In this document: positions 1 through 64,000 of the stretch, one piece after another
Numbering within the stretch: position 1 is the stretch's first letter
How the letters are laid out: every line of letters starts with the position of its first letter
Assembly (NCBI RefSeq): GCF_000160755.1
Contig: NZ_GG668578.1
Coordinates: 223,562 to 287,561 of the forward strand
Direction: 5' to 3'
DNA from: Proteus mirabilis ATCC 29906
GTDB taxonomy: Bacteria > Pseudomonadota > Gammaproteobacteria > Enterobacterales > Enterobacteriaceae
Length of the DNA stretch: 64,000 nt
Program-made: the position numbers and the translations under genes
Notes under the pieces: model-generated
What the model was told of the DNA's origin: nothing
Databases searched by the model: none
What the model saw: only the letters and a program-made list of their open reading frames with translations

Positions 1-651
1 CGGCGTAGCACCTTGCCAATAAGCTGGGCGTGTATATTTTAAAACACAGCCAATTTGCGCATAGGTTAAATTGAGTTTTAACAAGTGATGCGCCATGCGA
101 ATTGCCTGAGCATTGCCTTCGAAATGGCATAAGTCTTGACGCAAAGTCTGTTTTAATTCATTTAAGTGTCGGTCTGCTGAATAGCGAATAGGTAAAAAAG
201 GACAATTATCAAATTCTATGGAAGCATCAGGTGCTAACACCTTACGAAACCAATGTTTAATTGCAGCTTCACCAAAATGACCAAAAGGAGGATTGCCAAT
301 ATCGTGCATTAAACACGCCATTTCAATTAAACTTTCAACGCTATCAATCCGTTCATTTAAGCCATATTCTTCTAATTTATTATGCTTTTTTAGTTCGCCG
401 ATTATTTGCTTAGCGATATAACGGCCTATTTGTTGTACTTCCAGCGAATGGGTTAATCGACTTCGTACCGCCGAATTTTGCTCTAATGGAAATACCTGTG
501 TTTTTTGTTGTAACCGACGGATCGCCGCTGAATTAATAATACGCCCACGATCGCTTTCAAATTGGCGCGAGATCTGCATTTCATCATCAATATCGATATC
601 ACTGCTGTTATATTTGCGTTGATAATTTAACTTCAGTTTAAAATCGATCAT
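1..651 (-). CDS. dgt: dGTP triphosphohydrolase, 3' part outside window
   Basis: Hydrolyses dGTP to deoxyguanosine and triphosphate. The reading frame starts at an ATG on the minus strand (649-651) and runs open to the window edge, so about 217 N-terminal residues are visible. It reads [14 protein letters not shown], then [20 protein letters not shown] and [17 protein letters not shown]. The HD-domain metal motif is seen as the histidine of LTHSLEV followed by [18 protein letters not shown]. It is divergent from mtnN with about 120 bp between, the same pairing as in E. coli. The C-terminal half lies outside the window. Confidence 0.93.
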
Positions 652-770
652 TTCTATCCTCTTTCTGGTATCGATGAAACGAATTCGCTGCGTTATATCG
701 TGTTTTTGCGATAAATGATAAACTCTTGGTTAACGCTATATATTATTAACCTACAAGGGAGTATGACACA

Positions 771-1478
771 ATGAGAGTTGGCGTAATAGGTGCAATGGAA
801 CAAGAAGTCAAACTTCTGCGTGAACAAATTGAAAACTGCGAAATAGTCTCTCGTGGTGGTTGTGAAATTTATACTGGCAAAATCAATGGTGTAGATGTTG
901 CATTACTAAAATCAGGTATTGGTAAAGTGGCTGCCGCCATCGGTACCACACTATTACTTGAACATTTTCGCCCTGATGTTGTGATCAACACCGGCTCTGC
1001 AGGTGGGTTAGATGCAAAATTAAATGTTGGCGATATTGTCGTATCAACAGAAGTACGTTATCACGATGCCGACGTTACTGCTTTCGGTTATGAACCAGGA
1101 CAAATGGCACAATGCCCACCGGCATTTATTGCCGATCCCAAACTGGTCAATATTGCTCAAGAGTGTATTGGATCACTAAAATTAAATGCCGTGCGTGGAT
1201 TAATCTGTAGTGGCGATGCTTTTATTAATGGTGCCGAGCCATTAGCACGTATTCGTCGTACTTTTCCAGAAGTCGTCGCTGTTGAGATGGAATCAACCGC
1301 TATTGGACATGTTTGCCATCAATTTGATACACCTTTTGTTGTTGTTCGTGCCATTTCAGATGTGGCAGATAAAGAATCGCATTTAAGTTTTGATGAGTTT
1401 TTATCTGTTGCCGCACAACAATCAAGCTTAATGGTCACTACTATGCTTGATAAATTAAAAACAGAGACTCAGTTTTAA
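771..1478 (+). CDS. mtnN: 5'-methylthioadenosine/S-adenosylhomocysteine nucleosidase
   Basis: Cleaves methylthioadenosine and S-adenosylhomocysteine to adenine plus the thioribose, in methionine salvage and removal of SAM by-products. At 235 residues it is close to the family length. The N-terminus [12 protein letters not shown] carries the catalytic Glu12. The [12 protein letters not shown] segment and RAISDVAD (catalytic Asp near residue 197) are present. The ATG follows an AAGGGAG ribosome site at about 9 bases. btuF follows, as in E. coli. Confidence 0.97.
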
Positions 1479-1577
1479 TTTATTTAATCGATAAGCCGCT
1501 TAACAAACCCGTCTCTCTTTTAGCTCAGCAGGTAAGATAAAAATAGACGGGTATATTTGACTATAAAGACGAGAAAA

Positions 1578-2408
1578 ATGCGTTTCTTAAACACTTTTGC
1601 ACTGCTGCTAAGCCTGATATTGACACCTTGTTATGTTATCGCAGCCACTCCCGCACAACGTGTTATTACTTTATCCCCGTCTGCCACGGAAATGGCTTAT
1701 GCCGCAGGTATGGGAGAGAATATGGTTGCGGTGAGCGCTTATTCTGATTATCCACAAGCAGCAAAAGATCTCGTACAAGTTGCCGACTGGCAAGGCATTA
1801 ATGTAGAACGCATTTTGCTATTAAAACCTGATTTAATTATTGCATGGCCAAGCGGTAATCCTCAACGACCCCTCGATCAGTTAAAATCATTGGGTATCCC
1901 TATTATTTACTCTGATCCACACAGTATCGAAGAAATCATTGACGATCTTACCCGACTTTCTTCTTATAGCACTCATCCTGAAGTCGCTTTAGCAAGTGCA
2001 CAAAAATTACGTCAGCAATATCAAGAATTACAGCAAAAGTACGCCTCAACGACGCCTCATCAAGCGAAGAAAAAAGTCTTTATTCAGTTTGGTATGCAAC
2101 CCCTATTTACGACATCAAAACATTCATTACAAAATGAGATTACCGAACTTTGTGGCGGTGAAAATATTTTTGCAAATAGTGCAGTTCCTTGGCCACAAGT
2201 CAGCCGCGAGCAAGTGATCAGTAAAAAACCTGATTTGATTTTATTTAGTGGTAAACCAAACCAAGTTGCCGCAATACAACAATTTTGGCAACCTCAACTA
2301 GATATTCCTATTATCGCTATTGATGAAGATAGTTTTAGCAGACCAGCACCACGTATTATTTATGCGGCTCAACAGATTTGTGAGTCTATCGCAATCCACT
2401 CATTTTAA
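1578..2408 (+). CDS. btuF: Vitamin B12 periplasmic binding protein
   Basis: Periplasmic cobalamin-binding component of the BtuCDF importer. A signal peptide is visible ([20 protein letters not shown], then IAA before ATP). [38 protein letters not shown] and [10 protein letters not shown] match E. coli BtuF throughout. I chose the ATG at 1578 (276 residues), which begins directly with the signal peptide. A TTG at 1557 would add seven polar residues and is less likely. btuCD are not in the window. It follows mtnN, as in E. coli. Confidence 0.93.
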
Positions 2409-2447
2409 AGTCAATTAACTATTTAAATGAAGATTGAAGAGGTTAAA

Positions 2448-2562
2448 AGACAAGAGTCGTAGGCAAGCTGCAACACAACCAATAACGTGCAGTGAGCGGA
2501 GCATATATAAAGATGTGGGGATTGCTAACGCCGTGGCACGGCAGGATAGCCACGACGTCAAA
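2448..2562. other. Structured, relatively GC-rich intergenic segment
   Basis: Between the 3' ends of btuF and erpA, positions 2461-2560 are about 53% G+C in an otherwise AT-rich region. The segment contains the inverted pair CGTGGC (2532-2537) and GCCACG (2549-2554). No reading frame is convincing. It could be an intergenic repeat unit, a bidirectional terminator or a small RNA; reading alone does not decide. In E. coli yadS sits at this place. Confidence 0.3.
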
Positions 2563-2573
2563 TAATATAAAAA

Positions 2574-2918
2574 TCAGATACTAAACGATGAACCACAACC
2601 ACAAGTGCTTTTCGCATTAGGATTGGTGACGATAAAACGTGAGCCCTCAAGGCCTTCAGTATAATCAACACAGCCACCCACTAAATACTGCAAGCTCATT
2701 GGATCAATAACTAAGGCAACGCCTTGTTTTTCTATAGTCATATCACCTTCATTCATAGCATCATCAAAGGTAAAACCATACTGGAATCCGCTACAGCCAC
2801 CACCGGTGATATAAACACGTAGACGCAGATTTGGGTTTTCTTCATCCGCAATTAGATCTTTTACTTTATTTGCAGCCGCATCTGTAAATTGTAACGGCAG
2901 AGCCATATCATCACTCAT
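2574..2918 (-). CDS. erpA: Iron-sulfur cluster insertion protein ErpA
   Basis: A-type carrier that delivers Fe-S clusters to apo-proteins such as IspG/IspH. At 114 residues it has the exact E. coli length. The three cluster cysteines are visible: C42 in [11 protein letters not shown] and C106/C108 in STCGCGSS. It is divergent from hemL, with a 277-bp shared upstream region. Confidence 0.97.
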
Positions 2919-3195
2919 TGTTCACTCCAGACTGGATAATCCAGTAAAAAACAGCCAGCAAAAATTGATGCTTCTTGCTGATATAATGTGATGATTATCT
3001 AATACCTGCTCTTAACCTTCAAGTTTGTTGTGGACAAAATGCACTTTTTGATACACAACTTTTCATTATTAATGAGTGCCAACTCGAACAATAACAATGA
3101 TAAATCAAAATGTTGTTGTCGTGTATTTGGCTTCATCTGCACTGTGCTTTAGAATAGGCGTTAATCTTACGCTCACCCATCATTAGGAGTCTGAC

Positions 3196-4482
3196 ATGAG
3201 CAAGTCTGAAACGCTTTATAATCTCGCACAACAAGTGATACCTGGTGGCGTCAATTCACCGGTTAGAGCATTTAACGGTGTTGGTGGCACACCGCTTTTT
3301 ATTGAACGTGCTAATGGTGCGTATATTTATGATGCCGATGGACGTGCTTATCTTGACTATGTCGGTTCATGGGGACCGATGGTATTAGGCCACAATCACC
3401 CCGCTATTCGCCACGCTGTAACTGATGCGGTGCAAAAAGGCCTAAGCTTTGGTGCTCCTACGGCTGCTGAAGTGGAAATGGCAAATTTAGTCACTGAGTT
3501 AGTGCCTTCGATGGATATGGTTCGTATGGTGAACTCAGGTACAGAAGCCACCATGAGTGCCATTCGTCTTGCTCGTGGCTACACGGGTCGTGACAAAATC
3601 ATTAAATTTGAAGGCTGTTACCATGGACATGCAGACTGCTTATTAGTCAAAGCAGGATCTGGTGCATTGACGATGGGACAACCAAACTCTCCAGGCGTTC
3701 CTGCTGATTTTGTTAAACACACTTTAACTTGTACTTACAACGATTTAAATTCAGTACGTCAAGCATTTGAAAATTATCCGGAAGAAATCGCCTGTATTAT
3801 TGTTGAACCCGTTGCCGGTAATATGAACTGTGTTCCACCTAAAGCCGATTTTCTACCGGGATTACGTGCATTATGTGATGAATTTGGTGCATTACTGATT
3901 ATTGATGAAGTAATGACAGGTTTTCGTGTCGCATTAGGCGGCGCACAAGCTTATTACGATATTGATCCTGACTTGACCTGTTTAGGTAAAATTATAGGTG
4001 GTGGCATGCCTGTAGGCGCCTTCGGCGGACATAAAGAAGTGATGTCTCAATTAGCCCCTATCGGTCCTGTCTACCAAGCGGGAACATTATCGGGTAACCC
4101 CATTGCGATGGCGGCGGGTCTAGCTTGTTTGCAAGAAGTTTCACAACCGGGAGTTCACCAAACACTGGATGAGCTTACCACTATGTTAGCGGATGGCTTA
4201 CTTGAAAAAGCACAACAAGCAGGTATCCCTATGGTAGTGAACCATGTAGGCGGTATGTTTGGTTTATTCTTTACCGATGCCAAAGAAGTGACTTGCTATC
4301 AAGACGTAATGAACTGCGATGTCGAACGCTTCAAACAGTTCTTCCACTTAATGTTAGAAAAACGTATTTACCTCGCTCCGTCGGCTTTTGAAGCTGGCTT
4401 TATGTCTATCGCTCATAGCAAAGAAGATATTCAACGTACTATCGATGCGGCTGAATACGCCTTTAGCAAAATGAAAGCGTAA
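3196..4482 (+). CDS. hemL: Glutamate-1-semialdehyde 2,1-aminomutase
   Basis: PLP enzyme that converts glutamate-1-semialdehyde to 5-aminolevulinate, the C5 route to heme. The 428 residues include the PLP lysine K265 in [17 protein letters not shown], the [15 protein letters not shown] motif, and [12 protein letters not shown] ahead of the lysine. The ATG is preceded by TTAGGAGTCTGAC, a good ribosome site. It ends just before a strong hairpin shared with convergent mrcB. Confidence 0.98.
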
Positions 4483-4524
4483 TCTTTCATTACTTAAATA
4501 GCATTTATTGCTGGTATTGCTGGC

Positions 4525-4562
4525 AAAAAAATATCCTCCGCGATTGCAGGAGGATATTTTTT
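4525..4562. terminator. Bidirectional terminator between hemL and mrcB
   Basis: The stem AAATATCCTCC / GGAGGATATTT (about 4528-4539 with 4549-4560) has A-runs on one side and T-runs on the other. It can therefore stop hemL on the plus strand and mrcB on the minus strand. Confidence 0.85.
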
Positions 4563-4584
4563 ATCTCAATAGTATTGTGAATAA

Positions 4585-6897
4585 TTACTCAGAAAACAGA
4601 TCGCGTAACCATTTAGGCGCCGCACTATCGTCGCCGTCGCTCTCTTGTGGTAACGGTGTACAGAGGCTATCAGGATCTGCTGTCCACACAGGTAATGTAC
4701 GCACGCCGCCACCATAACAAACAAAGTTACCTTCAGCATTAATCGACATCTGTGCTATATCTTCTGGTACAGGTGGATTTAATGTTAATGGTGTTTGATT
4801 TTCTAAATAATGACGATAAAGGATCAATGCCCCTGTCGATCCTGTTAAGTTAGTTGGGCCATTATTATCACGTCCCATCCATGCAATAGTGACTTCTTTA
4901 CCATCAATACCCGCAAACCAGCTATCACGTAAGTCGTTGGTGGTTCCGGTTTTACCTGCAAGGTTATATTGACCAAATTTAGGTTTTAATGCTCGTGCTG
5001 CTGTACCTGAATTAACCACCTGTTGCATACCAAACAGTGTCATATATGCTGCTTGTGGAGAAACCGTTGTTTCTGCTTGCGGGTAGCTTTGATAAAGCAC
5101 CGTACCATCTTGGTTGATAACAGAGCGCAATGCCGATAATTTAGCGCGATTACCTAAACTTCCGATTGTTTGGAAAGTTTGCGCCACTTCCATTGGGGTT
5201 AAGTTTAGTGCGCCAAGTAACATCGCTGGTACTTTTTCTAAATTTTCTGCTGGGGCACCTAGTTTGATCCACGTTTTGATCACTTGGTCTAACCCGACTT
5301 CTAAACCAAGATTAACCGTTGGTACATTACGTGATGTAGCAAGAGCATCCACCAACATTAATCGCCCTTTATAACCACGATCGTAGTTACGTGGTTGCCA
5401 TGGTTTTCCTCCCGGAATAGGCACTGAAATAGGTTCATCCGCCAACCAGGTATTTAAACGAAAACGCTCAGGCTCACTTAATGCGGTTAAATAAGTTGCC
5501 GGTTTTGCTAATGAGCCAATTGAACGACGAGCGGACATGGCACGATTAAAACCGGCATATTGTGGTTGTGAACCGCCCACTAACGCCCTAACCTCACCAC
5601 TGAGGCGATCTACAACGACCATCGCGCCTTCGAGATCGTTGATTTTGCGTGTTTTACGTAAATCAGCAACTCCCGCTTCTACCGCTTTTTCCGCTGCATC
5701 TTGTGAAACAGGATCAAGCGTTGTAAAAATTTTAGTCCCCGATAAATCTTTAACCTGATCACCTAATTTAGTTTGTAGCTCTTGACGAACTAACTGCATA
5801 AATGCCGGTTGTGGCGTTAGCGCTTCGCTACGAGGTTTTACTCCTAAAGGACGTGCGCTTAATACATCATAAAGCTCTTGATCGATAATTTGTTGGGTCT
5901 GTAATAATTTTAGTACCACATTACGGCGCTCTAATGCAGCCTTAGGATTGCGCCATGGATTGTATGCAGAAGCCCCTTTCACCATTCCAACCAATAATGC
6001 TTGTTGATCAAGACTTAGTTCATCAACAGGTCGACCAAAATAGTAAAGGCTAGCCAGTGGGAAACCACGAATTTGCTCATCACCACTTTGCCCTAAGAAC
6101 ACCTCATTAAGATACAGCTCTAAAATACGATCTTTGCTATAGCTCGCATCCATAATAATCGCCATATAGGCTTCATTAAGCTTTCTTTTTAGCGTTCTTT
6201 CATTGGTTAGGAATAAGTTCTTTACTAATTGCTGCGTTAAAGTACTTCCCCCTTGTACCGCTCTACCTGCGGTAAAGTTCGCTAACACCGCACGACCAAT
6301 AGAATAAATACTGATGCCATCATGCTCATAAAAACGGCGATCTTCCGTAGCAATTAATGTATCGACTAATAGTTGAGGAAATTTATCTCTTGCTAAGAAT
6401 AGACGCTGTTCACCATTAGCCGATTGCATCATAGTGATAAGCTTAGGATCGAGGCGGAAGAAACCAAATTGACGCTGATTATTCATATTGGTGATACTCA
6501 CCAATGAGTTTTGTTCAAAGGTCAATTTCGCTAAAATTTGCTCTTCGCGACCATCTGGAAAATCAAACGGTCGACGTAACATCTCTATAGTGCCATTTTT
6601 AACGACAAATTCCCCAGGACGGGTGATTTTATTGACATGGCGATACTGCATACCTTCCAGTAAACTTACCATCTCTTTTTGGCTATAGTTCATGCCAGGT
6701 TCTAAATTGACAGTACGTCCATAAACGGCAGCAGGCAATTCCCATACATTACCGTCAAGGCGCTCTTTAATTTGGGAATATAAATAAACACCATAGATGC
6801 CGACTAAAACCGCAACCACAATGGCGATTTTAACAAATAACCAAAACCAAGAACGCCTTCTATTGGTTTTCTTTACTGGTTTTTTCTTTCTACTCAT
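4585..6897 (-). CDS. mrcB: Bifunctional penicillin-binding protein 1B
   Basis: Class A PBP that polymerises and cross-links peptidoglycan at the inner membrane. The 770 residues run as follows: basic cytoplasmic tail, one membrane segment (about 18-40), UB2H-like region, glycosyltransferase with Glu185 in LIATEDRRFYEHDG and QGGSTLTQQLVKNLFL, then transpeptidase with S462-x-x-K465 (GSLAKP), S522-R-N and K649-T-G-T. The C-terminus lacks a long extension. hrpB lies upstream in the same direction, as in E. coli (mrcB/hrpB neighbours). Confidence 0.97.
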   Translation of the reverse strand: MSRKKKPVKKTNRRRSWFWLFVKIAIVVAVLVGIYGVYLYSQIKERLDGNVWELPAAVYGRTVNLEPGMNYSQKEMVSLLEGMQYRHVNKITRPGEFVVKNGTIEMLRRPFDFPDGREEQILAKLTFEQNSLVSITNMNNQRQFGFFRLDPKLITMMQSANGEQRLFLARDKFPQLLVDTLIATEDRRFYEHDGISIYSIGRAVLANFTAGRAVQGGSTLTQQLVKNLFLTNERTLKRKLNEAYMAIIMDASYSKDRILELYLNEVFLGQSGDEQIRGFPLASLYYFGRPVDELSLDQQALLVGMVKGASAYNPWRNPKAALERRNVVLKLLQTQQIIDQELYDVLSARPLGVKPRSEALTPQPAFMQLVRQELQTKLGDQVKDLSGTKIFTTLDPVSQDAAEKAVEAGVADLRKTRKINDLEGAMVVVDRLSGEVRALVGGSQPQYAGFNRAMSARRSIGSLAKPATYLTALSEPERFRLNTWLADEPISVPIPGGKPWQPRNYDRGYKGRLMLVDALATSRNVPTVNLGLEVGLDQVIKTWIKLGAPAENLEKVPAMLLGALNLTPMEVAQTFQTIGSLGNRAKLSALRSVINQDGTVLYQSYPQAETTVSPQAAYMTLFGMQQVVNSGTAARALKPKFGQYNLAGKTGTTNDLRDSWFAGIDGKEVTIAWMGRDNNGPTNLTGSTGALILYRHYLENQTPLTLNPPVPEDIAQMSINAEGNFVCYGGGVRTLPVWTADPDSLCTPLPQESDGDDSAAPKWLRDLFSE

Positions 6898-7025
6898 GAA
6901 CAGTTTCTCTCATTAAAACCTCTTCACCACACCCTTAGGGTAAAGAAGCCTAACATTGTCGCTATTTTTCCAAGCTATCCCACAGGAAAGCTCTCAAATT
7001 GTTATTCAGCACGTATAAATACGCG

Positions 7026-9455
7026 CTAACTCCATTTTTTTACACGTCGAGTGGGGGCCGTTGTTGCGGGTGAATCTGGCCACAAATGTTTGGGATATCG
7101 CCCCTTCATCTCTTTTTGCACTTGTGTATAGCTTCCGGCCCAAAAAGTAGCGAGATCTTGTGTTTTTTGGATAGGTCGCATAGCTGGAGAAAGTAACTCC
7201 ATCACTACAGGTAATTGCCCTTTTGCCACAATAGGACTTTGTTTTTCACCATAAACCTCTTGGATCCTGATAGCAATAATCGGCGGATTATCTAAATCAT
7301 ACCTAATCATCACTTTAGTGCCCGTTGGAGCAATATAGTGTGTTGGGAACAGCTCTTGCAATAATTGTTGCTCATGCCAAGTTAACTGATTTTTAATTAT
7401 CCCATTAATATCCATTTGTAGCAGTGCCTTAAGTGATTGGGTATCGCCTAATTCAGGTTGTAACCACAATTCTAATGAGTCTAATAAAACGGCTTCATTC
7501 AATACAGGTAAATTGGCCTCAGGGCACCACTTTTGCGCTAAAGCAAGGCGAATAAACAGTTGCTTGCTCTCTTCACTTAAGGGTAGAGCACTTAATCCTT
7601 GTTTACGTAACCAATTTAATAATGCCGTTTGCATTTGCGCTTTATTAGGTTTATCTAATGGCATTTGGCTAACGGTTAACTGACCTAATCGGCGCTGTTG
7701 CCACGCAAGAAGTGTACCGCGCTTTTCATCCCATTCAACGGTGGTATTATCTTGTATCAATTCCGGAAAGATAGAGGATACTTCATTAATATCAATAGGT
7801 AAGGCTAATAAAATTCGCACATCCGCATAATGTGCATTTTGCAACAACAATGGTGCTAAAATCCACGGCGATTGGCTCATTGGTTGAGTATTATCCATCA
7901 TTGCGCCTTGTCCATTAGCGAGGCGAAATCGACCTTGATTATCACGGTTTTTGGCTATTCTATCTGCAAATCCGACACTCAATAGTGATGCTAATAATTC
8001 TGGGCGACATTGCCCTTTGCATTGCTGTAATAGCTGTTTTTCACGCTGTGACCATTGATGATTTTTCTGTTGGATCAGCCATTCAAGATTAATCTCTCTG
8101 TCTCTTGGTGGCTGTTCTAAAATGGCACACAACCTTGCTGCGGTAGCAAGATGATGCTCACTTTTTTCACTAGCATAATCTAATATTGCCGCCAATCGGG
8201 GATCGATGCCCCACTGTGCCATACGTACTCCCCGCGAGGTTAATCCCCCTTGATTATCAATGGCACCTAATCGTTGCAATAATGTTTTAGCTGCGTTTAT
8301 TGCTGCTGGTGTAGGTGTATCTAACCAAGAGAGTTGGTTTATATCACGACATCCCCATTGCAATATTGAAAGCCATAACGAAGAGAGATCACTAGATAAA
8401 ATTTCAGGTACTTGGTGAGTTGCCCCGCGCTCAGCTTGCTCCTGACTGATTAAGTGCCAACAAATTCCGGCTTCAAGACGTCCTGCCCGCCCCGCTCTTT
8501 GCGTTTGTGAAGCTTGACTTATTCGTTGGCGCAATAAGCTTGTTACACCACTTTTTAAGTCAAACTGGGCACGTTTTTCAATGGTACTGTCGAGCACCAA
8601 GCGAATACCTTCGATTGTTAAACTGGTTTCTGCAATATTTGTTGCTAATACAACTTTGCGATATCCCTTTTCTACAGGCTCTATGGCCTGTTGCTGTTGT
8701 GCTAATGAAAGTGCCCCATAAAGTGGAAAAATTAAGGTGTGTTTATCCACTTTGTCAGCTAATAATTGCGCGACTCTAATAATTTCTGCACTACCGGGCA
8801 AAAAAACAAGTAAAGAGCCCGTCTCTTGTGTAAGCAAACGTCGCGCCATCGTGGCAACTTCTTGTTCAAAAGGCAGGTGTGATTGAATAGGATAATAGTG
8901 CCGTGAAACAGGATAACTACGCCCTTCAGAGCTAATCATCGGCGCATCCGGCAATAGTGAAGTTAATTTTTGATTATCTAATGTTGCAGACATCACCAAA
9001 AGGCGTAAATCATCACGTAATCCTGATTGCACATCTAATAGCAGTGCTAATGCTAAATCTGCTTGCAAACTCCGCTCATGAAATTCATCAAGTATCACTA
9101 AACTTACACCTGTCAGTTCAGGATCTTGCTGTAACATACGTGTCAACACCCCTTCGGTGATCACTTCAAGGCGCGTCTGCTGACTCACTTTACTTTCAGC
9201 ACGCATGCGATACCCCACCGTTTTACCCACCTCTTCATTGAGTTGACTTGCTAAACGATAAGCGATGCTTTTTGCCGCAATACGCCTTGGCTCTAATAAA
9301 ATAATTTTGCCATCAAATATATTTTGTTGAAGCAAATACAGCGGCAGTGCGGTTGATTTTCCCGCCCCTGTGGGGGCGTGAAGTAAGACTTGGGGACATT
9401 GTTTTAATGCAGTAACAACAGATCCTGCTACCTCAAAAATTGGCAATAGATGCAC
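7026..9455 (-). CDS. hrpB: ATP-dependent DEAH-box RNA helicase HrpB
   Basis: Large SF2 helicase of unknown physiological substrate. The 809 residues show Walker A APTGAGKST (about 28-36), the DEFHERS box near residue 124, SAT, and QRAGRAGR of motif VI near 340. The HrpB-type C-terminal domain follows. It ends 128 bp before the mrcB start. The neighbouring divergent gene is sfsA, as in E. coli. Confidence 0.96.
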   Translation of the reverse strand: MHLLPIFEVAGSVVTALKQCPQVLLHAPTGAGKSTALPLYLLQQNIFDGKIILLEPRRIAAKSIAYRLASQLNEEVGKTVGYRMRAESKVSQQTRLEVITEGVLTRMLQQDPELTGVSLVILDEFHERSLQADLALALLLDVQSGLRDDLRLLVMSATLDNQKLTSLLPDAPMISSEGRSYPVSRHYYPIQSHLPFEQEVATMARRLLTQETGSLLVFLPGSAEIIRVAQLLADKVDKHTLIFPLYGALSLAQQQQAIEPVEKGYRKVVLATNIAETSLTIEGIRLVLDSTIEKRAQFDLKSGVTSLLRQRISQASQTQRAGRAGRLEAGICWHLISQEQAERGATHQVPEILSSDLSSLWLSILQWGCRDINQLSWLDTPTPAAINAAKTLLQRLGAIDNQGGLTSRGVRMAQWGIDPRLAAILDYASEKSEHHLATAARLCAILEQPPRDREINLEWLIQQKNHQWSQREKQLLQQCKGQCRPELLASLLSVGFADRIAKNRDNQGRFRLANGQGAMMDNTQPMSQSPWILAPLLLQNAHYADVRILLALPIDINEVSSIFPELIQDNTTVEWDEKRGTLLAWQQRRLGQLTVSQMPLDKPNKAQMQTALLNWLRKQGLSALPLSEESKQLFIRLALAQKWCPEANLPVLNEAVLLDSLELWLQPELGDTQSLKALLQMDINGIIKNQLTWHEQQLLQELFPTHYIAPTGTKVMIRYDLDNPPIIAIRIQEVYGEKQSPIVAKGQLPVVMELLSPAMRPIQKTQDLATFWAGSYTQVQKEMKGRYPKHLWPDSPATTAPTRRVKKWS

Positions 9456-9540
9456 ACAAGCTCCATAACTGATTAACTTTCTCTGTGGCTCATTGTAGCA
9501 TTAGCCCTTTATTAAAGGACGTATTTTCACCGGGGTGATT

Positions 9541-10251
9541 ATGAAATTTGAACAACCACTACAATCTGCCACTTTATTAAAACGATACAAACGTTTTTTA
9601 GCAGACGTAGTGACGGCAAATGGTGAAGAATTCACGCTCCATTGTGCTAATACGGGTGCGATGACGGGATGCGCAACTCCAGGTGATACGGTTTGGTATT
9701 CCACGTCATCGAATGTCAAAAGAAAATATCCTCATAGTTGGGAATTAACCCAAACTCAATCAGGTGATTGGATCTGTATTAATACCTTAAGAGCTAATAC
9801 GATCATTGCCGATGCGATAGAAGCTGGCGATATTCCAGAATTATCTGACTATGATGAGATAAGACGCGAAGTGAAGTATGGTAGTGAGAATAGCCGTATT
9901 GATATTTTACTTAAGTCAAATCATAAAGTTGACTGCTATATTGAAGTGAAATCGGTCACTTTATTAGATGCTGGAATGGGCTATTTTCCTGACGCTAAAA
10001 CAGAGCGAGGTCAAAAGCACCTTCGAGAGTTGACCGCTATCGCAAAATCGGGCTTAAGGGCTATCTTATTTTACGCTGTCCCCCATACTGGCATTACACA
10101 AGTGTCTGTTGCTAAAGAGATTGACCCTAAGTATGACTTATTGCTAAAACAAGCATGTGATGCTGGGGTTGAAATTTTATGTTATCGCATCAATATTAGT
10201 GAGTACGATTTAACAATTGGAAAGCAATTACCTTTTATTTCAAAAGGTTAA
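9541..10251 (+). CDS. sfsA: Sugar fermentation stimulation protein SfsA
   Basis: SfsA family protein, a nucleic-acid-associated protein linked in E. coli to maltose metabolism; its biochemical role is uncertain. The N-terminus [20 protein letters not shown] aligns with the E. coli start, so I chose ATG 9541 (236 residues) over the upstream in-frame GTG at 9535. [20 protein letters not shown] and [28 protein letters not shown] are hallmark segments. dksA follows in the same direction, as in E. coli. Confidence 0.94.
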
Positions 10252-10447
10252 TACATTTTCATGGTGTTGGTTAAGTATTTTTTAACTAAAATGGCCTTTT
10301 TACTTGCGTGCCTTCACATCATGAGAAAACTTATTAAAGGAATAATTGCTATCCGCGCGGGCATCTGCTATTTATAGCGCCCTATTTTTTTCCCTTCCTA
10401 TTTAAGGTGGGGGATTATTCAGAAAATGCGTATGTAGGAGAAGCATT

Positions 10448-10903
10448 ATGCAAGAAGGGCAAAAGCGTAAAACATCGTCCATGAGCATTCTCGCTATTGC
10501 TGGCGTTGAGCCATATCAGGAAAAACCGGGCGAAGAGTACATGAACGAAGCCCAATTAGCGCATTTTAAGCTAATACTTGAATCTTGGCGCAATCAGCTC
10601 AGGGATGAAGTCAACCGTACCGTCACTCATATGCAAGATGAGGCGGCCAACTTCCCCGATCCTGTTGACCGTGCTGCACAAGAAGAAGAATTCAGTCTTG
10701 AGCTGCGTAACCGTGATCGTGAACGTAAACTCATAAAGAAAATTGAGAAAACACTGAAGAAAGTTGAAGATGATGACTTCGGCTTTTGTGAGTCTTGCGG
10801 TGTTGAAATCGGCATCCGCCGTTTAGAAGCTCGTCCAACAGCCGATCTCTGTATCGACTGTAAAACATTAGCTGAAATCCGTGAAAAACAGATGGCTGGC
10901 TAA
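10448..10903 (+). CDS. dksA: RNA polymerase-binding transcription factor DksA
   Basis: Binds the secondary channel of RNA polymerase and, with ppGpp, mediates the stringent response. The 151 residues match the E. coli length. The coiled-coil tip acidic motif is in [13 protein letters not shown]. The zinc site is C-x2-C in [10 protein letters not shown] with C-x2-C in LCIDCK. A strong GTAGGAG ribosome site precedes the ATG. In E. coli the next gene is gluQ; here only its remnant follows. Confidence 0.98.
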
Positions 10904-10964
10904 TTAATGAGTATAGCCTCAGTACTTAGGTGCTGGGGCTTTAATCTAAACATTAATACCCAAG

Positions 10965-11350
10965 ATGACAATGTGTATTAGGCATTTAGTGCCATTATTA
11001 ATAAACCAACTTTGTTTTGGTGGTTTGGTTACAGCATTGGCTCGTTATCTTCAAGCTGACACAAATTATGAGCGTTGGCGCTTTCACATCAATAATATCA
11101 TCCTCCAATTAATACTTCTTGATACAATAACTCAGACTATTCGCACTGTGATGACGATGTTTATTCACATAAAAGAGAAGTTATTTGCGTATAATTCTAT
11201 CACTATAGCTGATGGCCATAAGCAAGGAACAATATTGATGGAGCACATTTTCTTACCTCGTCAACCGTTGCTGTCAGGCAAGATTATTCGTTAACATTAT
11301 GATGAAGATGCACAATAACCCACACAAAGCATTCTCAAAAAATGTTCAGT
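10965..11350 (+). pseudogene. gluQ: Decayed glutamyl-Q tRNA(Asp) synthetase (gluQ remnant)
   Basis: GluQ glutamylates queuosine of tRNA(Asp) and lies between dksA and pcnB in E. coli. Here that slot holds a 109-codon open frame (10965-11294). Its FGGLVTALARYLQA..ERWRFHI aligns with the E. coli FGSLIAALGSYLQA..GRWLVRI segment. LFAYNSITIADGHKQG aligns with LFAYNLAVVVDDHFQG. After the stop, another frame reads NNPHKAFSKN near 11311-11343, like the NPQGAKLSKQN motif. The catalytic N-terminal motif is degraded, more than 100 central residues are missing and the frame is broken, so I call it a pseudogene. The alignment is from memory of the E. coli protein. Confidence 0.8.
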
Positions 11351-11408
11351 AGGCTATGATTAGCCGCTTAATTTTTTAATTATTAGATTTAATTATTCGA
11401 GGTGTCAT

Positions 11409-12965
11409 ATTTTTAACCGAGTAGCGCATTTCTGCCGTAATTTGCTAGGACGACAAACAACATCGTCAGATACAGAATCGGTAGCGAGTGAAAGGCCTGT
11501 CACTGCATCTGACCGACCTAAAAAAGAAACACAAACGACTGTGCGTCGGCGTCCTGCCCTATCCGCAGACCGTCCCCGTAAGAACAAAAGTAATAACGAA
11601 AAGGCGAACGGGAGTGATTTGCCAATGACTGTGATCCCAAGAGATCAACACCCGATTTCGCGTAAAGACATCAGTGATAACGCACTAAAAGTTCTTTATC
11701 GTCTGAATAATTCAGGCTTTCAGGCTTATTTAGTGGGTGGTGGTGTACGCGATCTATTATTAGGGAAAAAACCAAAAGACTTTGATATTGCTACCAATGC
11801 AACGCCAGAAGAAGTCCGTCGATTATTTCGTAATAGCCGCTTAGTAGGTCGACGCTTTCGTCTAGCGCATATTATGTTTGGCCCCGAAGTGATTGAAGTC
11901 GCTACTTTCCGTGGCTCTCATGAAGATCATGAAACATCCGATCGCAATCAGTCACAACAAGCACAAAGCGGTATGTTGCTACGCGACAATATCTTCGGAT
12001 CGATTGAAGAAGATGCCATTCGTCGTGATTTTACCTTAAATAGTCTCTATTACGGCGTCGATGATTTTGCTGTACGTGATTATGTGGGGGGCTTGGCTGA
12101 TCTTAAATCAGGTACTATTCGTTTAATTGGCTCTCCTGAAACTCGCTATCGTGAAGATCCGGTTCGGATGCTAAGAGCTATCCGCTTTGCCAGTAAACTG
12201 GATATGCGTATCGCACCGGAAACTGCAGAGCCAATTAGCCAATTAGCACCACTATTACGTAATATTCCTTCAGCACGCCTATTTGAAGAATCGCTGAAAT
12301 TATTACAAACAGGACATGGTTATAAAACCTATCGGTTAATGCGCCATTTCCAACTCTTAGAGCCTCTTTTTCCATTAGTTGCCTCAAGGATCACTGAGCA
12401 ACAAGATACCCCAATGGAAAGAATGATCGAACAGGTGCTAAAGAATACCGATTATCGTATTAGTAAAGAAATGCGCGTAAATCCGGCATTCTTATTTGCA
12501 GCAATGCTATGGTATCCCTTAGTGGAGCATGCCGAAAAACTGGCTCAAGAAAGTGGACTGTCTTATTACGATGCTTTCTCAATGGCAATGAATGATATTT
12601 TAGATGAGCAATGTCGTACTATTGCGATCCCTAAACGTATCACCACCACGATGCGTGATATTTGGCAATTACAGCAGCGTTTACCTAAGCGTCAAGGGCG
12701 CCGAGCCAATAAACTGCTTGAGCATCCTAAATTCCGTGCAGCATTTGATCTACTGGAATTACGCGCTAATGTACAAAGAAATCCTGATCTGGAAGCATTA
12801 GCCGCTTGGTGGGCTGATTTTCAGATTTCAAACAATACACAACAACGCTCTATGGTCTCTGAATTAGGTCCAGGCCCGGTACGCAAAAGAACACGTCCTC
12901 GTAAACGTCCTCGTCACCCTAATGCAAAAAATAATGCACCAAGACAAGAGAACAAACATGAGTAA
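11409..12965 (+). CDS. pcnB: Poly(A) polymerase I, AUU start
   Basis: Adds 3' poly(A) tails that promote RNA decay. The frame continues upstream of the first TTG (11442) to ATT at 11409, giving [16 protein letters not shown]. This aligns with E. coli MFTRVANFCRKVLSRE, whose gene is known to start with AUU. A GAGGTG ribosome site lies 4-5 bases before it. The 518 residues include the nucleotidyltransferase core [25 protein letters not shown]-like linker differences near the N-terminus, and a basic C-terminal tail ([13 protein letters not shown]). folK overlaps its stop. Confidence 0.93.
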
Positions 12966-13455
12966 GCAACAACAGCGTGTGTATATTATTCTGGGCAGTA
13001 ATTTAAACTCACCAGAACAGCAAGTAAAATCGGCGATAAAAGCGATTAGTGAAATCCCTAATACTACACTGATTGCCCAATCACCTTGGTATCGCACACG
13101 CCCTATGGGACCTCAAGATCAACCCGATTATCTCAATATGGCTGTCGCCGTTGATACTACTTTAGCCCCAGAAGAGTTGCTCGACCATACACAAGCAATT
13201 GAACTTGCCCATGGTCGTGAAAGAAAAGCAGGTAATCGTTGGGGACCTCGTACCCTTGATTTAGATATCATGTTATTTGGTGATCAAGTTATACAGACCG
13301 AACGTTTAACTGTGCCTCATTATGGACTTAAGGTGCGTGAATTTATGCTTTATCCATTGGCGGATTTAGCACCTGAACTTTGTTTCCCTGATGACGGAGA
13401 ACGATTAGCAGACAGATTAGCGCTCGTACCTAAAAATGGTATGGAAAAGTGGTGA
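12958..13455 (+). CDS. folK: 2-amino-4-hydroxy-6-hydroxymethyldihydropteridine pyrophosphokinase
   Basis: Transfers pyrophosphate from ATP to hydroxymethyldihydropterin in folate synthesis. I chose ATG 12958 (165 residues, [19 protein letters not shown]), which overlaps the pcnB stop; the upstream ATG at 12922 only adds pcnB-coding sequence. [19 protein letters not shown] and [18 protein letters not shown] are family signatures. It is coupled to pcnB, as in E. coli. Confidence 0.96.
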
Positions 13456-13812
13456 TACCACATAATAAGCGTGTTTGATGTTAATGGTTGATGCTGTTGA
13501 CTGACAGTATCAACCCCGTTCACAACTCTCTTGTACTGTTCCTTTATCGCGTTATCCCTCCCCATAAGTGATAAAATACGCCCTTCCCTCCCGCCTGTTA
13601 TATCACCATTTCTAATTCTTGGATAAATATCAAAATATTTTTTATTTCTATTTTTTATTATTCAATTCACGACTTTTTCTTCGTTTTTAGTACGTAGATG
13701 CTACAATCAGCAGTTAATGTTTTTTATTTATGCCATATTCTCTTTAATAAACAAATAATTAACTGACATAAATAACTCAATTTACACGCAACACACCATG
13801 GAGTTTATTATC
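13456..13812. other. folK-panB intergenic region with hairpin
   Basis: About 350 bp without a gene. A strong hairpin GGTTGATGCTGT / ACAGTATCAACC (13486-13497 with 13504-13515) follows folK but lacks a T-run. It may still terminate the pcnB-folK transcript. The rest is AT-rich and should hold the panB promoter; I could not fix -35/-10 boxes. In E. coli a fimbrial gene cluster (yad) occupies this junction; none is here. Confidence 0.5.
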
Positions 13813-14604
13813 ATGAAGCCGGTTACGCTATCTACGCTCAATCGCTATAAACAAGAAAAGAAAAAGTTTGCCACTATCACGGCTTATGATGCTAGCTTTG
13901 CTCGTCTATTTGCCAATGAAGGTATTCCTGCCATGTTAATTGGTGATTCACTCGGTATGACACTACAAGGTCATGACAGCACATTACCTGTCACCGTTGA
14001 GCAAATTGCCTATCATACCCGTTGTGTAAGAGCAGGCGCCCCTAACGCTTTCTTAATTGCTGATATGCCTTTTATGTCTTATTCCACTCCAGAGCAAGCC
14101 TGTCTTAACGCAGCTATTTTAATGCAAGCGGGAGCGAATATGGTCAAAATTGAAGGAGGAAGCTGGCTTATTCCTACAGTCAAAATGCTCACTGAACGCG
14201 CAGTGCCTGTTTGTATTCACCTAGGCTTAACCCCTCAATCTGTTAATGTGTTTGGTGGCTATAAAGTACAAGGTCGAGAAGAAGCTGCTGCAGAGCAACT
14301 TAAGCAAGATGCTATGGCGCTTGAAGCCGCAGGAGCACAACTAGCTGTATTAGAATGCGTCCCCGTTTCCGTAGCAAAAACTATTACCGGATCACTCAAT
14401 ATTCCCGTTATCGGCATTGGTGCCGGCAATGTCACTGATGGACAAATTCTTGTGATGCATGATTTATTAGGTCTAACACCTAATGCCCCTAAATTTTCTA
14501 AAAATTTCTTACAAGAAGCTGGCTCCTTACCCGAGGCTGTCAGACTGTATGTTCAACAAGTTGAACAAAAACTGTTCCCTCAAGAACAACACTCATTTAA
14601 CTGA
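13813..14604 (+). CDS. panB: 3-methyl-2-oxobutanoate hydroxymethyltransferase
   Basis: Transfers a hydroxymethyl group to alpha-ketoisovalerate, giving ketopantoate, the first step to pantothenate. I chose ATG 13813 (263 residues, [20 protein letters not shown]), which matches the E. coli start. The GGAG inside the upstream ATGGAG (13800-13803) is then its ribosome site. [20 protein letters not shown] and [19 protein letters not shown] hold the metal- and substrate-binding residues. It is first of the panBCD run. Confidence 0.96.
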
Positions 14605-14647
14605 TTTATCATTTAAATTCATTAAAATAGTTTAAAGGAGTCACGCT

Positions 14648-15499
14648 ATGCTAATTATTGAAACAACGCTTATCTTACGCCGCGAAATTAAGCGACTAAA
14701 ACAAGAAGGTAAACGCATTGCATTGGTTCCGACCATGGGCAACCTGCATCAAGGTCACCTAAAACTGATAGAAGAAGCGCGTATTCATGCTGATGTGGTT
14801 ATCGCCTCTATTTTTGTTAATCCAATGCAATTCGATAGAGAAGCCGATTTAGCAAACTATCCACGAACCCTACAAGAAGATTGTGAGTTACTGCGCGATA
14901 AACATGTTGATATTGTCTTTGCCCCATCAGCGAAAGAGATGTACCCAAATGGGATGGAAAACCAAACGATTGTTGAGGTTCCAGTACTTTCTTCTGTGTT
15001 AGAAGGCGCTAGTCGCCCAGGACATTTCCGCGGTGTAACAACCGTTGTAAGTAAACTATTCAACCTTGTACAGCCTGATGTCGCGCTATTTGGTGAAAAA
15101 GATTATCAACAACTGCAGATCATAAAAAAAATGGTCAGTGATTTATGTTTTGATATCAGTATTATTCCAGTCCCTATTGTGCGTGATAAAACAGGATTGG
15201 CATTTAGCTCTCGAAATCGTTTGTTATCAGATAATGAAAAACAACAAGCCCCTGTGCTTTATCAAGCTATGCAACAGATAGCCGAGCAATTAAAATCGGG
15301 AAACCTTGATGTTAACCAACTATTACAAACAGCCAAAGCAACCCTTGAACAGCAAGGCTTTCGTGCTGATGAATGTTTTATTTGTGATGCACAAACACTA
15401 GCACCACTTAGCGAAGAGAGCCGATGTGCCGTTATTTTAATGGCAGCTTGGTTGGGTAACACTCGTTTAATCGATAGCCAACAAGTTAGCTTAGTCTAA
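14648..15499 (+). CDS. panC: Pantothenate synthetase
   Basis: ATP-dependent ligation of pantoate and beta-alanine. The 283 residues equal the E. coli length. The nucleotidyltransferase motif [31 protein letters not shown], and the second motif FSSRNRLLS are all present. It begins 43 bp after panB with a good AAAGGAG site and is followed by panD 28 bp on. Confidence 0.97.
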
Positions 15500-15527
15500 T
15501 GAATAATTAAAAATAGGAAACACAACA

Positions 15528-15908
15528 ATGCTACGCACCATGTTACAAGGCAAACTTCATCGCGTAAAAGTCACCCAAGCTGATCTTCACTATGAAGGCT
15601 CTTGCGCGATTGATCAGGATTTTATGGATGCCGCTGGTATTCTTGAAAATGAAGCCATTGATATTTATAACGTTGATAATGGTGAACGTTTCTCTACTTA
15701 TGCCATTTGCGCAGAAAGAGGATCTGGTATTATTTCTGTCAATGGCGCAGCCGCTCGCCGTGCTGCTGTAGGTGATCGCTTAATTATTTGCTCTTATGTG
15801 CAAATTCCAGATAGCGATGCGCGTAGCCATAAACCCAACATTGCCTATTTTGAAGGCGACAATGAAATGAAACGCATTGCTAAAGCCGTTCCCGTTCAAG
15901 TCGCTTAA
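15528..15908 (+). CDS. panD: Aspartate 1-decarboxylase precursor
   Basis: Pyruvoyl enzyme that makes beta-alanine from aspartate. The 126-residue pro-enzyme has the self-cleavage site Gly24-Ser25 in HYEGSCAID. It is adjacent to panC with no yadD-type insertion between, unlike E. coli. It is the last backbone gene before the accessory block. Confidence 0.98.
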
Positions 15909-15917
15909 TCTGCCTAT

Positions 15918-15954
15918 CCCCCTTACAAATGGAGGTTCCCTGTTTGTGAGGGGG
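15918..15954 (+). terminator. Hairpin after panD
   Basis: CCCCCTTACAAA (15918-15929) pairs with TTTGTGAGGGGG (15943-15954), with one G-T pair. There is no clear T-run, so its role as terminator of panBCD is likely but not certain. Confidence 0.55.
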
Positions 15955-16108
15955 TAATTCTGCCCTGCTAATTGTCTCGATTCAATACGCTAAAAGCGAG
16001 AGACAAAGCGCAAAAGCGTGTTTTTGCTCCCTTTTTTCTCGCATAACTTCCTGTAGCTTGTTATAAAACAGATAAATATTACCTAACAATGCTTAGCCTA
16101 ATAAAAAT

Positions 16109-16741
16109 ATGATAAACGTTGCTCTCATCGATGATCACATTGTTGTGCGTTCTGGGTTTGCACAACTGCTAATGCTAGAGCCGGATATTAATATTGTCGG
16201 TGAATACGCAAATGGCCAAGAAGCTTGGCCCTATTTATTAAATGATAATATTGATGTGGCGGTGATGGATCTCTCTATGCCTGGAGAGAGTGGCCTACAA
16301 TTACAAAGTCGATTAAAACAAAAACGCCCTGATTTTCGGACAATTATTTTAAGTATTTATGATACCCCCGCATTTGTACAAAGCGCTTTAGATTCCGGTG
16401 CCCATGGCTATTTAACTAAGCGCTGTGGTCCACAAGAGCTCGTTCAAGCAGTACGTGCTGTGTATCAAGGGGGCTGTTATCTCTGTGCTGATGCCATGAA
16501 AGCACTTCGACAGACACCAGAAAAAGAAGATGCTTTACATAGTTTAACCCCTCGCGAAAGAGAGATTTTTAATCTGCTAGTACAAGGTATTAATGTTAAA
16601 GCTATCGCCGTACAACTGAATCTCAGTCATAAAACGGTGCATGTTCATCGAGCCAATATACTGGGTAAATTGAACTGTGAAACAACCATTGATTTAGTCC
16701 ATTTTGCATTAAACAACCAGTTAATCACCGGAACACTCTAA
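16109..16741 (+). CDS. uhpA: Hexose-phosphate response regulator UhpA
   Basis: NarL/FixJ-type regulator of phosphosugar uptake. The 210 residues comprise a receiver with acidic pair DD (8-9), phospho-acceptor D54 in AVMDLSMPGE and K in LTKRCG, followed by a LuxR-type helix-turn-helix (LTPREREIFNLLVQG..KTVHVHRANILGKL). Identity with E. coli UhpA is strong across MINVALIDDHIVVRSGFAQLL. It is 1 bp from uhpB. Slightly longer than E. coli (196), mainly in the linker and C-terminus. Confidence 0.93.
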   Translation: MINVALIDDHIVVRSGFAQLLMLEPDINIVGEYANGQEAWPYLLNDNIDVAVMDLSMPGESGLQLQSRLKQKRPDFRTIILSIYDTPAFVQSALDSGAHGYLTKRCGPQELVQAVRAVYQGGCYLCADAMKALRQTPEKEDALHSLTPREREIFNLLVQGINVKAIAVQLNLSHKTVHVHRANILGKLNCETTIDLVHFALNNQLITGTL

Positions 16742-16742
16742 C

Positions 16743-18290
16743 ATGCAAAGAGGCGCACGTTTTTTTCTTCAATCTCTCTTTTTATTGTTGACCTACTCTT
16801 TACTCTGGTTGTCACTTTGGGTGATCAGTTTTTATCTTAGTCATAATGGTCAACAAGCCGCACTTTTTTTACCTCAAGGCTTACGGCTAGCATTATTTAT
16901 TTTACTTTGGCGACGTTTTTGGTTGCCGATGTTATTGGCCGAATGGGGGCTTTATTACTGGCTAACTCAACAGCAATTAATTACCCATGTAACTCTTTAT
17001 CTCTCACCTTTAATCAGCTTATTGGTCGCACTAGAAGTACAACGGATCTGGTGGCGTTACCCACTTTATTGGCAACGGTTAACCTTACTTATCGCAGCGG
17101 TCGGATTTAATAGCCTATTACAAGCCTTTCTACTCAGTTTTTTTCTCACGACGTCCACCAGCGCAATATTTTTGACCTCAATAACAGGTGGTATTTTATT
17201 AGCTCCCTTTGTTTTTCTACTTTATGAATATTTACGCGAATTACAAAGTCGAGTATTAATCGCCGAAATCACCCCAGAGCCACCATTGCGTACCTCCTTA
17301 TTAATGTGGGTATTCCTCTTTTGTCTTATTGGATTAAGTGCACAATTCTTTCTTACCCCAGAAATTGAACGCTTATTAGTTATTCTGGTTTTTATTCCTA
17401 ATGTTTTTATGGCTTATCGTTATGGTTGGCAAGGGGGCGTATTATCCGCGTTGTTAGGTAGTTTAATGATTACCTTTGCTAGACAAGTAAATGGTGCTTT
17501 TGCCGATTTGCATGAATTAGAGATGTTTTTAACAACCCAAGCCTTAATTGGTATTGGTTTAGGTATTGCTATTAGTCGCCAGCAACAACTTGCCAATAAT
17601 TTACGTCATTATCAGCTACGTTTAGAGCAAGAGTTACAAGCACGCCGAGCGTTGATGGAACAACTAGTACATACCGAAGAAGATGTTAAAAAAGCCATTG
17701 CTCGTGAATTACATGATGAAATTGGACAAAATATTACAGCTATTCAAATTCAGTCAATGTTAGTAAAAAGAAGTGCAGATAACGATAAAACACGCCAGTC
17801 AGGCGAGCAAATTGAGCGATTAGCCCAACAAATACATCAATCTACCCGACAACTGCTACGCCAACTAAGGCCGCCTATTTTAGAAGAGATGTCATTAGAG
17901 AAGGCTCTACACCATTTAATTGATGAGTTCTCATTTCATGAAAATGGTATTCACTGTCATTTTCATTATGCTCTTGAAACAGAGCCTGAAAGCGACACCA
18001 TTATTTTTACACTCTACCGACTAGTGCAAGAACTACTCAATAATATCAGCAAACACGCTAATGCCAGTGAAATCCACATTTCGCTTACTCAACATCAAGC
18101 ACAATTACGACTGGTTGTTCATGATAATGGTATTGGCATTTTGCCTACACAACCTAATAACGGTTTTGGGCTACGAGGTATTGAAGAGCGGATCTGCGCA
18201 TTGGGGGGAGAATGGGAAGTAATTAGTCAGCTTGGTACTAAAATAATTGTTAACTTACCCACAAATTCAATAGAAAAGCGTGAAAACTAG
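16743..18290 (+). CDS. uhpB: Sensor histidine kinase UhpB
   Basis: Membrane kinase that, with UhpC, senses external glucose-6-phosphate and phosphorylates UhpA. The 515 residues begin with about eight hydrophobic segments (MASE1-like, to about residue 285), then a coiled linker, the HisKA_3 box ARELHDEIGQNITAIQ with H324, and an ATPase domain with NNISKHANASEI, DNGIGI and GFGLRGIEER. Follows uhpA by 1 bp. Confidence 0.93.
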   Translation: MQRGARFFLQSLFLLLTYSLLWLSLWVISFYLSHNGQQAALFLPQGLRLALFILLWRRFWLPMLLAEWGLYYWLTQQQLITHVTLYLSPLISLLVALEVQRIWWRYPLYWQRLTLLIAAVGFNSLLQAFLLSFFLTTSTSAIFLTSITGGILLAPFVFLLYEYLRELQSRVLIAEITPEPPLRTSLLMWVFLFCLIGLSAQFFLTPEIERLLVILVFIPNVFMAYRYGWQGGVLSALLGSLMITFARQVNGAFADLHELEMFLTTQALIGIGLGIAISRQQQLANNLRHYQLRLEQELQARRALMEQLVHTEEDVKKAIARELHDEIGQNITAIQIQSMLVKRSADNDKTRQSGEQIERLAQQIHQSTRQLLRQLRPPILEEMSLEKALHHLIDEFSFHENGIHCHFHYALETEPESDTIIFTLYRLVQELLNNISKHANASEIHISLTQHQAQLRLVVHDNGIGILPTQPNNGFGLRGIEERICALGGEWEVISQLGTKIIVNLPTNSIEKREN

Positions 18291-18372
18291 GAATTAGTCT
18301 TAGTCATCTACAACCTTCTCTCATTCTTTTTAACTGCATTTTTCTTACATTGGCAATATCAGAGAGGATGTT

Positions 18373-19710
18373 ATGTTAGGTAAAAATTTGGCATCAATAA
18401 ATAAGACCTATGATTTTTGGCGTAAAAATTTAATGTTGTCGATGATCATTGGCTATGCCACGTTTTACCTGACTCGTAAAAGCGTCAATTTTGTGATGCC
18501 CGTTATGCAAACGGAACTGCATCTAGATAAAAGTGATATTGGCTGGATAGCCAGCCTGTTTTATCTCACTTATGGTCTATCAAAATTTCTCTCTGGTATT
18601 TTCCATGACCAATACGGCTACCGTTGGTTTATGGGCGCAGGTCTGGTAATGACAGGGGTGATGAATATTATTTTTGCCTACTGTTTATCCTTTCCTGCCT
18701 TGCTTTTAGTCTGGGCACTTAATGGTTTCTTTCAAGGATGGGGTTGGCCCCCTTGTGCAAGGTTACTCACCCATTGGTATTCACGTAATGAACGCGGTTT
18801 CTGGTGGGGATTATGGAATATCTCCATCAATCTTGGCGGGATGAGTATTCCCCTTTTAACCGCTTGGTTGGCAACCCATTTTAGTTGGCAAATAGCCTTA
18901 GTTATTCCCGGCCTAATAGGCATTGTTATGGGGTTATGGCTTTGTATGCAACTAAAAGGAACACCAGCAGAAGAAGGGTTACCCACAGTAGGTGTATGGC
19001 GGCGCGATATTTTTGAATTACGTCAAGAGCAAGTATCGCCTCCGACCCCTATGTTAACCATTTTGAAAGAAAGCATCTTATTTAACCGAATGATCTGGTT
19101 ACTAGGTTTTTCTTATATTTTAATTTATCTCATCCGTATGGCGATAAATGATTGGGGAAATATTTGGTTATCAGAAACCCATGGCGCTAACTTGTTAAGT
19201 GCTAATGCCATTCTTTCTCTTTTTGAGATGGGTGGATTGTTAGGCGCGTTATGTTCAGGCTGGGGCTCGGATTTATTATTCCGTGGCCAACGAGCACCAA
19301 TGATATTGCTGTTTTCACTCGGGCTTTTTATCGCAGTAACAGCACTTTGGCTAATGCCAATTCATCATTATGCATTGCTTGCAGCCTGTTTTTTCAGTAT
19401 CGGTTTTTTTGTGTTTGGACCACAGATGTTAATCGGACTTGCTGCCACAGAATATTGTCATAAAAACGCAGCAGGTACGGTAACAGGCTACTTGGGATTG
19501 TATGCCTATTTAGGGGCTGCAATAGCAGGTTGGCCATTAAGTCAGGTCATGGCGCATTATGGTTGGACTGGGATGTTTGTATTATTAACCAGTGCTGCGG
19601 CCTTAATGGGACTACTACTAATGCCATTGCTGATCGCTGATGTCAGTAAACGTGAGCATTTAGTTGGCCCACTTTCATTTTCCGATGACGACACATTTAA
19701 AAGGTTCTGA
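18373..19710 (+). CDS. uhpC: Phosphosugar sensor UhpC (MFS receptor)
   Basis: Transporter-like receptor of the organophosphate:phosphate antiporter family that detects external glucose-6-phosphate and activates UhpB. The 445 residues hold 12 hydrophobic segments. FYLTRKSVNFVMPVM, GLSKFLSGIFHDQYGYRWFM and FQGWGWPPCARLLTHWYSRNERGFWWGLWN (noted here only as residues around 118-147) are typical. It could be the transporter UhpT, but position after uhpAB favours UhpC. afuA begins 2 bp after its stop, so the two are translationally linked. Confidence 0.85.
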   Translation: MLGKNLASINKTYDFWRKNLMLSMIIGYATFYLTRKSVNFVMPVMQTELHLDKSDIGWIASLFYLTYGLSKFLSGIFHDQYGYRWFMGAGLVMTGVMNIIFAYCLSFPALLLVWALNGFFQGWGWPPCARLLTHWYSRNERGFWWGLWNISINLGGMSIPLLTAWLATHFSWQIALVIPGLIGIVMGLWLCMQLKGTPAEEGLPTVGVWRRDIFELRQEQVSPPTPMLTILKESILFNRMIWLLGFSYILIYLIRMAINDWGNIWLSETHGANLLSANAILSLFEMGGLLGALCSGWGSDLLFRGQRAPMILLFSLGLFIAVTALWLMPIHHYALLAACFFSIGFFVFGPQMLIGLAATEYCHKNAAGTVTGYLGLYAYLGAAIAGWPLSQVMAHYGWTGMFVLLTSAAALMGLLLMPLLIADVSKREHLVGPLSFSDDDTFKRF

Positions 19711-19712
19711 AC

Positions 19713-20744
19713 ATGAAACTGAAAACTCTCTCTACACTTGTTGCCGCCGGCTTAGCTCTTTCTACGGTAAGTTTATCCACCAGTGCCGCGGGTCGCTTAG
19801 TGGTTTATTGCAGTGCCACAAATGCGATGTGTGAAGCTGAAACTAAAGCTTTTGCTGAAAAGTATGATGTTAAAACCACTTTTGTTCGTAATGGCTCCGG
19901 CAGTACATTAGCGAAAATAGAAGCAGAAAAACGCAATCCGCAAGCTGATGTTTGGTATGGCGGAACAATGGATCCTCACTCACAAGCGGGTGAAATGGAT
20001 CTGCTAGAGCCTTATGTATCCGCCAATCTTGATCAGATCATGCCACAATTTCGTGATCCGGCTAAACGCAAAGGAAACTACTCTTCTGCGGTTTATGTCG
20101 GTATTCTAGGTTTTGGTGTCAATAAAGATCGTTTAAAAGAAAAAGGTCTACCTATTCCGACCTGTTGGAAAGATTTAGTCAAACCTGAATACAAAGGTGA
20201 AATTCAAATCGCTGATCCACAAAGTTCGGGCACTGCATACACTGCATTAGCAACTTTCGATCAATTGTGGGGAACAGAGCAAGCCTTTGATTATCTGAAA
20301 AAACTAAATACCAATATCTCTCAATATACTAAATCAGGTATTGCACCAGCGCGTAACGCCGCCCGTGGTGAGGCCGCGATTGGTATCGGCTTCTTACACG
20401 ACTATTCACTCGAAGTTGAAAACGGGGCACCACTAGAGCTTATCTCACCTTGTGAGGGCACAGGTTACGAAATTGGCGGTGTCAGTATCATCAAAAATGC
20501 CCGTAATATGGATAACGCTAAGTTATTTGTAGACTGGACACTCTCTAAAGAAGCACAAGAAATTAGTTGGAAAGAGGGTAAATCTTACCAAATTCTCACC
20601 AATACCACGGCTGAGTCTTCCCCGATGGCTTTGAAATTATCAGACTTAAAACTGATTAACTACGACATGGATAAATATGGCGATAGTGATGTTCGTAAGG
20701 AGCTGATAAATAAATGGGTTACCGAAGTAAAAATGGGTAAATAG
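19713..20744 (+). CDS. afuA: Periplasmic sugar-phosphate binding protein AfuA
   Basis: Solute-binding protein of the iron(III)/AfuA family. A signal peptide is clear (MKLKTLSTLVAAGLALSTVS, cleaved near TSAAG). GRLVVYCSATNAMCEAETKAF, GSGSTLAKIEAEKRNPQADVWYGG and GIAPARNAARGEAAIGIGFLHDY are visible. This family was first named for ferric uptake, but AfuABC next to uhpABC in enteric pathogens has been shown to carry hexose phosphates. The 2-bp spacing to uhpC favours that substrate here; this is inference from context. Confidence 0.85.
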   Translation: MKLKTLSTLVAAGLALSTVSLSTSAAGRLVVYCSATNAMCEAETKAFAEKYDVKTTFVRNGSGSTLAKIEAEKRNPQADVWYGGTMDPHSQAGEMDLLEPYVSANLDQIMPQFRDPAKRKGNYSSAVYVGILGFGVNKDRLKEKGLPIPTCWKDLVKPEYKGEIQIADPQSSGTAYTALATFDQLWGTEQAFDYLKKLNTNISQYTKSGIAPARNAARGEAAIGIGFLHDYSLEVENGAPLELISPCEGTGYEIGGVSIIKNARNMDNAKLFVDWTLSKEAQEISWKEGKSYQILTNTTAESSPMALKLSDLKLINYDMDKYGDSDVRKELINKWVTEVKMGK

Positions 20745-20756
20745 CCTATCAATAGG

Positions 20757-20782
20757 GCGAGAGATGCTCTCGCTCTTTTTTT
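20757..20782 (+). terminator. Intra-operon hairpin between afuA and afuB
   Basis: GCGAGAG (20757-20763), loop ATG, CTCTCGC (20767-20773), then a T-rich run. It is well formed for partial termination, which would leave more binding protein mRNA than permease mRNA, as is common in ABC importers. Confidence 0.75.
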
Positions 20783-20818
20783 TACATAATAATAATGAGC
20801 TTTACTGTCGGGGGATTT

Positions 20819-22897
20819 ATGTCTCACACACTCGCTTTGTCTGAAAAAAAGAGGTGGGATCCCATATTTTTATGGATCCTGATTGCATGGATGGCATTTA
20901 TATTAATGCCTTCATGGAGCCTTGATTATGGTCTATTTGATTCTACCGCAGATGAATTACTTACCTCTTATGGCTGGAGTAACTTAAATATCAGTCTGCT
21001 CTGGTTTTTACTTCCCAGCATACTATTAATTCGTCCTTTACATCCTGTAGGGCGAGAAAATCGTATTCGTCACTATTTTGATGCAAGTTTTGCCTTTTTC
21101 TGCGCCTTTATCACTATTGTTACCGCAACGATGGAAGGTCGTGGTCTGGGTTATTCGGTTATCGTGCTATTTATTTCATTAGGAATGATAGCCAAGCATG
21201 CTTTAACACGCTTAGAGTGGTTAGGGGGTGATAGCTTTGTGATTGGCTCATTAATCACAGTTGTCGCCTTAATCGGTGTTTTTATTATCTTTCCAAGTGT
21301 CGCTATCTTTATTCCGATGTTTCAAGATAGTGCTGGCAATTTTGCCCCCTTTGAATTTATTGCCATTCTCAGCCAAGCCCATATTGTTCAGGTGATGATC
21401 AATTCAATCTTACTGTCTATCGCAGTTGGTATTGGCTGTACTTTTTTTGGTTTGATCCTCGCCATTTATACATCACGTATTGCAGTAAGATCAGCGATTA
21501 TTGGTCGAGTATTTTCTATTTTACCTATTGTCACTCCCCCTTTTGTTGTGGGTTTAGGTGTGACCTTGATGATGGGACGTTCAGGTTATATCACTGAATT
21601 TTTGGCAACTTATGCAGGTTTAGAAAATACCAACTGGTTATATGGCTTTACGGGAATTTGGCTTGCACAAGTACTTGCCTTTACCCCTATGTCTTTTATG
21701 ATCTTAGATGGTGCAATTAAAACAATCCATCCGTCATTAGAAGAGGCTTCTTATACCCTTAGAGCTAATCGCTACCAAACATTCTTTCATGTTTTTATGC
21801 CGTTACTAAAACCAGCATTAGCCAATGCCTTTTTGATCGTTATAGTGCAATCATTGGCTGATTTTAGTAACCCATTGGTGCTAGGTGGCAACTTTGACGT
21901 GATTGCCACTCAAATTTATTTCTATATCACCGGCTCTCAACTTGATTACCAAGCAGCAAGTACGTTAGGTGCTTCACTGTTGGTATTCTCATTATTAGTG
22001 TTCTGCATTCAATATATGTGGATTGGCAAACGCTCATATGTCACGGTGTCAGGTAAATCCTATCGTGGTGATGTTCAACCATTACCCACCTCCTTAGTAA
22101 CCTTTGTCACTAGCGTGTTGGGTATTTGGGTTATCTTTAATATCTTACTCTATGGCAGCATTTTCTACGGTAGCTTTACGGTTAACTGGGGAGTGGATTA
22201 CACCTTAACCTTTGATAACTTTATTAAATTATTTGGTCAAGGGATGAGCGACGGCGCATGGCCATCATTACTTGATACCTTACTTTATGCAGGTATCGCA
22301 GCACCTATTACCGCTATTTTAGGGCTTTTGATCGCCTATATTGTCGTGCGCCAAGATTTTAAAGGTAAAAAGAGTATCGAATTTACGACCATGCTCTGTT
22401 TTGCCGTTCCCGGTACTGTTGCGGGGGTCTCTTATATCTTGGCATTTAATGATTCGCCGTTTTATTTAACAGGAACGGCAGCCATTGTGATTATCTCAAT
22501 GACCATGCGTAACGTGCCCGTGGGAATACGAGCAGGTATTGCAGGATTGGGGCAAATCGATAAATCGCTGGATGAGGCGTCATTAAGTTTAAGAGCAAAT
22601 TCAATGCGAACTATTTTGTATGTGCTATTGCCTTTATTACGCCCCGCGATTTTATCCGCTTTAATTTATAGTTTTGTCCGCGCAATAACCACCGTCAGTG
22701 CGATTGTATTCTTAGTCACCCCTGAAACTCGCGTTGCTACCGCTTATATTTTAAATCGTGTTGAAGATGGTGAATACGGCGTCGCAATTGCCTATGGCTC
22801 GATTTTAATCATCGTGATGTTGGCTATTATTTTCTTATTTGACTATTTGATTGGCGAAGCCCGTGTTTCACGCTCTAAAGCCAAAAATGCACAGTAA
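20819..22897 (+). CDS. afuB: Sugar-phosphate ABC permease AfuB (fused double permease)
   Basis: Inner-membrane permease with two BinB-type permease halves. I chose ATG 20819 (692 residues, MSHTLALSEKKRW), preceded by GGGGGA at 6 bases; the ATG at 20795 has no ribosome site. About 12-14 hydrophobic segments. Two EAA loops occur: EEASYTLRANRYQTFFHVFMP in the first half and DEASLSLRANSMRTILYVLLP in the second, each the ATPase docking site. The long N-terminal membrane part before the first half is typical of AfuB. The gene sits 15 bp before afuC. Confidence 0.87.
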   Translation: MSHTLALSEKKRWDPIFLWILIAWMAFILMPSWSLDYGLFDSTADELLTSYGWSNLNISLLWFLLPSILLIRPLHPVGRENRIRHYFDASFAFFCAFITIVTATMEGRGLGYSVIVLFISLGMIAKHALTRLEWLGGDSFVIGSLITVVALIGVFIIFPSVAIFIPMFQDSAGNFAPFEFIAILSQAHIVQVMINSILLSIAVGIGCTFFGLILAIYTSRIAVRSAIIGRVFSILPIVTPPFVVGLGVTLMMGRSGYITEFLATYAGLENTNWLYGFTGIWLAQVLAFTPMSFMILDGAIKTIHPSLEEASYTLRANRYQTFFHVFMPLLKPALANAFLIVIVQSLADFSNPLVLGGNFDVIATQIYFYITGSQLDYQAASTLGASLLVFSLLVFCIQYMWIGKRSYVTVSGKSYRGDVQPLPTSLVTFVTSVLGIWVIFNILLYGSIFYGSFTVNWGVDYTLTFDNFIKLFGQGMSDGAWPSLLDTLLYAGIAAPITAILGLLIAYIVVRQDFKGKKSIEFTTMLCFAVPGTVAGVSYILAFNDSPFYLTGTAAIVIISMTMRNVPVGIRAGIAGLGQIDKSLDEASLSLRANSMRTILYVLLPLLRPAILSALIYSFVRAITTVSAIVFLVTPETRVATAYILNRVEDGEYGVAIAYGSILIIVMLAIIFLFDYLIGEARVSRSKAKNAQ

Positions 22898-22912
22898 TAC
22901 GGAGTATAAATC

Positions 22913-23953
22913 ATGACACAATCACATTTCGTTGAACTGAAAAATATTGTTAAGCGTTTTGGTACAAACACGGTAATTGACACGCTCAGTTTGTCTATTC
23001 CTCAAGGAAAAATGGTTTCGTTATTGGGGCCATCAGGTTGCGGTAAAACGACAGTACTACGCTTAGTGGCTGGATTAGAAAAACCGACAGAAGGTAAAAT
23101 TTTTATTGATGGTGAAGATGTTACTGATCGCTCAATCCAACAACGTGATATTTGTATGGTGTTTCAGTCTTACGCCCTGTTCCCTCATATGTCTTTAGGT
23201 GACAACATTGGTTATGGCTTAAAAATGTTAGGTCGCCCAAAGGCAGAGATCAAACAGCGAGTGGCAGAGGCTCTAGCCTTGGTAGATTTAGCAGGATTTG
23301 AAGATCGTTTTGTCGATCAGATTTCAGGCGGTCAGCAACAACGAGTGGCATTAGCTCGTGCTTTGATCTTAAAACCCAAAGTGCTGTTATTTGATGAGCC
23401 ATTAAGTAATCTGGATGCTAACTTGCGCCGTAGCATGAGGGAGAAAATTCGTGAATTACAACAACAGTTTAATATCACCTCCCTGTATGTTACCCATGAC
23501 CAAAGTGAAGCTTTTGCCGTTTCCGATATGGTGTTAGTGATGAATAAAGGCAAAATAATGCAATTAGGTTCACCACAAACTTTATATCGCCAACCGGCCT
23601 CTGAGTTTATGGCAAGTTTTATGGGAGATGCCAATCTCTTCCCTGCTACTCTAGGGGCTGATTATGTTGATATTTTTAATTATCGCTTACCTCGCCCCGA
23701 GAACTTTAACAGCAACAAAACCGAAATTAGAGTGGGTGTCAGACCTGAAGCTATTACCTTATCTCAACAAGGTGAAGCTTGCCAGCAATGTACAATAATC
23801 CATGTCGCCTATATGGGACCACAATATGAGGTGACTGTTGCATGGCAAAATCAAACATTGTTATTACAAGTGAATGCAACCCAACTTCAACCTAATGAAG
23901 GTGATAGCTATTATCTACAAATCCATCCTTATGGAATGTTTATCTTGGAATAA
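22913..23953 (+). CDS. afuC: Sugar-phosphate ABC importer ATPase AfuC
   Basis: ATPase driving AfuAB. The 346 residues show Walker [11 protein letters not shown]-loop [11 protein letters not shown], signature [15 protein letters not shown] (Ile replaces the usual Leu), Walker [13 protein letters not shown] and the switch His in [12 protein letters not shown]-terminal TOBE-like regulatory domain follows from about residue 240. Last gene of the uhpABC-afuABC run, ending at a strong terminator. Confidence 0.9.
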
Positions 23954-23973
23954 TGGCTTTTATTTTAGTGAGT

Positions 23974-24001
23974 GAGGCACCCAATGGGTGCCTCTTTTTT
24001 T
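23974..24001 (+). terminator. Terminator after afuC
   Basis: Perfect 9-bp stem GAGGCACCC / GGGTGCCTC (23974-23982 with 23986-23994), loop AAT, followed by seven T. Confidence 0.93.
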
Positions 24002-24133
24002 ATCGTTATAAACTACAGCATCTTCCCCTGATGTGACATCCTGGTGTAAATACAGAAGTGATATTACAGATAAGCTTATAATCTTATCCTTTTGTTTTAT
24101 AATGTTATTATTTGTTTTATTGTTATATAGTTG

Positions 24134-25468
24134 CTATTCCCCTTGCGCAAGATATTTTTGCATTTCATCAGTTGGCACCATACCGCCCCCCGTCGCCCAT
24201 ACTAAATGCGTCGCATTGTGCATTTTTTGACTATCAAGTGATAAACCTTGTAGATAATCTTTAGCTTGAGAAACATGAATAGCCCCTGTCATTCCAGCTA
24301 AAGCGGAAGGCTCTAACTGGATCCCTTCTTCTTTGTTTAACAAGCTCAATAAGTTATATAACTCTTGATCATCAATGGTGTAATAGCCATCAATCAAACG
24401 CTCCATTGCCCGTCCAACAAAGCCAGAGGCTCTACCTACCGCCAAACCGTCAGCTGCAGTAATATTGTCGATACCCACTTCTTGAACAGAAATACCATCA
24501 TGTAACTGGGTATACACCCCAAGTAACATACAAGGAGAATGGGTTGGCTCAGCAAATAGACAATGTACTGCATCACCAAATGCCAGTTTTAACCCAAAAG
24601 CAACACCACCAGGCCCTCCGCCTACACCACATGGCAGATAGACAAACAGAGGATGTTCACTATCGACCGGAATATTAAGCGTTTCAAATTGATGTTTTAA
24701 ACGTAATCCAGCGACGGCATAACCCAAGAATAATGTTTTTGAATTTTCATCATCAATAAAGAAACAACGAGGATTTTTTTCTGCCTCTTTACGTCCTTGT
24801 TCAACCGCAATACTGTAATCTTGCTCATATTCCACAACATTAACACCATGAGCGCGTAGCTTGTCTTTTTTCCATTGACGAGCATCCGCAGACATATGAA
24901 CACTAACGCTAAAGCCCAGTTTTGCACTCATAATGCCAATCGACATTCCTAAGTTACCCGTGGAGCCGACGGCAATACTGTATTGGCTAAAAAATTTGCG
25001 GAATTCATCAGAAAATAATTTTTCATAATTATCCTCTGTGGTCAGAAGCCCGGCCTCTATGGCTAATTTTTCAGCGTGAGTGAGCACTTCATAAATCCCC
25101 CCGCGCGCTTTAATTGAACCAGAAATAGGTAAGTGGCTATCCTTTTTCAAACGCAATTGTCCCTCAATAAGGGTGTTATAGCGCTTTTCTAGTGCCTCTT
25201 TCATTTGAGGGATATCCACAACGGCTGATTCGATGATCCCCTCAGTTGATGCGGTTTCTGGAAAGGCTTTCATTAAATAAGGTGCAAAACGTTGTAATCT
25301 TGCCTGTGCATCCATCACATCATTTTGCGTTAAACCTACATAAGGAAGTCCCTGGTCAGTTGAGGTAACATTGGGGTTAAACCAAACCACCTCTTTTAAA
25401 TCCACTAAATCACGTACCAGTGGATAATCATTTTTTAATTTATTTATATCTATCGTGGTCATCGTCAT
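24134..25468 (-). CDS. dsdA: D-serine ammonia-lyase
   Basis: PLP enzyme converting D-serine to pyruvate and ammonia, for detoxification and nutrition in urine. The 444 residues match the family. The PLP lysine lies in [13 protein letters not shown], the PLP-phosphate glycine loop in [14 protein letters not shown], and [12 protein letters not shown] is conserved. It is 6 bp downstream of dsdX in the same direction, and the divergent regulator dsdC follows, giving a complete D-serine locus. Confidence 0.96.
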
Positions 25469-25474
25469 TCTCTT

Positions 25475-26812
25475 TTATATGACAAAAGAAAGCATAAAAG
25501 TGCCCCCTAATGCCACAAATGAAGCAATAAAGGTCGCGATACTATAAAAACGGAAAGTTTCGCTTAATGTGGCATTACAATACTGTTTTACTAACCAAAA
25601 TAGGGAGTCTGTGACAATCGTACAGCCAATAGCCCCAGAGCCAATTGCCAATGTAATAATTTCAGGGCTAATATCTGGATACATTGGCATTAATGGTGCA
25701 ACGATAGCGGTCGCCCCCATCATAGCAACCGTTGCTGATCCTACTGCTGCATGCAGAATAATCGCTACTAGCCAAGCTAATAAAATAGGATGCATATCCA
25801 AATTAGAGAGGATCACCGCCAATGAATCGCTTAAACCACTCCCTTTTAAAATGCCGTTAAATGCGCCCCCAGCACCAATAATTAACAAAATATTGGCAAT
25901 AGAGCTAAAACTATCTTCTGTTTTTTTCAATAGGGTACTCATGCCCATATTACGGCGAATACCTAAAATATAGTAAGCAACAAAAGCAGCAATAAACATT
26001 GCCGTAATCGGGTTACCAATAAATTGTAATGCAATATAAACCGAAGTGCCTTTTTCCATATTAAGCTCTGCGGCGGTCTTAATCAGCATCAGAACAATAG
26101 GTAATAAAACCGTAAATAATGTCGCCCCAAGTGAAGGTAAATCTTTTTCTTGACGAATTTCCATATCAGAAAATGCTTCTGGTACGGTTTTAAAAGGTAA
26201 GCGCTCACCCAATACTTTTAAGAAAAGAGGCCCGCCCACTAATGAGGCTAATAATCCAACAGCAAGACCGGCAACGATCACCGTTCCCATATCGGCCCCT
26301 AACTCATTAGTGACAAAAAGCGCTGCAGGGTGTGGAGGAACAATACAATGCACGGCCATTAATGCAGTACATAAAGGGATGGCGAGTTTTAATAATGAGG
26401 TGTTTGTTTTTTTAGCAATAGAGAATGCTAATGGAATAAGTAGCACTACCCCTACTTCAACAAACAGGGTAATACCACAAATCAGTCCCACCAATACCAT
26501 AATAACATCCGGTGATAACCAACGGCATTTTTGTAAGGTGATACCGATGCGCTCTGCCGCCCCCGATATTTCCATCATTTTACCGAGAATAGTACCCAAA
26601 CCAATAATGGCGGCTAAAAATCCCAGCGTTCCCCCAATCCCATTTTCAATTGCACTGACCATTTCTAATGGGTTCATTTTCATTGCCATACCGACAAAAA
26701 AACTGGCAAGTAGTAGTGCTAAAAATGGATGAAACTTAAGTTTTATTATAGTAAAAACAATGAGCAAGATACTTATAATCAGAGTACCTAGTACCCATAG
26801 TGTCGGTTCCAT
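25475..26812 (-). CDS. dsdX: D-serine transporter DsdX (GntP family)
   Basis: Gluconate/H+ symporter family permease with 12 or more hydrophobic segments in 445 residues. FHPFLALLLASFFVGMAMKM, GFLAAIIGLGTILGKMMEISG and HAAVGSATVAMMGATAIVAP are family landmarks. The GntP family covers gluconate and other substrates, but location directly ahead of dsdA identifies DsdX. Divergent from dsdC across 221 bp that should hold the DsdC-controlled promoter. Confidence 0.93.
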   Translation of the reverse strand: MEPTLWVLGTLIISILLIVFTIIKLKFHPFLALLLASFFVGMAMKMNPLEMVSAIENGIGGTLGFLAAIIGLGTILGKMMEISGAAERIGITLQKCRWLSPDVIMVLVGLICGITLFVEVGVVLLIPLAFSIAKKTNTSLLKLAIPLCTALMAVHCIVPPHPAALFVTNELGADMGTVIVAGLAVGLLASLVGGPLFLKVLGERLPFKTVPEAFSDMEIRQEKDLPSLGATLFTVLLPIVLMLIKTAAELNMEKGTSVYIALQFIGNPITAMFIAAFVAYYILGIRRNMGMSTLLKKTEDSFSSIANILLIIGAGGAFNGILKGSGLSDSLAVILSNLDMHPILLAWLVAIILHAAVGSATVAMMGATAIVAPLMPMYPDISPEIITLAIGSGAIGCTIVTDSLFWLVKQYCNATLSETFRFYSIATFIASFVALGGTFMLSFVI

Positions 26813-27033
26813 AGATCAATCCCTAATTTTTATTTATTGTTAAACATATTGAATATTAATCATTCGACACTTACAAATGATGAAAATAGATACTAAGATG
26901 AATTCAATTAAGCCAAATAGGTGATCAGATGCACAAATATTTATCATTTAGATTTCATCTTGGCTATCTTTCACCTTAACATTAACTTGATTATTACCTT
27001 ACGTTACTAATAATAATTAAATGAGAATAAAAA

Positions 27034-27978
27034 ATGTTTGGATCTTCTAACGTGATTTTGAGAAATAAGCGCTTATCCAGTTATCAATTAGCACGACTTC
27101 ACACTTTTGAAGCAACAGGACGGCATTTATCATTCGCTTTAGCCGCAGAGGAATTGTCCTTGACGCCTAGCGCGATTAGCCATCGTATTAATACACTAGA
27201 GAAAGAATTAGGGATAAAGCTATTTAATCGCTTTCATCGGCGTATTGAATTAACCGAAGAAGGTGAACGTATTTATTGGGCATTGAAAAAAACACTTGAA
27301 GATATTAATCAAGAGATTTTAGATATCTATAATCAAGAAATATCTGGCGTATTAACGGTGTATTCTCGCCCTTCTATTGCGCAATGTTGGCTTGTACCTC
27401 GTATTTCTGATTTTACTCAACGCTATCCTTCTATTGAATTAAACTTACTTACTGGCAATGACGATATTAATTTTCGTGGTTATGGTATCGATCTCGCTAT
27501 CTATTTCGATGATAAACACCTGAAAAATCTCTATTGTGAAGATTTAATCTCAGAATCAATTATTCCTGTTTGTAGCCCTGAATATGCTGCTCGCCATGAA
27601 TTAGTAGGTAATATTCATCACCTTGCTAATTGTACTTTGTTACATGATAGACAAGCTTGGAGTAATAACTCTGATTTTGATGAATGGCGCGCTTGGAGTG
27701 AATATATGGGATTAGGATTATTTCCAAATAAAAGTAATATTTGTTTTGATCGCTCTGATTTAGCTGTTATTGCTGCCGTTAATCATTCCGGTGTCGCAAT
27801 GGGACGTAAACGCTTAATTCAAAAACAACTCGCAAATAATGAATTAATAGTCCCTTTTGATAATTGTGAGTTTTTTTGTGCACAACGCTATTATCTGGTT
27901 ACCCGCGATGAAAAGAGTAACGCTAAAGTACAACTTTTTATTCAATGGCTGAAAAAACAGATCTTACAAGGGATGTGA
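27034..27978 (+). CDS. dsdC: LysR-type activator of D-serine catabolism
   Basis: The 314 residues have an N-terminal helix-turn-helix (LARLHTFEATGRHLSFALAAEELSLTPSAISHRIN and so on, residues about 18-75; GcvA/DsdC type) and a periplasmic-binding-like effector domain. It should sense D-serine and activate dsdXA, from which it is divergent. Terminates at a 14-bp perfect hairpin. Confidence 0.92.
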   Translation: MFGSSNVILRNKRLSSYQLARLHTFEATGRHLSFALAAEELSLTPSAISHRINTLEKELGIKLFNRFHRRIELTEEGERIYWALKKTLEDINQEILDIYNQEISGVLTVYSRPSIAQCWLVPRISDFTQRYPSIELNLLTGNDDINFRGYGIDLAIYFDDKHLKNLYCEDLISESIIPVCSPEYAARHELVGNIHHLANCTLLHDRQAWSNNSDFDEWRAWSEYMGLGLFPNKSNICFDRSDLAVIAAVNHSGVAMGRKRLIQKQLANNELIVPFDNCEFFCAQRYYLVTRDEKSNAKVQLFIQWLKKQILQGM

Positions 27979-27993
27979 TCTGACAAAATAAAA

Positions 27994-28024
27994 AAGAGAT
28001 CGGTTTAATCTAAACCGATCTCTT
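27994..28024. terminator. Bidirectional hairpin between dsdC and gsp
   Basis: A 14-bp perfect stem (27994-28007 with 28011-28024, core GAGATCGGTTTA) with a 3-nt loop. It lies between convergent dsdC and gsp; the flanking A and T bases suit both strands moderately. Confidence 0.85.
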
Positions 28025-28048
28025 ACTCATTGGATGATGGTGATGAAA

Positions 28049-29926
28049 TTAATCCGCTAAAAAGTGTTTATCTTCAAGGACAATTAATGGCTCAATATCA
28101 CTGTCTTTTTTTATCACTAATGTCAGATCAGAGCGTAAGCAACAACCACCATAATGTCCATCTACCGTAAAGGTACAAACCTGAATATATCGGTTAGACA
28201 CTTTTGGTAAACACCATAACTCTTGATAAATATTTTCTTGATGTTCAAATTGACCACTGGTTTCACCTAATACATTTTCTTGGTGATCAACTAAACCAAT
28301 ATTACTACCACAGCGCCCAGCAATAGGCTTAACTGCATAACCACTCTGCGACAAACGTGGGGTTAAAGTGAACTCAGTATCAAGTAGATAAGGATTATCT
28401 GGGAAAAGTTGCCACAAAATAGGTAATATCGCTTTATTACTTGGAATAAGTGTCCAAAGAGGTTCAAAAACCGTGATTTCAGGGCGTAAAAGAACATCAA
28501 CTAAACGAACTTCTCCCGCCGGATCACCAATACGAATAGGAATAAGTGACTGTTGTTCACTCTCTTCTCTTAGTTGATCTAACGCGGTTTCCCAAGCCCA
28601 TGTTTTCCATACACATTCAACAATACGTTTATCACCATCAATTAACTGACCACGACTATTCCAATGCAGCTCTTTTAGTCCACGCAGAATTTTGCTGCTA
28701 TAACCGGCTTTAGTCAGTGCTTGTTGCATAAAGCGAGCATGATAATCTTCTTCATTATCATCATCTTGAAGAATATGTACAAATGGCTTCGCATCACTGT
28801 GTTTCCAAGCATCTGATAACGCATCTAATAGACGTTCACCCGGGTTATAACCTGCTTTAATGCCACCCTGTTTAGCCCATTTTTCAATAATTAATCCGGC
28901 TTCAGTATGACAAGATGCAGAATCAGCGTTATATTCATACACCTTGATACCGCGCTCATCCATACAAAAATCTAACCGTCCAGTGATCATTTGATGACGT
29001 CTATTTTGCCATGATAGGCGGATACGGGGCCATAACACTTCAGGGATCGCAAATAAACGCAGTAAATTATCGTCTTTCAGCACTTTTTCCGTTGCATGCA
29101 AATACATCAAATGCATTTCATTACTAGCACGTATAAGTTCATGCTCAGCACTTTCTGAAATGGTGAAATATTCATAGCTGTCTTGATTAATCGTATGACC
29201 GTGCTGTGCTAGCACATAGGCTTTTTCTAACGGATCGCTTTCATCTAGCCATTTTCCAGCAAATTGCCCCTTGTTGGCTAATTTGGCCTCATGAATAGCT
29301 AACAATTCAGGGGCAACTTTAGGTTGAGGTAAACTGTAGGCATTAGGTTCTGTTTGGATCATCCAACCTAGCAAGGTGGTATTATCAAAGGTATCTTCGA
29401 TAAAATAGCCATTATCACTCACTTTAAGCGGTAACTCTCGTGTCCATTGTTGACCTCGCGGTAACCTAGTGTGGATCACATTTTGTTCTGCAATACGGAT
29501 TTTATCTTCTAATACTTCGGTAATAACCGCCACATGACCGGTGACTTTAAACTCTCCCCCTTCTTGCCAAATAAGCAACGCTCCTACCGTCGGTGGCTGT
29601 TTGCTGCCATTTGCAAAAGCTTGCAAGGGTAAAATATCGTCATCAATTGTTCTCCGTAAGAAACGTAACGAGAAGATCTCATAGGCCATTCCCACATCAG
29701 TAAAAACAACCCCGTAATGTAAATAGAGAAAACGGCGTGCAAATTCAACACATTGCCACTTATGCCCCATATACTCATTACCAATATAACTACGGAATGA
29801 ATCATTGGCGGCATAATCTTCTTTATCTATACTGCTGTAATCTGAAGAGTAAATCGCAACACCACCAGGTGCATAACCGAGTAATGTTCCAAATGGTTCA
29901 TGACGAATGATCTCTTTTACATTCAT
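28049..29926 (-). CDS. gsp: Bifunctional glutathionylspermidine synthetase/amidase
   Basis: N-terminal CHAP-type amidase with catalytic Cys59 in YMGHKWQCVEFARRF (same residue number as E. coli Gsp) and His in TGHVAVITEV. The C-terminal ATP-grasp-like synthetase joins glutathione and spermidine (RLDFCMDERGIKVYEYNADSA, RIGDPAGEVRLVDVLLRPE, IAGRCGSNIGLV). The 625 residues are full length (E. coli about 619). Stands alone, with a 590-bp upstream gap. Confidence 0.95.
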   Translation of the reverse strand: MNVKEIIRHEPFGTLLGYAPGGVAIYSSDYSSIDKEDYAANDSFRSYIGNEYMGHKWQCVEFARRFLYLHYGVVFTDVGMAYEIFSLRFLRRTIDDDILPLQAFANGSKQPPTVGALLIWQEGGEFKVTGHVAVITEVLEDKIRIAEQNVIHTRLPRGQQWTRELPLKVSDNGYFIEDTFDNTTLLGWMIQTEPNAYSLPQPKVAPELLAIHEAKLANKGQFAGKWLDESDPLEKAYVLAQHGHTINQDSYEYFTISESAEHELIRASNEMHLMYLHATEKVLKDDNLLRLFAIPEVLWPRIRLSWQNRRHQMITGRLDFCMDERGIKVYEYNADSASCHTEAGLIIEKWAKQGGIKAGYNPGERLLDALSDAWKHSDAKPFVHILQDDDNEEDYHARFMQQALTKAGYSSKILRGLKELHWNSRGQLIDGDKRIVECVWKTWAWETALDQLREESEQQSLIPIRIGDPAGEVRLVDVLLRPEITVFEPLWTLIPSNKAILPILWQLFPDNPYLLDTEFTLTPRLSQSGYAVKPIAGRCGSNIGLVDHQENVLGETSGQFEHQENIYQELWCLPKVSNRYIQVCTFTVDGHYGGCCLRSDLTLVIKKDSDIEPLIVLEDKHFLAD

Positions 29927-30516
29927 AATCTCGACCTTGACGATAATTAGGTAATGACTCTGTAATACTTATAATCACCATGTATTATAAGTAACCATCT
30001 TAACGCTATCGTCTATCTGATGTGAATGTAAATTTATCAATTTAGATAAAGTAAAAATAATCGAGTTGATTCGATGACATAAAGCTGATTGCGGATTTGA
30101 CCTGACAAAAAAACTCAAAAATAGTCTGTTATAAATAATATATAACGCCTATTTTTGAGTGTAATCAGTCAAAGAGGTGTTTATCATTTGTTATTCTCCT
30201 TTCTTATTTACTCCTTCTCAATCATAAATGCGAGTCTATATAAGTAGAAAAATTGCGTTTATACAATATATAGCACTCTCTATCAAAAAAATGCCGTTTT
30301 TCATTCTGCCAAAGTAATTTTTTTTAACATAGGATAAAAAATTAATTATCAATAATAATTTTGTGACTATAAATAATTTACTCAACTAACCGATAACAAA
30401 AAGTATGAATTTGACTCATTCAAGTAGGAGAGCTTGAGCTCGTTAAAATTCAGCTTAAAAAACATTGATATTTAATGAAATATTATCAGTAGTTGATAGG
30501 AGGAAAGAGGTCACCA
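29927..30516. other. AT-rich intergenic region between gsp and mrpJ-like gene
   Basis: About 590 bp with no credible gene. The main structure is a hairpin of 12-bp perfect arms, ACTCAAAAATAG (30113-30124) and CTATTTTTGAGT (30149-30160), with a shorter inner pairing TTATA/TATAA. The region must hold the divergent promoters of gsp and the mrpJ-like gene; no confident -35/-10 pair was found. Confidence 0.5.
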
Positions 30517-30813
30517 ATGTCAAAAGTTTATCCTATTTCTCAAATTATTGGACATAAAATTCGCCAACAGCGCCAACACTTGCGTTTATCCGCTAAAGCA
30601 GTGGCTGAAAGAGTCGGCGTTAGCCAACAGCAATTTTCACGCTATGAGAATGGGCTATGTAAAATTGATGTTGATATGCTTTTCCTTATTGCTAAAGAAT
30701 TAAATGTTACACCAACCGCTTTTCTTCCTTCACCGCTTAATGAAGATCCTATCGCATCTTCCAGCGCTGTCACCCAATCTAAGCTATTTTGGAGTGCACA
30801 GAGTCAAATTTAA
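30517..30813 (+). CDS. MrpJ-family XRE-type transcriptional regulator
   Basis: 98-residue helix-turn-helix protein. I chose ATG 30517 because an AGGAGGAAAGAGG ribosome site precedes it; the frame also opens at TTG 30493. IGHKIRQQRQHLRLSAKAVAERVGVSQQQFSRYENG contains the SQQQFSRYE signature of the Proteus fimbrial-operon regulator MrpJ and its paralogs (DNA-contact helix). MrpJ represses motility and affects type VI genes in P. mirabilis. No fimbrial operon is near. The last six codons (SAQSQI) lie in a 36-bp repeat also found at 33103, so the original C-terminus may have been replaced. Confidence 0.88.
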   Translation: MSKVYPISQIIGHKIRQQRQHLRLSAKAVAERVGVSQQQFSRYENGLCKIDVDMLFLIAKELNVTPTAFLPSPLNEDPIASSSAVTQSKLFWSAQSQI

Positions 30814-30821
30814 TGACCTAA
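30786..30821 (+). repeat. 36-bp direct repeat, copy 1
   Basis: Begins ATTTTGGAG and ends CTAA; 34 of 36 bases equal copy 2 at 33103-33138. Includes the end and TAA stop of the mrpJ-like gene. The two copies, 2.3 kb apart in the same orientation, bracket the effector/Hcp islet. Confidence 0.9.
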
Positions 30822-31146
30822 ATAACCGTTAATTAGGATCTATAGTGAATTTTTTCGCAAAAGGTATTATTTTGCATTTTTCAATATAAATACAAGTTAG
30901 TAACTCCCCCACCTTGTTGAACAGCACCCAAAAAATTGGGCTCTTTTAATCCAAATTGAAGGGTGCTTATTTAAAAAAGCGAATCGCCTTTATTCAACAG
31001 AAAAAACAAAACAGATAATGTCGTTTTGCTCCAATTTAATTAATGCCTCATTGAGTCATTAGGTTATTTTTTTGCTAAAATAAAAATAGTTATCTAATAA
31101 CATCTGAACTCACTTAATAACCATAACATTAAAAAGTGGTAAAAAT
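30822..31146. other. Intergenic region with possible insertion-sequence end
   Basis: About 325 bp without a gene. At 30918 the sequence TGAACAGCACCC resembles IS3-family termini, and AGCACCC (30923-30929) pairs with GGGTGCT (30961-30967) around a nested AATTGG/CCAAATT pairing. It may be a terminator-like cruciform or a relic of an element end; I cannot tell which. The promoter for the gene at 31147 should lie in its second half. Confidence 0.4.
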
Positions 31147-31848
31147 ATGAACAACAACAACGACGAACTCAATAATGCTCTATATCGAGTCGCTTTAGTG
31201 TTAGATAAAGGGCTTGAATCAACAAGAGAACTAGCAGCTGGTTATGTAGAAACAATGGGATTGGGGTTTGATAGATCTGTTAGGAATCTATCGTATTTTT
31301 TTGATGGCTATGAAGATGTCTATGAAAATATAAAATATGAAGATGATAGATTTTTTTTAATGGTCAAGGAAACTTTTAAAGGTAATAACCCAATAAGAGC
31401 AATTATCATAAGATACTTAGAACACCTTTTTACTAATCTGAACGATGATGAAATGAATAATCTTAAAACCCTATTAAGAGGTGTATTCCTTACATCTGGG
31501 GCACTAGTAACAACAGGAGGAGTTCGTGTTTACATAGCCACAGCCGCATCTGAACTTATATATAATACGGTACTAAGAAATGCCATTGCCCACAAGTTAA
31601 TTAGAGGTGGTGGAAATATAGCAATGGCTTTTGTGGGAGGGTATGGCATCATAGAGATGGCTTCTCAAGCAAAGGAAAGATTACGCTATAGCAATCCTAC
31701 TCTGTATTATGACCTTGTTTTAATGAATTTAGAAATGGGGTATTTTATAGTAGAACCAAATATATCAAAATGGTTATATATGATAGGATCTGAAAAGAAA
31801 AGTGTTGATGAAGTTTATCGAGCAATAAATGGATTAATTTATAATTAA
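31147..31848 (+). CDS. Putative type VI pore-forming effector (Ssp6-like by context)
   Basis: 233-residue protein that I do not recognise by motif. The first half is hydrophilic and acidic. The second half has two hydrophobic, Gly/Ala-rich stretches: GVFLTSGALVTTGGVRVYIA (about 117-136) and NIAMAFVGGYGIIEMAS (about 158-174). There is no signal peptide. It is followed 13 bp later by a 63-residue two-helix membrane protein and faces an orphan Hcp gene. That layout (membrane-active effector, small membrane immunity protein, Hcp) resembles Ssp6-type T6SS effectors that form ion-selective pores in enteric bacteria. Function is inference from context, not homology I could verify. Confidence 0.45.
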   Translation: MNNNNDELNNALYRVALVLDKGLESTRELAAGYVETMGLGFDRSVRNLSYFFDGYEDVYENIKYEDDRFFLMVKETFKGNNPIRAIIIRYLEHLFTNLNDDEMNNLKTLLRGVFLTSGALVTTGGVRVYIATAASELIYNTVLRNAIAHKLIRGGGNIAMAFVGGYGIIEMASQAKERLRYSNPTLYYDLVLMNLEMGYFIVEPNISKWLYMIGSEKKSVDEVYRAINGLIYN

Positions 31849-31861
31849 TGGTAATTAAGTG

Positions 31862-32050
31862 ATGAAAAATTTTTTCGTATCGATTCTTGATAGTATCAGA
31901 TATAGCGTAATTGCATTTTTTTTACTGGCTATGTTTAGATTACCTGAATCATCATTTGTCGCAGGGCTATTGTTTTCACTTTTACTACTCCTATATCTAA
32001 AAAAAATATACTATTACCTACGTAAAGCAACTTATAAAATCTTCAAATAA
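31862..32050 (+). CDS. Small two-helix membrane protein, candidate immunity protein
   Basis: 62 residues from ATG 31862 (a GTG lies one codon upstream). Two hydrophobic helices are visible, YSVIAFFLLAMFRL and VAGLLFSLLLLLYLKK, with a very basic C-terminus (YYYLRKATYKIFK). It follows the putative effector by 13 bp in the same direction and overlaps the 3' end of the convergent Hcp gene by 8 bp. Small inner-membrane proteins of this kind protect against pore-forming effectors; here that is inference. No database family recognised. Confidence 0.5.
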   Translation: MKNFFVSILDSIRYSVIAFFLLAMFRLPESSFVAGLLFSLLLLLYLKKIYYYLRKATYKIFK

Positions 32051-32522
32051 TATTTTGCTCGTTTATGGAATATCCACTTGTACCAGCACAAATATGGTTC
32101 CATGAAATAGACTCATATCGTAGTAATATTTTTTCATGGGAGACGATAGAGTATCCGTTAGATGATTCTGGTGAAGATTGTGTAAAATCCACAATAGTTG
32201 CATTACTCAATTTAATTTCAAAATATTTTTCTAAAATACCAAATTGGTTTATCCTGAAAAAGTCAAAATTAGCATCTAATAATTCATTATTAGATATGGC
32301 AACGCCTAATAACGGGGATGACTTATCAATTGGTTTAATGAATAAAACTGGATGGTGGACTGAATTTTGCATCCTGCTTATTGTGTAATTTAAACTTAAA
32401 ACCTGTATTTGATCTTTATGGCCTGTTTGATATCTATTACCAATTGAATCAACTGTAGAACAATTAGCTGATATTAATCCTTGTTTTTTACCTTTTAAGG
32501 TTAAGTATTTTACGTCAGACAT
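32043..32522 (-). CDS. hcp: Orphan Hcp-family type VI secretion tube protein
   Basis: 159 residues from the ATG at 32520-32522, with GGAG at a proper distance; a GTG two codons earlier is the alternative. The family hallmarks are an N-terminal beta strand entry MSDVKYLTLKGKKQG, HKDQIQVLSLNYTISR (family pattern H-x-D-x-I-x-V-L-S), SSPLLGVAISNNELL, and the C-terminal ISWNHICAGTSGYS. Hcp hexamers form the T6SS tube and carry small effectors in their lumen. No other T6SS structural gene is in the window, so it must work with a distant apparatus. Convergent with the putative effector pair. Confidence 0.88.
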   Translation of the reverse strand: MSDVKYLTLKGKKQGLISANCSTVDSIGNRYQTGHKDQIQVLSLNYTISRMQNSVHHPVLFIKPIDKSSPLLGVAISNNELLDANFDFFRINQFGILEKYFEIKLSNATIVDFTQSSPESSNGYSIVSHEKILLRYESISWNHICAGTSGYSINEQNII

Positions 32523-32604
32523 AACCACTCCATTTAATTCAGTCTATAATGATATTAACAGAATAATTTTAAAATTACATTAAAATATCTATCACAGATT
32601 ATCC

Positions 32605-33138
32605 ACTTCCCCTAAAATGAGACAGCTATAATTAGGTTATTGTATAAGTCATGATGAAAAAATCTTTTTCACTGAAACTCGAATCGTTAATTTTTAAAAC
32701 TCGCTGATTTTGGTATGAAAGAAGAAGATATTTGTCGCGAAAACGGGATCAGTAATGCCTGTTACTATAATTGGAAATCAAAGTATGGTGGTATGGAAGC
32801 CAATGATGTTAAATGATTAAAAGATCTTGATGAGGAAAATGCCAAACTTAAAAAGATGTTTGTAGCAGTTAGCCTTGAACATTATGCAATGAAGGATCTT
32901 TTTGTAAAAAAGGGTTGGTAGTAGCTAAGAAGAAGTTCTGCGCTCAATCATTAAATAATGCAGGCTTATCAGTCAGTAAAGCTTGTCAGTTGACATTGCT
33001 ATCTCGCTCAGCATTCTACCGCCAACCTATCAATTGTCTTAAAAAAGGCAGTGTGGTGAGCGATGCAATTCAATCAGTTTTAGCTAAATCGCCACAATCA
33101 AGATTTTGGAGCGCACAGAGTCAAATTTAATGATCTAA
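32605..33138 (+). mobile_element. Degenerate IS3-family insertion sequence
   Basis: The orfA remnant starts near ATG 32651. After an early frameshift it reads GMKEEDICRENGISNACYYNWKSKYGGMEANDVK, an in-frame stop, then LKDLDEENAKLKKMF..SLEHYAMKDL, stopping at 32921. The orfB start overlaps at 32915 (VVAKKKFCAQSLNNAGLSVSKACQLTLLSRSAFYRQ) but breaks off at SPQSRFW, where IS3 transposases continue FWK and about 200 more residues with the DDE core. The DDE domain is absent, so the element cannot move by itself. The break coincides with copy 2 of the 36-bp repeat. Boundaries are approximate. Confidence 0.82.
33103..33138 (+). repeat. 36-bp direct repeat, copy 2
   Basis: Matches 30786-30821 at 34 of 36 positions. 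It begins exactly where the transposase orfB loses homology (after RF) and supplies the same terminal residues WSAQSQI and TAA stop as in the mrpJ-like gene. Confidence 0.9.
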
Positions 33139-33400
33139 TATGGAAATCAGTGATTGCTCGTCTTTGTCAGATAGTTAATAAGATTTCCATCTATTCTCTT
33201 TAACACTATGATTTTACTTAGTATTAAAAAGCAAACCTATTGAGTATATTTATCTATCATTTCTTAATAACAAAATTTTTTCTTTTAAAAAAGAGTTAGT
33301 TAATCTTATTTTTATCCTTTCCCACTTCAAATTAAACGATATTTTTCTTACATAAGTTTCTGCTATTTTTGCTATAAATCATGTTAATCTTAATAAGAAT

Positions 33401-33419
33401 AATAACAATTATCATTCAA
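33401..33419. promoter_or_regulatory. Candidate Fur box upstream of iron operon
   Basis: AATAACAATTATCATTCAA, 17 bp before the P19 start codon, matches 12 of 19 positions of the Fur consensus GATAATGATAATCATTATC, with the ATTATCATT core intact. Suggests repression of the downstream iron operon when iron is plentiful. Confidence 0.6.
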
Positions 33420-33435
33420 TATATAAGGATTAAAC

Positions 33436-33993
33436 ATGAACTCTCGTTATGTGCGTGCTCTCACGTTGTTATCATTAATTCCCACTTCTGTCTTCGCTCT
33501 TGAGTATCCCGTAGGTCAACCAATCATTAAAAATGGCATGGAAATTCAAGGTGTCTATCTACAACCTATCACGATGGACACAGAGGAAGGCCATCATGCA
33601 ATGAAGCACCTACCTGCTGATAAAGCTGATATCCATTTAGAAGCAGATATTCATGCTGTTGAAGATAATCCGAATGGTTTTGCTGAAGGTGATTGGATCC
33701 CTTATCTCACTGTTGAATATACCGTGACTAAATTAGATGCACCGGAGAAAAAACAGCAGGGAACTTTTATGGCCATGGTCGCCAGTGATGGTCCTCATTA
33801 TGGTGAAAACCTAAAATTAGATGGCAACGGCCAATATAACGTTACCTATAAAATTTACCCGCCTTCTTACAATAAAGATGTCGTTTTTGGTCGTCATATC
33901 GACAAAGAGACGGGGGTAGCCGCTTGGTTCGAGCCTTTTGAAGTGTCATGGGATTTTAACTATAGCGGTACTGGCCGTAAAGGCAGTTACTAA
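33436..33993 (+). CDS. P19/Tpd-family periplasmic iron transport protein
   Basis: 185 residues with signal peptide MNSRYVRALTLLSLIPTSVFA. YPVGQPIIKNGMEIQGVYLQPITMD, HLEADIHAVEDNPNGFAEGDWIPYLTV and GRHIDKETGV are signatures of the P19/FetP iron-binding family, which binds metal through His, Asp and Met residues and works with FTR1-type permeases. First gene of a five-gene operon behind a Fur-like site. Regulation by iron is inferred. Confidence 0.9.
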   Translation: MNSRYVRALTLLSLIPTSVFALEYPVGQPIIKNGMEIQGVYLQPITMDTEEGHHAMKHLPADKADIHLEADIHAVEDNPNGFAEGDWIPYLTVEYTVTKLDAPEKKQQGTFMAMVASDGPHYGENLKLDGNGQYNVTYKIYPPSYNKDVVFGRHIDKETGVAAWFEPFEVSWDFNYSGTGRKGSY

Positions 33994-34058
33994 TTAGCTT
34001 AATTATTGATAGCCCTGTGTATAGGGCTATCTCCTCTATTTTGTTAAGTGAAATTTCA

Positions 34059-34406
34059 ATGATTAAACATCTCTATCAATACACGCTATTACTGCTATTA
34101 ATGATAGCAAGCTCTACTTTAGCCGCAGAAAAATACACCGTTGAATTAGAAATGAAAGAGGGGGAACTGATCCCTCGAGTTTTAAATGTTCCTGCTAAAA
34201 CTCCTATACGGATCAAAATTCGCAATACTGGTAGTAGCCCCGTTGAATTTGAAAGCACTCAATTACGTAAAGAAAAAGTATTAGCGCCTGGGGCAAGTTC
34301 TGTCGTTGTGATTGCGCCTCTAAAACCTGGACGTTACACCTTCTTTGATGATTTTCATCTGTCTCACCCTCAAGGTGAAATCGTTGCGACTGAAAAGGCT
34401 GAATAA
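34059..34406 (+). CDS. Periplasmic cupredoxin-like domain protein of the iron operon
   Basis: 115 residues from ATG 34059 (an upstream GTG at 34017 has no ribosome site). Signal peptide MIKHLYQYTLLLLLMIASSTLAA. The domain reads VPAKTPIRIKIRNTGSSPVEFES..LRKEKVLAPGASSVVVIAPLKPGRYTFFDDFH, the EfeO/FtrB cupredoxin type. In E. coli EfeO this domain is fused to an M75 domain; here the two are separate genes. Stops 2 bp before the permease start. Confidence 0.85.
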   Translation: MIKHLYQYTLLLLLMIASSTLAAEKYTVELEMKEGELIPRVLNVPAKTPIRIKIRNTGSSPVEFESTQLRKEKVLAPGASSVVVIAPLKPGRYTFFDDFHLSHPQGEIVATEKAE

Positions 34407-34408
34407 AT

Positions 34409-35245
34409 ATGGGACAAGTTCTATTTGTTGTTTGGCGAGAAAGTTTTGAAGCTCTGCTGGTGGTAGGGATCATTTATGCATGGATAAAACGCTCTCCTAC
34501 CCCTAAACAAGGTATGAAATATCTCTGGGGAGGAGTAATAGTAGGAATACTACTCTCTATTCTTTTAGCTCTTAGCATTTATGGGGTATTTAGCTCCTTA
34601 GAAGATATCTGGCAATCTCTGTTTATGGTTATGATGGAAATCATTGCCTGCCTATTAATTGTTCAGATGGTCTATTGGATGAACAAACAAGGTAAATCAC
34701 TAAAAGCCAATATCGAAAACGAATTGACACAAAAAACACAACAACAAAGTGTCTGGGGGATTTTACTGATCATCGCCATTGCCATTGCGAGAGAAGGCAG
34801 CGAAGTGGTTGTTTTCCTATCAAGCCATATTATGGCTCTCACAGCACAAACCGCGTTGTCTTTCTTGATTGAAGTATTCATTGGCCTATTGATAGCGGGA
34901 CTAACTCTATGGTTATTTTTGCTAACATCAAAAATGATTTCTTGGCGTAAATTCTTTGTTATTACCGGATTTTTACTGCTTTTCCTCGCCGTTTCCTTGC
35001 TATTAAAAGCAGTAGAAGAGATAGCTAATCTACTTATTGAAATGGATATTGAATTACCTGACTTTTTGATTTATCCACTATGGGATCTTAGCCATATTCT
35101 GGATGATTCAAGCATTTTTGGTAATTTCTTAGTTTCATTCTTTGCTTATCGCTCACAACCCATCGGTTTAAGTGTTGTTACTTTTATTGTGTTTTGGTTG
35201 GTGGTCGCACTGTTATTTAAACAAGGGGATCGTCATGCCAAATAG
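34409..35245 (+). CDS. FTR1-family iron permease
   Basis: Seven-helix inner-membrane permease, 278 residues. Both REXXE iron-translocation motifs are present: R10-E-S-F-E14 in helix 1 and R128-E-G-S-E132 in helix 4. Starts 2 bp after the cupredoxin gene and overlaps the next gene by about 11 bp. Equivalent to EfeU/FtrC. Imports iron oxidised or delivered by the periplasmic partners. Confidence 0.93.
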   Translation: MGQVLFVVWRESFEALLVVGIIYAWIKRSPTPKQGMKYLWGGVIVGILLSILLALSIYGVFSSLEDIWQSLFMVMMEIIACLLIVQMVYWMNKQGKSLKANIENELTQKTQQQSVWGILLIIAIAIAREGSEVVVFLSSHIMALTAQTALSFLIEVFIGLLIAGLTLWLFLLTSKMISWRKFFVITGFLLLFLAVSLLLKAVEEIANLLIEMDIELPDFLIYPLWDLSHILDDSSIFGNFLVSFFAYRSQPIGLSVVTFIVFWLVVALLFKQGDRHAK

Positions 35246-36158
35246 CGCCCTATTGAAAGGTGATCATATTGTCATCTTGCTATTGATATCGCTATGCTCT
35301 TTTTCTGTTTCTGCAAAAAAAATCATTCAAGGCATTACTCAAGATAGTGAAAATATTGTTGTTGCTAAAGGGGATATTCCCACTCCTGAAAAATTTACAA
35401 CCAATATTCTTAACTATCGGCAGAAAGCTGTTGATCAGTTGACCTTCGTTGAAACTGCATTAAAAAATGTCATTGTTAACAGTGAAAAAAATCAACTGAC
35501 TGATGCCCAACTCGCCTATCAACAAGCGCATTATCACTATGAGGTGATCCGCCCGATTATTGCATTGTTTGGCGCTACTGAACGCCTATTAAATAATCGG
35601 GCTGATTTCTTTCTTGAAAGAGAAAACTCGCCCCGTTTTAGTGGATTTCATTTGGTTGAATATCAACTCTTTAAATTAGAGGATATGCAATCGTCAGCCG
35701 AGTCAGCCAAGGCACTGTTAAGAGGCATTAGTGATCTAAAAAAACGCTTAGCGATTGAAGATATTCCCATTGCTAAATTAGTGCAATCTGCAGGTGATAG
35801 TTTAGAGCTGATTTTAACCGACAAATTAGCCGGTATTGAAAATCAATATGCAAAAAGTGATCTGGGTGATGGGTATGCCAATTTATACGGATCACGCTTA
35901 ATTATTGAGTCGCTATCTAACCATATTCCACTTCAGGAATATCAATCACTACGCAAACAGTATGACACTATTAGCAAACTATTTTTAAAATATCAGCGAG
36001 ATGAAGAACTATTCCAGCCTTTAGATACGCTTTCTGATAGTGAGAAAGCAGTGCTCTTTGCACAAATAACACAATTAGCGGAGCAAGTTGCACAATTACG
36101 TAACGTGCTCAATATTGATGTCTATTATTACTATAAAGAAGCATATGGTGAAAAATAA
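35235..36158 (+). CDS. efeO: EfeO-type M75 (imelysin-like) periplasmic protein
   Basis: 307 residues from ATG 35235, which overlaps the permease stop. Hydrophobic signal HIVILLLISLCSFSVSA. The M75 domain has HYHYEVIRPIIALFG and the HxxE motif in SGFHLVEYQLF. YGSRLIIESLSNHI and the C-terminal helix fit the fold. Lacks the N-terminal cupredoxin of E. coli EfeO, which is the separate gene two positions upstream. Overlaps the peroxidase gene start by 14 bp. Confidence 0.87.
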   Translation: MPNSALLKGDHIVILLLISLCSFSVSAKKIIQGITQDSENIVVAKGDIPTPEKFTTNILNYRQKAVDQLTFVETALKNVIVNSEKNQLTDAQLAYQQAHYHYEVIRPIIALFGATERLLNNRADFFLERENSPRFSGFHLVEYQLFKLEDMQSSAESAKALLRGISDLKKRLAIEDIPIAKLVQSAGDSLELILTDKLAGIENQYAKSDLGDGYANLYGSRLIIESLSNHIPLQEYQSLRKQYDTISKLFLKYQRDEELFQPLDTLSDSEKAVLFAQITQLAEQVAQLRNVLNIDVYYYYKEAYGEK

Positions 36159-37413
36159 AACTCTGTTTAAATCACTTCTCACAATCCCCGTTAACCACCA
36201 TAAACGTACAACGTTAAAATGGTTAGGCGGTAGTTTACTGCTTGCCAGTATGGGCGCAAATGCCATCGAAAAAAACAAGTGTTCACCAACACTTCGTTAT
36301 CAACGTGCTATTAACTACTTAGGAAAACATCAAGCTGGGGTTATCACGCCAGAACAAAAGCATGCTTCATTTATTGCACTTGATTTAACAGTAACAACCC
36401 CTGAGGAAGTAGAAAAAATTTTCCGAACCTTAACACAGCGGATTGCTTTTTTAACACAATCTCGTGAACTTAAAGAAAGTCATAATCCTCACCTTCCCCC
36501 CGCAGGATCCGGTATTCTAGGTAGCCAATTATACCCTGATGAATTAACCATCACAGTGGCGTTAGGGGATAGTTTTTTTGATAATCGGTTTGGTTTTCAA
36601 GCTCATAAACCCAAACGCCTTGAAGCAATGAAACCCTTCCCCAACGATCGCTTAGATCCTAAATGGTGTGGCGGTGATCTGTTACTTCAGCTTTGTGCCA
36701 ATAGTCAAGAAAGTATCATTTATGCATTAAGAGATATTTTAAAATATCTTTCTGGGCAAGTGCATGCACGATGGAAAATAGATGGTTTTCTACCTGCTCG
36801 TGATATTGATAATCAACAAACGCCAATTAATTTATTTGGTTTTAAAGATGGCACAGGTAATGCCCCTGCCACTGACACTCATTTAATGGATGATTTAGTG
36901 TGGATCACCGATAAACAAAATGAACCGCAGTGGTGCTTAGGAGGTAGCTATCAAGCAGTGAGACTTATTCGTTTTGCCTTGGAATTTTGGGATAGAACAC
37001 CTCTTGAAGATCAGGAGAATAACTTTGGTCGTCATCGTGCAACAGGCGCGCCGATAGGAATGAAGCAAGAAATGGACTCACCTGAATTTGCACAAGATCC
37101 TCATGGCGACAGGATACTCTTTGATTCCCATATGAGACGAGCTGAACCCAGAACCCCCGAACGTTATAGCGCCAAACTGCGTCGTCGCAGTTATAGCTAC
37201 TCATTAGGGCTAACACCGTCAGGGCAATTAGATATGGGGCTTGTCTTTGTCTCATTTCAGAATAACCTTAAAAAAGGCTTTATTGATACGCAAAAGCGTT
37301 TAAATGGTGAACCGTTAGAGCGCTATATAAAACCTTTTGGTGGGGGTTATTACTTCGTATTACCCGGCGTCACACAAGCAAGCGATATATTAGCTAAAGG
37401 ACTATTTACTTAA
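36145..37413 (+). CDS. efeB: EfeB-like dye-decolorizing (DyP) heme peroxidase
   Basis: 422 residues from ATG 36145. The N-terminal export signal has KRTTLKWLGGSLLLASMGANA, a KR rather than RR pair, so Tat export is likely but of variant form. The DyP motif GFKDGTGN (GxxDG) and the C-terminal heme-ligand region HMRRAEPR are visible. EfeB releases or oxidises iron in the periplasm for the permease. Last gene of the operon. An upstream in-frame start at 36088 lies in efeO-coding sequence and is rejected. Confidence 0.9.
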   Translation: MVKNKTLFKSLLTIPVNHHKRTTLKWLGGSLLLASMGANAIEKNKCSPTLRYQRAINYLGKHQAGVITPEQKHASFIALDLTVTTPEEVEKIFRTLTQRIAFLTQSRELKESHNPHLPPAGSGILGSQLYPDELTITVALGDSFFDNRFGFQAHKPKRLEAMKPFPNDRLDPKWCGGDLLLQLCANSQESIIYALRDILKYLSGQVHARWKIDGFLPARDIDNQQTPINLFGFKDGTGNAPATDTHLMDDLVWITDKQNEPQWCLGGSYQAVRLIRFALEFWDRTPLEDQENNFGRHRATGAPIGMKQEMDSPEFAQDPHGDRILFDSHMRRAEPRTPERYSAKLRRRSYSYSLGLTPSGQLDMGLVFVSFQNNLKKGFIDTQKRLNGEPLERYIKPFGGGYYFVLPGVTQASDILAKGLFT

Positions 37414-37477
37414 TTTTTGCTATTTTCAAATACGTTTACTTTTCCAGTAAACGTATTTGATAAAAATATTCGCAATA

Positions 37478-38167
37478 TTAAGATAAAACATGGCGAATTT
37501 TTGCTTTTAATGCATTACCTAATTCTATTTGGTTTTCAGGTTTAATAAATCCCATGGTCAATGCGGCTGCGACCATTTCACCTTTCCTATTAAATACAGG
37601 ACATGCAATAGATTGAGCCCCAGGAATACCTTCAGCGGGTTGTTGGCGAATAGCAAAACCTTGTTGATGTATACTGTTTTTTTGCTGTATTGATAAATCA
37701 GCATCAATTTCTAAATGACTAAAGACTGCATAAGTCGCGCCTGCCGCACTCAATTTATGTGGAACGGGTGTATTTGGCAGAAAATCAATATCGACATGTT
37801 TAAAACTACGATTATATCTCACTAAATAGAGCTTCTTACCTTGAGCAATAACAAGTCCTGTTGACATATTATGCTCATCTCTAAATTCACAAAGCCTTTG
37901 ATTAATTTCATCAACTAAAGAGAGGTTTGTGTGTGTTGCCTCAGCTAGCATTATAATTTTGCTACCTAAACAATACTGCCCTCCTTCACTCTCTTGATAG
38001 AGCATGTCACTACGGCAAAGAGACACTAAATATTTATGTAGACGACTTTTTGATAGTGAGCATGCCTTAGCTATCTCAGAAGAGCGTGCAGCACCTCCTT
38101 GAGATGCTAAAAACTCTAAAATAGTCACTGCGATATCAACAGAGTTAACCCCTTGAGAATTCTGCAT
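37478..38167 (-). CDS. IclR-family transcriptional regulator
   Basis: 229 residues: winged helix (SVDIAVTILEFLASQGGAARSSEIAKACSLSKSRLHKYLVSL) and an IclR effector domain (LSAAGATYAVFS, GIPGAQSIACPVFNRKGEMVAAALT). Divergent from the molybdoenzyme operon across about 230 bp, so it likely controls that operon. The effector is unknown. Confidence 0.9.
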   Translation of the reverse strand: MQNSQGVNSVDIAVTILEFLASQGGAARSSEIAKACSLSKSRLHKYLVSLCRSDMLYQESEGGQYCLGSKIIMLAEATHTNLSLVDEINQRLCEFRDEHNMSTGLVIAQGKKLYLVRYNRSFKHVDIDFLPNTPVPHKLSAAGATYAVFSHLEIDADLSIQQKNSIHQQGFAIRQQPAEGIPGAQSIACPVFNRKGEMVAAALTMGFIKPENQIELGNALKAKIRHVLS

Positions 38168-38330
38168 TTATTTCTCCACGCCTAAGCCGTTATTTATCTT
38201 TATTTATGACGATAATTGTTTGTTCTTTTTTTATTCATTTTTATAGTTATTCACACTAAAAATTTTATGAAAAATAAGAATATAAATCATTTTCTGTTGA
38301 TTATCTTCTTTATTTATCCTTGAATGATCT

Positions 38331-38360
38331 AACTCAAGTTTATTATTAATGAACTGAGTT
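38331..38360. promoter_or_regulatory. Inverted repeat upstream of molybdoenzyme operon
   Basis: AACTCAAGTT (38331-38340) and GAACTGAGTT (38351-38360) form a near-perfect dyad 38 bp before the first start codon of the operon. A plausible operator for the divergent IclR regulator; inference only. Confidence 0.4.
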
Positions 38361-38397
38361 TATATATAGTTAACATTGTTATGTGTGAGAATGTCCT

Positions 38398-40734
38398 ATG
38401 TATAAAAATAAACAGTGGGAATTAGATAGAAGAACGCTATTAAAAGGAATGGGAGCTATTGGTTTGGCAGCTCTTTCCCCTAATGCGTTTAGCCTAGCTA
38501 ATGAAAATAAACCCATATTTAACCAGAAAACTCGGATAAAATTATCTGAATATCAAACTTTTCAATCCACCTGTGCAATGGAATGTCTCCATTGTAACCT
38601 AACCGCTTTTACTCATCAGGGAAAACTAATCAAAATTGAAGCTACAGAAGGCTTTAATGTCAAATGTTGTTTACGAGGAATTAGCCGAACTAAATGGGTA
38701 TATCATAAGGATAGACTCACTACACCTTTGCTACGTGTTGGCGAAAAAGGTAAGGCTGAGTTTAAACCTATTAGCTGGAATGACGCTTTAGATCTTATCG
38801 AAAAAAATATTCGAGAAACTATCGATAAATATGGCAACGAAGGGCTTTTTATTTCTACTCACGCTGGAAATATGGATTCCATCAAAAACGATATGGGTAA
38901 AGCCTTTTTCGACTATTTAGGCGGTTCTACAAAACAAGCCGGCTCTTTATGTTGCTCTGCGGTTACTGCAGCTATGATCCCTATGGTTGGCCTACGCTAT
39001 GCAGATACGCGTGATACGGTAAAAGATAGCCGTTATATTCTATGTTGGGGCAATAACCCAGCAGTAACTATGCACGCCTACTTTAAAAATTATAATCAGG
39101 CTCGCCGTAATGGCGCCAGAATGGTAGTCATTGATCCGCGTTTTAATGAAACCGCAGCCAAAGCTGATGAGTGGATCCCCATTATTCCGGGTACCGATAC
39201 CGCCCTTGCATTAGGAATGATCAAATTAATCATTGAAGAAAATCTTACAGATAAACCTTTTTTGCGTGCCCATACCGGAGCGGTGTATTTAGTCGATGAA
39301 CAACAAAAACTACTACGTGATTCAGCTAATGATAAAGATAGCTATTTAGTCTTTGATACCCTAACTCAGCAAATTGTTCGCCATGATACCCCCAATATTG
39401 TACCGGCGTTAACTCATGATGAACTGCCAAATAAAATAAATTACACCACCGTTTTTGAACAAATCTATTTGCAAGCTAAACCCTGGACTATCGAAAAAAC
39501 CAGTAAAGAAACAGATATTCCACAAGAGACTATTATTCGTTTAGCTCGAGACTACGCGACAATAAAGCCTGCAATGATTGTACAAAATATGTCTGGCGCA
39601 CAACGCACTGAATTTGGTGCCTATGTTGCAGCAAGCCAGTTTTATCTTGCTCTATTAACCGGCAATATTGGTAAGAAAGGCGCGGGTATTTGTGATGCCG
39701 GTGGCGTGCGTCAGATGGCAAAATTTAATCCTATTATTCCCCCTGCACCAAATGTTAAACCCATTAATCCTATTCCTGTTGCAAAAGTGGGTGAATGGAT
39801 AGTCAACGAAAGACCCCACCCGATTAATTTCTGGTGGATCATGACGATGGGGGTGATGACACAATTACCCAATACCAATATGGTACGTAAGGCGCTAAAA
39901 AAAGTTCCTTTTGTTGTTGTAGCCGATAATTTAATGTCATCAACAGCGCTTTATGCCGACTTAGTACTTCCAGTGACAACCATTTTTGAAGATACAAGTT
40001 TAATGGCCGGTGTGCGTAGCCAATATGTTCAATTAATGGAAAAAGCCGTTGAACCACCAGGAGAAGCAAAGCCTGATTATTGGATTTTTGCCCGTCTTGC
40101 TGAACGCTTTGGTTTCGGTGACGTATTTAATCAACCTATTGAGCACTATATTGATACTTGCCTCGCGGGATCAGGTATTACGCGAGAAATGCTAGAAAAA
40201 GGGCCTGTACGACCAGTAGAAGGCGATTGGATCCCATTTAAAGACGGAATATTTCGTACATCAACCCAAAAAGCACATTTCTTTATTGAAGAATGGCAAG
40301 ATAAAAACTACTCCCCTATAGTCACTTATTATCCAGTAAAGGAATCGACAACAGGCTCCCCTGAATTAGCAAAAAAATATCCGTTAATGGCTGTGCAACG
40401 TAAGCTAGCACGTAGTGTTCATTCAAGCCATGGGATGAATGAATGGATTTTAGAAGTACAGCGTAATCAACCCAATATTTTAATACATCCTAATGATGCG
40501 TTATCTCGTGGAATAAACAATGGTGATTGGGTGTTTGCTTTTAATGATAGAGGTGAACATAGAGCAATAGCCGTTGTCACCACACACATAAAACAAGGTG
40601 TTGTTTCTCTTGATAATGGTTGGTGGGAACAACAAGGGGGGAGTAGTAGCCATGTAACAAATGACCATGTTGAACCTTTAGGTAATGGTCATTGTTGTAA
40701 CAGTACCCTAGTTAATGTGAGACGGGAGGCATAA
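38398..40734 (+). CDS. DMSO-reductase-family molybdopterin oxidoreductase, catalytic subunit
   Basis: 778 residues. Tat signal DRRTLLKGMGAIGLAAL (RR at 11-12). 4Fe-4S site C59-x3-C63-x2-C66 with a further Cys at 90/91. The molybdopterin domains follow, with the metal-ligand stretch near GSLCCSAVTAAM (about 177-188) and GMNEWILEVQRNQPNILIHPNDA near the C-terminus. Periplasmic catalytic subunit of a three-subunit enzyme with the next two genes. The substrate (DMSO, TMAO, selenate, thiosulfate or other) cannot be read from sequence. The CC in the ligand loop leaves it open whether Mo is held by Cys or Ser. Confidence 0.88.
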   Translation: MYKNKQWELDRRTLLKGMGAIGLAALSPNAFSLANENKPIFNQKTRIKLSEYQTFQSTCAMECLHCNLTAFTHQGKLIKIEATEGFNVKCCLRGISRTKWVYHKDRLTTPLLRVGEKGKAEFKPISWNDALDLIEKNIRETIDKYGNEGLFISTHAGNMDSIKNDMGKAFFDYLGGSTKQAGSLCCSAVTAAMIPMVGLRYADTRDTVKDSRYILCWGNNPAVTMHAYFKNYNQARRNGARMVVIDPRFNETAAKADEWIPIIPGTDTALALGMIKLIIEENLTDKPFLRAHTGAVYLVDEQQKLLRDSANDKDSYLVFDTLTQQIVRHDTPNIVPALTHDELPNKINYTTVFEQIYLQAKPWTIEKTSKETDIPQETIIRLARDYATIKPAMIVQNMSGAQRTEFGAYVAASQFYLALLTGNIGKKGAGICDAGGVRQMAKFNPIIPPAPNVKPINPIPVAKVGEWIVNERPHPINFWWIMTMGVMTQLPNTNMVRKALKKVPFVVVADNLMSSTALYADLVLPVTTIFEDTSLMAGVRSQYVQLMEKAVEPPGEAKPDYWIFARLAERFGFGDVFNQPIEHYIDTCLAGSGITREMLEKGPVRPVEGDWIPFKDGIFRTSTQKAHFFIEEWQDKNYSPIVTYYPVKESTTGSPELAKKYPLMAVQRKLARSVHSSHGMNEWILEVQRNQPNILIHPNDALSRGINNGDWVFAFNDRGEHRAIAVVTTHIKQGVVSLDNGWWEQQGGSSSHVTNDHVEPLGNGHCCNSTLVNVRREA

Positions 40735-40736
40735 TC

Positions 40737-41288
40737 ATGGCTAAAAAACAGTATGGTTTTCTGATTAATAGTAAAGATTGTTATGGCTGTCGCACTTGTT
40801 CGATGGCTTGTAAATCAGAAAATGTTACCCCTCCTGGAGTCTTGTGGCGTAGAGTACGCGAATTCAATGAAGATCTGCCCAATGCGCAAGCTTTTATCAC
40901 TATGTCCTGTAATCATTGTGACGATCCACAATGCTTAAAAGTATGCCCTGCCGATACTTATACTAAGCGAGCCGATGGGATTGTGATACAGGATCATGAC
41001 AAATGTATTGGTTGCCAAATGTGCATTATGGCATGCCCTTATAATGCGCCGGTTTACGATCCTGTAGAAGGGAAGACCAGTAAATGTAATATGTGTGCCG
41101 ATAGAATAGACGAAGGCTTAAAACCTCGCTGTGTTGAATCTTGTCCAACTGGTGCCATTGAGTTTGGCGAAATTGAAGATTTGCGCCAAAAACATATCAC
41201 AAATTGGGCATTATTAGAAAAACGTTATGGGGTTCCTGATCATACCATCAGTCATCCTAATATTGTCATTATTGGTATGGAGGATTAA
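40737..41288 (+). CDS. DmsB-type ferredoxin subunit (four 4Fe-4S)
   Basis: 183 residues with 16 cysteines in four clusters: CYGCRTCSMAC, CNHCDDPQCLKVC, CIGCQMCIMACPYNAP, and CNMC with CVESCPTGA. No signal; it should be co-exported with the Tat-bearing catalytic subunit. Electron-transfer subunit. It starts 2 bp after the catalytic gene. Confidence 0.92.
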   Translation: MAKKQYGFLINSKDCYGCRTCSMACKSENVTPPGVLWRRVREFNEDLPNAQAFITMSCNHCDDPQCLKVCPADTYTKRADGIVIQDHDKCIGCQMCIMACPYNAPVYDPVEGKTSKCNMCADRIDEGLKPRCVESCPTGAIEFGEIEDLRQKHITNWALLEKRYGVPDHTISHPNIVIIGMED

Positions 41289-41290
41289 CC

Positions 41291-42103
41291 ATGCATGATT
41301 ATCAAATGCCTTTGGTTCTATTCACCGTAATGAGTCAATGGGGGATCGGTGCCGTACTTGCCTTATCTCTTTATCAATGGCAAACACAAAACTCCGCCAT
41401 GTTAAGCCCCAAAGCGTTACGTACAACGATTGCCCTTATTTGGTTAATTGAAGTAATTGGTTCTTCTATGTCAATGGGACACCTAGGCGATCCTCTCGGC
41501 GCTTATCGCTCAGTACTTGGTATTGCTCACTCATGGTTAAGTCGTGAAGCTATTGCCTTTGTTATGTTAAACGGTTTAATTTCCCTCTGGGCATTAGCAA
41601 GTTGGCTACAACCAAATAAAATACGCCGTAATAGCCTACTAGGTCTGTTCTGTGGCCTTATTGGCTTACCCGTTATTTTAATAACAGCACAAATTTATTA
41701 TCAAATGCAAACACATGCGTTATGGCATACCCCCGCAACACAAATAAGTTTTATTGGTACGGCCCTATTATTGGGTTTTGGCTCTGTTATTCCTTGGTTA
41801 CAGTTGCAAGGTAAAAAAACCATTCATACATTGCATTTCGGTGCTTTTATCGGCTTACTGTTAGTATTGATGGGATTAGTAATACGAGTTCAAATTTCAG
41901 GTGCTAACGTAGCGAGCTTATTGTTATGGTGGCAAGTCATCGCCAGTTTAATAATAGGATGTGTTATTATCACACTATCTCGTAGCTCTTTGTTTACAAA
42001 GGCTTTAATATCAATTATTACTATTTTTATCCTTTTTAGCGGTGAAATCGCCGGCAGAATGCTATTTTATGGCAATGTGATGTCCCAATCACCTTGGTTT
42101 TAA
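41291..42103 (+). CDS. DmsC-type membrane anchor subunit
   Basis: 270 residues with about eight hydrophobic helices. MPLVLFTVMSQWGIGAVLAL and SMSMGHLGDPLGAYRSVLGIAHSWLSREA match the DmsC family, which anchors the enzyme and oxidises menaquinol. Begins 2 bp after the ferredoxin gene. A terminator follows. Confidence 0.88.
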   Translation: MHDYQMPLVLFTVMSQWGIGAVLALSLYQWQTQNSAMLSPKALRTTIALIWLIEVIGSSMSMGHLGDPLGAYRSVLGIAHSWLSREAIAFVMLNGLISLWALASWLQPNKIRRNSLLGLFCGLIGLPVILITAQIYYQMQTHALWHTPATQISFIGTALLLGFGSVIPWLQLQGKKTIHTLHFGAFIGLLLVLMGLVIRVQISGANVASLLLWWQVIASLIIGCVIITLSRSSLFTKALISIITIFILFSGEIAGRMLFYGNVMSQSPWF

Positions 42104-42138
42104 TTTTTATTTTCCCTAACATGAGTCCTATTTATTTT

Positions 42139-42165
42139 GCCCCAAATTTATTTGGGGCTTTTTTA
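42139..42165 (+). terminator. Terminator after molybdoenzyme operon
   Basis: GCCCCAAAT / ATTTGGGGC (42139-42147 with 42150-42158), then TTTTTT. Confidence 0.93.
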
Positions 42166-42326
42166 TACTTCAAACAACATTCTTTTTAAGATATTAAGTG
42201 ACATATCAATATTCTTTTTCTCTTTGATGAAATAATCATCTAGCTATCTTGAATAATAATAGGCAAAATTAACATCAATGAGTTAGCTAAATTCCCTGTT
42301 TATTATTAGAAAAGAGAGCGCTTCAC

Positions 42327-42887
42327 ATGACTGGATTAATTATTACCATCGCGTTATTGGGTCTTATTTTTTATTATTACAACCGTATTATCTCTATGCG
42401 TGAAGCGGTTATCTCAAGTGAAACAGAAATATCGGTACAACTCGACCGTCGTGGTAAAGTGTTTGATAGCTTATTAGCTACAGTAAAAAAATATCTTAGT
42501 CATGAAGCCGATGTTTTTACTAAAATCACCGAATTAAGAGCTAAAACACAAAGTAGCAATAACCAAGAAGCAAAAGCGGCAGAAGATGAGCTATCAAAAA
42601 TTGTTTCAAGTGGTGCGATTAATGTCGCTGTTGAAAACTATCCTGAACTAAAATCAGATACTATCATGGCTAATTTACAAGAAGAGATTGTCTCAACAGA
42701 AAATAAACTCTCTTTTGCTAAACGTGGCTATAACCGTACCTTAGAGCAATATCGTGCGTTTATCGCCTCTATCCCTGCGGTATTTATTGTGAAGATTTTT
42801 CCAAGTCTCGTGATTAATAAAGAATACTGGCGTCTTGATGAAACAGCGATTAAATCAGAAGAAGCGCGCCGTATTAACTTTGATTAA
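42327..42887 (+). CDS. LemA family protein
   Basis: 186 residues. One N-terminal membrane helix (GLIITIALLGLIFYYYN), then a helical coiled domain with EISVQLDRRGKVFDSLLATVKKYLSHE, AVENYPELKSDTIMANLQEEIVSTENKLSFAKRGYN and VFIVKIFPS, all LemA hallmarks. Function of the family is uncertain. Followed 59 bp later by an HtpX-like protease, a frequent LemA partner. Confidence 0.92.
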   Translation: MTGLIITIALLGLIFYYYNRIISMREAVISSETEISVQLDRRGKVFDSLLATVKKYLSHEADVFTKITELRAKTQSSNNQEAKAAEDELSKIVSSGAINVAVENYPELKSDTIMANLQEEIVSTENKLSFAKRGYNRTLEQYRAFIASIPAVFIVKIFPSLVINKEYWRLDETAIKSEEARRINFD

Positions 42888-42946
42888 CACCACGCACCAT
42901 AGCTTATACATAAAATAATACGGTAGATATTATTGGAGAATAATAA

Positions 42947-43912
42947 ATGGATTTCAGAAATGTACTGCGAAAAAATGCCATTCGCACTCGGTTTGTGATA
43001 GTCACCTATTTACTATTAATGCTAATGATCGGCTTATTAGTTGATAGCGCGATAGGTGCCAATCCTCATTTAAGTTTAATTGATAATATGCTGGCATTTC
43101 TGACATTCCAATCACTGCCTATTGCTTCATTGATTATTGTTGCCATTTCAATTGTGTTGCTGATTATTGTTCACTTTAAAGGGCATAAAATCATGTTGAC
43201 GGGCATGAAAGCACGATTAATTAATTCTGAAGAGCCATTAAATGCCCAAGAGCGACAATTATTAAATATCGTGGAAGAGCTTAGTTTAAGTGCGACTTTG
43301 GGCTATATCCCTAAGCTTTATATTTTAGATACACCAGAAGCCAATGCCTTTGCTGCCGGCTGGTCTGAAAAAAATGCCTTTATTGGTGTCACTCGTGGGT
43401 TGTTAAATCAACTTAATCGCCAAGAAATACAAGCCGTATTAGCCCATGAAACAGGTCATATTATTCATGGTGATACCCGTTTAACACTGTATGTGGGTAT
43501 TTTAGCAAATGTTATTTTAACGGTAACAAATATCTTTGGTAGCCGCTTATATATAGCCTCTGGTAACCGTGGTGGTAAAAGTAATGATGCCGCCAGTAAA
43601 GCACGATTGATTTTAATTGTACTCAACGTTGTTTTACCCATTATTACTCAAGTGCTCTATTTCTATTTATCGCGGACACGTGAATATATGGCAGATGCGG
43701 CAGCGGTTGATCTCACCCAAGATAATCAATCAATGATCAATGCACTAAAGAAAATTGCAGCACAACACGAAACTGAAAATTTTGAAGATGGCTCTACAGG
43801 ACGAGCATATCGCAAAGCAGCCTTTATTTTTAATAAGGGAGACTCTCTTTTTTCAACCCATCCTTCGATTGAAAATAGAATAGCAGTGCTCGAAGGAAAA
43901 AAGACTTTTTAA
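42947..43912 (+). CDS. M48-family (HtpX-like) membrane metalloprotease
   Basis: 321 residues. Membrane helices near 14-36, 58-76 and 180-240. Zinc motif H167-E-T-G-H171 in LAHETGHIIHGDTR, third ligand Glu in SRTREYMADAAAV. The C-terminus has FSTHPSIENRIAVLE, as in HtpX. Likely works with LemA in membrane protein quality control; inference. Distinct from housekeeping htpX by its LemA pairing. Confidence 0.9.
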   Translation: MDFRNVLRKNAIRTRFVIVTYLLLMLMIGLLVDSAIGANPHLSLIDNMLAFLTFQSLPIASLIIVAISIVLLIIVHFKGHKIMLTGMKARLINSEEPLNAQERQLLNIVEELSLSATLGYIPKLYILDTPEANAFAAGWSEKNAFIGVTRGLLNQLNRQEIQAVLAHETGHIIHGDTRLTLYVGILANVILTVTNIFGSRLYIASGNRGGKSNDAASKARLILIVLNVVLPIITQVLYFYLSRTREYMADAAAVDLTQDNQSMINALKKIAAQHETENFEDGSTGRAYRKAAFIFNKGDSLFSTHPSIENRIAVLEGKKTF

Positions 43913-43928
43913 ACCAACAGATTAAAAC

Positions 43929-43978
43929 AAAAGCGTTTATCCATTATTATGGAATAAATACATGAAATAAACGCTTTT
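43929..43978. terminator. Hairpin between M48 protease gene and ydcY
   Basis: AAAAGCGTTTAT (43929-43940) pairs with ATAAACGCTTTT (43967-43978), with A- and T-rich flanks; lies between convergent genes and could serve both. Confidence 0.75.
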
Positions 43979-44004
43979 TGATTATTCTATCATTATAAGG
44001 TTGC

Positions 44005-44187
44005 TTAGCGCTGTTTTTCACCATGATGAAAAATAGCCGTGCGTAGACGCTCTTGCTGTTCATAACGCTGAGCAAAAGCTATTGTGTTATCTTTACCTAA
44101 TTCCACCAGCAATTCATTCATCGTTTGTATGCTAGCACTGGCAATGGCCTCATCAACCTGCTTAATCACTTCCTCATAATGAGACAT
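44005..44187 (-). CDS. ydcY: YdcY family small protein (DUF2526)
   Basis: 60 residues, MSHYEEVIKQVDEAIASASI..MNELLVELG..RYEQQERLRTAIFHHG. It aligns well with the first 57 residues of E. coli YdcY; the E. coli protein has about 17 more residues at the end. GAGGAA ribosome site in front. Function unknown in the family. Confidence 0.8.
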   Translation of the reverse strand: MSHYEEVIKQVDEAIASASIQTMNELLVELGKDNTIAFAQRYEQQERLRTAIFHHGEKQR

Positions 44188-44275
44188 AATTATTCCTCTT
44201 TTCCTATAAAATACTTATTAGCTATCATATAACAAGAAAGGAGACGTTCTGTATTTTTAGTCATAAAAAAAGTGA

Positions 44276-45505
44276 TTAAATGGAATTAAGTGGTCTATTT
44301 TTGGTTTCTTTACCTAATAACATAACCGCTAGTATCGCTATCACAATGGAAAGGCTAAAAATAAGAAAAATAGTGCTTATGTCAAATTGATATTGCACTA
44401 AATAGCCTACCATCAGTGGCCCTAATATTCCGCCAATACGGCCTATTGCCGTCGCCGTTCCAGCGCCTGTAGCTCGTATACCATCAGGATATTGTTCTGG
44501 GGTATAGGCATATAATGCCCCCCACGCACCTAAATTAAAAAATGATAACAACATACCGAACACTAATAGTGTGGTTGTGGAATCGGCTACGCTAAAATAG
44601 TAAGCGCTAATCGCGGTGCCTGCTAAATAGGTGATTAACACAAATTTACGACCATAACGTTCAATAAACCATGCTGCGGTAAAATACCCCGGTAACTGAG
44701 CGAGTGTCATGATCAACACATATTGAAAGCTTTTAATTAAACTAAAGCCTTTTAACATTGCGACACTCGGTAGCCATAAAAAAATGCCATAATAAGAGAA
44801 CACCACACAAAACCATAATACCCACAACATCAGTGTTGAACGGCGATATTGAGGTGACCAAATCAATGCCATTGATTGGCGAAGAGATAAACGATTTTGT
44901 AATAATGACTGTGTGGAACTGGGTTCTGGTAACTTTGAACGCAAATAGAGTGCATAAACTGCGGGTAGTGCGCTCAATAACATAGCCATACGCCAGCCAT
45001 AATCAGGAATAATAAAATACGCTATTAACGCGGCAATTAACCACCCTACCGCCCAAAAACTCTCTAATAAAACAACAATACGACCACGCTCATGAGCTTT
45101 AACACTTTCACTCACCAATGTAGAAGCAACGGGTAATTCTCCGCCTAAGCCCATACCAATAAAAAAGCGTAAAATTAATACCACCATTAAGGAGCTTGCT
45201 AATGCGGTTAAACCGCAACCAAGGCTAAATAGCAGCAACGTTAAGATAAATACCGGTTTACGACCTTTTCTATCGGCCATAATGCCAAAGACAAAAGCAC
45301 CTACGGCCATACCGATAGAATTAATACTGCCAATCCAACCTAATTGCGCTGCTGTTAATCCCCAATCTTCTTTTAACGCCGTTAATAAAAAGGCGAGAAG
45401 CCCCACATCCATTGCATCGAAAGTCCACCCCATTCCGGCAATACATAACAATTTACGACGAGAAAGTACCGTTGGTTCTTTTGCTGTTTCGCTTGCCACT
45501 GCCAT
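44276..45505 (-). CDS. niaP: MFS transporter, probable nicotinate importer NiaP
   Basis: About 409 residues with 12 hydrophobic segments, sugar/aromatic-acid MFS type: GWTFDAMDVGLLAF, GRKPVF, RFFIGMGLGGELPVASTLVSE. I chose the ATG ending at 45505 because AAAGGATAGAAGC precedes it; ATG 45523 adds six residues. A perfect 22-bp palindrome holding the NadR pattern TGTTTA-N6-TAAACA lies just upstream. Together these indicate NiaP, and Proteus species are known to need nicotinic acid. Substrate is inferred from the operator and family. Confidence 0.75.
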   Translation of the reverse strand: MAVASETAKEPTVLSRRKLLCIAGMGWTFDAMDVGLLAFLLTALKEDWGLTAAQLGWIGSINSIGMAVGAFVFGIMADRKGRKPVFILTLLLFSLGCGLTALASSLMVVLILRFFIGMGLGGELPVASTLVSESVKAHERGRIVVLLESFWAVGWLIAALIAYFIIPDYGWRMAMLLSALPAVYALYLRSKLPEPSSTQSLLQNRLSLRQSMALIWSPQYRRSTLMLWVLWFCVVFSYYGIFLWLPSVAMLKGFSLIKSFQYVLIMTLAQLPGYFTAAWFIERYGRKFVLITYLAGTAISAYYFSVADSTTTLLVFGMLLSFFNLGAWGALYAYTPEQYPDGIRATGAGTATAIGRIGGILGPLMVGYLVQYQFDISTIFLIFSLSIVIAILAVMLLGKETKNRPLNSI

Positions 45506-45533
45506 GCTTCTATCCTTTACCATCCCAAAGTTA

Positions 45534-45555
45534 TTTGTTTAGTATACTAAACAAA
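45534..45555. promoter_or_regulatory. NadR-type operator
   Basis: Perfect 22-bp palindrome; its core is TGTTTA-GTATAC-TAAACA, the NadR box reported for enterobacterial NAD genes. It sits 11-29 bp before the candidate start codons of the transporter, where bound repressor would block transcription. Confidence 0.82.
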
Positions 45556-45628
45556 GAAATTAGACTTGTTAATAGCAAAAGACAAATTTAAATAAAATTT
45601 AACATAACTGAATGAAATTTAGCTAAAA

Positions 45629-45662
45629 AAAATCGGCATCTGTTGTTGCAGACACCGATTTT
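45629..45662 (-). terminator. Terminator after yadH
   Basis: AAAATCGG / CCGATTTT outer stem (45629-45636 with 45655-45662) with inner TCTG/CAGA pairing. On the minus strand it is followed by a run of T. Confidence 0.85.
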
Positions 45663-45694
45663 AATTTTTATTACCTTAAACACTAATTTGTAGA

Positions 45695-46465
45695 TTAGCT
45701 TCTTAAACCGCGACCTTTTTCAATTAAGTACCAGGCTACGATATAAAACACGGCAATAAACAGGCATAGTACCGTGATTGTCACCGTTAATGACACATCA
45801 GTGATCCCTAAAAAACCATAACGGAAACCGCTTATCATATAAACAATCGGGTTTAATTTAGAAACACCTTGCCAAAATGCAGGTAATAAGGAGAGTGAAT
45901 AAAACACACCTCCTAAATAAGTTAATGGCGTTAAAACAAAGGTGGGAATAATACTAATATCATCAAAGGTTTTCGCAAAAATGGCATTCAACAATCCTGC
46001 GAGAGAAAAAACAATCGAGGTCATTAATAATGTCACCACAACCATTGTCCAAGAGTGTATCTCTAGTGGTACAAAAAATAGTGAAACCAGAGTGACCAAT
46101 ATCCCAACACAAATACCACGGGCGACACCACCACCCACAAATCCGGCAATAACAACATGGGTCGGTACTGGCGATACTAATAATTCTTCAATACTACGTT
46201 GGAATTTAGCGCCAAAAAATGAAGAGGAGACATTAGCATATGAGTTTGTGATCACCGCCATCATAATCAAGCCGGGAACAATAAACTGCATATAATCAAC
46301 ACCGCCCATATCACCAATACGCTTACCAATTAAGTTACCGAAAATAACAAAATAGAGCGACATCGTGATAACAGGAGGAATTAAAGTTTGTACCCAGATA
46401 CGACCAAAACGGGTCACTTCTTTAATCCAAATCGTCTTGAGGGCTACCCAATACAACTGAATCAT
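45695..46465 (-). CDS. yadH: ABC-2 type permease YadH
   Basis: 256 residues, same length as E. coli YadH; six hydrophobic segments. YFVIFGNLIGKRIGDMGGVDYMQFIVPGLIMM and SNPIVYM-like KLNPIVYMISGFRYGF are ABC-2 features. Start overlaps the yadG stop by 4 bp. Export substrate not known. Confidence 0.95.
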   Translation of the reverse strand: MIQLYWVALKTIWIKEVTRFGRIWVQTLIPPVITMSLYFVIFGNLIGKRIGDMGGVDYMQFIVPGLIMMAVITNSYANVSSSFFGAKFQRSIEELLVSPVPTHVVIAGFVGGGVARGICVGILVTLVSLFFVPLEIHSWTMVVVTLLMTSIVFSLAGLLNAIFAKTFDDISIIPTFVLTPLTYLGGVFYSLSLLPAFWQGVSKLNPIVYMISGFRYGFLGITDVSLTVTITVLCLFIAVFYIVAWYLIEKGRGLRS

Positions 46466-47403
46466 TCCCTCTCTCCTTTTTCTGTTTCTGTATGATCTTC
46501 ATTAACTAAATGCACAAATAACTCTTCAAGGCGGTTAGCTTTATTACGCATACTTAAAACTTGAATACCTTGTGCATTGAGCTGAGCAAAAACCCCATTC
46601 AATCCTTGCTCTCTTTTCACATCAACTTCTAGTGTTGATGTATCGACTAAACGATATTGGTAATTTTGTAATTCAGGTAACGGACTTTTTGCCGCTAAGT
46701 CTAAAATAAAGGTTTCAGACTCTAATTTACTTAATAAACCTTTCATACTGGTGTTTTCAACCAGTTCACCACGCTGAATAATACCAATATTCCGACACAG
46801 CATTTCTGCTTCTTCAAGATAATGTGTGGTTAATATAATAGTGGTGCCCTGTGCATTTAAATGTTGTAAAAACGTCCACATTGAACGACGTAATTCAATA
46901 TCTACTCCCGCCGTTGGCTCATCGAGGATCAGCAATTTAGGCTCATGCATTAATGCACGCGCAATCATTAAACGCCGTTTCATTCCCCCAGATAAAAAAC
47001 GTGCTCTATCATCTTTTTTCTCCCATAAATCTAATTGGGTTAAATATGTTTTTGCACGCTCTAATGCCACTTTTCGTGGTACACCATAGTAGCCAGCCTG
47101 ATTAAGGACAATTTGTAATACGGTTTCAAAAGGGTTGAAATTGAATTCTTGTGGCACTAATCCGAGTTGTCTTTTAGCATTAACCATATCGGTATCAGTG
47201 TCATAGCCAAATACTTTGACTTTACCACTGCTCTTATTCACCAAAGAGCTGATAATCCCTATGGTGGTCGATTTTCCTGCACCATTAGGGCCTAATAGCG
47301 CATAAAAATCCCCCGCTTCTACGGTTAAATTAATTCCTTTAAGCGCTTTGACACCATTATGGTAAGTTTTCGTTAACTCGGTTAACTCCAATGCATAAGT
47401 CAT
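46462..47403 (-). CDS. yadG: ABC transporter ATPase YadG
   Basis: 313 residues: Walker A GPNGAGKST, signature LSGGMKRRLMIARALMHEP, Walker B LLILDEPTAGVD, switch His in TTHYLEEAEML. Partner of YadH. The C-terminal 70 residues after the NBD are typical of this exporter group. Confidence 0.95.
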   Translation of the reverse strand: MTYALELTELTKTYHNGVKALKGINLTVEAGDFYALLGPNGAGKSTTIGIISSLVNKSSGKVKVFGYDTDTDMVNAKRQLGLVPQEFNFNPFETVLQIVLNQAGYYGVPRKVALERAKTYLTQLDLWEKKDDRARFLSGGMKRRLMIARALMHEPKLLILDEPTAGVDIELRRSMWTFLQHLNAQGTTIILTTHYLEEAEMLCRNIGIIQRGELVENTSMKGLLSKLESETFILDLAAKSPLPELQNYQYRLVDTSTLEVDVKREQGLNGVFAQLNAQGIQVLSMRNKANRLEELFVHLVNEDHTETEKGERE

Positions 47404-48251
47404 AAGTGGAAATTACCTTTTATCAACTGCATTATTCAGCATTGACTGAGCTGAAATCAGAAATAGCTATTCAACTAAGCCTTACTCCCCTGAGTGCAAA
47501 TCAGGATAGGTATAGAAAATGGGCTTAGTTCAATAGGATCAAAATGGAATAAGATATTCTAGAGAAAAATAAGACGTAAATAAACCGTTTTACAGATAAT
47601 GCCTCAAACAGATAAATAAATTTTATTTAACTATTTTAATAGTCAATAGAGCGAACACTGCAATTACTGATCAATAAAAATGACGATTAATTGTAGCTAT
47701 TTTCCAGTATTAATCTCAATAAAAAGCCAATAATAACTAAATGTTATTATTTAGCCTGTTTGATAGCAATAAATTTATTGGCCTTATTACTCAATCTGAC
47801 TGATAGATATTATCATGCGCTTTATTACCTCCAATAATTTATCAATAAAAAACGGACAGATACCGTTAACAGGTTTTATCCTCATCATTCGCCAGCCCAA
47901 ATAAACATTAATATTTTTTATGAAAAAATAATTACCCTCGATTATTCAAAATAAGAATAATCGAGTTAACAATCAGTTATCTTTTTATACATTTGATTTA
48001 CATCAAATAATGTGTTGATAAATTCATTAAACAAATACTGTAAAAAGTTCTATCTTATTTGAAAGCAAAAATAGACAAGCAATTAACTGTCACTTGGCTC
48101 AAAAAAAGCCTTCTGATTCATTTAAAAGTAATGGTATAAAAATACCCTTTCTTTATTGAGCTTAAACATCCAACAATAACACTAAAGCTATTTCGTGTTG
48201 GCCTACTGTCAGCGCAAATGGTGGGAAACTGAATTTACAGGCAGTCACATC
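47404..48251. other. Long AT-rich yadG-can intergenic region
   Basis: About 850 bp with no credible coding frame on either strand. It holds an 11-bp perfect hairpin CTCGATTATTC / GAATAATCGAG (47937-47947 with 47955-47965) with no T-run, and a perfect FNR-type dyad at 47993-48006. A small RNA gene cannot be excluded. In E. coli this junction is much shorter. Confidence 0.6.
47993..48006. promoter_or_regulatory. FNR-type binding site
   Basis: TTGAT-TTAC-ATCAA matches the FNR consensus TTGAT-N4-ATCAA at every defined position. About 245 bp before can; a TACTGT -10-like box lies near 48036. Either oxygen control of can or of an unannotated transcript; chance occurrence in AT-rich DNA is possible. 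Confidence 0.5.
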
Positions 48252-48905
48252 ATGATGAGAAAAATTGAAGAACTGTTAGCCAACAATAAACAATGGTCAA
48301 GTTCTGTTACAGAAGAAAACCCGCAATTTTTTAAAGAGCTGAGTAAAGGCCAAAAACCTCATTTCTTATGGATTGGTTGTTCAGACAGCCGCGTCCCCGC
48401 TGAAAAATTAATTAATGCCGCCCCTGGTGATTTATTTGTACACCGCAATGTGGCAAACCTTGTGATCCACACCGACTTAAACTGTCTTTCTGTTATTCAA
48501 TATGCCGTTGATGTCCTACAAGTTGAGCATATTATTGTTTGTGGTCATTATGGCTGTGGTGGTATTGAAGCTGCTATTGAAGGGACTGAACTGGGCTTAA
48601 TTAATAACTGGTTACTGCATATCCGTGATATCTGGTATAAACATAGCTCCATGTTAGGTGAACTCGCACCACAAGATAGATTAAATTTACTCTGTGAACT
48701 TAACGTGATAGAACAAGTTTATAACCTTGGTCACTCAACTATTATGCAAGCCGCATGGAAACGTGGACAAAAAGTGATGATCCACGGTTGGGTTTACGGT
48801 TTAAACAATGGTGAATTACACGATTTAGATATCACCTCAGACAGTCGTGAAAAACTAGAACTCTCTTATCGCCAAGCTATTGCAAAATTAAGCCATCCAC
48901 GTTGA
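48252..48905 (+). CDS. can: Beta-carbonic anhydrase Can
   Basis: Interconverts CO2 and bicarbonate. 217 residues from ATG 48252 (or 216 from the next ATG). The frame is open to 48195 but homology begins at [11 protein letters not shown]. Zinc ligands in [10 protein letters not shown] (Cys, Asp) and ICGHYGCGG-type VCGHYGCGG (His, Cys). [20 protein letters not shown] is near-identical to E. coli. Convergent with hpt. Confidence 0.96.
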
Positions 48906-48917
48906 TTTTCTAATATT

Positions 48918-48940
48918 AAACCCGCCAAAGCGGGTTTTTT
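48918..48940. terminator. Terminator after can
   Basis: AAACCCGC / GCGGGTTT (48918-48925 with 48930-48937), loop CAAA, then T-run; also serves hpt poorly. Confidence 0.88.
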
Positions 48941-48964
48941 AATATACGATATAAATCAACAAGA

Positions 48965-49507
48965 TTATTCATCTAGTAGCGTTACATGACCAATATAAGG
49001 TAGGTGACGATAACGTTGTGCATAATCAATGCCGTAACCTATAACAAACTTATCTTCAATAGAGTAGCCAATCCACTCTACTGGCACATCCACTTCACGA
49101 CGTGATGGCTTATCAAGTAGCGTACAGATAGCAATAGAGGCAGGCTCACGTAAACTTAAAATCTCTTTAACACGGTTTAAAGTATTACCTGAGTCAATAA
49201 TATCTTCAACAATCAGAACATCTTTACCACGAATGTCTTCATCAAGATCTTTAATGATTTTAACGTCTCTTGTTGACGTCATTCCATTACCGTAACTTGA
49301 TACTGTCATAAAATCGACTTCATGTGGCACTTCAATTTCACGACATAAATCCGCCATAAAAATAAAAGAGCCTTTTAATAAGCCAATTAAGACCAAATCG
49401 TGTTTTTCTTGACGAGAACGATAATGTTCTGTGATTTCACGACCTAATTCAGCAATACGCTGTTTGATCTCTTCTTCAGAGATCATGACATCAACAATAT
49501 GTTTCAT
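48965..49507 (-). CDS. hpt: Hypoxanthine phosphoribosyltransferase
   Basis: Salvages hypoxanthine to IMP. 180 residues. PRPP-binding motif [15 protein letters not shown] and [20 protein letters not shown] present. The start [18 protein letters not shown] fits E. coli. Convergent with can, as in E. coli. Confidence 0.96.
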
Positions 49508-49665
49508 GATTTATTTCGATTGGGTTAACGGGGAAAGCAACCGATTGTACCAGAATTTCTATCATCATGCGACGTTGTCAACGAAGGAAAATAAGGGAAT
49601 AAAATATTAGCTTTACTCCCTTTGCAAACTTTTATCGCTAATTTTGTTACTTATTACAGTAAAAA

Positions 49666-51246
49666 TTATCGACTCACCGTAAAGCCCGCCATCATTCCTG
49701 TATCTTCATGTTCTAATAAGTGACAGTGAGCCATAAATGGGTGTTCCTTTGTCGCTAAATGGTCAAATTTTACAAGGATCTCGCTAATTTGCCCTTCCAC
49801 TCTGACAATATCTTTCCAACCTTGGCGATGTTTTTCAGGTTTACGCCCATTTTCCGATAAAATACGAAACTGTGTTCCGTGAACATGGAATGGATGTAAC
49901 ATCATGTCGCCACGACCAGAAACCAGCCAGCGTTCATAAACCCCTTGTTTAACATCAAATGCAGGTTCGGTCATTGAGAATGGGATCCCATTGATGCTAT
50001 TTGCATTATAAATATCAACATCCGCAGAGCCATGACCACAATTCATGCCGCCCCCCATCATGCCATTTCCATTGCCCTGACGCATATGACTCATACCATG
50101 GTGAATTCCCGCTAACGCTTTATCACCGTAACGCTCCGTTAGCGCCATCATACCTTGCATATCTAAACGCATATCCATACGTAAATGTAATGAACGTGTC
50201 GCAATATGACTTAGTGATGGTAATGCAGGAATTAAGGCTAATTGATCAGGTAAAATACCCACCGCTTTTTCTGCTGAAGGCAGTAGACGTAATACAGGTA
50301 ATACATTATCAAATGGCGCTAATACCATCCCCATTTGTCGGACAGGTAAAGTGACAATATCGAAATCACGTCCATCTGAGGTATCAACCAGTACTTCAAA
50401 ACGCTCCCCCATTAAAATAGGGAGTTCTGTCACTTTGACTGGTTCCGCTAATAACCCACCATCGCTAGCAATTACATACATTGGTCGGCCATCACTGGTG
50501 GCTAAATTAAGACTACGTGCATTACAACCATTGAGGAAACGTAATCTAATCCAACCTTTTGGTACAATGTGTTGCGGTTGAATCGCACCATTAGTGAGCA
50601 TCATGTCGCCAAACCAACCTACTGCAGCACTCATCACATCAAGTTGATAGTCAATTTGACCGTTACTGTCTAAGCGTTTGTCTTGTAAAATAACCGGTAA
50701 ATCATCCACTCCCCAGCGGTGAGGTAACTTTCGCTTGGCCGTTTCGTCATCCTCGATGATCACTAATCCCCCTAACCCCATTGCCACCTGTTTTCCGGTG
50801 ATCCCATGAGTATGGGGATGAAACCAACATGTCGACTCCGCTTGATCTGGCGTAAAAGTTACTGTTCGTGATTTACCCGGTGCGATAGTTGCTTGAGGAC
50901 CTCCATCTTGTTCACCACTTATCTCAAGACCATGCCAATGCACCGTCGTAGTCTCTGGCAGCGTGTTATTGATCTCAATAGTAACAGGTTCACCACGTTT
51001 TAATTTTAATGCTGGGCCTAATAAGCTACCGTTATATCCCCAAGTAGTTGTACTTGCTGTAGCAGTAAACTGGGAAACACCTTGTTGGATATTAAGAACA
51101 ATCTTTTGTTGTTTGTCTGGGCTAATTTGAGGTGGAATAGCGAGTGAAGGCGTGTTAGTTTGGGCGAATGCGAGACGGCTCCAACTTGGTAATAGTGTGA
51201 CGGCGCTTAATGTTGCCCCTAATTTTAAAAATTCACGACGTTGCAT
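49666..51246 (-). CDS. cueO: Multicopper oxidase CueO
   Basis: Periplasmic cuprous oxidase for copper tolerance. 526 residues. Tat signal [20 protein letters not shown]. Copper sites [21 protein letters not shown] and [13 protein letters not shown] are complete. A Met-rich insert (about 353-400, with [11 protein letters not shown] and [14 protein letters not shown]) covers the T1 site as in E. coli. A CueR-type promoter is visible upstream. Confidence 0.96.
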
Positions 51247-51326
51247 AATGTATTCCTTTGAATAAAATCAATTACTCTATATTTGTCATAATTAGGTAAA
51301 TAAATTTATCGATAAACTATTGAGCA

Positions 51327-51357
51327 ATGCTAAAGTCTCCCCTTACTGGAAGGTCAA
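51327..51357 (-). promoter_or_regulatory. CueR-activated cueO promoter
   Basis: On the minus strand: -35 TTGACC (51357-51352), exactly 19 bp spacer, -10 TAGCAT (51332-51327). The spacer holds TTCCAGTAAGGGGAGA, closely like the E. coli cueO CueR site. The overlong 19-bp spacer is the mark of MerR-family activation. Confidence 0.88.
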
Positions 51358-51458
51358 ATAGAAACCACACAAAGCAACGGGTCTTTGCAAAACTTTTAAC
51401 TTAATTAAGTCAAATAACAAATCTTGTGAAATCATCACATATAGGAATGTCACCACTA

Positions 51459-51809
51459 ATGAAAAAAATGTTCGCTTTGTTCTGCACTATTATTCTTTCT
51501 TTTGCCACGCTTTTTTCTTCTAGTGCAAAAGCACTCACTTATACTCAAGCAGAAGACTTAGCTGATTTAACCGCGGTATACCTGTTTTTAAATAATGATT
51601 GTGGTTATGAGCAGATCTCAAAACAAAAAATAGAACGAGCGCTGATTATTTTTTCACAATCTCAGCAGTGGGATGTCTCTAATTATTCAATGCTCCCAAT
51701 GAGCAAGCTTAATGAAGATAGTTATCAGGATTTAAAAAATATACAAATTGCTCATAACAAAAAATGTCAACTACTAGCCCAAAAATCACTTAGCTTACTA
51801 AACTATTAA
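51459..51809 (+). CDS. yacC: YacC family secreted protein
   Basis: 116 residues from ATG 51459 (open upstream to GTG 51426). Signal peptide MKKMFALFCTIILSFATLFS. AEDLADLTAVYLFLNNDCGY, ALIIFSQSQQWDVSNYSML and AHNKKCQLLAQKSLSLL align with E. coli YacC, including both cysteines. Function unknown. Neighbour of cueO as in E. coli; speE-speD, its E. coli neighbours on the other side, are not here. Confidence 0.9.
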   Translation: MKKMFALFCTIILSFATLFSSSAKALTYTQAEDLADLTAVYLFLNNDCGYEQISKQKIERALIIFSQSQQWDVSNYSMLPMSKLNEDSYQDLKNIQIAHNKKCQLLAQKSLSLLNY

Positions 51810-51817
51810 TTGTATAA

Positions 51818-51852
51818 AAAAGCCACTCTATCAAACTGATACAGTGGCTTTT
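51818..51852. terminator. Hairpin between yacC and the AbrB-family gene
   Basis: AAAGCCACT / AGTGGCTTT (51819-51827 with 51843-51851) with an inner TATCA/TGATA pairing; A- and T-runs flank it, suiting both converging genes. Confidence 0.85.
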
Positions 51853-51893
51853 CAATTTATTATATCTGTCGATATCTTACTGTTATTGCTATT

Positions 51894-52934
51894 TTACTCA
51901 CGTTTTCTTTTCTGCTTTCGTTCACTGTAAAACAAGGCAATAGAAGGAATACTTTGAATGATCAACATGCGCAATATATGATTCGACATCACAAAAGCCG
52001 CATCGACATTCATAGTGATCGCGGCAAATGTCATTGCTTCCATACTTCCCGGTGCCCAAGCTAATACCAGCGTTGTCCAGGGAGCCCCTGTTAAATAAGC
52101 TGCGCTCAATGCAACGATCACCGTTAAAATAACGTTGATAATGACCACCTGCACAGAGGAAAAAGCATTTTTAATTAACGAAGCAAAAGGAAAAACCACA
52201 AAATGTGCGCCAATATTCATCCCAATTAACACCATACTGAGTTCATTTAATAGCATTGGAAAAGCAATCGGCTCACTGACAAAAGATTGTACCAATATTG
52301 CACTGCCTAATGATGTCAACATAAACGGTGCTGGAAAATGAATTTTCTGTAATAAAAGCCCAGATACTAGCCCTAACGCGACAATTAATAATAACCACAT
52401 CGATGACAACAGTGTCATTTCAGGTAATGTAAACTCCGTAAGGGTTGCTTTATCTGAGCCAACAATAAATCCAGCCATAATAATCAATACGATTAAACGA
52501 ATAGTATGAGAAATAACAATTTTTTGTGGTGGTGTTTTGGTATGATCTGTTAAAGCAAGAATAGCCGCCATCGCGCCAGGTACAGCGCCTAACATAGCCT
52601 CTTCTTTTGTCCAACCAATATGACGATGAAACCATAAGAAACTGACAACAAATTGAATGGCTAAACAAATAACGAGGATAATCAAAAGAAGCACTAAATT
52701 ATCCGCACTCCCTAAATGTACTTGGTTAAACATCAATCCAACAGAGGTGCCTAAGGTCAGTTGGATAAAAGTCAGTGTATGCTTAGGAACAGAGAGCTGC
52801 CATTTAAAACGATAAGCAATAATAACCACGACGATTGGCCCAAACATCAACGCCATCGGTAGACCAGATAATGTTAATAACCCACCAATTAGTGCACAAA
52901 ACAGAATTCCCGGTAGTTTTTTTAAAAATGACAT
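51894..52934 (-). CDS. AbrB-family membrane protein
   Basis: 346 residues, 9-10 hydrophobic helices, two repeated halves. GGLLTLSGLPMALMFGPIVV, GAVPGAMAAILAL and the matching second-half APGSMEAMTFAAITM are features of the family often labelled AbrB or ammonia monooxygenase. It is a membrane protein, not the DNA-binding AbrB of Bacillus. Function uncharacterised. The C-terminus is strongly basic (SERKQKRKRE). Confidence 0.85.
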   Translation of the reverse strand: MSFLKKLPGILFCALIGGLLTLSGLPMALMFGPIVVVIIAYRFKWQLSVPKHTLTFIQLTLGTSVGLMFNQVHLGSADNLVLLLIILVICLAIQFVVSFLWFHRHIGWTKEEAMLGAVPGAMAAILALTDHTKTPPQKIVISHTIRLIVLIIMAGFIVGSDKATLTEFTLPEMTLLSSMWLLLIVALGLVSGLLLQKIHFPAPFMLTSLGSAILVQSFVSEPIAFPMLLNELSMVLIGMNIGAHFVVFPFASLIKNAFSSVQVVIINVILTVIVALSAAYLTGAPWTTLVLAWAPGSMEAMTFAAITMNVDAAFVMSNHILRMLIIQSIPSIALFYSERKQKRKRE

Positions 52935-53047
52935 GTTGTGTTATCCAGTTTTTTTAATTATGGTACTAATCCTATCACTGGTATAAATATTTAATAAACA
53001 AATAATGATAATTTAAATATTATTTTTATTAATATTAAGAGCTAATT

Positions 53048-53458
53048 ATGTCATTAAAAATTACTACCGCCCCGACGACGAATGAAATCAACGAAATTTA
53101 TGAAGGCTTATTAACACATAACCTTCAGTATATTCAGATGGAGCAATATACGCCCTTAGCCGTTTTTAAAGAGGAAAATGGTAAAAAAATAGGTGGGATC
53201 ACTGGTGATATATTAGGTAATTGGCTACGTATTCGTTATCTATGGGTTGATAAGGCCTATCGTGGTAACAATATTGGTACAGAATTACTGCAAGCAATGG
53301 AAAATACAGCTAAAAAGAAAGGTGCCAAATATGCTGAGGTGGATACTTTTAGCTTTCAAGCCCTGCCTTTTTATCAAAAGCAGGGATTTGAAGTTTTTGG
53401 CACCTTAGAAAATTATCCGATTAGTGACAAAAAATATTATTTAAACAAAGTATTATAA
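53048..53458 (+). CDS. GNAT-family N-acetyltransferase
   Basis: 136 residues with one GNAT domain. The acetyl-CoA loop is YRGNNIGTELLQAMENTAKKKG, preceded by IRYLWVDKAYR, and followed by FYQKQGFEVFG. Substrate unknown. Stands alone between divergent and convergent neighbours. Confidence 0.9.
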   Translation: MSLKITTAPTTNEINEIYEGLLTHNLQYIQMEQYTPLAVFKEENGKKIGGITGDILGNWLRIRYLWVDKAYRGNNIGTELLQAMENTAKKKGAKYAEVDTFSFQALPFYQKQGFEVFGTLENYPISDKKYYLNKVL

Positions 53459-53488
53459 ATATTTTATACTATAAAATATTTATTTTCC

Positions 53489-55282
53489 TTATTCAGATGA
53501 GAACGCATAGTCGCTATCTATTATGTTAAATCCATCTACATTTAATTGTGTAAATACTTGATCTTCAATTAATTCAACAATATCAGCATATTTTATATCA
53601 CCTTCTTTTAAATTACCCTTATTTATATTATCTTCATCTAGTTCTGTTTCTTCCTGAATATAAGTTAAATTATATATTCCTTTCCCTATTAATTTACCTT
53701 GTTCTATCTCTTTCAGAAGAGGAATTAAAGTATATATTTCTTTCGATTCTAATTTACCTAGTTCTAACCCTTTCAGAATAGAAATTAAAGTATATATTTC
53801 TTTCAATCCTAATTGACCTAGTTCTATCTTTTTCAGAATAGAAATTAAATTATATATTTCTTTCGATTCTAATTTACCTAGTTCCATCCCTTTCAGAATA
53901 GAAATTAAATTATATATTTCTTTCCATTCTAATTTATCTAGTTCCATCCCTTTCAGAATAGAAATTAAAGTATATATTCCGTCCCATTCTAATTTATCTA
54001 GTTCTATCCCTTTCATAGTAGAAATTAAAGTATATATTTCGTTATCTTCTAATTTACCTCGTTCTATCTCTTTCAGAATAGAAATTAAAGTATATGTTTC
54101 TTTTCCTCCTATTTTATCTATTTCTATTTGTTCCAGAATAGAAGTTAAATCAGATATTTCATCGCCTTTAACATATTTATTTAATTTTCCCTGAATAATT
54201 TCACTTACTTCAGAAAGATTACGTTCAGAATCTAACTTGACATTATTAGTACTATTAACTCCATCAAGATCATCATCATCCCACTCAAAATCCCCCACAA
54301 AATAAGCGACATTATCATCTGTACTTTTATCCATTATTATTTCTTCACCACCATAAAACTTATTTATATATTCTTCAATCCAAATATTTTGCACTTTATT
54401 AAGTGAATACTTATATACGCAATCAATATTCGCTTCATTAAGAATTTCACCCATTATACTTTCTTCATAAAGAATTTTATTCATTATTTCCCGTAACTGT
54501 ACTGGAAATTCTTCTTTAAGCTGCTCTACCTCTACCATAAGAGGAAGATTATATTTTGAAACACAGACTAGAAAATTTATTTTAGACAGAAATTTTTCTT
54601 TCTCCTTATTACTTGAAAAATTAGCTAGTATTCTTTCATTGCTATTTTTAAATCGAGTTTCATTATCATACCTTACCAACACTTCATTAAATATTTTTAT
54701 AACATCTTCTTTTTTTATTCTTTCAACTCTTTCCTTAATAATATTTTTAAATTCATCCGCCAGACGATTATAATCTGTATTTGATGAATTTCTGCAAAAG
54801 GCCTCCGCTCGTTGCAACTCATTTAAATAATTGAAAAAACTATATCTATCTTTAAAACTTGAATTTTCATTCTCTATTAAAGAGAGAAAATGGTTTAGGT
54901 TATGATATTCAGCTGTAATTGTAGCTATCTCAGCTTTTTCCTTATCTACTGTATCTTTTTTTATTAGTTTATTATTAAACTCATCTATCTTACACTTTAA
55001 ATCTTTCACCTTAATCTTTAAATCAGTAAGTGTTTCAGTATATCTATTTAAATTTCCATCTCTATTACTTATTCCCATTCTACCGGTTTGGCTAATTGCA
55101 AAAAACATTGTAAATCGTTCCATCATATGAATAACTTTTTTTATAAAACTGGGCTTAGCCGTTGTATTAGAAATATCCTTTATGTTCTTTGCAAAAGTTA
55201 CATAACATGATCCTAAATAATCTTTCTTAGTAGATAACTCTATTCCCTTATTAAATACATCAATACCATTAACTCTATTCAT
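53489..55282 (-). CDS. Unrecognised protein with nine 20-residue tandem repeats
   Basis: 597 residues, Lys/Glu/Asn/Ile-rich, no signal peptide and no family recognised. The N-terminal half (about 75-200) is predicted coiled (LKIKVKDLKCKIDEFNNKL). An acidic patch DFEWDDDDLDG lies near 335. From about 369 to 550 come nine units of pattern Y-x-LISILKxxELgKLExKEI. Codon use and base composition are very AT-rich against the neighbours, suggesting transfer. The features suit a secreted or effector protein, but no secretion system is nearby; this is speculation. Confidence 0.8.
   Translation of the reverse strand: MNRVNGIDVFNKGIELSTKKDYLGSCYVTFAKNIKDISNTTAKPSFIKKVIHMMERFTMFFAISQTGRMGISNRDGNLNRYTETLTDLKIKVKDLKCKIDEFNNKLIKKDTVDKEKAEIATITAEYHNLNHFLSLIENENSSFKDRYSFFNYLNELQRAEAFCRNSSNTDYNRLADEFKNIIKERVERIKKEDVIKIFNEVLVRYDNETRFKNSNERILANFSSNKEKEKFLSKINFLVCVSKYNLPLMVEVEQLKEEFPVQLREIMNKILYEESIMGEILNEANIDCVYKYSLNKVQNIWIEEYINKFYGGEEIIMDKSTDDNVAYFVGDFEWDDDDLDGVNSTNNVKLDSERNLSEVSEIIQGKLNKYVKGDEISDLTSILEQIEIDKIGGKETYTLISILKEIERGKLEDNEIYTLISTMKGIELDKLEWDGIYTLISILKGMELDKLEWKEIYNLISILKGMELGKLESKEIYNLISILKKIELGQLGLKEIYTLISILKGLELGKLESKEIYTLIPLLKEIEQGKLIGKGIYNLTYIQEETELDEDNINKGNLKEGDIKYADIVELIEDQVFTQLNVDGFNIIDSDYAFSSE
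53641..54180 (-). repeat. Nine 60-bp tandem repeats inside the gene
   Basis: Exact 60-base period, visible as near-identical units starting at 53641, 53701, 53761 and so on to 54121. Central units are nearly identical in DNA; outer units are degenerate. Each encodes one 20-residue repeat in frame. Confidence 0.95.
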
Positions 55283-55413
55283 TTTATTGCCCTTACATTA
55301 ATAAATTAACTGTTTATTTTATTCTTTTTATCAATTTATACTTACAAAAATAACACAGTAGTAATTAATTAATCATTTACAATAAAAATCACATTTAATT
55401 TAAAATAGAAATA

Positions 55414-55443
55414 AAAAAAGATATCAAAAATGATATCTTTTTT
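55414..55443. terminator. Hairpin after yheO-like gene
   Basis: AAAAAAGATATCA (55414-55426), loop AAAA, TGATATCTTTTTT (55431-55443). Symmetric A/T flanks allow termination on both strands. Confidence 0.85.
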
Positions 55444-55495
55444 TAGTTTAATGATTTGTATTCCGCTGTAATTTAAAAAATAATTTATCGTTTAA

Positions 55496-56128
55496 TCATT
55501 CTTTTAAATCGTTATACACTGTTGCTCTTGAAACACCGAGATATTGCGCAGTAATTTCCATCGCTTTGCGAAGTGAAAGGTAACCTTCATCCTGTAAACA
55601 CAATAGCAATTCGCGTCGTTGATGCGGTTTCAATGCTCTTGGTGTCACTGAATAAGTTGCAGAAAATTCATCAATACGTTTTTTCAACGAATCTTCTGTT
55701 ACTGAGCTAAAAGTTTCAATGATATGATTTCCCTCTTCAAGAGTCGAAAATTGATTTAATACCATTTGTAAACCTTTAATCATCGATATATCAATATTTA
55801 AACATAAAGCAGCAACATAATTGCCTTGTTTATCTTTAATACCAATCGATGTACTTTTAGCTGTTCTACCATCAGGAAACTGATTAGGATAGTTTGCAAC
55901 AATTTGTGGAAAATCAGACGATTCAATCCTTGCCATACCTAGCTCAGTTGCTCTATCCCCCACTTTTCGACCTGATAGATTATTTTCAATCACCATAATG
56001 GTATTTTCACTATCGGTCAGATCATGAAGTACAACTTCACAAAAAGGCGATAATGTTTTACCAATGCCTTGTGCAATATATTTTAGTTGTTCTACCAGCC
56101 ACTCTTGGTCTGCAGTTTTGTGTGACAT
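55496..56128 (-). CDS. YheO/DauR-type transcriptional regulator
   Basis: 210 residues: PAS-like YheO domain (about 10-125; SPFCEVVLHDL, IGIKDKQGNYVAALCLNIDIS) and C-terminal HTH_22 (LKPHQRRELLLCLQDEGYLSLRKAMEITAQYLGVSRATVYNDLKE, residues about 165-210). Relatives control D-arginine or sulfur genes; here the target is unknown. The gene upstream is the TetR regulator in the same direction. Confidence 0.9.
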   Translation of the reverse strand: MSHKTADQEWLVEQLKYIAQGIGKTLSPFCEVVLHDLTDSENTIMVIENNLSGRKVGDRATELGMARIESSDFPQIVANYPNQFPDGRTAKSTSIGIKDKQGNYVAALCLNIDISMIKGLQMVLNQFSTLEEGNHIIETFSSVTEDSLKKRIDEFSATYSVTPRALKPHQRRELLLCLQDEGYLSLRKAMEITAQYLGVSRATVYNDLKE

Positions 56129-56261
56129 AACGATCCTACAATAGCTAAAACGTAAATGATTTATACAATTTTAACCGATTTATTCAAATAATTAATCGTT
56201 ATCTATCGGAAAATCTGACTTTGCCTGATTTAAAATAGCTTTAGCCATCCATTGGGTCATA

Positions 56262-56834
56262 TCAATGACCTGCTGATCGCTGATCATCCATTTTCCAGAT
56301 ATCTTTCATTACTAAAAAAACTTCAGAACCATAAATAAGTGAGAAAGCTTTTATCACTTTATCCCACATTTCTTGCGGATAATGCGCTTTTAATGGTTCG
56401 ATGACTTTAAGTAAGATCTCTTTACGATGACCACGAATAAATCGTTTTTCTGTATATTCGCTTGATTGTCGCTCTTTAGCCCACTGCTGTAATGAAACCT
56501 GCAATGCGCCACGCAACGCCCCTTCATGTTTAAACATTTGTGGATAAGCAAGATTGAGCAACGCAGTAATGCGCTGTTGTGTATTATCTTCTGGAGTGGG
56601 CTGCCATGCAATGATCGGTGCTAAACTTGCATCAACAGTAGCACTAATTAAATCACTTTGAGTGGGAAAATAGCGATACGCCGTTGCCCTTGAAACACCA
56701 GCATGTGCTGCAAGCTCTGATACGGTAGGTAACATCCCTTGTTCAAAAAGTTGCAATGCCGTTGTCACCAATAATTGGTAGGTTCTTTTTCGAGTACCTG
56801 ACATTGTATCTATTTCATTACGACTAAAACTCAT
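56262..56834 (-). CDS. TetR-family regulator, C-terminus lost by frameshift
   Basis: 190 residues as read. N-terminal helix-turn-helix LPTVSELAAHAGVSRATAYRYFPTQSDLI. The frame ends in DDQRSAGH. The minus strand carries GATCAGC twice in tandem at 56285-56272; removing one copy restores DDQQVIDMTQWMAKAILNQA and a stop at 56192, giving 211 residues and a normal last helix of this TetR group. So the C-terminal dimer helix is disrupted. Divergent from the Tm-1-like operon, whose upstream region has two palindromes suited to it. The protein may still bind DNA or may be inactive. Confidence 0.87.
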   Translation of the reverse strand: MSFSRNEIDTMSGTRKRTYQLLVTTALQLFEQGMLPTVSELAAHAGVSRATAYRYFPTQSDLISATVDASLAPIIAWQPTPEDNTQQRITALLNLAYPQMFKHEGALRGALQVSLQQWAKERQSSEYTEKRFIRGHRKEILLKVIEPLKAHYPQEMWDKVIKAFSLIYGSEVFLVMKDIWKMDDQRSAGH

Positions 56835-56969
56835 AAAAATTCCTTCGCTATTACTCCACTTTTCGTGGCTACTATACTGATTTTAAGAACTATTCTTAAT
56901 ACGATTAAAGTTTACTTTAGGCGATTGAGTGTACCTAAGCGACATTTAAAAGAGAAAAAATAAAAATAA

Positions 56970-56985
56970 TGAGACATGGGTCTCA
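56970..56985. promoter_or_regulatory. Palindromic operator 1 (TetR candidate)
   Basis: TGAGACATGGGTCTCA: perfect 6-bp arms around a 4-bp centre. Shares the pattern TGARAC-N4-GTCTCA with operator 2, 34 bp away, between the divergent tetR and Tm-1-like genes. Confidence 0.75.
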
Positions 56986-57003
56986 AAATAATGCTATTAT
57001 AAA

Positions 57004-57019
57004 TGAAACTCAAGTCTCA
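57004..57019. promoter_or_regulatory. Palindromic operator 2 (TetR candidate)
   Basis: TGAAACTCAAGTCTCA: one mismatch in the arms. 51 bp before the start codon of the Tm-1-like gene. Confidence 0.72.
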
Positions 57020-57069
57020 TTGTGATTATAATCTACACGTCAATAATCATAAAAGGTAAGGGAAGGCTT

Positions 57070-58281
57070 ATGAAACAGTATGCTGGCTTCATTTATATTG
57101 CGACTACGCTTGATACTAAAAGCGCTGAAATTTTTTATGTCAGTGAATTAATAAAAAAAGCAGGCCTTCCTGTCAAAACCGTAGATTTGACAACCAAACC
57201 TACAGCATTAGAAAGAGAAGCTGACGTCACAGCTGCACAAGTTGCTAGTTACCATCCAGATGGAAAAAACGCCGTGTTTTGCGGTGACCGCGGGAAAGCT
57301 ATCGCAGCAATGTCCGTCGCTTTTGAACGTTATTTAACCCACTGTGACGATGTCCTCGCTATTTTAGGATTAGGCGGCTCAGGGGGAACGGCATTGATTA
57401 CACCAGCAATGCAATCTTTGCCCATTGGCGTACCTAAATTGATGGTATCGACTATGGCTTCCGGTGATATCTCCGGATATATCGGCGCTAGCGATATTTC
57501 AATGATGTACTCCGTAACAGATGTATCCGGCTTAAACCGTATCTCTCGTAAGGTATTGAGAAATGCGGCCAACCAAATTGCCGGCGCTGTTTATTTTTAC
57601 CAAGACGAAAATAGTGTTGATAAACCGGCTGTTGCATTAACGATGTTTGGTGTAACTACGCCTTGTATTCAACAACTAACTAAAAAACTTGAAAATAATT
57701 ATGACAGTTTAGTTTTCCATGCGACGGGGAGTGGCGGTAAAGCCATGGAAAAACTGATAGACAGCCACTTACTTCATAGTGTTCTGGATCTAACAACAAC
57801 CGAAGTATGTGATTATTTATTTGAGGGTGTCCTTGCTTGTGATGAAGATCGTTTTGGTGCCATCGCCCGCACTAAAACACCTTGTATCGTCTCTTGTGGC
57901 GCGTTGGATATGGTGAACTTTGGTCGCCCTGCTACCGTTCCTGAGAAATATAAAGATCGTCATTTCTATCACCATAATTCGCAAGTCACCTTAATGCGTA
58001 CAACACCAAGGGAAAATTGTCAAATGGGGATCTGGATCGCTGAAAAATTGAATCAGTGTGAAGGCCCACTGACGTTTATTTTTCCACAGGGCGGTTTTTC
58101 TGCTTTAGATATTGAAGGGGGACCATTCTGGGATCCTCAAGCAAACCAAGCATTTTTTGATGCATTTATAACAACATTTAAAGAGACCGAGACTCGTCAA
58201 TTAGTCATCAGTCCATATCACATAAATTCTGCTGAATTTAATCAGCAAGTTTATGATTTACACCAGGAACTTATTTGTTAA
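57070..58281 (+). CDS. Tm-1-like ATP-binding domain protein (UPF0261)
   Basis: 403 residues from ATG 57070, preceded by AAGGGAAGG; the frame is open to 57022. N-terminus [21 protein letters not shown] and the glycine-rich [17 protein letters not shown], then [31 protein letters not shown] and [14 protein letters not shown], are features of UPF0261. It corresponds to the N-terminal ATP-binding half of tomato Tm-1, a protein that blocks tomato mosaic virus replication. The cellular role in bacteria is unknown. The next gene encodes the other half. Confidence 0.9.
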
Positions 58282-58297
58282 CCACGGAGAAAGAAGT

Positions 58298-59125
58298 ATG
58301 ACTTATTCACGTGAAGTGTTACTCAAAAAATTTAATGACATGATCGCACGTAAAGAGCCTATTATTGGTGGCGGTGCGGGAACAGGCCTTTCCGCAAAAT
58401 GCGAAGAAGCAGGCGGTATCGATCTGATTGTTATCTATAATTCAGGTCGTTATCGTATGGCGGGTCGTGGCTCTCTGGCAGGATTATTAGCCTATGGCAA
58501 TGCCAATGAAATTGTTATGGATATGGCAAAAGAAGTATTGCCTGTTGTAAAACAGACACCTGTACTTGCCGGGGTTAATGGTACAGATCCATTCTGCAAT
58601 TTTGATAAGTTTTTAGATGACGTTAAAGCCATCGGTTTTGCTGGCGTACAAAACTTCCCAACCGTTGGTTTAATTGATGGTAACTTCCGCGCTAATCTAG
58701 AAGAAACGGGTATGGGTTATGCTCTTGAAGTAGAGATGATCCGTAAAGCACATGAAAAAGGCTTACTCACAACACCTTATGTTTTTAGTCGTGAAGATGC
58801 CATTGCAATGACACAAGCTGGTGCAGATATTATTGTTCCTCATATGGGTTTAACCACTGGTGGCAATATTGGTGCAGAAACAGCCGTTACTTTAGATGAT
58901 TGTGTCGCCCTTATTAACGATTGGGCAAAAGCAGCAAAATCCGTACGCTCTGACGTGATTGTACTTTGTCATGGTGGCCCTATAGCAACACCAAAAGATG
59001 CGCAATATATCCTTGATAACTGTCCTGATTGCCATGGTTTTTATGGCGCAAGTTCAATGGAACGTTTACCAACAGAAGTCGCTTTAACTGCAACAACAAA
59101 AGAGTTTAAAAATATTAAACGCTAA
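58298..59125 (+). CDS. TIM-barrel, PEP-hydrolase-family protein (Tm-1 second half)
   Basis: 275 residues from ATG 58298 (GGAGAAAG ribosome site), 16 bp after the upstream stop. [49 protein letters not shown] is a family block (residues about 20-68); [32 protein letters not shown] and [16 protein letters not shown] follow. Belongs to the family called phosphoenolpyruvate hydrolase-like, found downstream of or fused to UPF0261. Enzyme activity not established. A terminator follows. Confidence 0.88.
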
Positions 59126-59160
59126 TCTCAAATCATCAAGTTTGCCTAAGCGTTGATCCT

Positions 59161-59188
59161 ATTGCCCACATCATGTGGGCAATATTTT
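59161..59188 (+). terminator. Terminator after Tm-1-like operon
   Basis: ATTGCCCACAT / ATGTGGGCAAT (59161-59171 with 59173-59183), then ATTTTATTT. Confidence 0.85.
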
Positions 59189-59209
59189 ATTTGCAAGAAG
59201 CCTAACTGA

Positions 59210-60109
59210 TTACACCAGTTTTGCGATTAATGTATTTAAATCCCCTGCTAAAAAATCAACGGGGGGAATTTCAATCACAGTATAGGCACCCGCTTGTTGT
59301 TTCATACTTGCTCTGGCTGCAGAAACCATAAATTGAGATGTTAATGCTGGATTATTAATATGCATAGCATATTCAAATAATTGATTGTGTGTTTTGCCTG
59401 ACACCCCTTTATGGGTCATTTGTACTCCGTGACCAACATCTTTTAAGCTATCAACACTATCAACTTGTTTAATATGTGTTTCATCAGATGAGAAATAGCT
59501 GTCGGCCTTAATGGCTTGCTCAACCTGTGCAAAGTTAGCACCCGTTTCTAATTCAACATAAACCATACGCCGATGAACACCAGTACCTAATGGAATAGTC
59601 ATTGATAACGCATCTCTTACCCCATCAATAGCTTTAGCGGCAACACTATGACCCATACTCATACCGGGACCAAAATTAGTGTAGGTAATACCTTTAGGTG
59701 CCATAGCTAACATTAAGGTACGAATAATAGAGTCTGAACCCGGATCCCAACCCGCTGAAATCACTGCAACACGGTTATGCTTTTTCGCCACCTCATCCAG
59801 TTCTGTTTTTAATGCAACGATATCACTGTGGACATCAAAACTATCAACGGTATTAATACCTAAGCTCAATATCGATTTAGCCAAATCTTTAATGGCTCTC
59901 GTTGGTGAACATAATAAAGCAACATCCACCTTACCTAAGCTTTTAATATCATTTGTTACTGTTATATTTCGCAGTTCATCTGGAATATTTTGACTATCAC
60001 GGCGAACTACCCCCACTAACTCAAAATCAGGTGCTGCAAGTACTGCATCTAGTGCAAAGCGCCCAATATTGCCATAGCCCACAATAGCGACTTTTATTTT
60101 AGTATTCAT
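59210..60109 (-). CDS. ddh: meso-diaminopimelate D-dehydrogenase
   Basis: NADPH-dependent one-step route between tetrahydrodipicolinate and meso-DAP. 299 residues. Rossmann start KVAIVGYGNIGRFALDAV, then VDVALLCSPTRAI, SAGWDPGSDSIIRTLMLAMAPKG and FGPGMSMGHSVAAKAIDGVRDALSMTIP. The length and motifs suit the type found in Proteus vulgaris. Most enteric bacteria rely on the succinylase route (dapD) only. Stands alone. Confidence 0.92.
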   Translation of the reverse strand: MNTKIKVAIVGYGNIGRFALDAVLAAPDFELVGVVRRDSQNIPDELRNITVTNDIKSLGKVDVALLCSPTRAIKDLAKSILSLGINTVDSFDVHSDIVALKTELDEVAKKHNRVAVISAGWDPGSDSIIRTLMLAMAPKGITYTNFGPGMSMGHSVAAKAIDGVRDALSMTIPLGTGVHRRMVYVELETGANFAQVEQAIKADSYFSSDETHIKQVDSVDSLKDVGHGVQMTHKGVSGKTHNQLFEYAMHINNPALTSQFMVSAARASMKQQAGAYTVIEIPPVDFLAGDLNTLIAKLV

Positions 60110-60307
60110 TTATTTCCCTGTTCTCGTTGTTAATCATTATTGAATGATAATAATGTTTAATAATCAACGAATAAACCATATAAAAAGTTTTTTTGCTACT
60201 GGTTCATCAATTTAGCTATTCCCTTATTCATAAAGCATGTAAAATCGCTCCACTTTCCTCTGATTATATTTACAACACTATTTCACTCGTTTTTAAGAAG
60301 GTTTTCA

Positions 60308-61648
60308 ATGCATCAATCTGATGTAGCGGATCGCTCACTTTTTTCCCTTAGCTGGCCTATTTTTATTGATATTTTTCTTCATCTTGCCACGCTATTGATT
60401 AACACTTACATGATAAGTCATGTCTCTACTGCCTATTTAGCTGCAATGGGCGTAGGTAACCAAGTTTTTGATCTTTTTATCACCATATTTAACTTTATTA
60501 GCGTGGGATGTAGCGTTGTTATTGCTCAATATTTAGGCGCCGGTAAGCGCGATAAAGCCAGTCAAGCTATTCATATTTCTATCGCCTTTAACTTTTTGCT
60601 GGGCTTTAGTAGTGCCATTATTATTCTCTTTTTTGGCTACAACATTCTAAATGTAATGAATACGCCAGAGCATTTAGTACAAGATGGCTATAACTATCTC
60701 CATATTTTGGGGATTTGTCTTATTCCTGAAGCAATTTCAATTATCTTAGCAGCCTGTTTGCGGGTTTATGGTAAATCGAAAGCGGCGATGTATGTGACGT
60801 TAATTGCCAATATTGTCACTGTTATCGGCAATATGATTGTACTATATGGTTTCTTTGGGCTTCCACAATACGGTTTAGTGGGTGTTGCATGGTCAACGGT
60901 TGTCGGTCGTATTATTGCCGTTGTCTTATTATGTGGTCTTTTATTCTATGGATTAAGAATTAAGTTCGATATAAGACTATTAGTGATTTGGTCTAAAAAT
61001 ATGTTAGCTAAAATTCTACATATTGGTTTACCTGCTGCAGGTGAAAACCTAGTGTGGATTCTACATTATATGACCGCCTCTGCCTTTATAGGATTAATGG
61101 GAGAAGTTCCTCTCGCCGCACAAACACTCTATTTCCAACTATCATTATTCTTAATGTTATTTGGCATTGCGATTAGCATTGGTAATGAAATATTAGTCGG
61201 TCATTTAGTTGGTGCAAAACGATTTGATGATGCATTTACACGGGGTTTTAAAAGCTTAAAAGCAGGTGTGCTATTTACTATTGGTGTGGTGATTATTTAT
61301 TGGTTTATGCGTGATCCTATTTTGTATTCTATCACCGAAGATCAACGCATTATCGACCAACTGTTGCCTTTATTTATTTTATCGGTCTTTTTGGAGCCTG
61401 GGCGTACATTTAATATTGTTATGGTTAATGCGTTACGTGCAGCCGGAGATGCCAAATTCCCACTCATTACAGCCGTTTGTTTTATGTGGGGAGTTGCTAT
61501 TCCTATTGGCTATTTCCTTGGTATAAAAATGGAAATGGGTTTAATTGGGATTTGGATAGGTTTTCTTTGCGATGAGTGGCTACGAGGCTTAACAAATGCA
61601 TGGCGTTGGCGCTCTCGTAAATGGCAAGCTAAGCGCTTAGATATTTGA
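60308..61648 (+). CDS. MATE-family multidrug/cation exporter
   Basis: 446 residues with 12 hydrophobic segments in two repeats. FSLSWPIFIDIFLHLATLLINTYMISHVS, NQVFDLFITIFNFISVGCSVVIAQYLGAG and the second-half AQTLYFQLSLFLMLFGIAISIGNEILVGHLVGAK are typical. Na+ or H+ driven export of cationic compounds; substrate unknown. Confidence 0.9.
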   Translation: MHQSDVADRSLFSLSWPIFIDIFLHLATLLINTYMISHVSTAYLAAMGVGNQVFDLFITIFNFISVGCSVVIAQYLGAGKRDKASQAIHISIAFNFLLGFSSAIIILFFGYNILNVMNTPEHLVQDGYNYLHILGICLIPEAISIILAACLRVYGKSKAAMYVTLIANIVTVIGNMIVLYGFFGLPQYGLVGVAWSTVVGRIIAVVLLCGLLFYGLRIKFDIRLLVIWSKNMLAKILHIGLPAAGENLVWILHYMTASAFIGLMGEVPLAAQTLYFQLSLFLMLFGIAISIGNEILVGHLVGAKRFDDAFTRGFKSLKAGVLFTIGVVIIYWFMRDPILYSITEDQRIIDQLLPLFILSVFLEPGRTFNIVMVNALRAAGDAKFPLITAVCFMWGVAIPIGYFLGIKMEMGLIGIWIGFLCDEWLRGLTNAWRWRSRKWQAKRLDI

Positions 61649-61655
61649 TGCTCTT

Positions 61656-61685
61656 TCAAGGCCTAATAATATTATTAGGCCTTGA
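61656..61685 (+). terminator. Perfect palindrome after MATE gene
   Basis: 30-bp perfect palindrome centred AATAATATTATT with AAGGCC arms, 7 bp after the stop. Lacks a T-run but is placed as a terminator. Confidence 0.65.
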
Positions 61686-61771
61686 GAAACTAGCTATAAA
61701 TAAGTTAACTTGCTACATTATTCATTAATGATTTTAAATTTATTTAAGCTTTATAATTCATGCTTATCATT

Positions 61772-62413
61772 TTATTTATCGCCATTTTTTACAAGATTTT
61801 TATCTTTAGCCAGTGAACGACTAACCGTCTCATTTATACTATTTGATAAAAAATATTTATAATTATTAATATTCCCAAATTCAGATTTTATTTTTTCGTC
61901 TGAAGTTAATATGCTATCGATGATTGATGCTAAAAATTTATTTTTAATCTCAGTTAAAGACAAGTCATTAGTAGATGATAAAATACTTTTAGAGTGAGAA
62001 TGTAACTCATCCTCAAATTGTATAATTTTTCCTTTCTCTAATGTAGGTTTTTCTTCTAAAACAGAGATAATATCATTAATGATTAAATTTATTATTTCAT
62101 CAACTTTAAACTTTTTGTGTACTTTAGATAAATCTCCAAATTTATCATTATCATCTTTCATTGAGTGAGGCGTGTTTATTACTTTATTATCTGATTGTAT
62201 ATTTTCATTCTTTTTCATATTTTCAATATTAGAAATATGAACTTTAAATTCTGAATTATTTGAAGTTTTATGAAAAAATGGTTTTATAAAAGAGGATATT
62301 GTATTATAACAACTTAATATAGCTGATTTCAATTTTGTATTAAATTTATAACTCTCATTATTAATGCTTTTTAGCGATAATGGAGTGTTTTTAAAATAAC
62401 TTTTAATTTGCAT
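61772..62413 (-). CDS. Unrecognised Lys/Asn/Ser-rich protein
   Basis: 213 residues, no family recognised and no signal peptide. Composition is dominated by Lys, Asn, Ser, Ile. The N-terminus MQIKSYFKNTPLSLKSINNE is polar and basic, then a long linker, then a helical C-terminal part (VDEIINLIINDIISVLEEK, NKFLASIIDSILTSDEKIKS). Very AT-rich, like the repeat protein at 53.5-55.3 kb and unlike the flanking backbone, so transferred DNA is likely. The N-terminus is compatible with a secreted effector, but this is a guess. Confidence 0.65.
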   Translation of the reverse strand: MQIKSYFKNTPLSLKSINNESYKFNTKLKSAILSCYNTISSFIKPFFHKTSNNSEFKVHISNIENMKKNENIQSDNKVINTPHSMKDDNDKFGDLSKVHKKFKVDEIINLIINDIISVLEEKPTLEKGKIIQFEDELHSHSKSILSSTNDLSLTEIKNKFLASIIDSILTSDEKIKSEFGNINNYKYFLSNSINETVSRSLAKDKNLVKNGDK

Positions 62414-62815
62414 ATCTGCTCCCTAATAGATTTAGCAGAATTAAATATTATACTTTCGCTAAATTCTATCAATAAGTAATTAATTTTTAGTTAATTACTC
62501 ACCACTATCTTCACAAATAATTTTAAACATCAAAAATCACTAAAAAAATCAATAAATTACACTAGCAAAAACTTATTTTTGTTTTTTCTAAAAATAATTA
62601 TACTTTAAAATATTTTCATAATTAAAAACAGTTTTTTAATAATGAAAAAACAAAAATTAAACATTGATTAACATTAAAATTTTCTTGTAAAAAAAATTAT
62701 TTTTTTATAATTCTTTAATGCTTTTTTTGTGATAAAAGTAACTGTTGTTCATTCTCAATAATGAGACAACAGAATTTTATTAAATAAAATACAAAAAACA
62801 CAACGGAGTCTAATC
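62414..62815. other. Very AT-rich region upstream of pepT
   Basis: About 400 bp without a gene; long A and T runs. Near the end lies an imperfect inverted repeat CTGTTGTTCATT (62742-62753) with AATGAGACAACAG (62760-62772), 44 bp before pepT, a possible operator. Confidence 0.45.
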
Positions 62816-64000
62816 ATGAACATTGTTGATCGGTTTATTTCTTACACCAAGGTGAATACTACAACAAATAGAGAAAATGGCGCCGCGGGGATTATGCCTT
62901 CATCGGAAGGTCAGCGAGTCCTCGCTTTACAATTAGTCGAAGAGTTAAAGGCGTTAGGTGTTGAAGATATCAAAATTCGCGATACCGCCATTGTTACCGC
63001 GACACTACCTTCTAACCTTGATTATGAGGTTCCTACCGTGGCTTTCTTTGGTCACTTAGATACCAGTGCAGAACAAACTAATGATACTAAAGCACAAATT
63101 TTACCTTATAAAGGTGGCGACCTTTGCTTAAACAAAGAACTTGAGATTTTTTTACGTCAAAGTGAATTCCCTGAATTAGAAAACTATATTGGTGACGATA
63201 TCATCGTAACAGATGGTACTAGCTTATTAGGCGCTGACGACAAAGCGGCTATCGCCTCTATTATGGATATGTTGCAATATTTTAAACAACATCCAGAAGT
63301 CAAACACGGTACAGTTAAAATTGGTTTTGTACCCGATGAAGAGCAAGGTTTACGTGGTGCAAAAGCCTTTGATGTAACAGAATTCGGCGCAGACTTTGCT
63401 TATACCTTAGATTGTTGTGGTATTGGTGAACTTGTATATGAAAATTGGAATGCCGGTGATGTTGAAATAACCTTTATCGGAACCTCAGCACACCCTATGT
63501 CAGCAAAAGGTAAATTAAAAAATTCACTGTTAATGGCTCATAAATTTATTGCGATGTTACCGGGCGGTGAAGCACCGGAATATACTGAAGGTCGTGAAGG
63601 TTATTATTGGGTAAAACAACTGGCGGGTAATAGCGCACGTACTGTATTAAAAATGGATGTGCGTGATTTCACAGAAGCAGGCTACGCCCATCGTATGGCA
63701 TTTTTAAAACAACTTTCAGAGCAATGTGAAGCGTTATGGGGTGAAGGGACTGTTGTTTGTAAGCAAGCCGATCGTTATGCAAATGTCTTTAATAGCCTAC
63801 AAGGTGAAAATCGATATCCTATCGATATTGCTATTGATGCTTATAAAGCCAATGGTATTACCCCTCGTCCAATCCCTATGCGGGGTGGCTATGATGGAGC
63901 AGCATTATCGCAAAAAGGATTACCTTGCCCTAATATCTTTACCGGGGCGCACAATTTCCACTCTATTTATGAATATCTTCCCGTTAAATCGCTTTATGCT
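62816..64000 (+). CDS. pepT: Peptidase T, 3' end outside window
   Basis: Cytoplasmic zinc tripeptidase of the M20 family. ATG 62816 with CGGAG before it; 395 codons are visible of about 408. VPTVAFFGHLDTSAEQTND holds the first zinc His/Asp, DGTSLLGADDKAAIA the bridging Asp, PDEEQGLRGAK the catalytic Glu, and ISGTSAHP-type FIGTSAHPMSAKGK the M20 dimer region. RPIPMRGGYDGAALSQKGLPCPNIFTGAHNFHS near the visible end is typical PepT. Confidence 0.96.
   Translation, partial: MNIVDRFISYTKVNTTTNRENGAAGIMPSSEGQRVLALQLVEELKALGVEDIKIRDTAIVTATLPSNLDYEVPTVAFFGHLDTSAEQTNDTKAQILPYKGGDLCLNKELEIFLRQSEFPELENYIGDDIIVTDGTSLLGADDKAAIASIMDMLQYFKQHPEVKHGTVKIGFVPDEEQGLRGAKAFDVTEFGADFAYTLDCCGIGELVYENWNAGDVEITFIGTSAHPMSAKGKLKNSLLMAHKFIAMLPGGEAPEYTEGREGYYWVKQLAGNSARTVLKMDVRDFTEAGYAHRMAFLKQLSEQCEALWGEGTVVCKQADRYANVFNSLQGENRYPIDIAIDAYKANGITPRPIPMRGGYDGAALSQKGLPCPNIFTGAHNFHSIYEYLPVKSLYA

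Follow-up and report, generated by a model that had tools for sequence, protein, structure and literature searches.

The operon and its regulator

The window (the whole 64-kb stretch of DNA that was analyzed) holds a gene for a UPF0261 protein, followed by one for a TIM-barrel protein of the PEP_hydrolase family (hereafter PEPH), with a TetR-family gene divergent from them and palindromic operators in the shared gap (Table 1). A pair of this kind, 16 bp apart at 57070-59125, had been proposed in a sequence-only reading of the same DNA, and both the coordinates and Pfam bear it out. The UPF0261 protein (COG5441) carries two Pfam domains in one chain, PF06792 (E 9.5e-61, 205.3 bits) and PF23189 (E 3e-88, 295.2 bits), each exceeding its cut-off of 27 bits. 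PEPH (COG5564) matches PF09370 at E 1e-135 and 451.6 bits (cut-off 33.8), over profile positions 3-267 of 267. The two genes are in different frames and do not form one polypeptide as in a Tm-1-type fused protein. Further upstream in-frame starts are available (57022, GTG; 58253, ATG), so the gene starts chosen here are ones that we infer. A genome search returned a single UPF0261 match and a single PF09370 match in the whole genome. The PEPH sequence is 99.6% identical to a P. mirabilis record and 93-95% identical to the versions in ten other Proteus loci. An Rfam scan of positions 52000-64000 gave nothing that reached the gathering score.

Table 1. Coordinates of the operon and its control region in the window
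Feature	Position	Strand	Evidence
UPF0261 protein, 403 aa, homolog of the Tm-1 N-terminal domain; proposed small-molecule kinase	57070-58281	+	Pfam, phmmer, model, tree
PEP_hydrolase-family (PF09370) TIM-barrel protein (PEPH), 275 aa, family of the Tm-1 C-terminal domain; proposed enzyme for the UPF0261 product	58298-59125	+	Pfam, model
Intergenic gap, 16 bp, with ribosome-binding-like stretch GGAGAAAG	58282-58297	+	sequence
Divergent TetR-family regulator, 190 aa	56262-56834	-	PF00440, E 9.9e-9
Operator 1, TGAGAC-N4-GTCTCA, perfect palindrome, TGAGACATGGGTCTCA	56970-56985	.	pattern scan
Operator 2, TGAAAC-N4-GTCTCA, with one mismatch, its start 34 bp from that of operator 1, TGAAACTCAAGTCTCA	57004-57019	.	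pattern scan
Best promoter-like site, 10/12, first hexamer overlapping operator 2	57003-57032	+	weak; 10 sites found vs. shuffle mean 6.8, sd 2.1
Terminator-like stem-loop with T tail, 3' of the operon	59160-59184	+	hairpin search

By Pfam, the genes around the pair encode the TetR regulator, a YheO-like regulator, a diaminopimelate (DAP) dehydrogenase, and, one gene away from the pair, a MATE protein. Among the loci examined, only those of Proteus, Providencia, Morganella, and Moellerella have the MATE neighbor. The meso-diaminopimelate dehydrogenase (59210-60109, minus strand; TIGR01921, 358 bits) is an enzyme that is unusual in Enterobacterales, and its homologs, in the loci examined, cluster in the same four genera. 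Two other minus-strand ORFs of the window matched no family in Pfam, NCBIfam, PADLOC, or PHROG: one of 213 aa (61772-62413) and one of 597 aa (53489-55282), the C-terminal half of which consists of repeats of a unit of ~22 residues like KLESKEIYTLISILKGMELG.

The TetR_N domain and the palindromic operators in the shared gap together give the arrangement of a TetR-regulated divergent operon. The two operators are the sole matches to their pattern at no more than one mismatch in the 64 kb (shuffle mean 0.05; none of 100 shuffles reached two). A TetR homolog is divergent from the pair in loci of Enterobacterales, Orbaceae, and beta-proteobacteria, and a site with at least 11 of the 12 fixed bases occurs in the TetR-side gap in 58 of 63 rows with such a homolog (17 of 20 genus labels), a set that includes many near copies and counts the window and Pragia twice each. 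This set spans Proteus, Providencia, Morganella, Kosakonia, Serratia, Gilliamella, and Bordetella; the five rows in which a site of this quality is missing are Cricetibacter (L056), two Erwinia loci (L064 and L085), and two plasmids (L113 and L115). In Pragia, the TetR gene and operator directly precede PEPH, and UPF0261 is elsewhere in the genome. The pair of TetR operators claimed from the sequence is thus well founded, in that the two palindromes are unique in the window and recur in most TetR-bearing relatives. The accompanying suggestion, that a dedicated divergent TetR implies a small-molecule signal, also holds up, as a regulator with operators of its own would fit small-molecule control. 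Promoter-like sites show no clear enrichment in the region overall (counts in Table 1).

To look for a wider regulon, the operator pattern was scanned at no more than one mismatch on one strand of eight genomes, with the reversed pattern as a control. Seven perfect sites were found in five of the eight genomes, and all are identical to operators listed for the operon itself. Counts of sites versus control were 6 versus 3 for the window, 4 versus 2 (G583), 5 versus 6 (G584), 8 versus 5 (G585), 6 versus 10 (G586), 1 versus 0 (G587), 2 versus 10 (G588), and 7 versus 0 (G589, Bordetella); one-mismatch sites outside the operon are close to the control level in most of these genomes. The Bordetella genome (locus L089) has six extra one-mismatch sites against a control of zero, and a wider TetR regulon is possible there.

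PEPH was detected in 44 of 198 genomes of the window's family. Broken or fragmentary matches within this family (G057, G184, G078, and G114) suggest that the operon is dispensable and able to decay. Among 398 Pseudomonadota genomes sampled, PF09370 occurs in 27 and UPF0261 in 38 (37 above the cut-off), and all 27 genomes with PF09370 also carry UPF0261 (compared by eye). A similar co-occurrence, in 491 of 504 bacterial genomes, was reported from RefSeq (Yang et al. 2016; PMC5028733).

Copies are also found on plasmids. The conjugative IncFII plasmid pJSRIV006_1 of Serratia (L113) carries a compact TetR-UPF0261-PEPH cassette that has Hcp and colicin genes no more than 5 kb away; its TetR gap is without the usual operator (best site 8/12). 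A fragment comprising 17% of PEPH recurs on Klebsiella and E. coli plasmids (H49-H60, among the matches listed), and of 300 records in which PEPH has a match of any extent, 57 are from Klebsiella.

Kinship with Tm-1 and with Saro_1862

The UPF0261 protein and tomato Tm-1 match at E ~1e-91 (phmmer), with 169 of 399 aligned residues identical. Its AlphaFold2 model (mean pLDDT 90.6) matches the Tm-1 structures (PDB 3wrv, 3wrw, 3wrx, and 3wry) at Z 44-45, and matches PDB 9mpy at Z 33.5 (rmsd 7.8 over 387 residues). UDP-GlcNAc 2-epimerases come next at Z ~11, with the match lying largely in the first domain (in the VIA-align lists for this protein and for PEPH, a fold that is not listed is not necessarily absent). 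In a tree of 78 UPF0261 sequences (a short search without bootstrap, with long branches flagged and supports of 89 and 85), the window protein and Tm-1 fall into the same 65-row branch (support 89), together with the LivF-type fusions described below. PEPH lies within 2 kb in 63 of these rows, is fused in Tm-1, and is missing in one. Tm-1 retains 70 of the 72 positions conserved in this branch, and all 34 positions that are conserved at ≥95% across the 78 sequences.

The relationship between split and fused forms is not new. Yang et al. (2016) described the two domains as split in prokaryotes and fused in plants, and as co-occurring and co-evolving, with Tm-1 homologs in nearly all sequenced land plants (PMC5028733). 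In Tm-1, the C-terminal TIM barrel is fused to the N-terminal domain (PMC5028733; PMC3855732). The proposal that the bacterial pair represents the split halves of Tm-1 is supported, in that the two genes are homologous to the two halves, and was anticipated in print. The difference is that Tm-1 is a single fused plant protein that inhibits ToMV replication, whereas the bacterial proteins are encoded by separate genes under TetR. Tm-1 residue 91, which is T or I in two PDB variants, aligns to D73 of the window protein, an Asp in 91% of the branch. Tm-1 residues 79-112 are reported to be under positive selection (PMC3855732); this segment is not clearly less like the bacterial protein than the rest (12/30 versus 169/399 identical).

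By its record title, the structure 9mpy shows the Novosphingobium aromaticivorans UPF0261 protein Saro_1862 with acetovanillone bound. In Novosphingobium, the first step of acetovanillone catabolism is reportedly carried out by MarK, a single-component kinase (PMC13101465), and MarK is probably Saro_1862. We found six Saro_1862 homologs in 119 genomes of one family. In the four close ones (65-81% identity), a divergent IclR gene is followed by UPF0261, BCCP, and biotin carboxylase genes, with carboxyltransferase and HAD hydrolase genes next in three of the four (the contig of the fourth ends); names are from Pfam for one locus and from tblastn for the others. The two remote homologs (33-35%) are without carboxylase neighbors. 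The Hpe pathway has the order kinase, carboxylase, phosphatase (PMC12167813; PMC13101465; PMC9618137), and the close Saro_1862 loci show this order with UPF0261 in the kinase slot. The statement that the bacterial function is not established is consequently out of date for the UPF0261 family, for which the acetovanillone-bound structure, the report on MarK, and the carboxylase operons indicate a role in aromatic catabolism.

Saro_1862 has the same two-domain UPF0261 fold as the window protein and keeps 33 of the 34 family-wide positions, which argues for one chemistry across UPF0261, and the window protein shows the family-wide conserved residues, as a MarK-type protein should. However, the two proteins (124 of 394 residues identical) are on opposite branches of the family. 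The window protein falls outside the Saro_1862 branch in the 78-sequence tree, where Saro_1862 groups with PEPH-less proteins, and Saro_1862 keeps only 46 of the 72 positions conserved in the window's branch, so its chemistry may differ. M192, F193, T242-T244, and L308-M309 are consistently unlike between the two branches. The close relatives of Saro_1862 are found beside biotin carboxylase and, contig permitting, HAD hydrolase genes, a MarK-type setting that is absent from the window, with no carboxylase or phosphatase near the pair.

The two-component phenol dikinases HpeHI, AcvAB, CreHI, and PpsAB, for which MarK reportedly substitutes, phosphorylate a phenolic substrate (PMC12167813; PMC13101465). 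HpeHI consists of an ATP-grasp component and a swivel-domain component, and is unrelated to UPF0261 and PF09370 (PMC12167813). An identification of HpeHI or AcvAB with UPF0261 plus PEPH was considered, and it is wrong for HpeHI on these grounds. The window pair has neither an ATP-grasp nor a His swivel domain, as its Pfam matches are to UPF0261 and PEP_hydrolase models only.

The TIM-barrel partner and the neighbors of the pair

The PEPH model (AlphaFold2, mean pLDDT 78.8) matches 2p10 at Z 31. This is Mll9387 of Mesorhizobium loti, a TIM barrel that is 66-67% identical (Foldseek; phmmer E 1.6e-126) and related at the level of an ortholog; a solved structure is all that we found for it, with no paper under the name mll9387. 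At Z 17.6 follows 4ml9, an uncharacterized barrel with a title that names a conserved phosphate-binding site, and then, all at Z ~15-16, the barrels of PEP mutase / isocitrate lyase, IGPS, NanE, and TrpA. The PEP mutase / isocitrate lyase superfamily is therefore among the next-nearest folds, equaled by IGPS, NanE, and TrpA and exceeded by 4ml9. Members of that superfamily have Mg-binding acidic residues after strand 3 (DxD). When PEPH was compared with seven PF13714 proteins by hhalign, the alignment was confined to residues 9-50 and had a probability of 4%, and a 10-residue segment inspected by eye is without DxD.

The PEPH domain also occurs fused to a sigma-54 activator with HTH_8 (by Pfam on L160). 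In L160 (11267-13444, minus strand) and nine other cases, PEPH is at the front of long sensor-type proteins, several of them near a pair-type PEPH gene. We compared 51 stand-alone pair-type sequences with these 10 sensor-type sequences, which are related, post hoc, and with truncated sensors and a miscalled ORF set aside. Twelve positions, including K34, Y47, H182, H225, and E255, are kept in 51 of 51 stand-alone proteins and in no more than two of the 10 sensors. G226, G227, G247, S252, R256, P258, and E260 are kept in both groups (at least nine of 10 sensors), and the sensor versions thus retain the glycine-rich loops. This pattern, chosen after the fact, fits a stand-alone PEPH that would be an enzyme, with sensor relatives that may have kept ligand binding and lost catalysis.

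The neighborhood survey covered 125 loci of at least 9 kb, with 53 genus labels. Neighbor genes were called with a simple longest-ORF script, which misses genes in GC-rich genomes, and presence was therefore recounted by tblastn. An in-frame fusion of UPF0261 to a LivF-type ABC ATPase is present in 18 of the 125 loci (10 genus labels; L127, L130, and 16 more), and in five more loci (four genus labels) a LivF-type ATPase gene directly adjoins UPF0261. Pfam places ABC_tran at residues 26-166 of one fusion, UPF0261 at 326-494, and UPF0261_C at 507-722. The fusions are surrounded by Liv genes for permeases and binding proteins and by SRPBCC genes, joined in some cases by flotillin-like and zinc-dehydrogenase genes. 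BMP-type or sugar ABC genes are present at other alpha-proteobacterial loci and also on annotated plasmids. Transporter proximity was counted without a random-locus control, of which the in-frame fusions are independent. The Pararobbsia locus (L088) combines a TetR homolog and an 11/12 operator with SRPBCC and Liv/Urt-type genes behind PEPH. Separately, a PEPH-less UPF0261 group (L146-L157 and L164) lies beside class III aminotransferase, aldehyde dehydrogenase, and IclR genes, in some cases with TctABC, and probably represents another uncharacterized pathway.

A survey of this kind had been suggested as a check on the original reading. Relatives lie with importers and catabolic genes, but in the window itself the importer, SRPBCC, and other marker proteins, TetR apart, had no match within 6 kb of the pair (4.9 kb available downstream).

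Function of the pair

We lean toward the view that the window pair is a TetR-controlled catabolic operon of two genes, in which UPF0261 is a small-molecule kinase and the TIM-barrel protein an enzyme that acts on its product. By analogy with its relatives, UPF0261 would use ATP to phosphorylate a small organic substrate. PEPH would then bind the phosphorylated product, probably at the glycine-rich beta-7/beta-8 loops, and convert it by bond cleavage or rearrangement. The divergent TetR would occupy the two operators over the promoter region until the substrate, or a compound derived from it, releases the regulator.

Alternatively, the pair may be catabolic with UPF0261 using ATP in some way other than as a kinase (e.g., acid activation or ligation), which would leave the MarK-like branch as a specialized exception. 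The deep separation of the two branches and the consistent differences between them noted above are in keeping with this, as is the other large PEPH-less group, with its aldehyde dehydrogenase, class III aminotransferase, and IclR genes and no carboxylases. The near-complete retention of the family-wide positions by Saro_1862 speaks against it, and we regard it as unlikely. That the TIM-barrel partner is instead a ligand sensor or scaffold, and the pair a signaling module, is decidedly unlikely: the sigma-54 activator fusion and an older family name, “TIM-barrel signal transduction” (PMC5028733), would suit such a role, but the five residues singled out above (K34 to E255) are kept by stand-alone PEPH and mostly lost in the sensors. 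It is improbable, too, that the pair serves self-protection by modifying a toxic small molecule, such as an antimicrobial phenolic, for which TetR would be the drug sensor. TetR control, the lack of an importer match near the window pair, the MATE gene one gene away, and the Serratia plasmid cassette near Hcp and colicin genes are all compatible with self-protection; against it, the MATE neighbor is confined to four genera among the loci examined, and, within Liv import operons, relatives occur as fusions to ATPases.

A phage-defense system that mirrors the antiviral action of Tm-1 is highly improbable in our estimation, and the suggested antiviral role in bacteria finds no support. Beyond homology to Tm-1, it has in its favor a mutation table for phage-resistant Cutibacterium strains, which includes an intergenic change beside a “Tm-1-like” gene and draws no causal link there (PMC12733950). 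Neither UPF0261 nor PEPH had a match in 50,697 phage records or in IMG/VR (a peptide-pattern search), or was matched by a PADLOC or PHROG model, and their relatives lie beside importers and catabolic genes. The window TetR has a weak, 23-residue PADLOC match to mad1 (E 1.3e-4). In a defense-island scan of 78 neighbor proteins from 18 loci (of 101 listed, leaving out TetR and short proteins), 33 PADLOC families matched at E ≤1e-5, of which 25 were listed. The strongest, DpdF (E 3.6e-192 in L095), is a RecQ-type helicase that also accounts for the PsyrT match; other matches traced lead to ClpB in L066 (and to an L089 protein that gives those hits too), to MutY in L064, and to a partial mad2 match in L068. 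The remaining matches among those listed, which are untraced, are to subtilase, TRIP13, mad3, mad8, and a second REase_II, and there are eight unlisted families besides. A Brucella UPF0261 gene came from a signature-tagged mutant screen (PMC2364660), a result that could fit metabolism.

Returning to the catabolic kinase operon, the presence of the Tm-1 N-terminal domain in the same branch, with conserved residues kept, suggests that the antiviral role probably arose later, through a new use for a metabolic enzyme. Kato et al., in 2014, are said to have found that ATP bridges the interface between Tm-1 and the helicase. We tentatively suggest, at somewhat less than even confidence, that a single enzyme system, made up of a small-molecule kinase and a TIM-barrel enzyme that binds phosphate, unites Tm-1 with its bacterial relatives; that this system is in many cases coupled to an importer (even by fusion to a LivF-type ATPase); and that plant resistance arose where the ATP-bound surface of the kinase was turned against the viral helicase.

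The Tm-1 kinship of the pair was already known; what is added here is the kinase-centered reading, from the aromatic-bound relative, the operon context, the importer fusions, and the conservation in Tm-1. The LivF-UPF0261 fusions would physically couple import to the first metabolic step, which would be unusual. For the plant resistance protein, the kinase reading is a testable hypothesis about the original function of Tm-1. It links the N-terminal half of Tm-1 to a family with a probable kinase member, and the bacterial two-protein versions offer a simple system in which to find the reaction.
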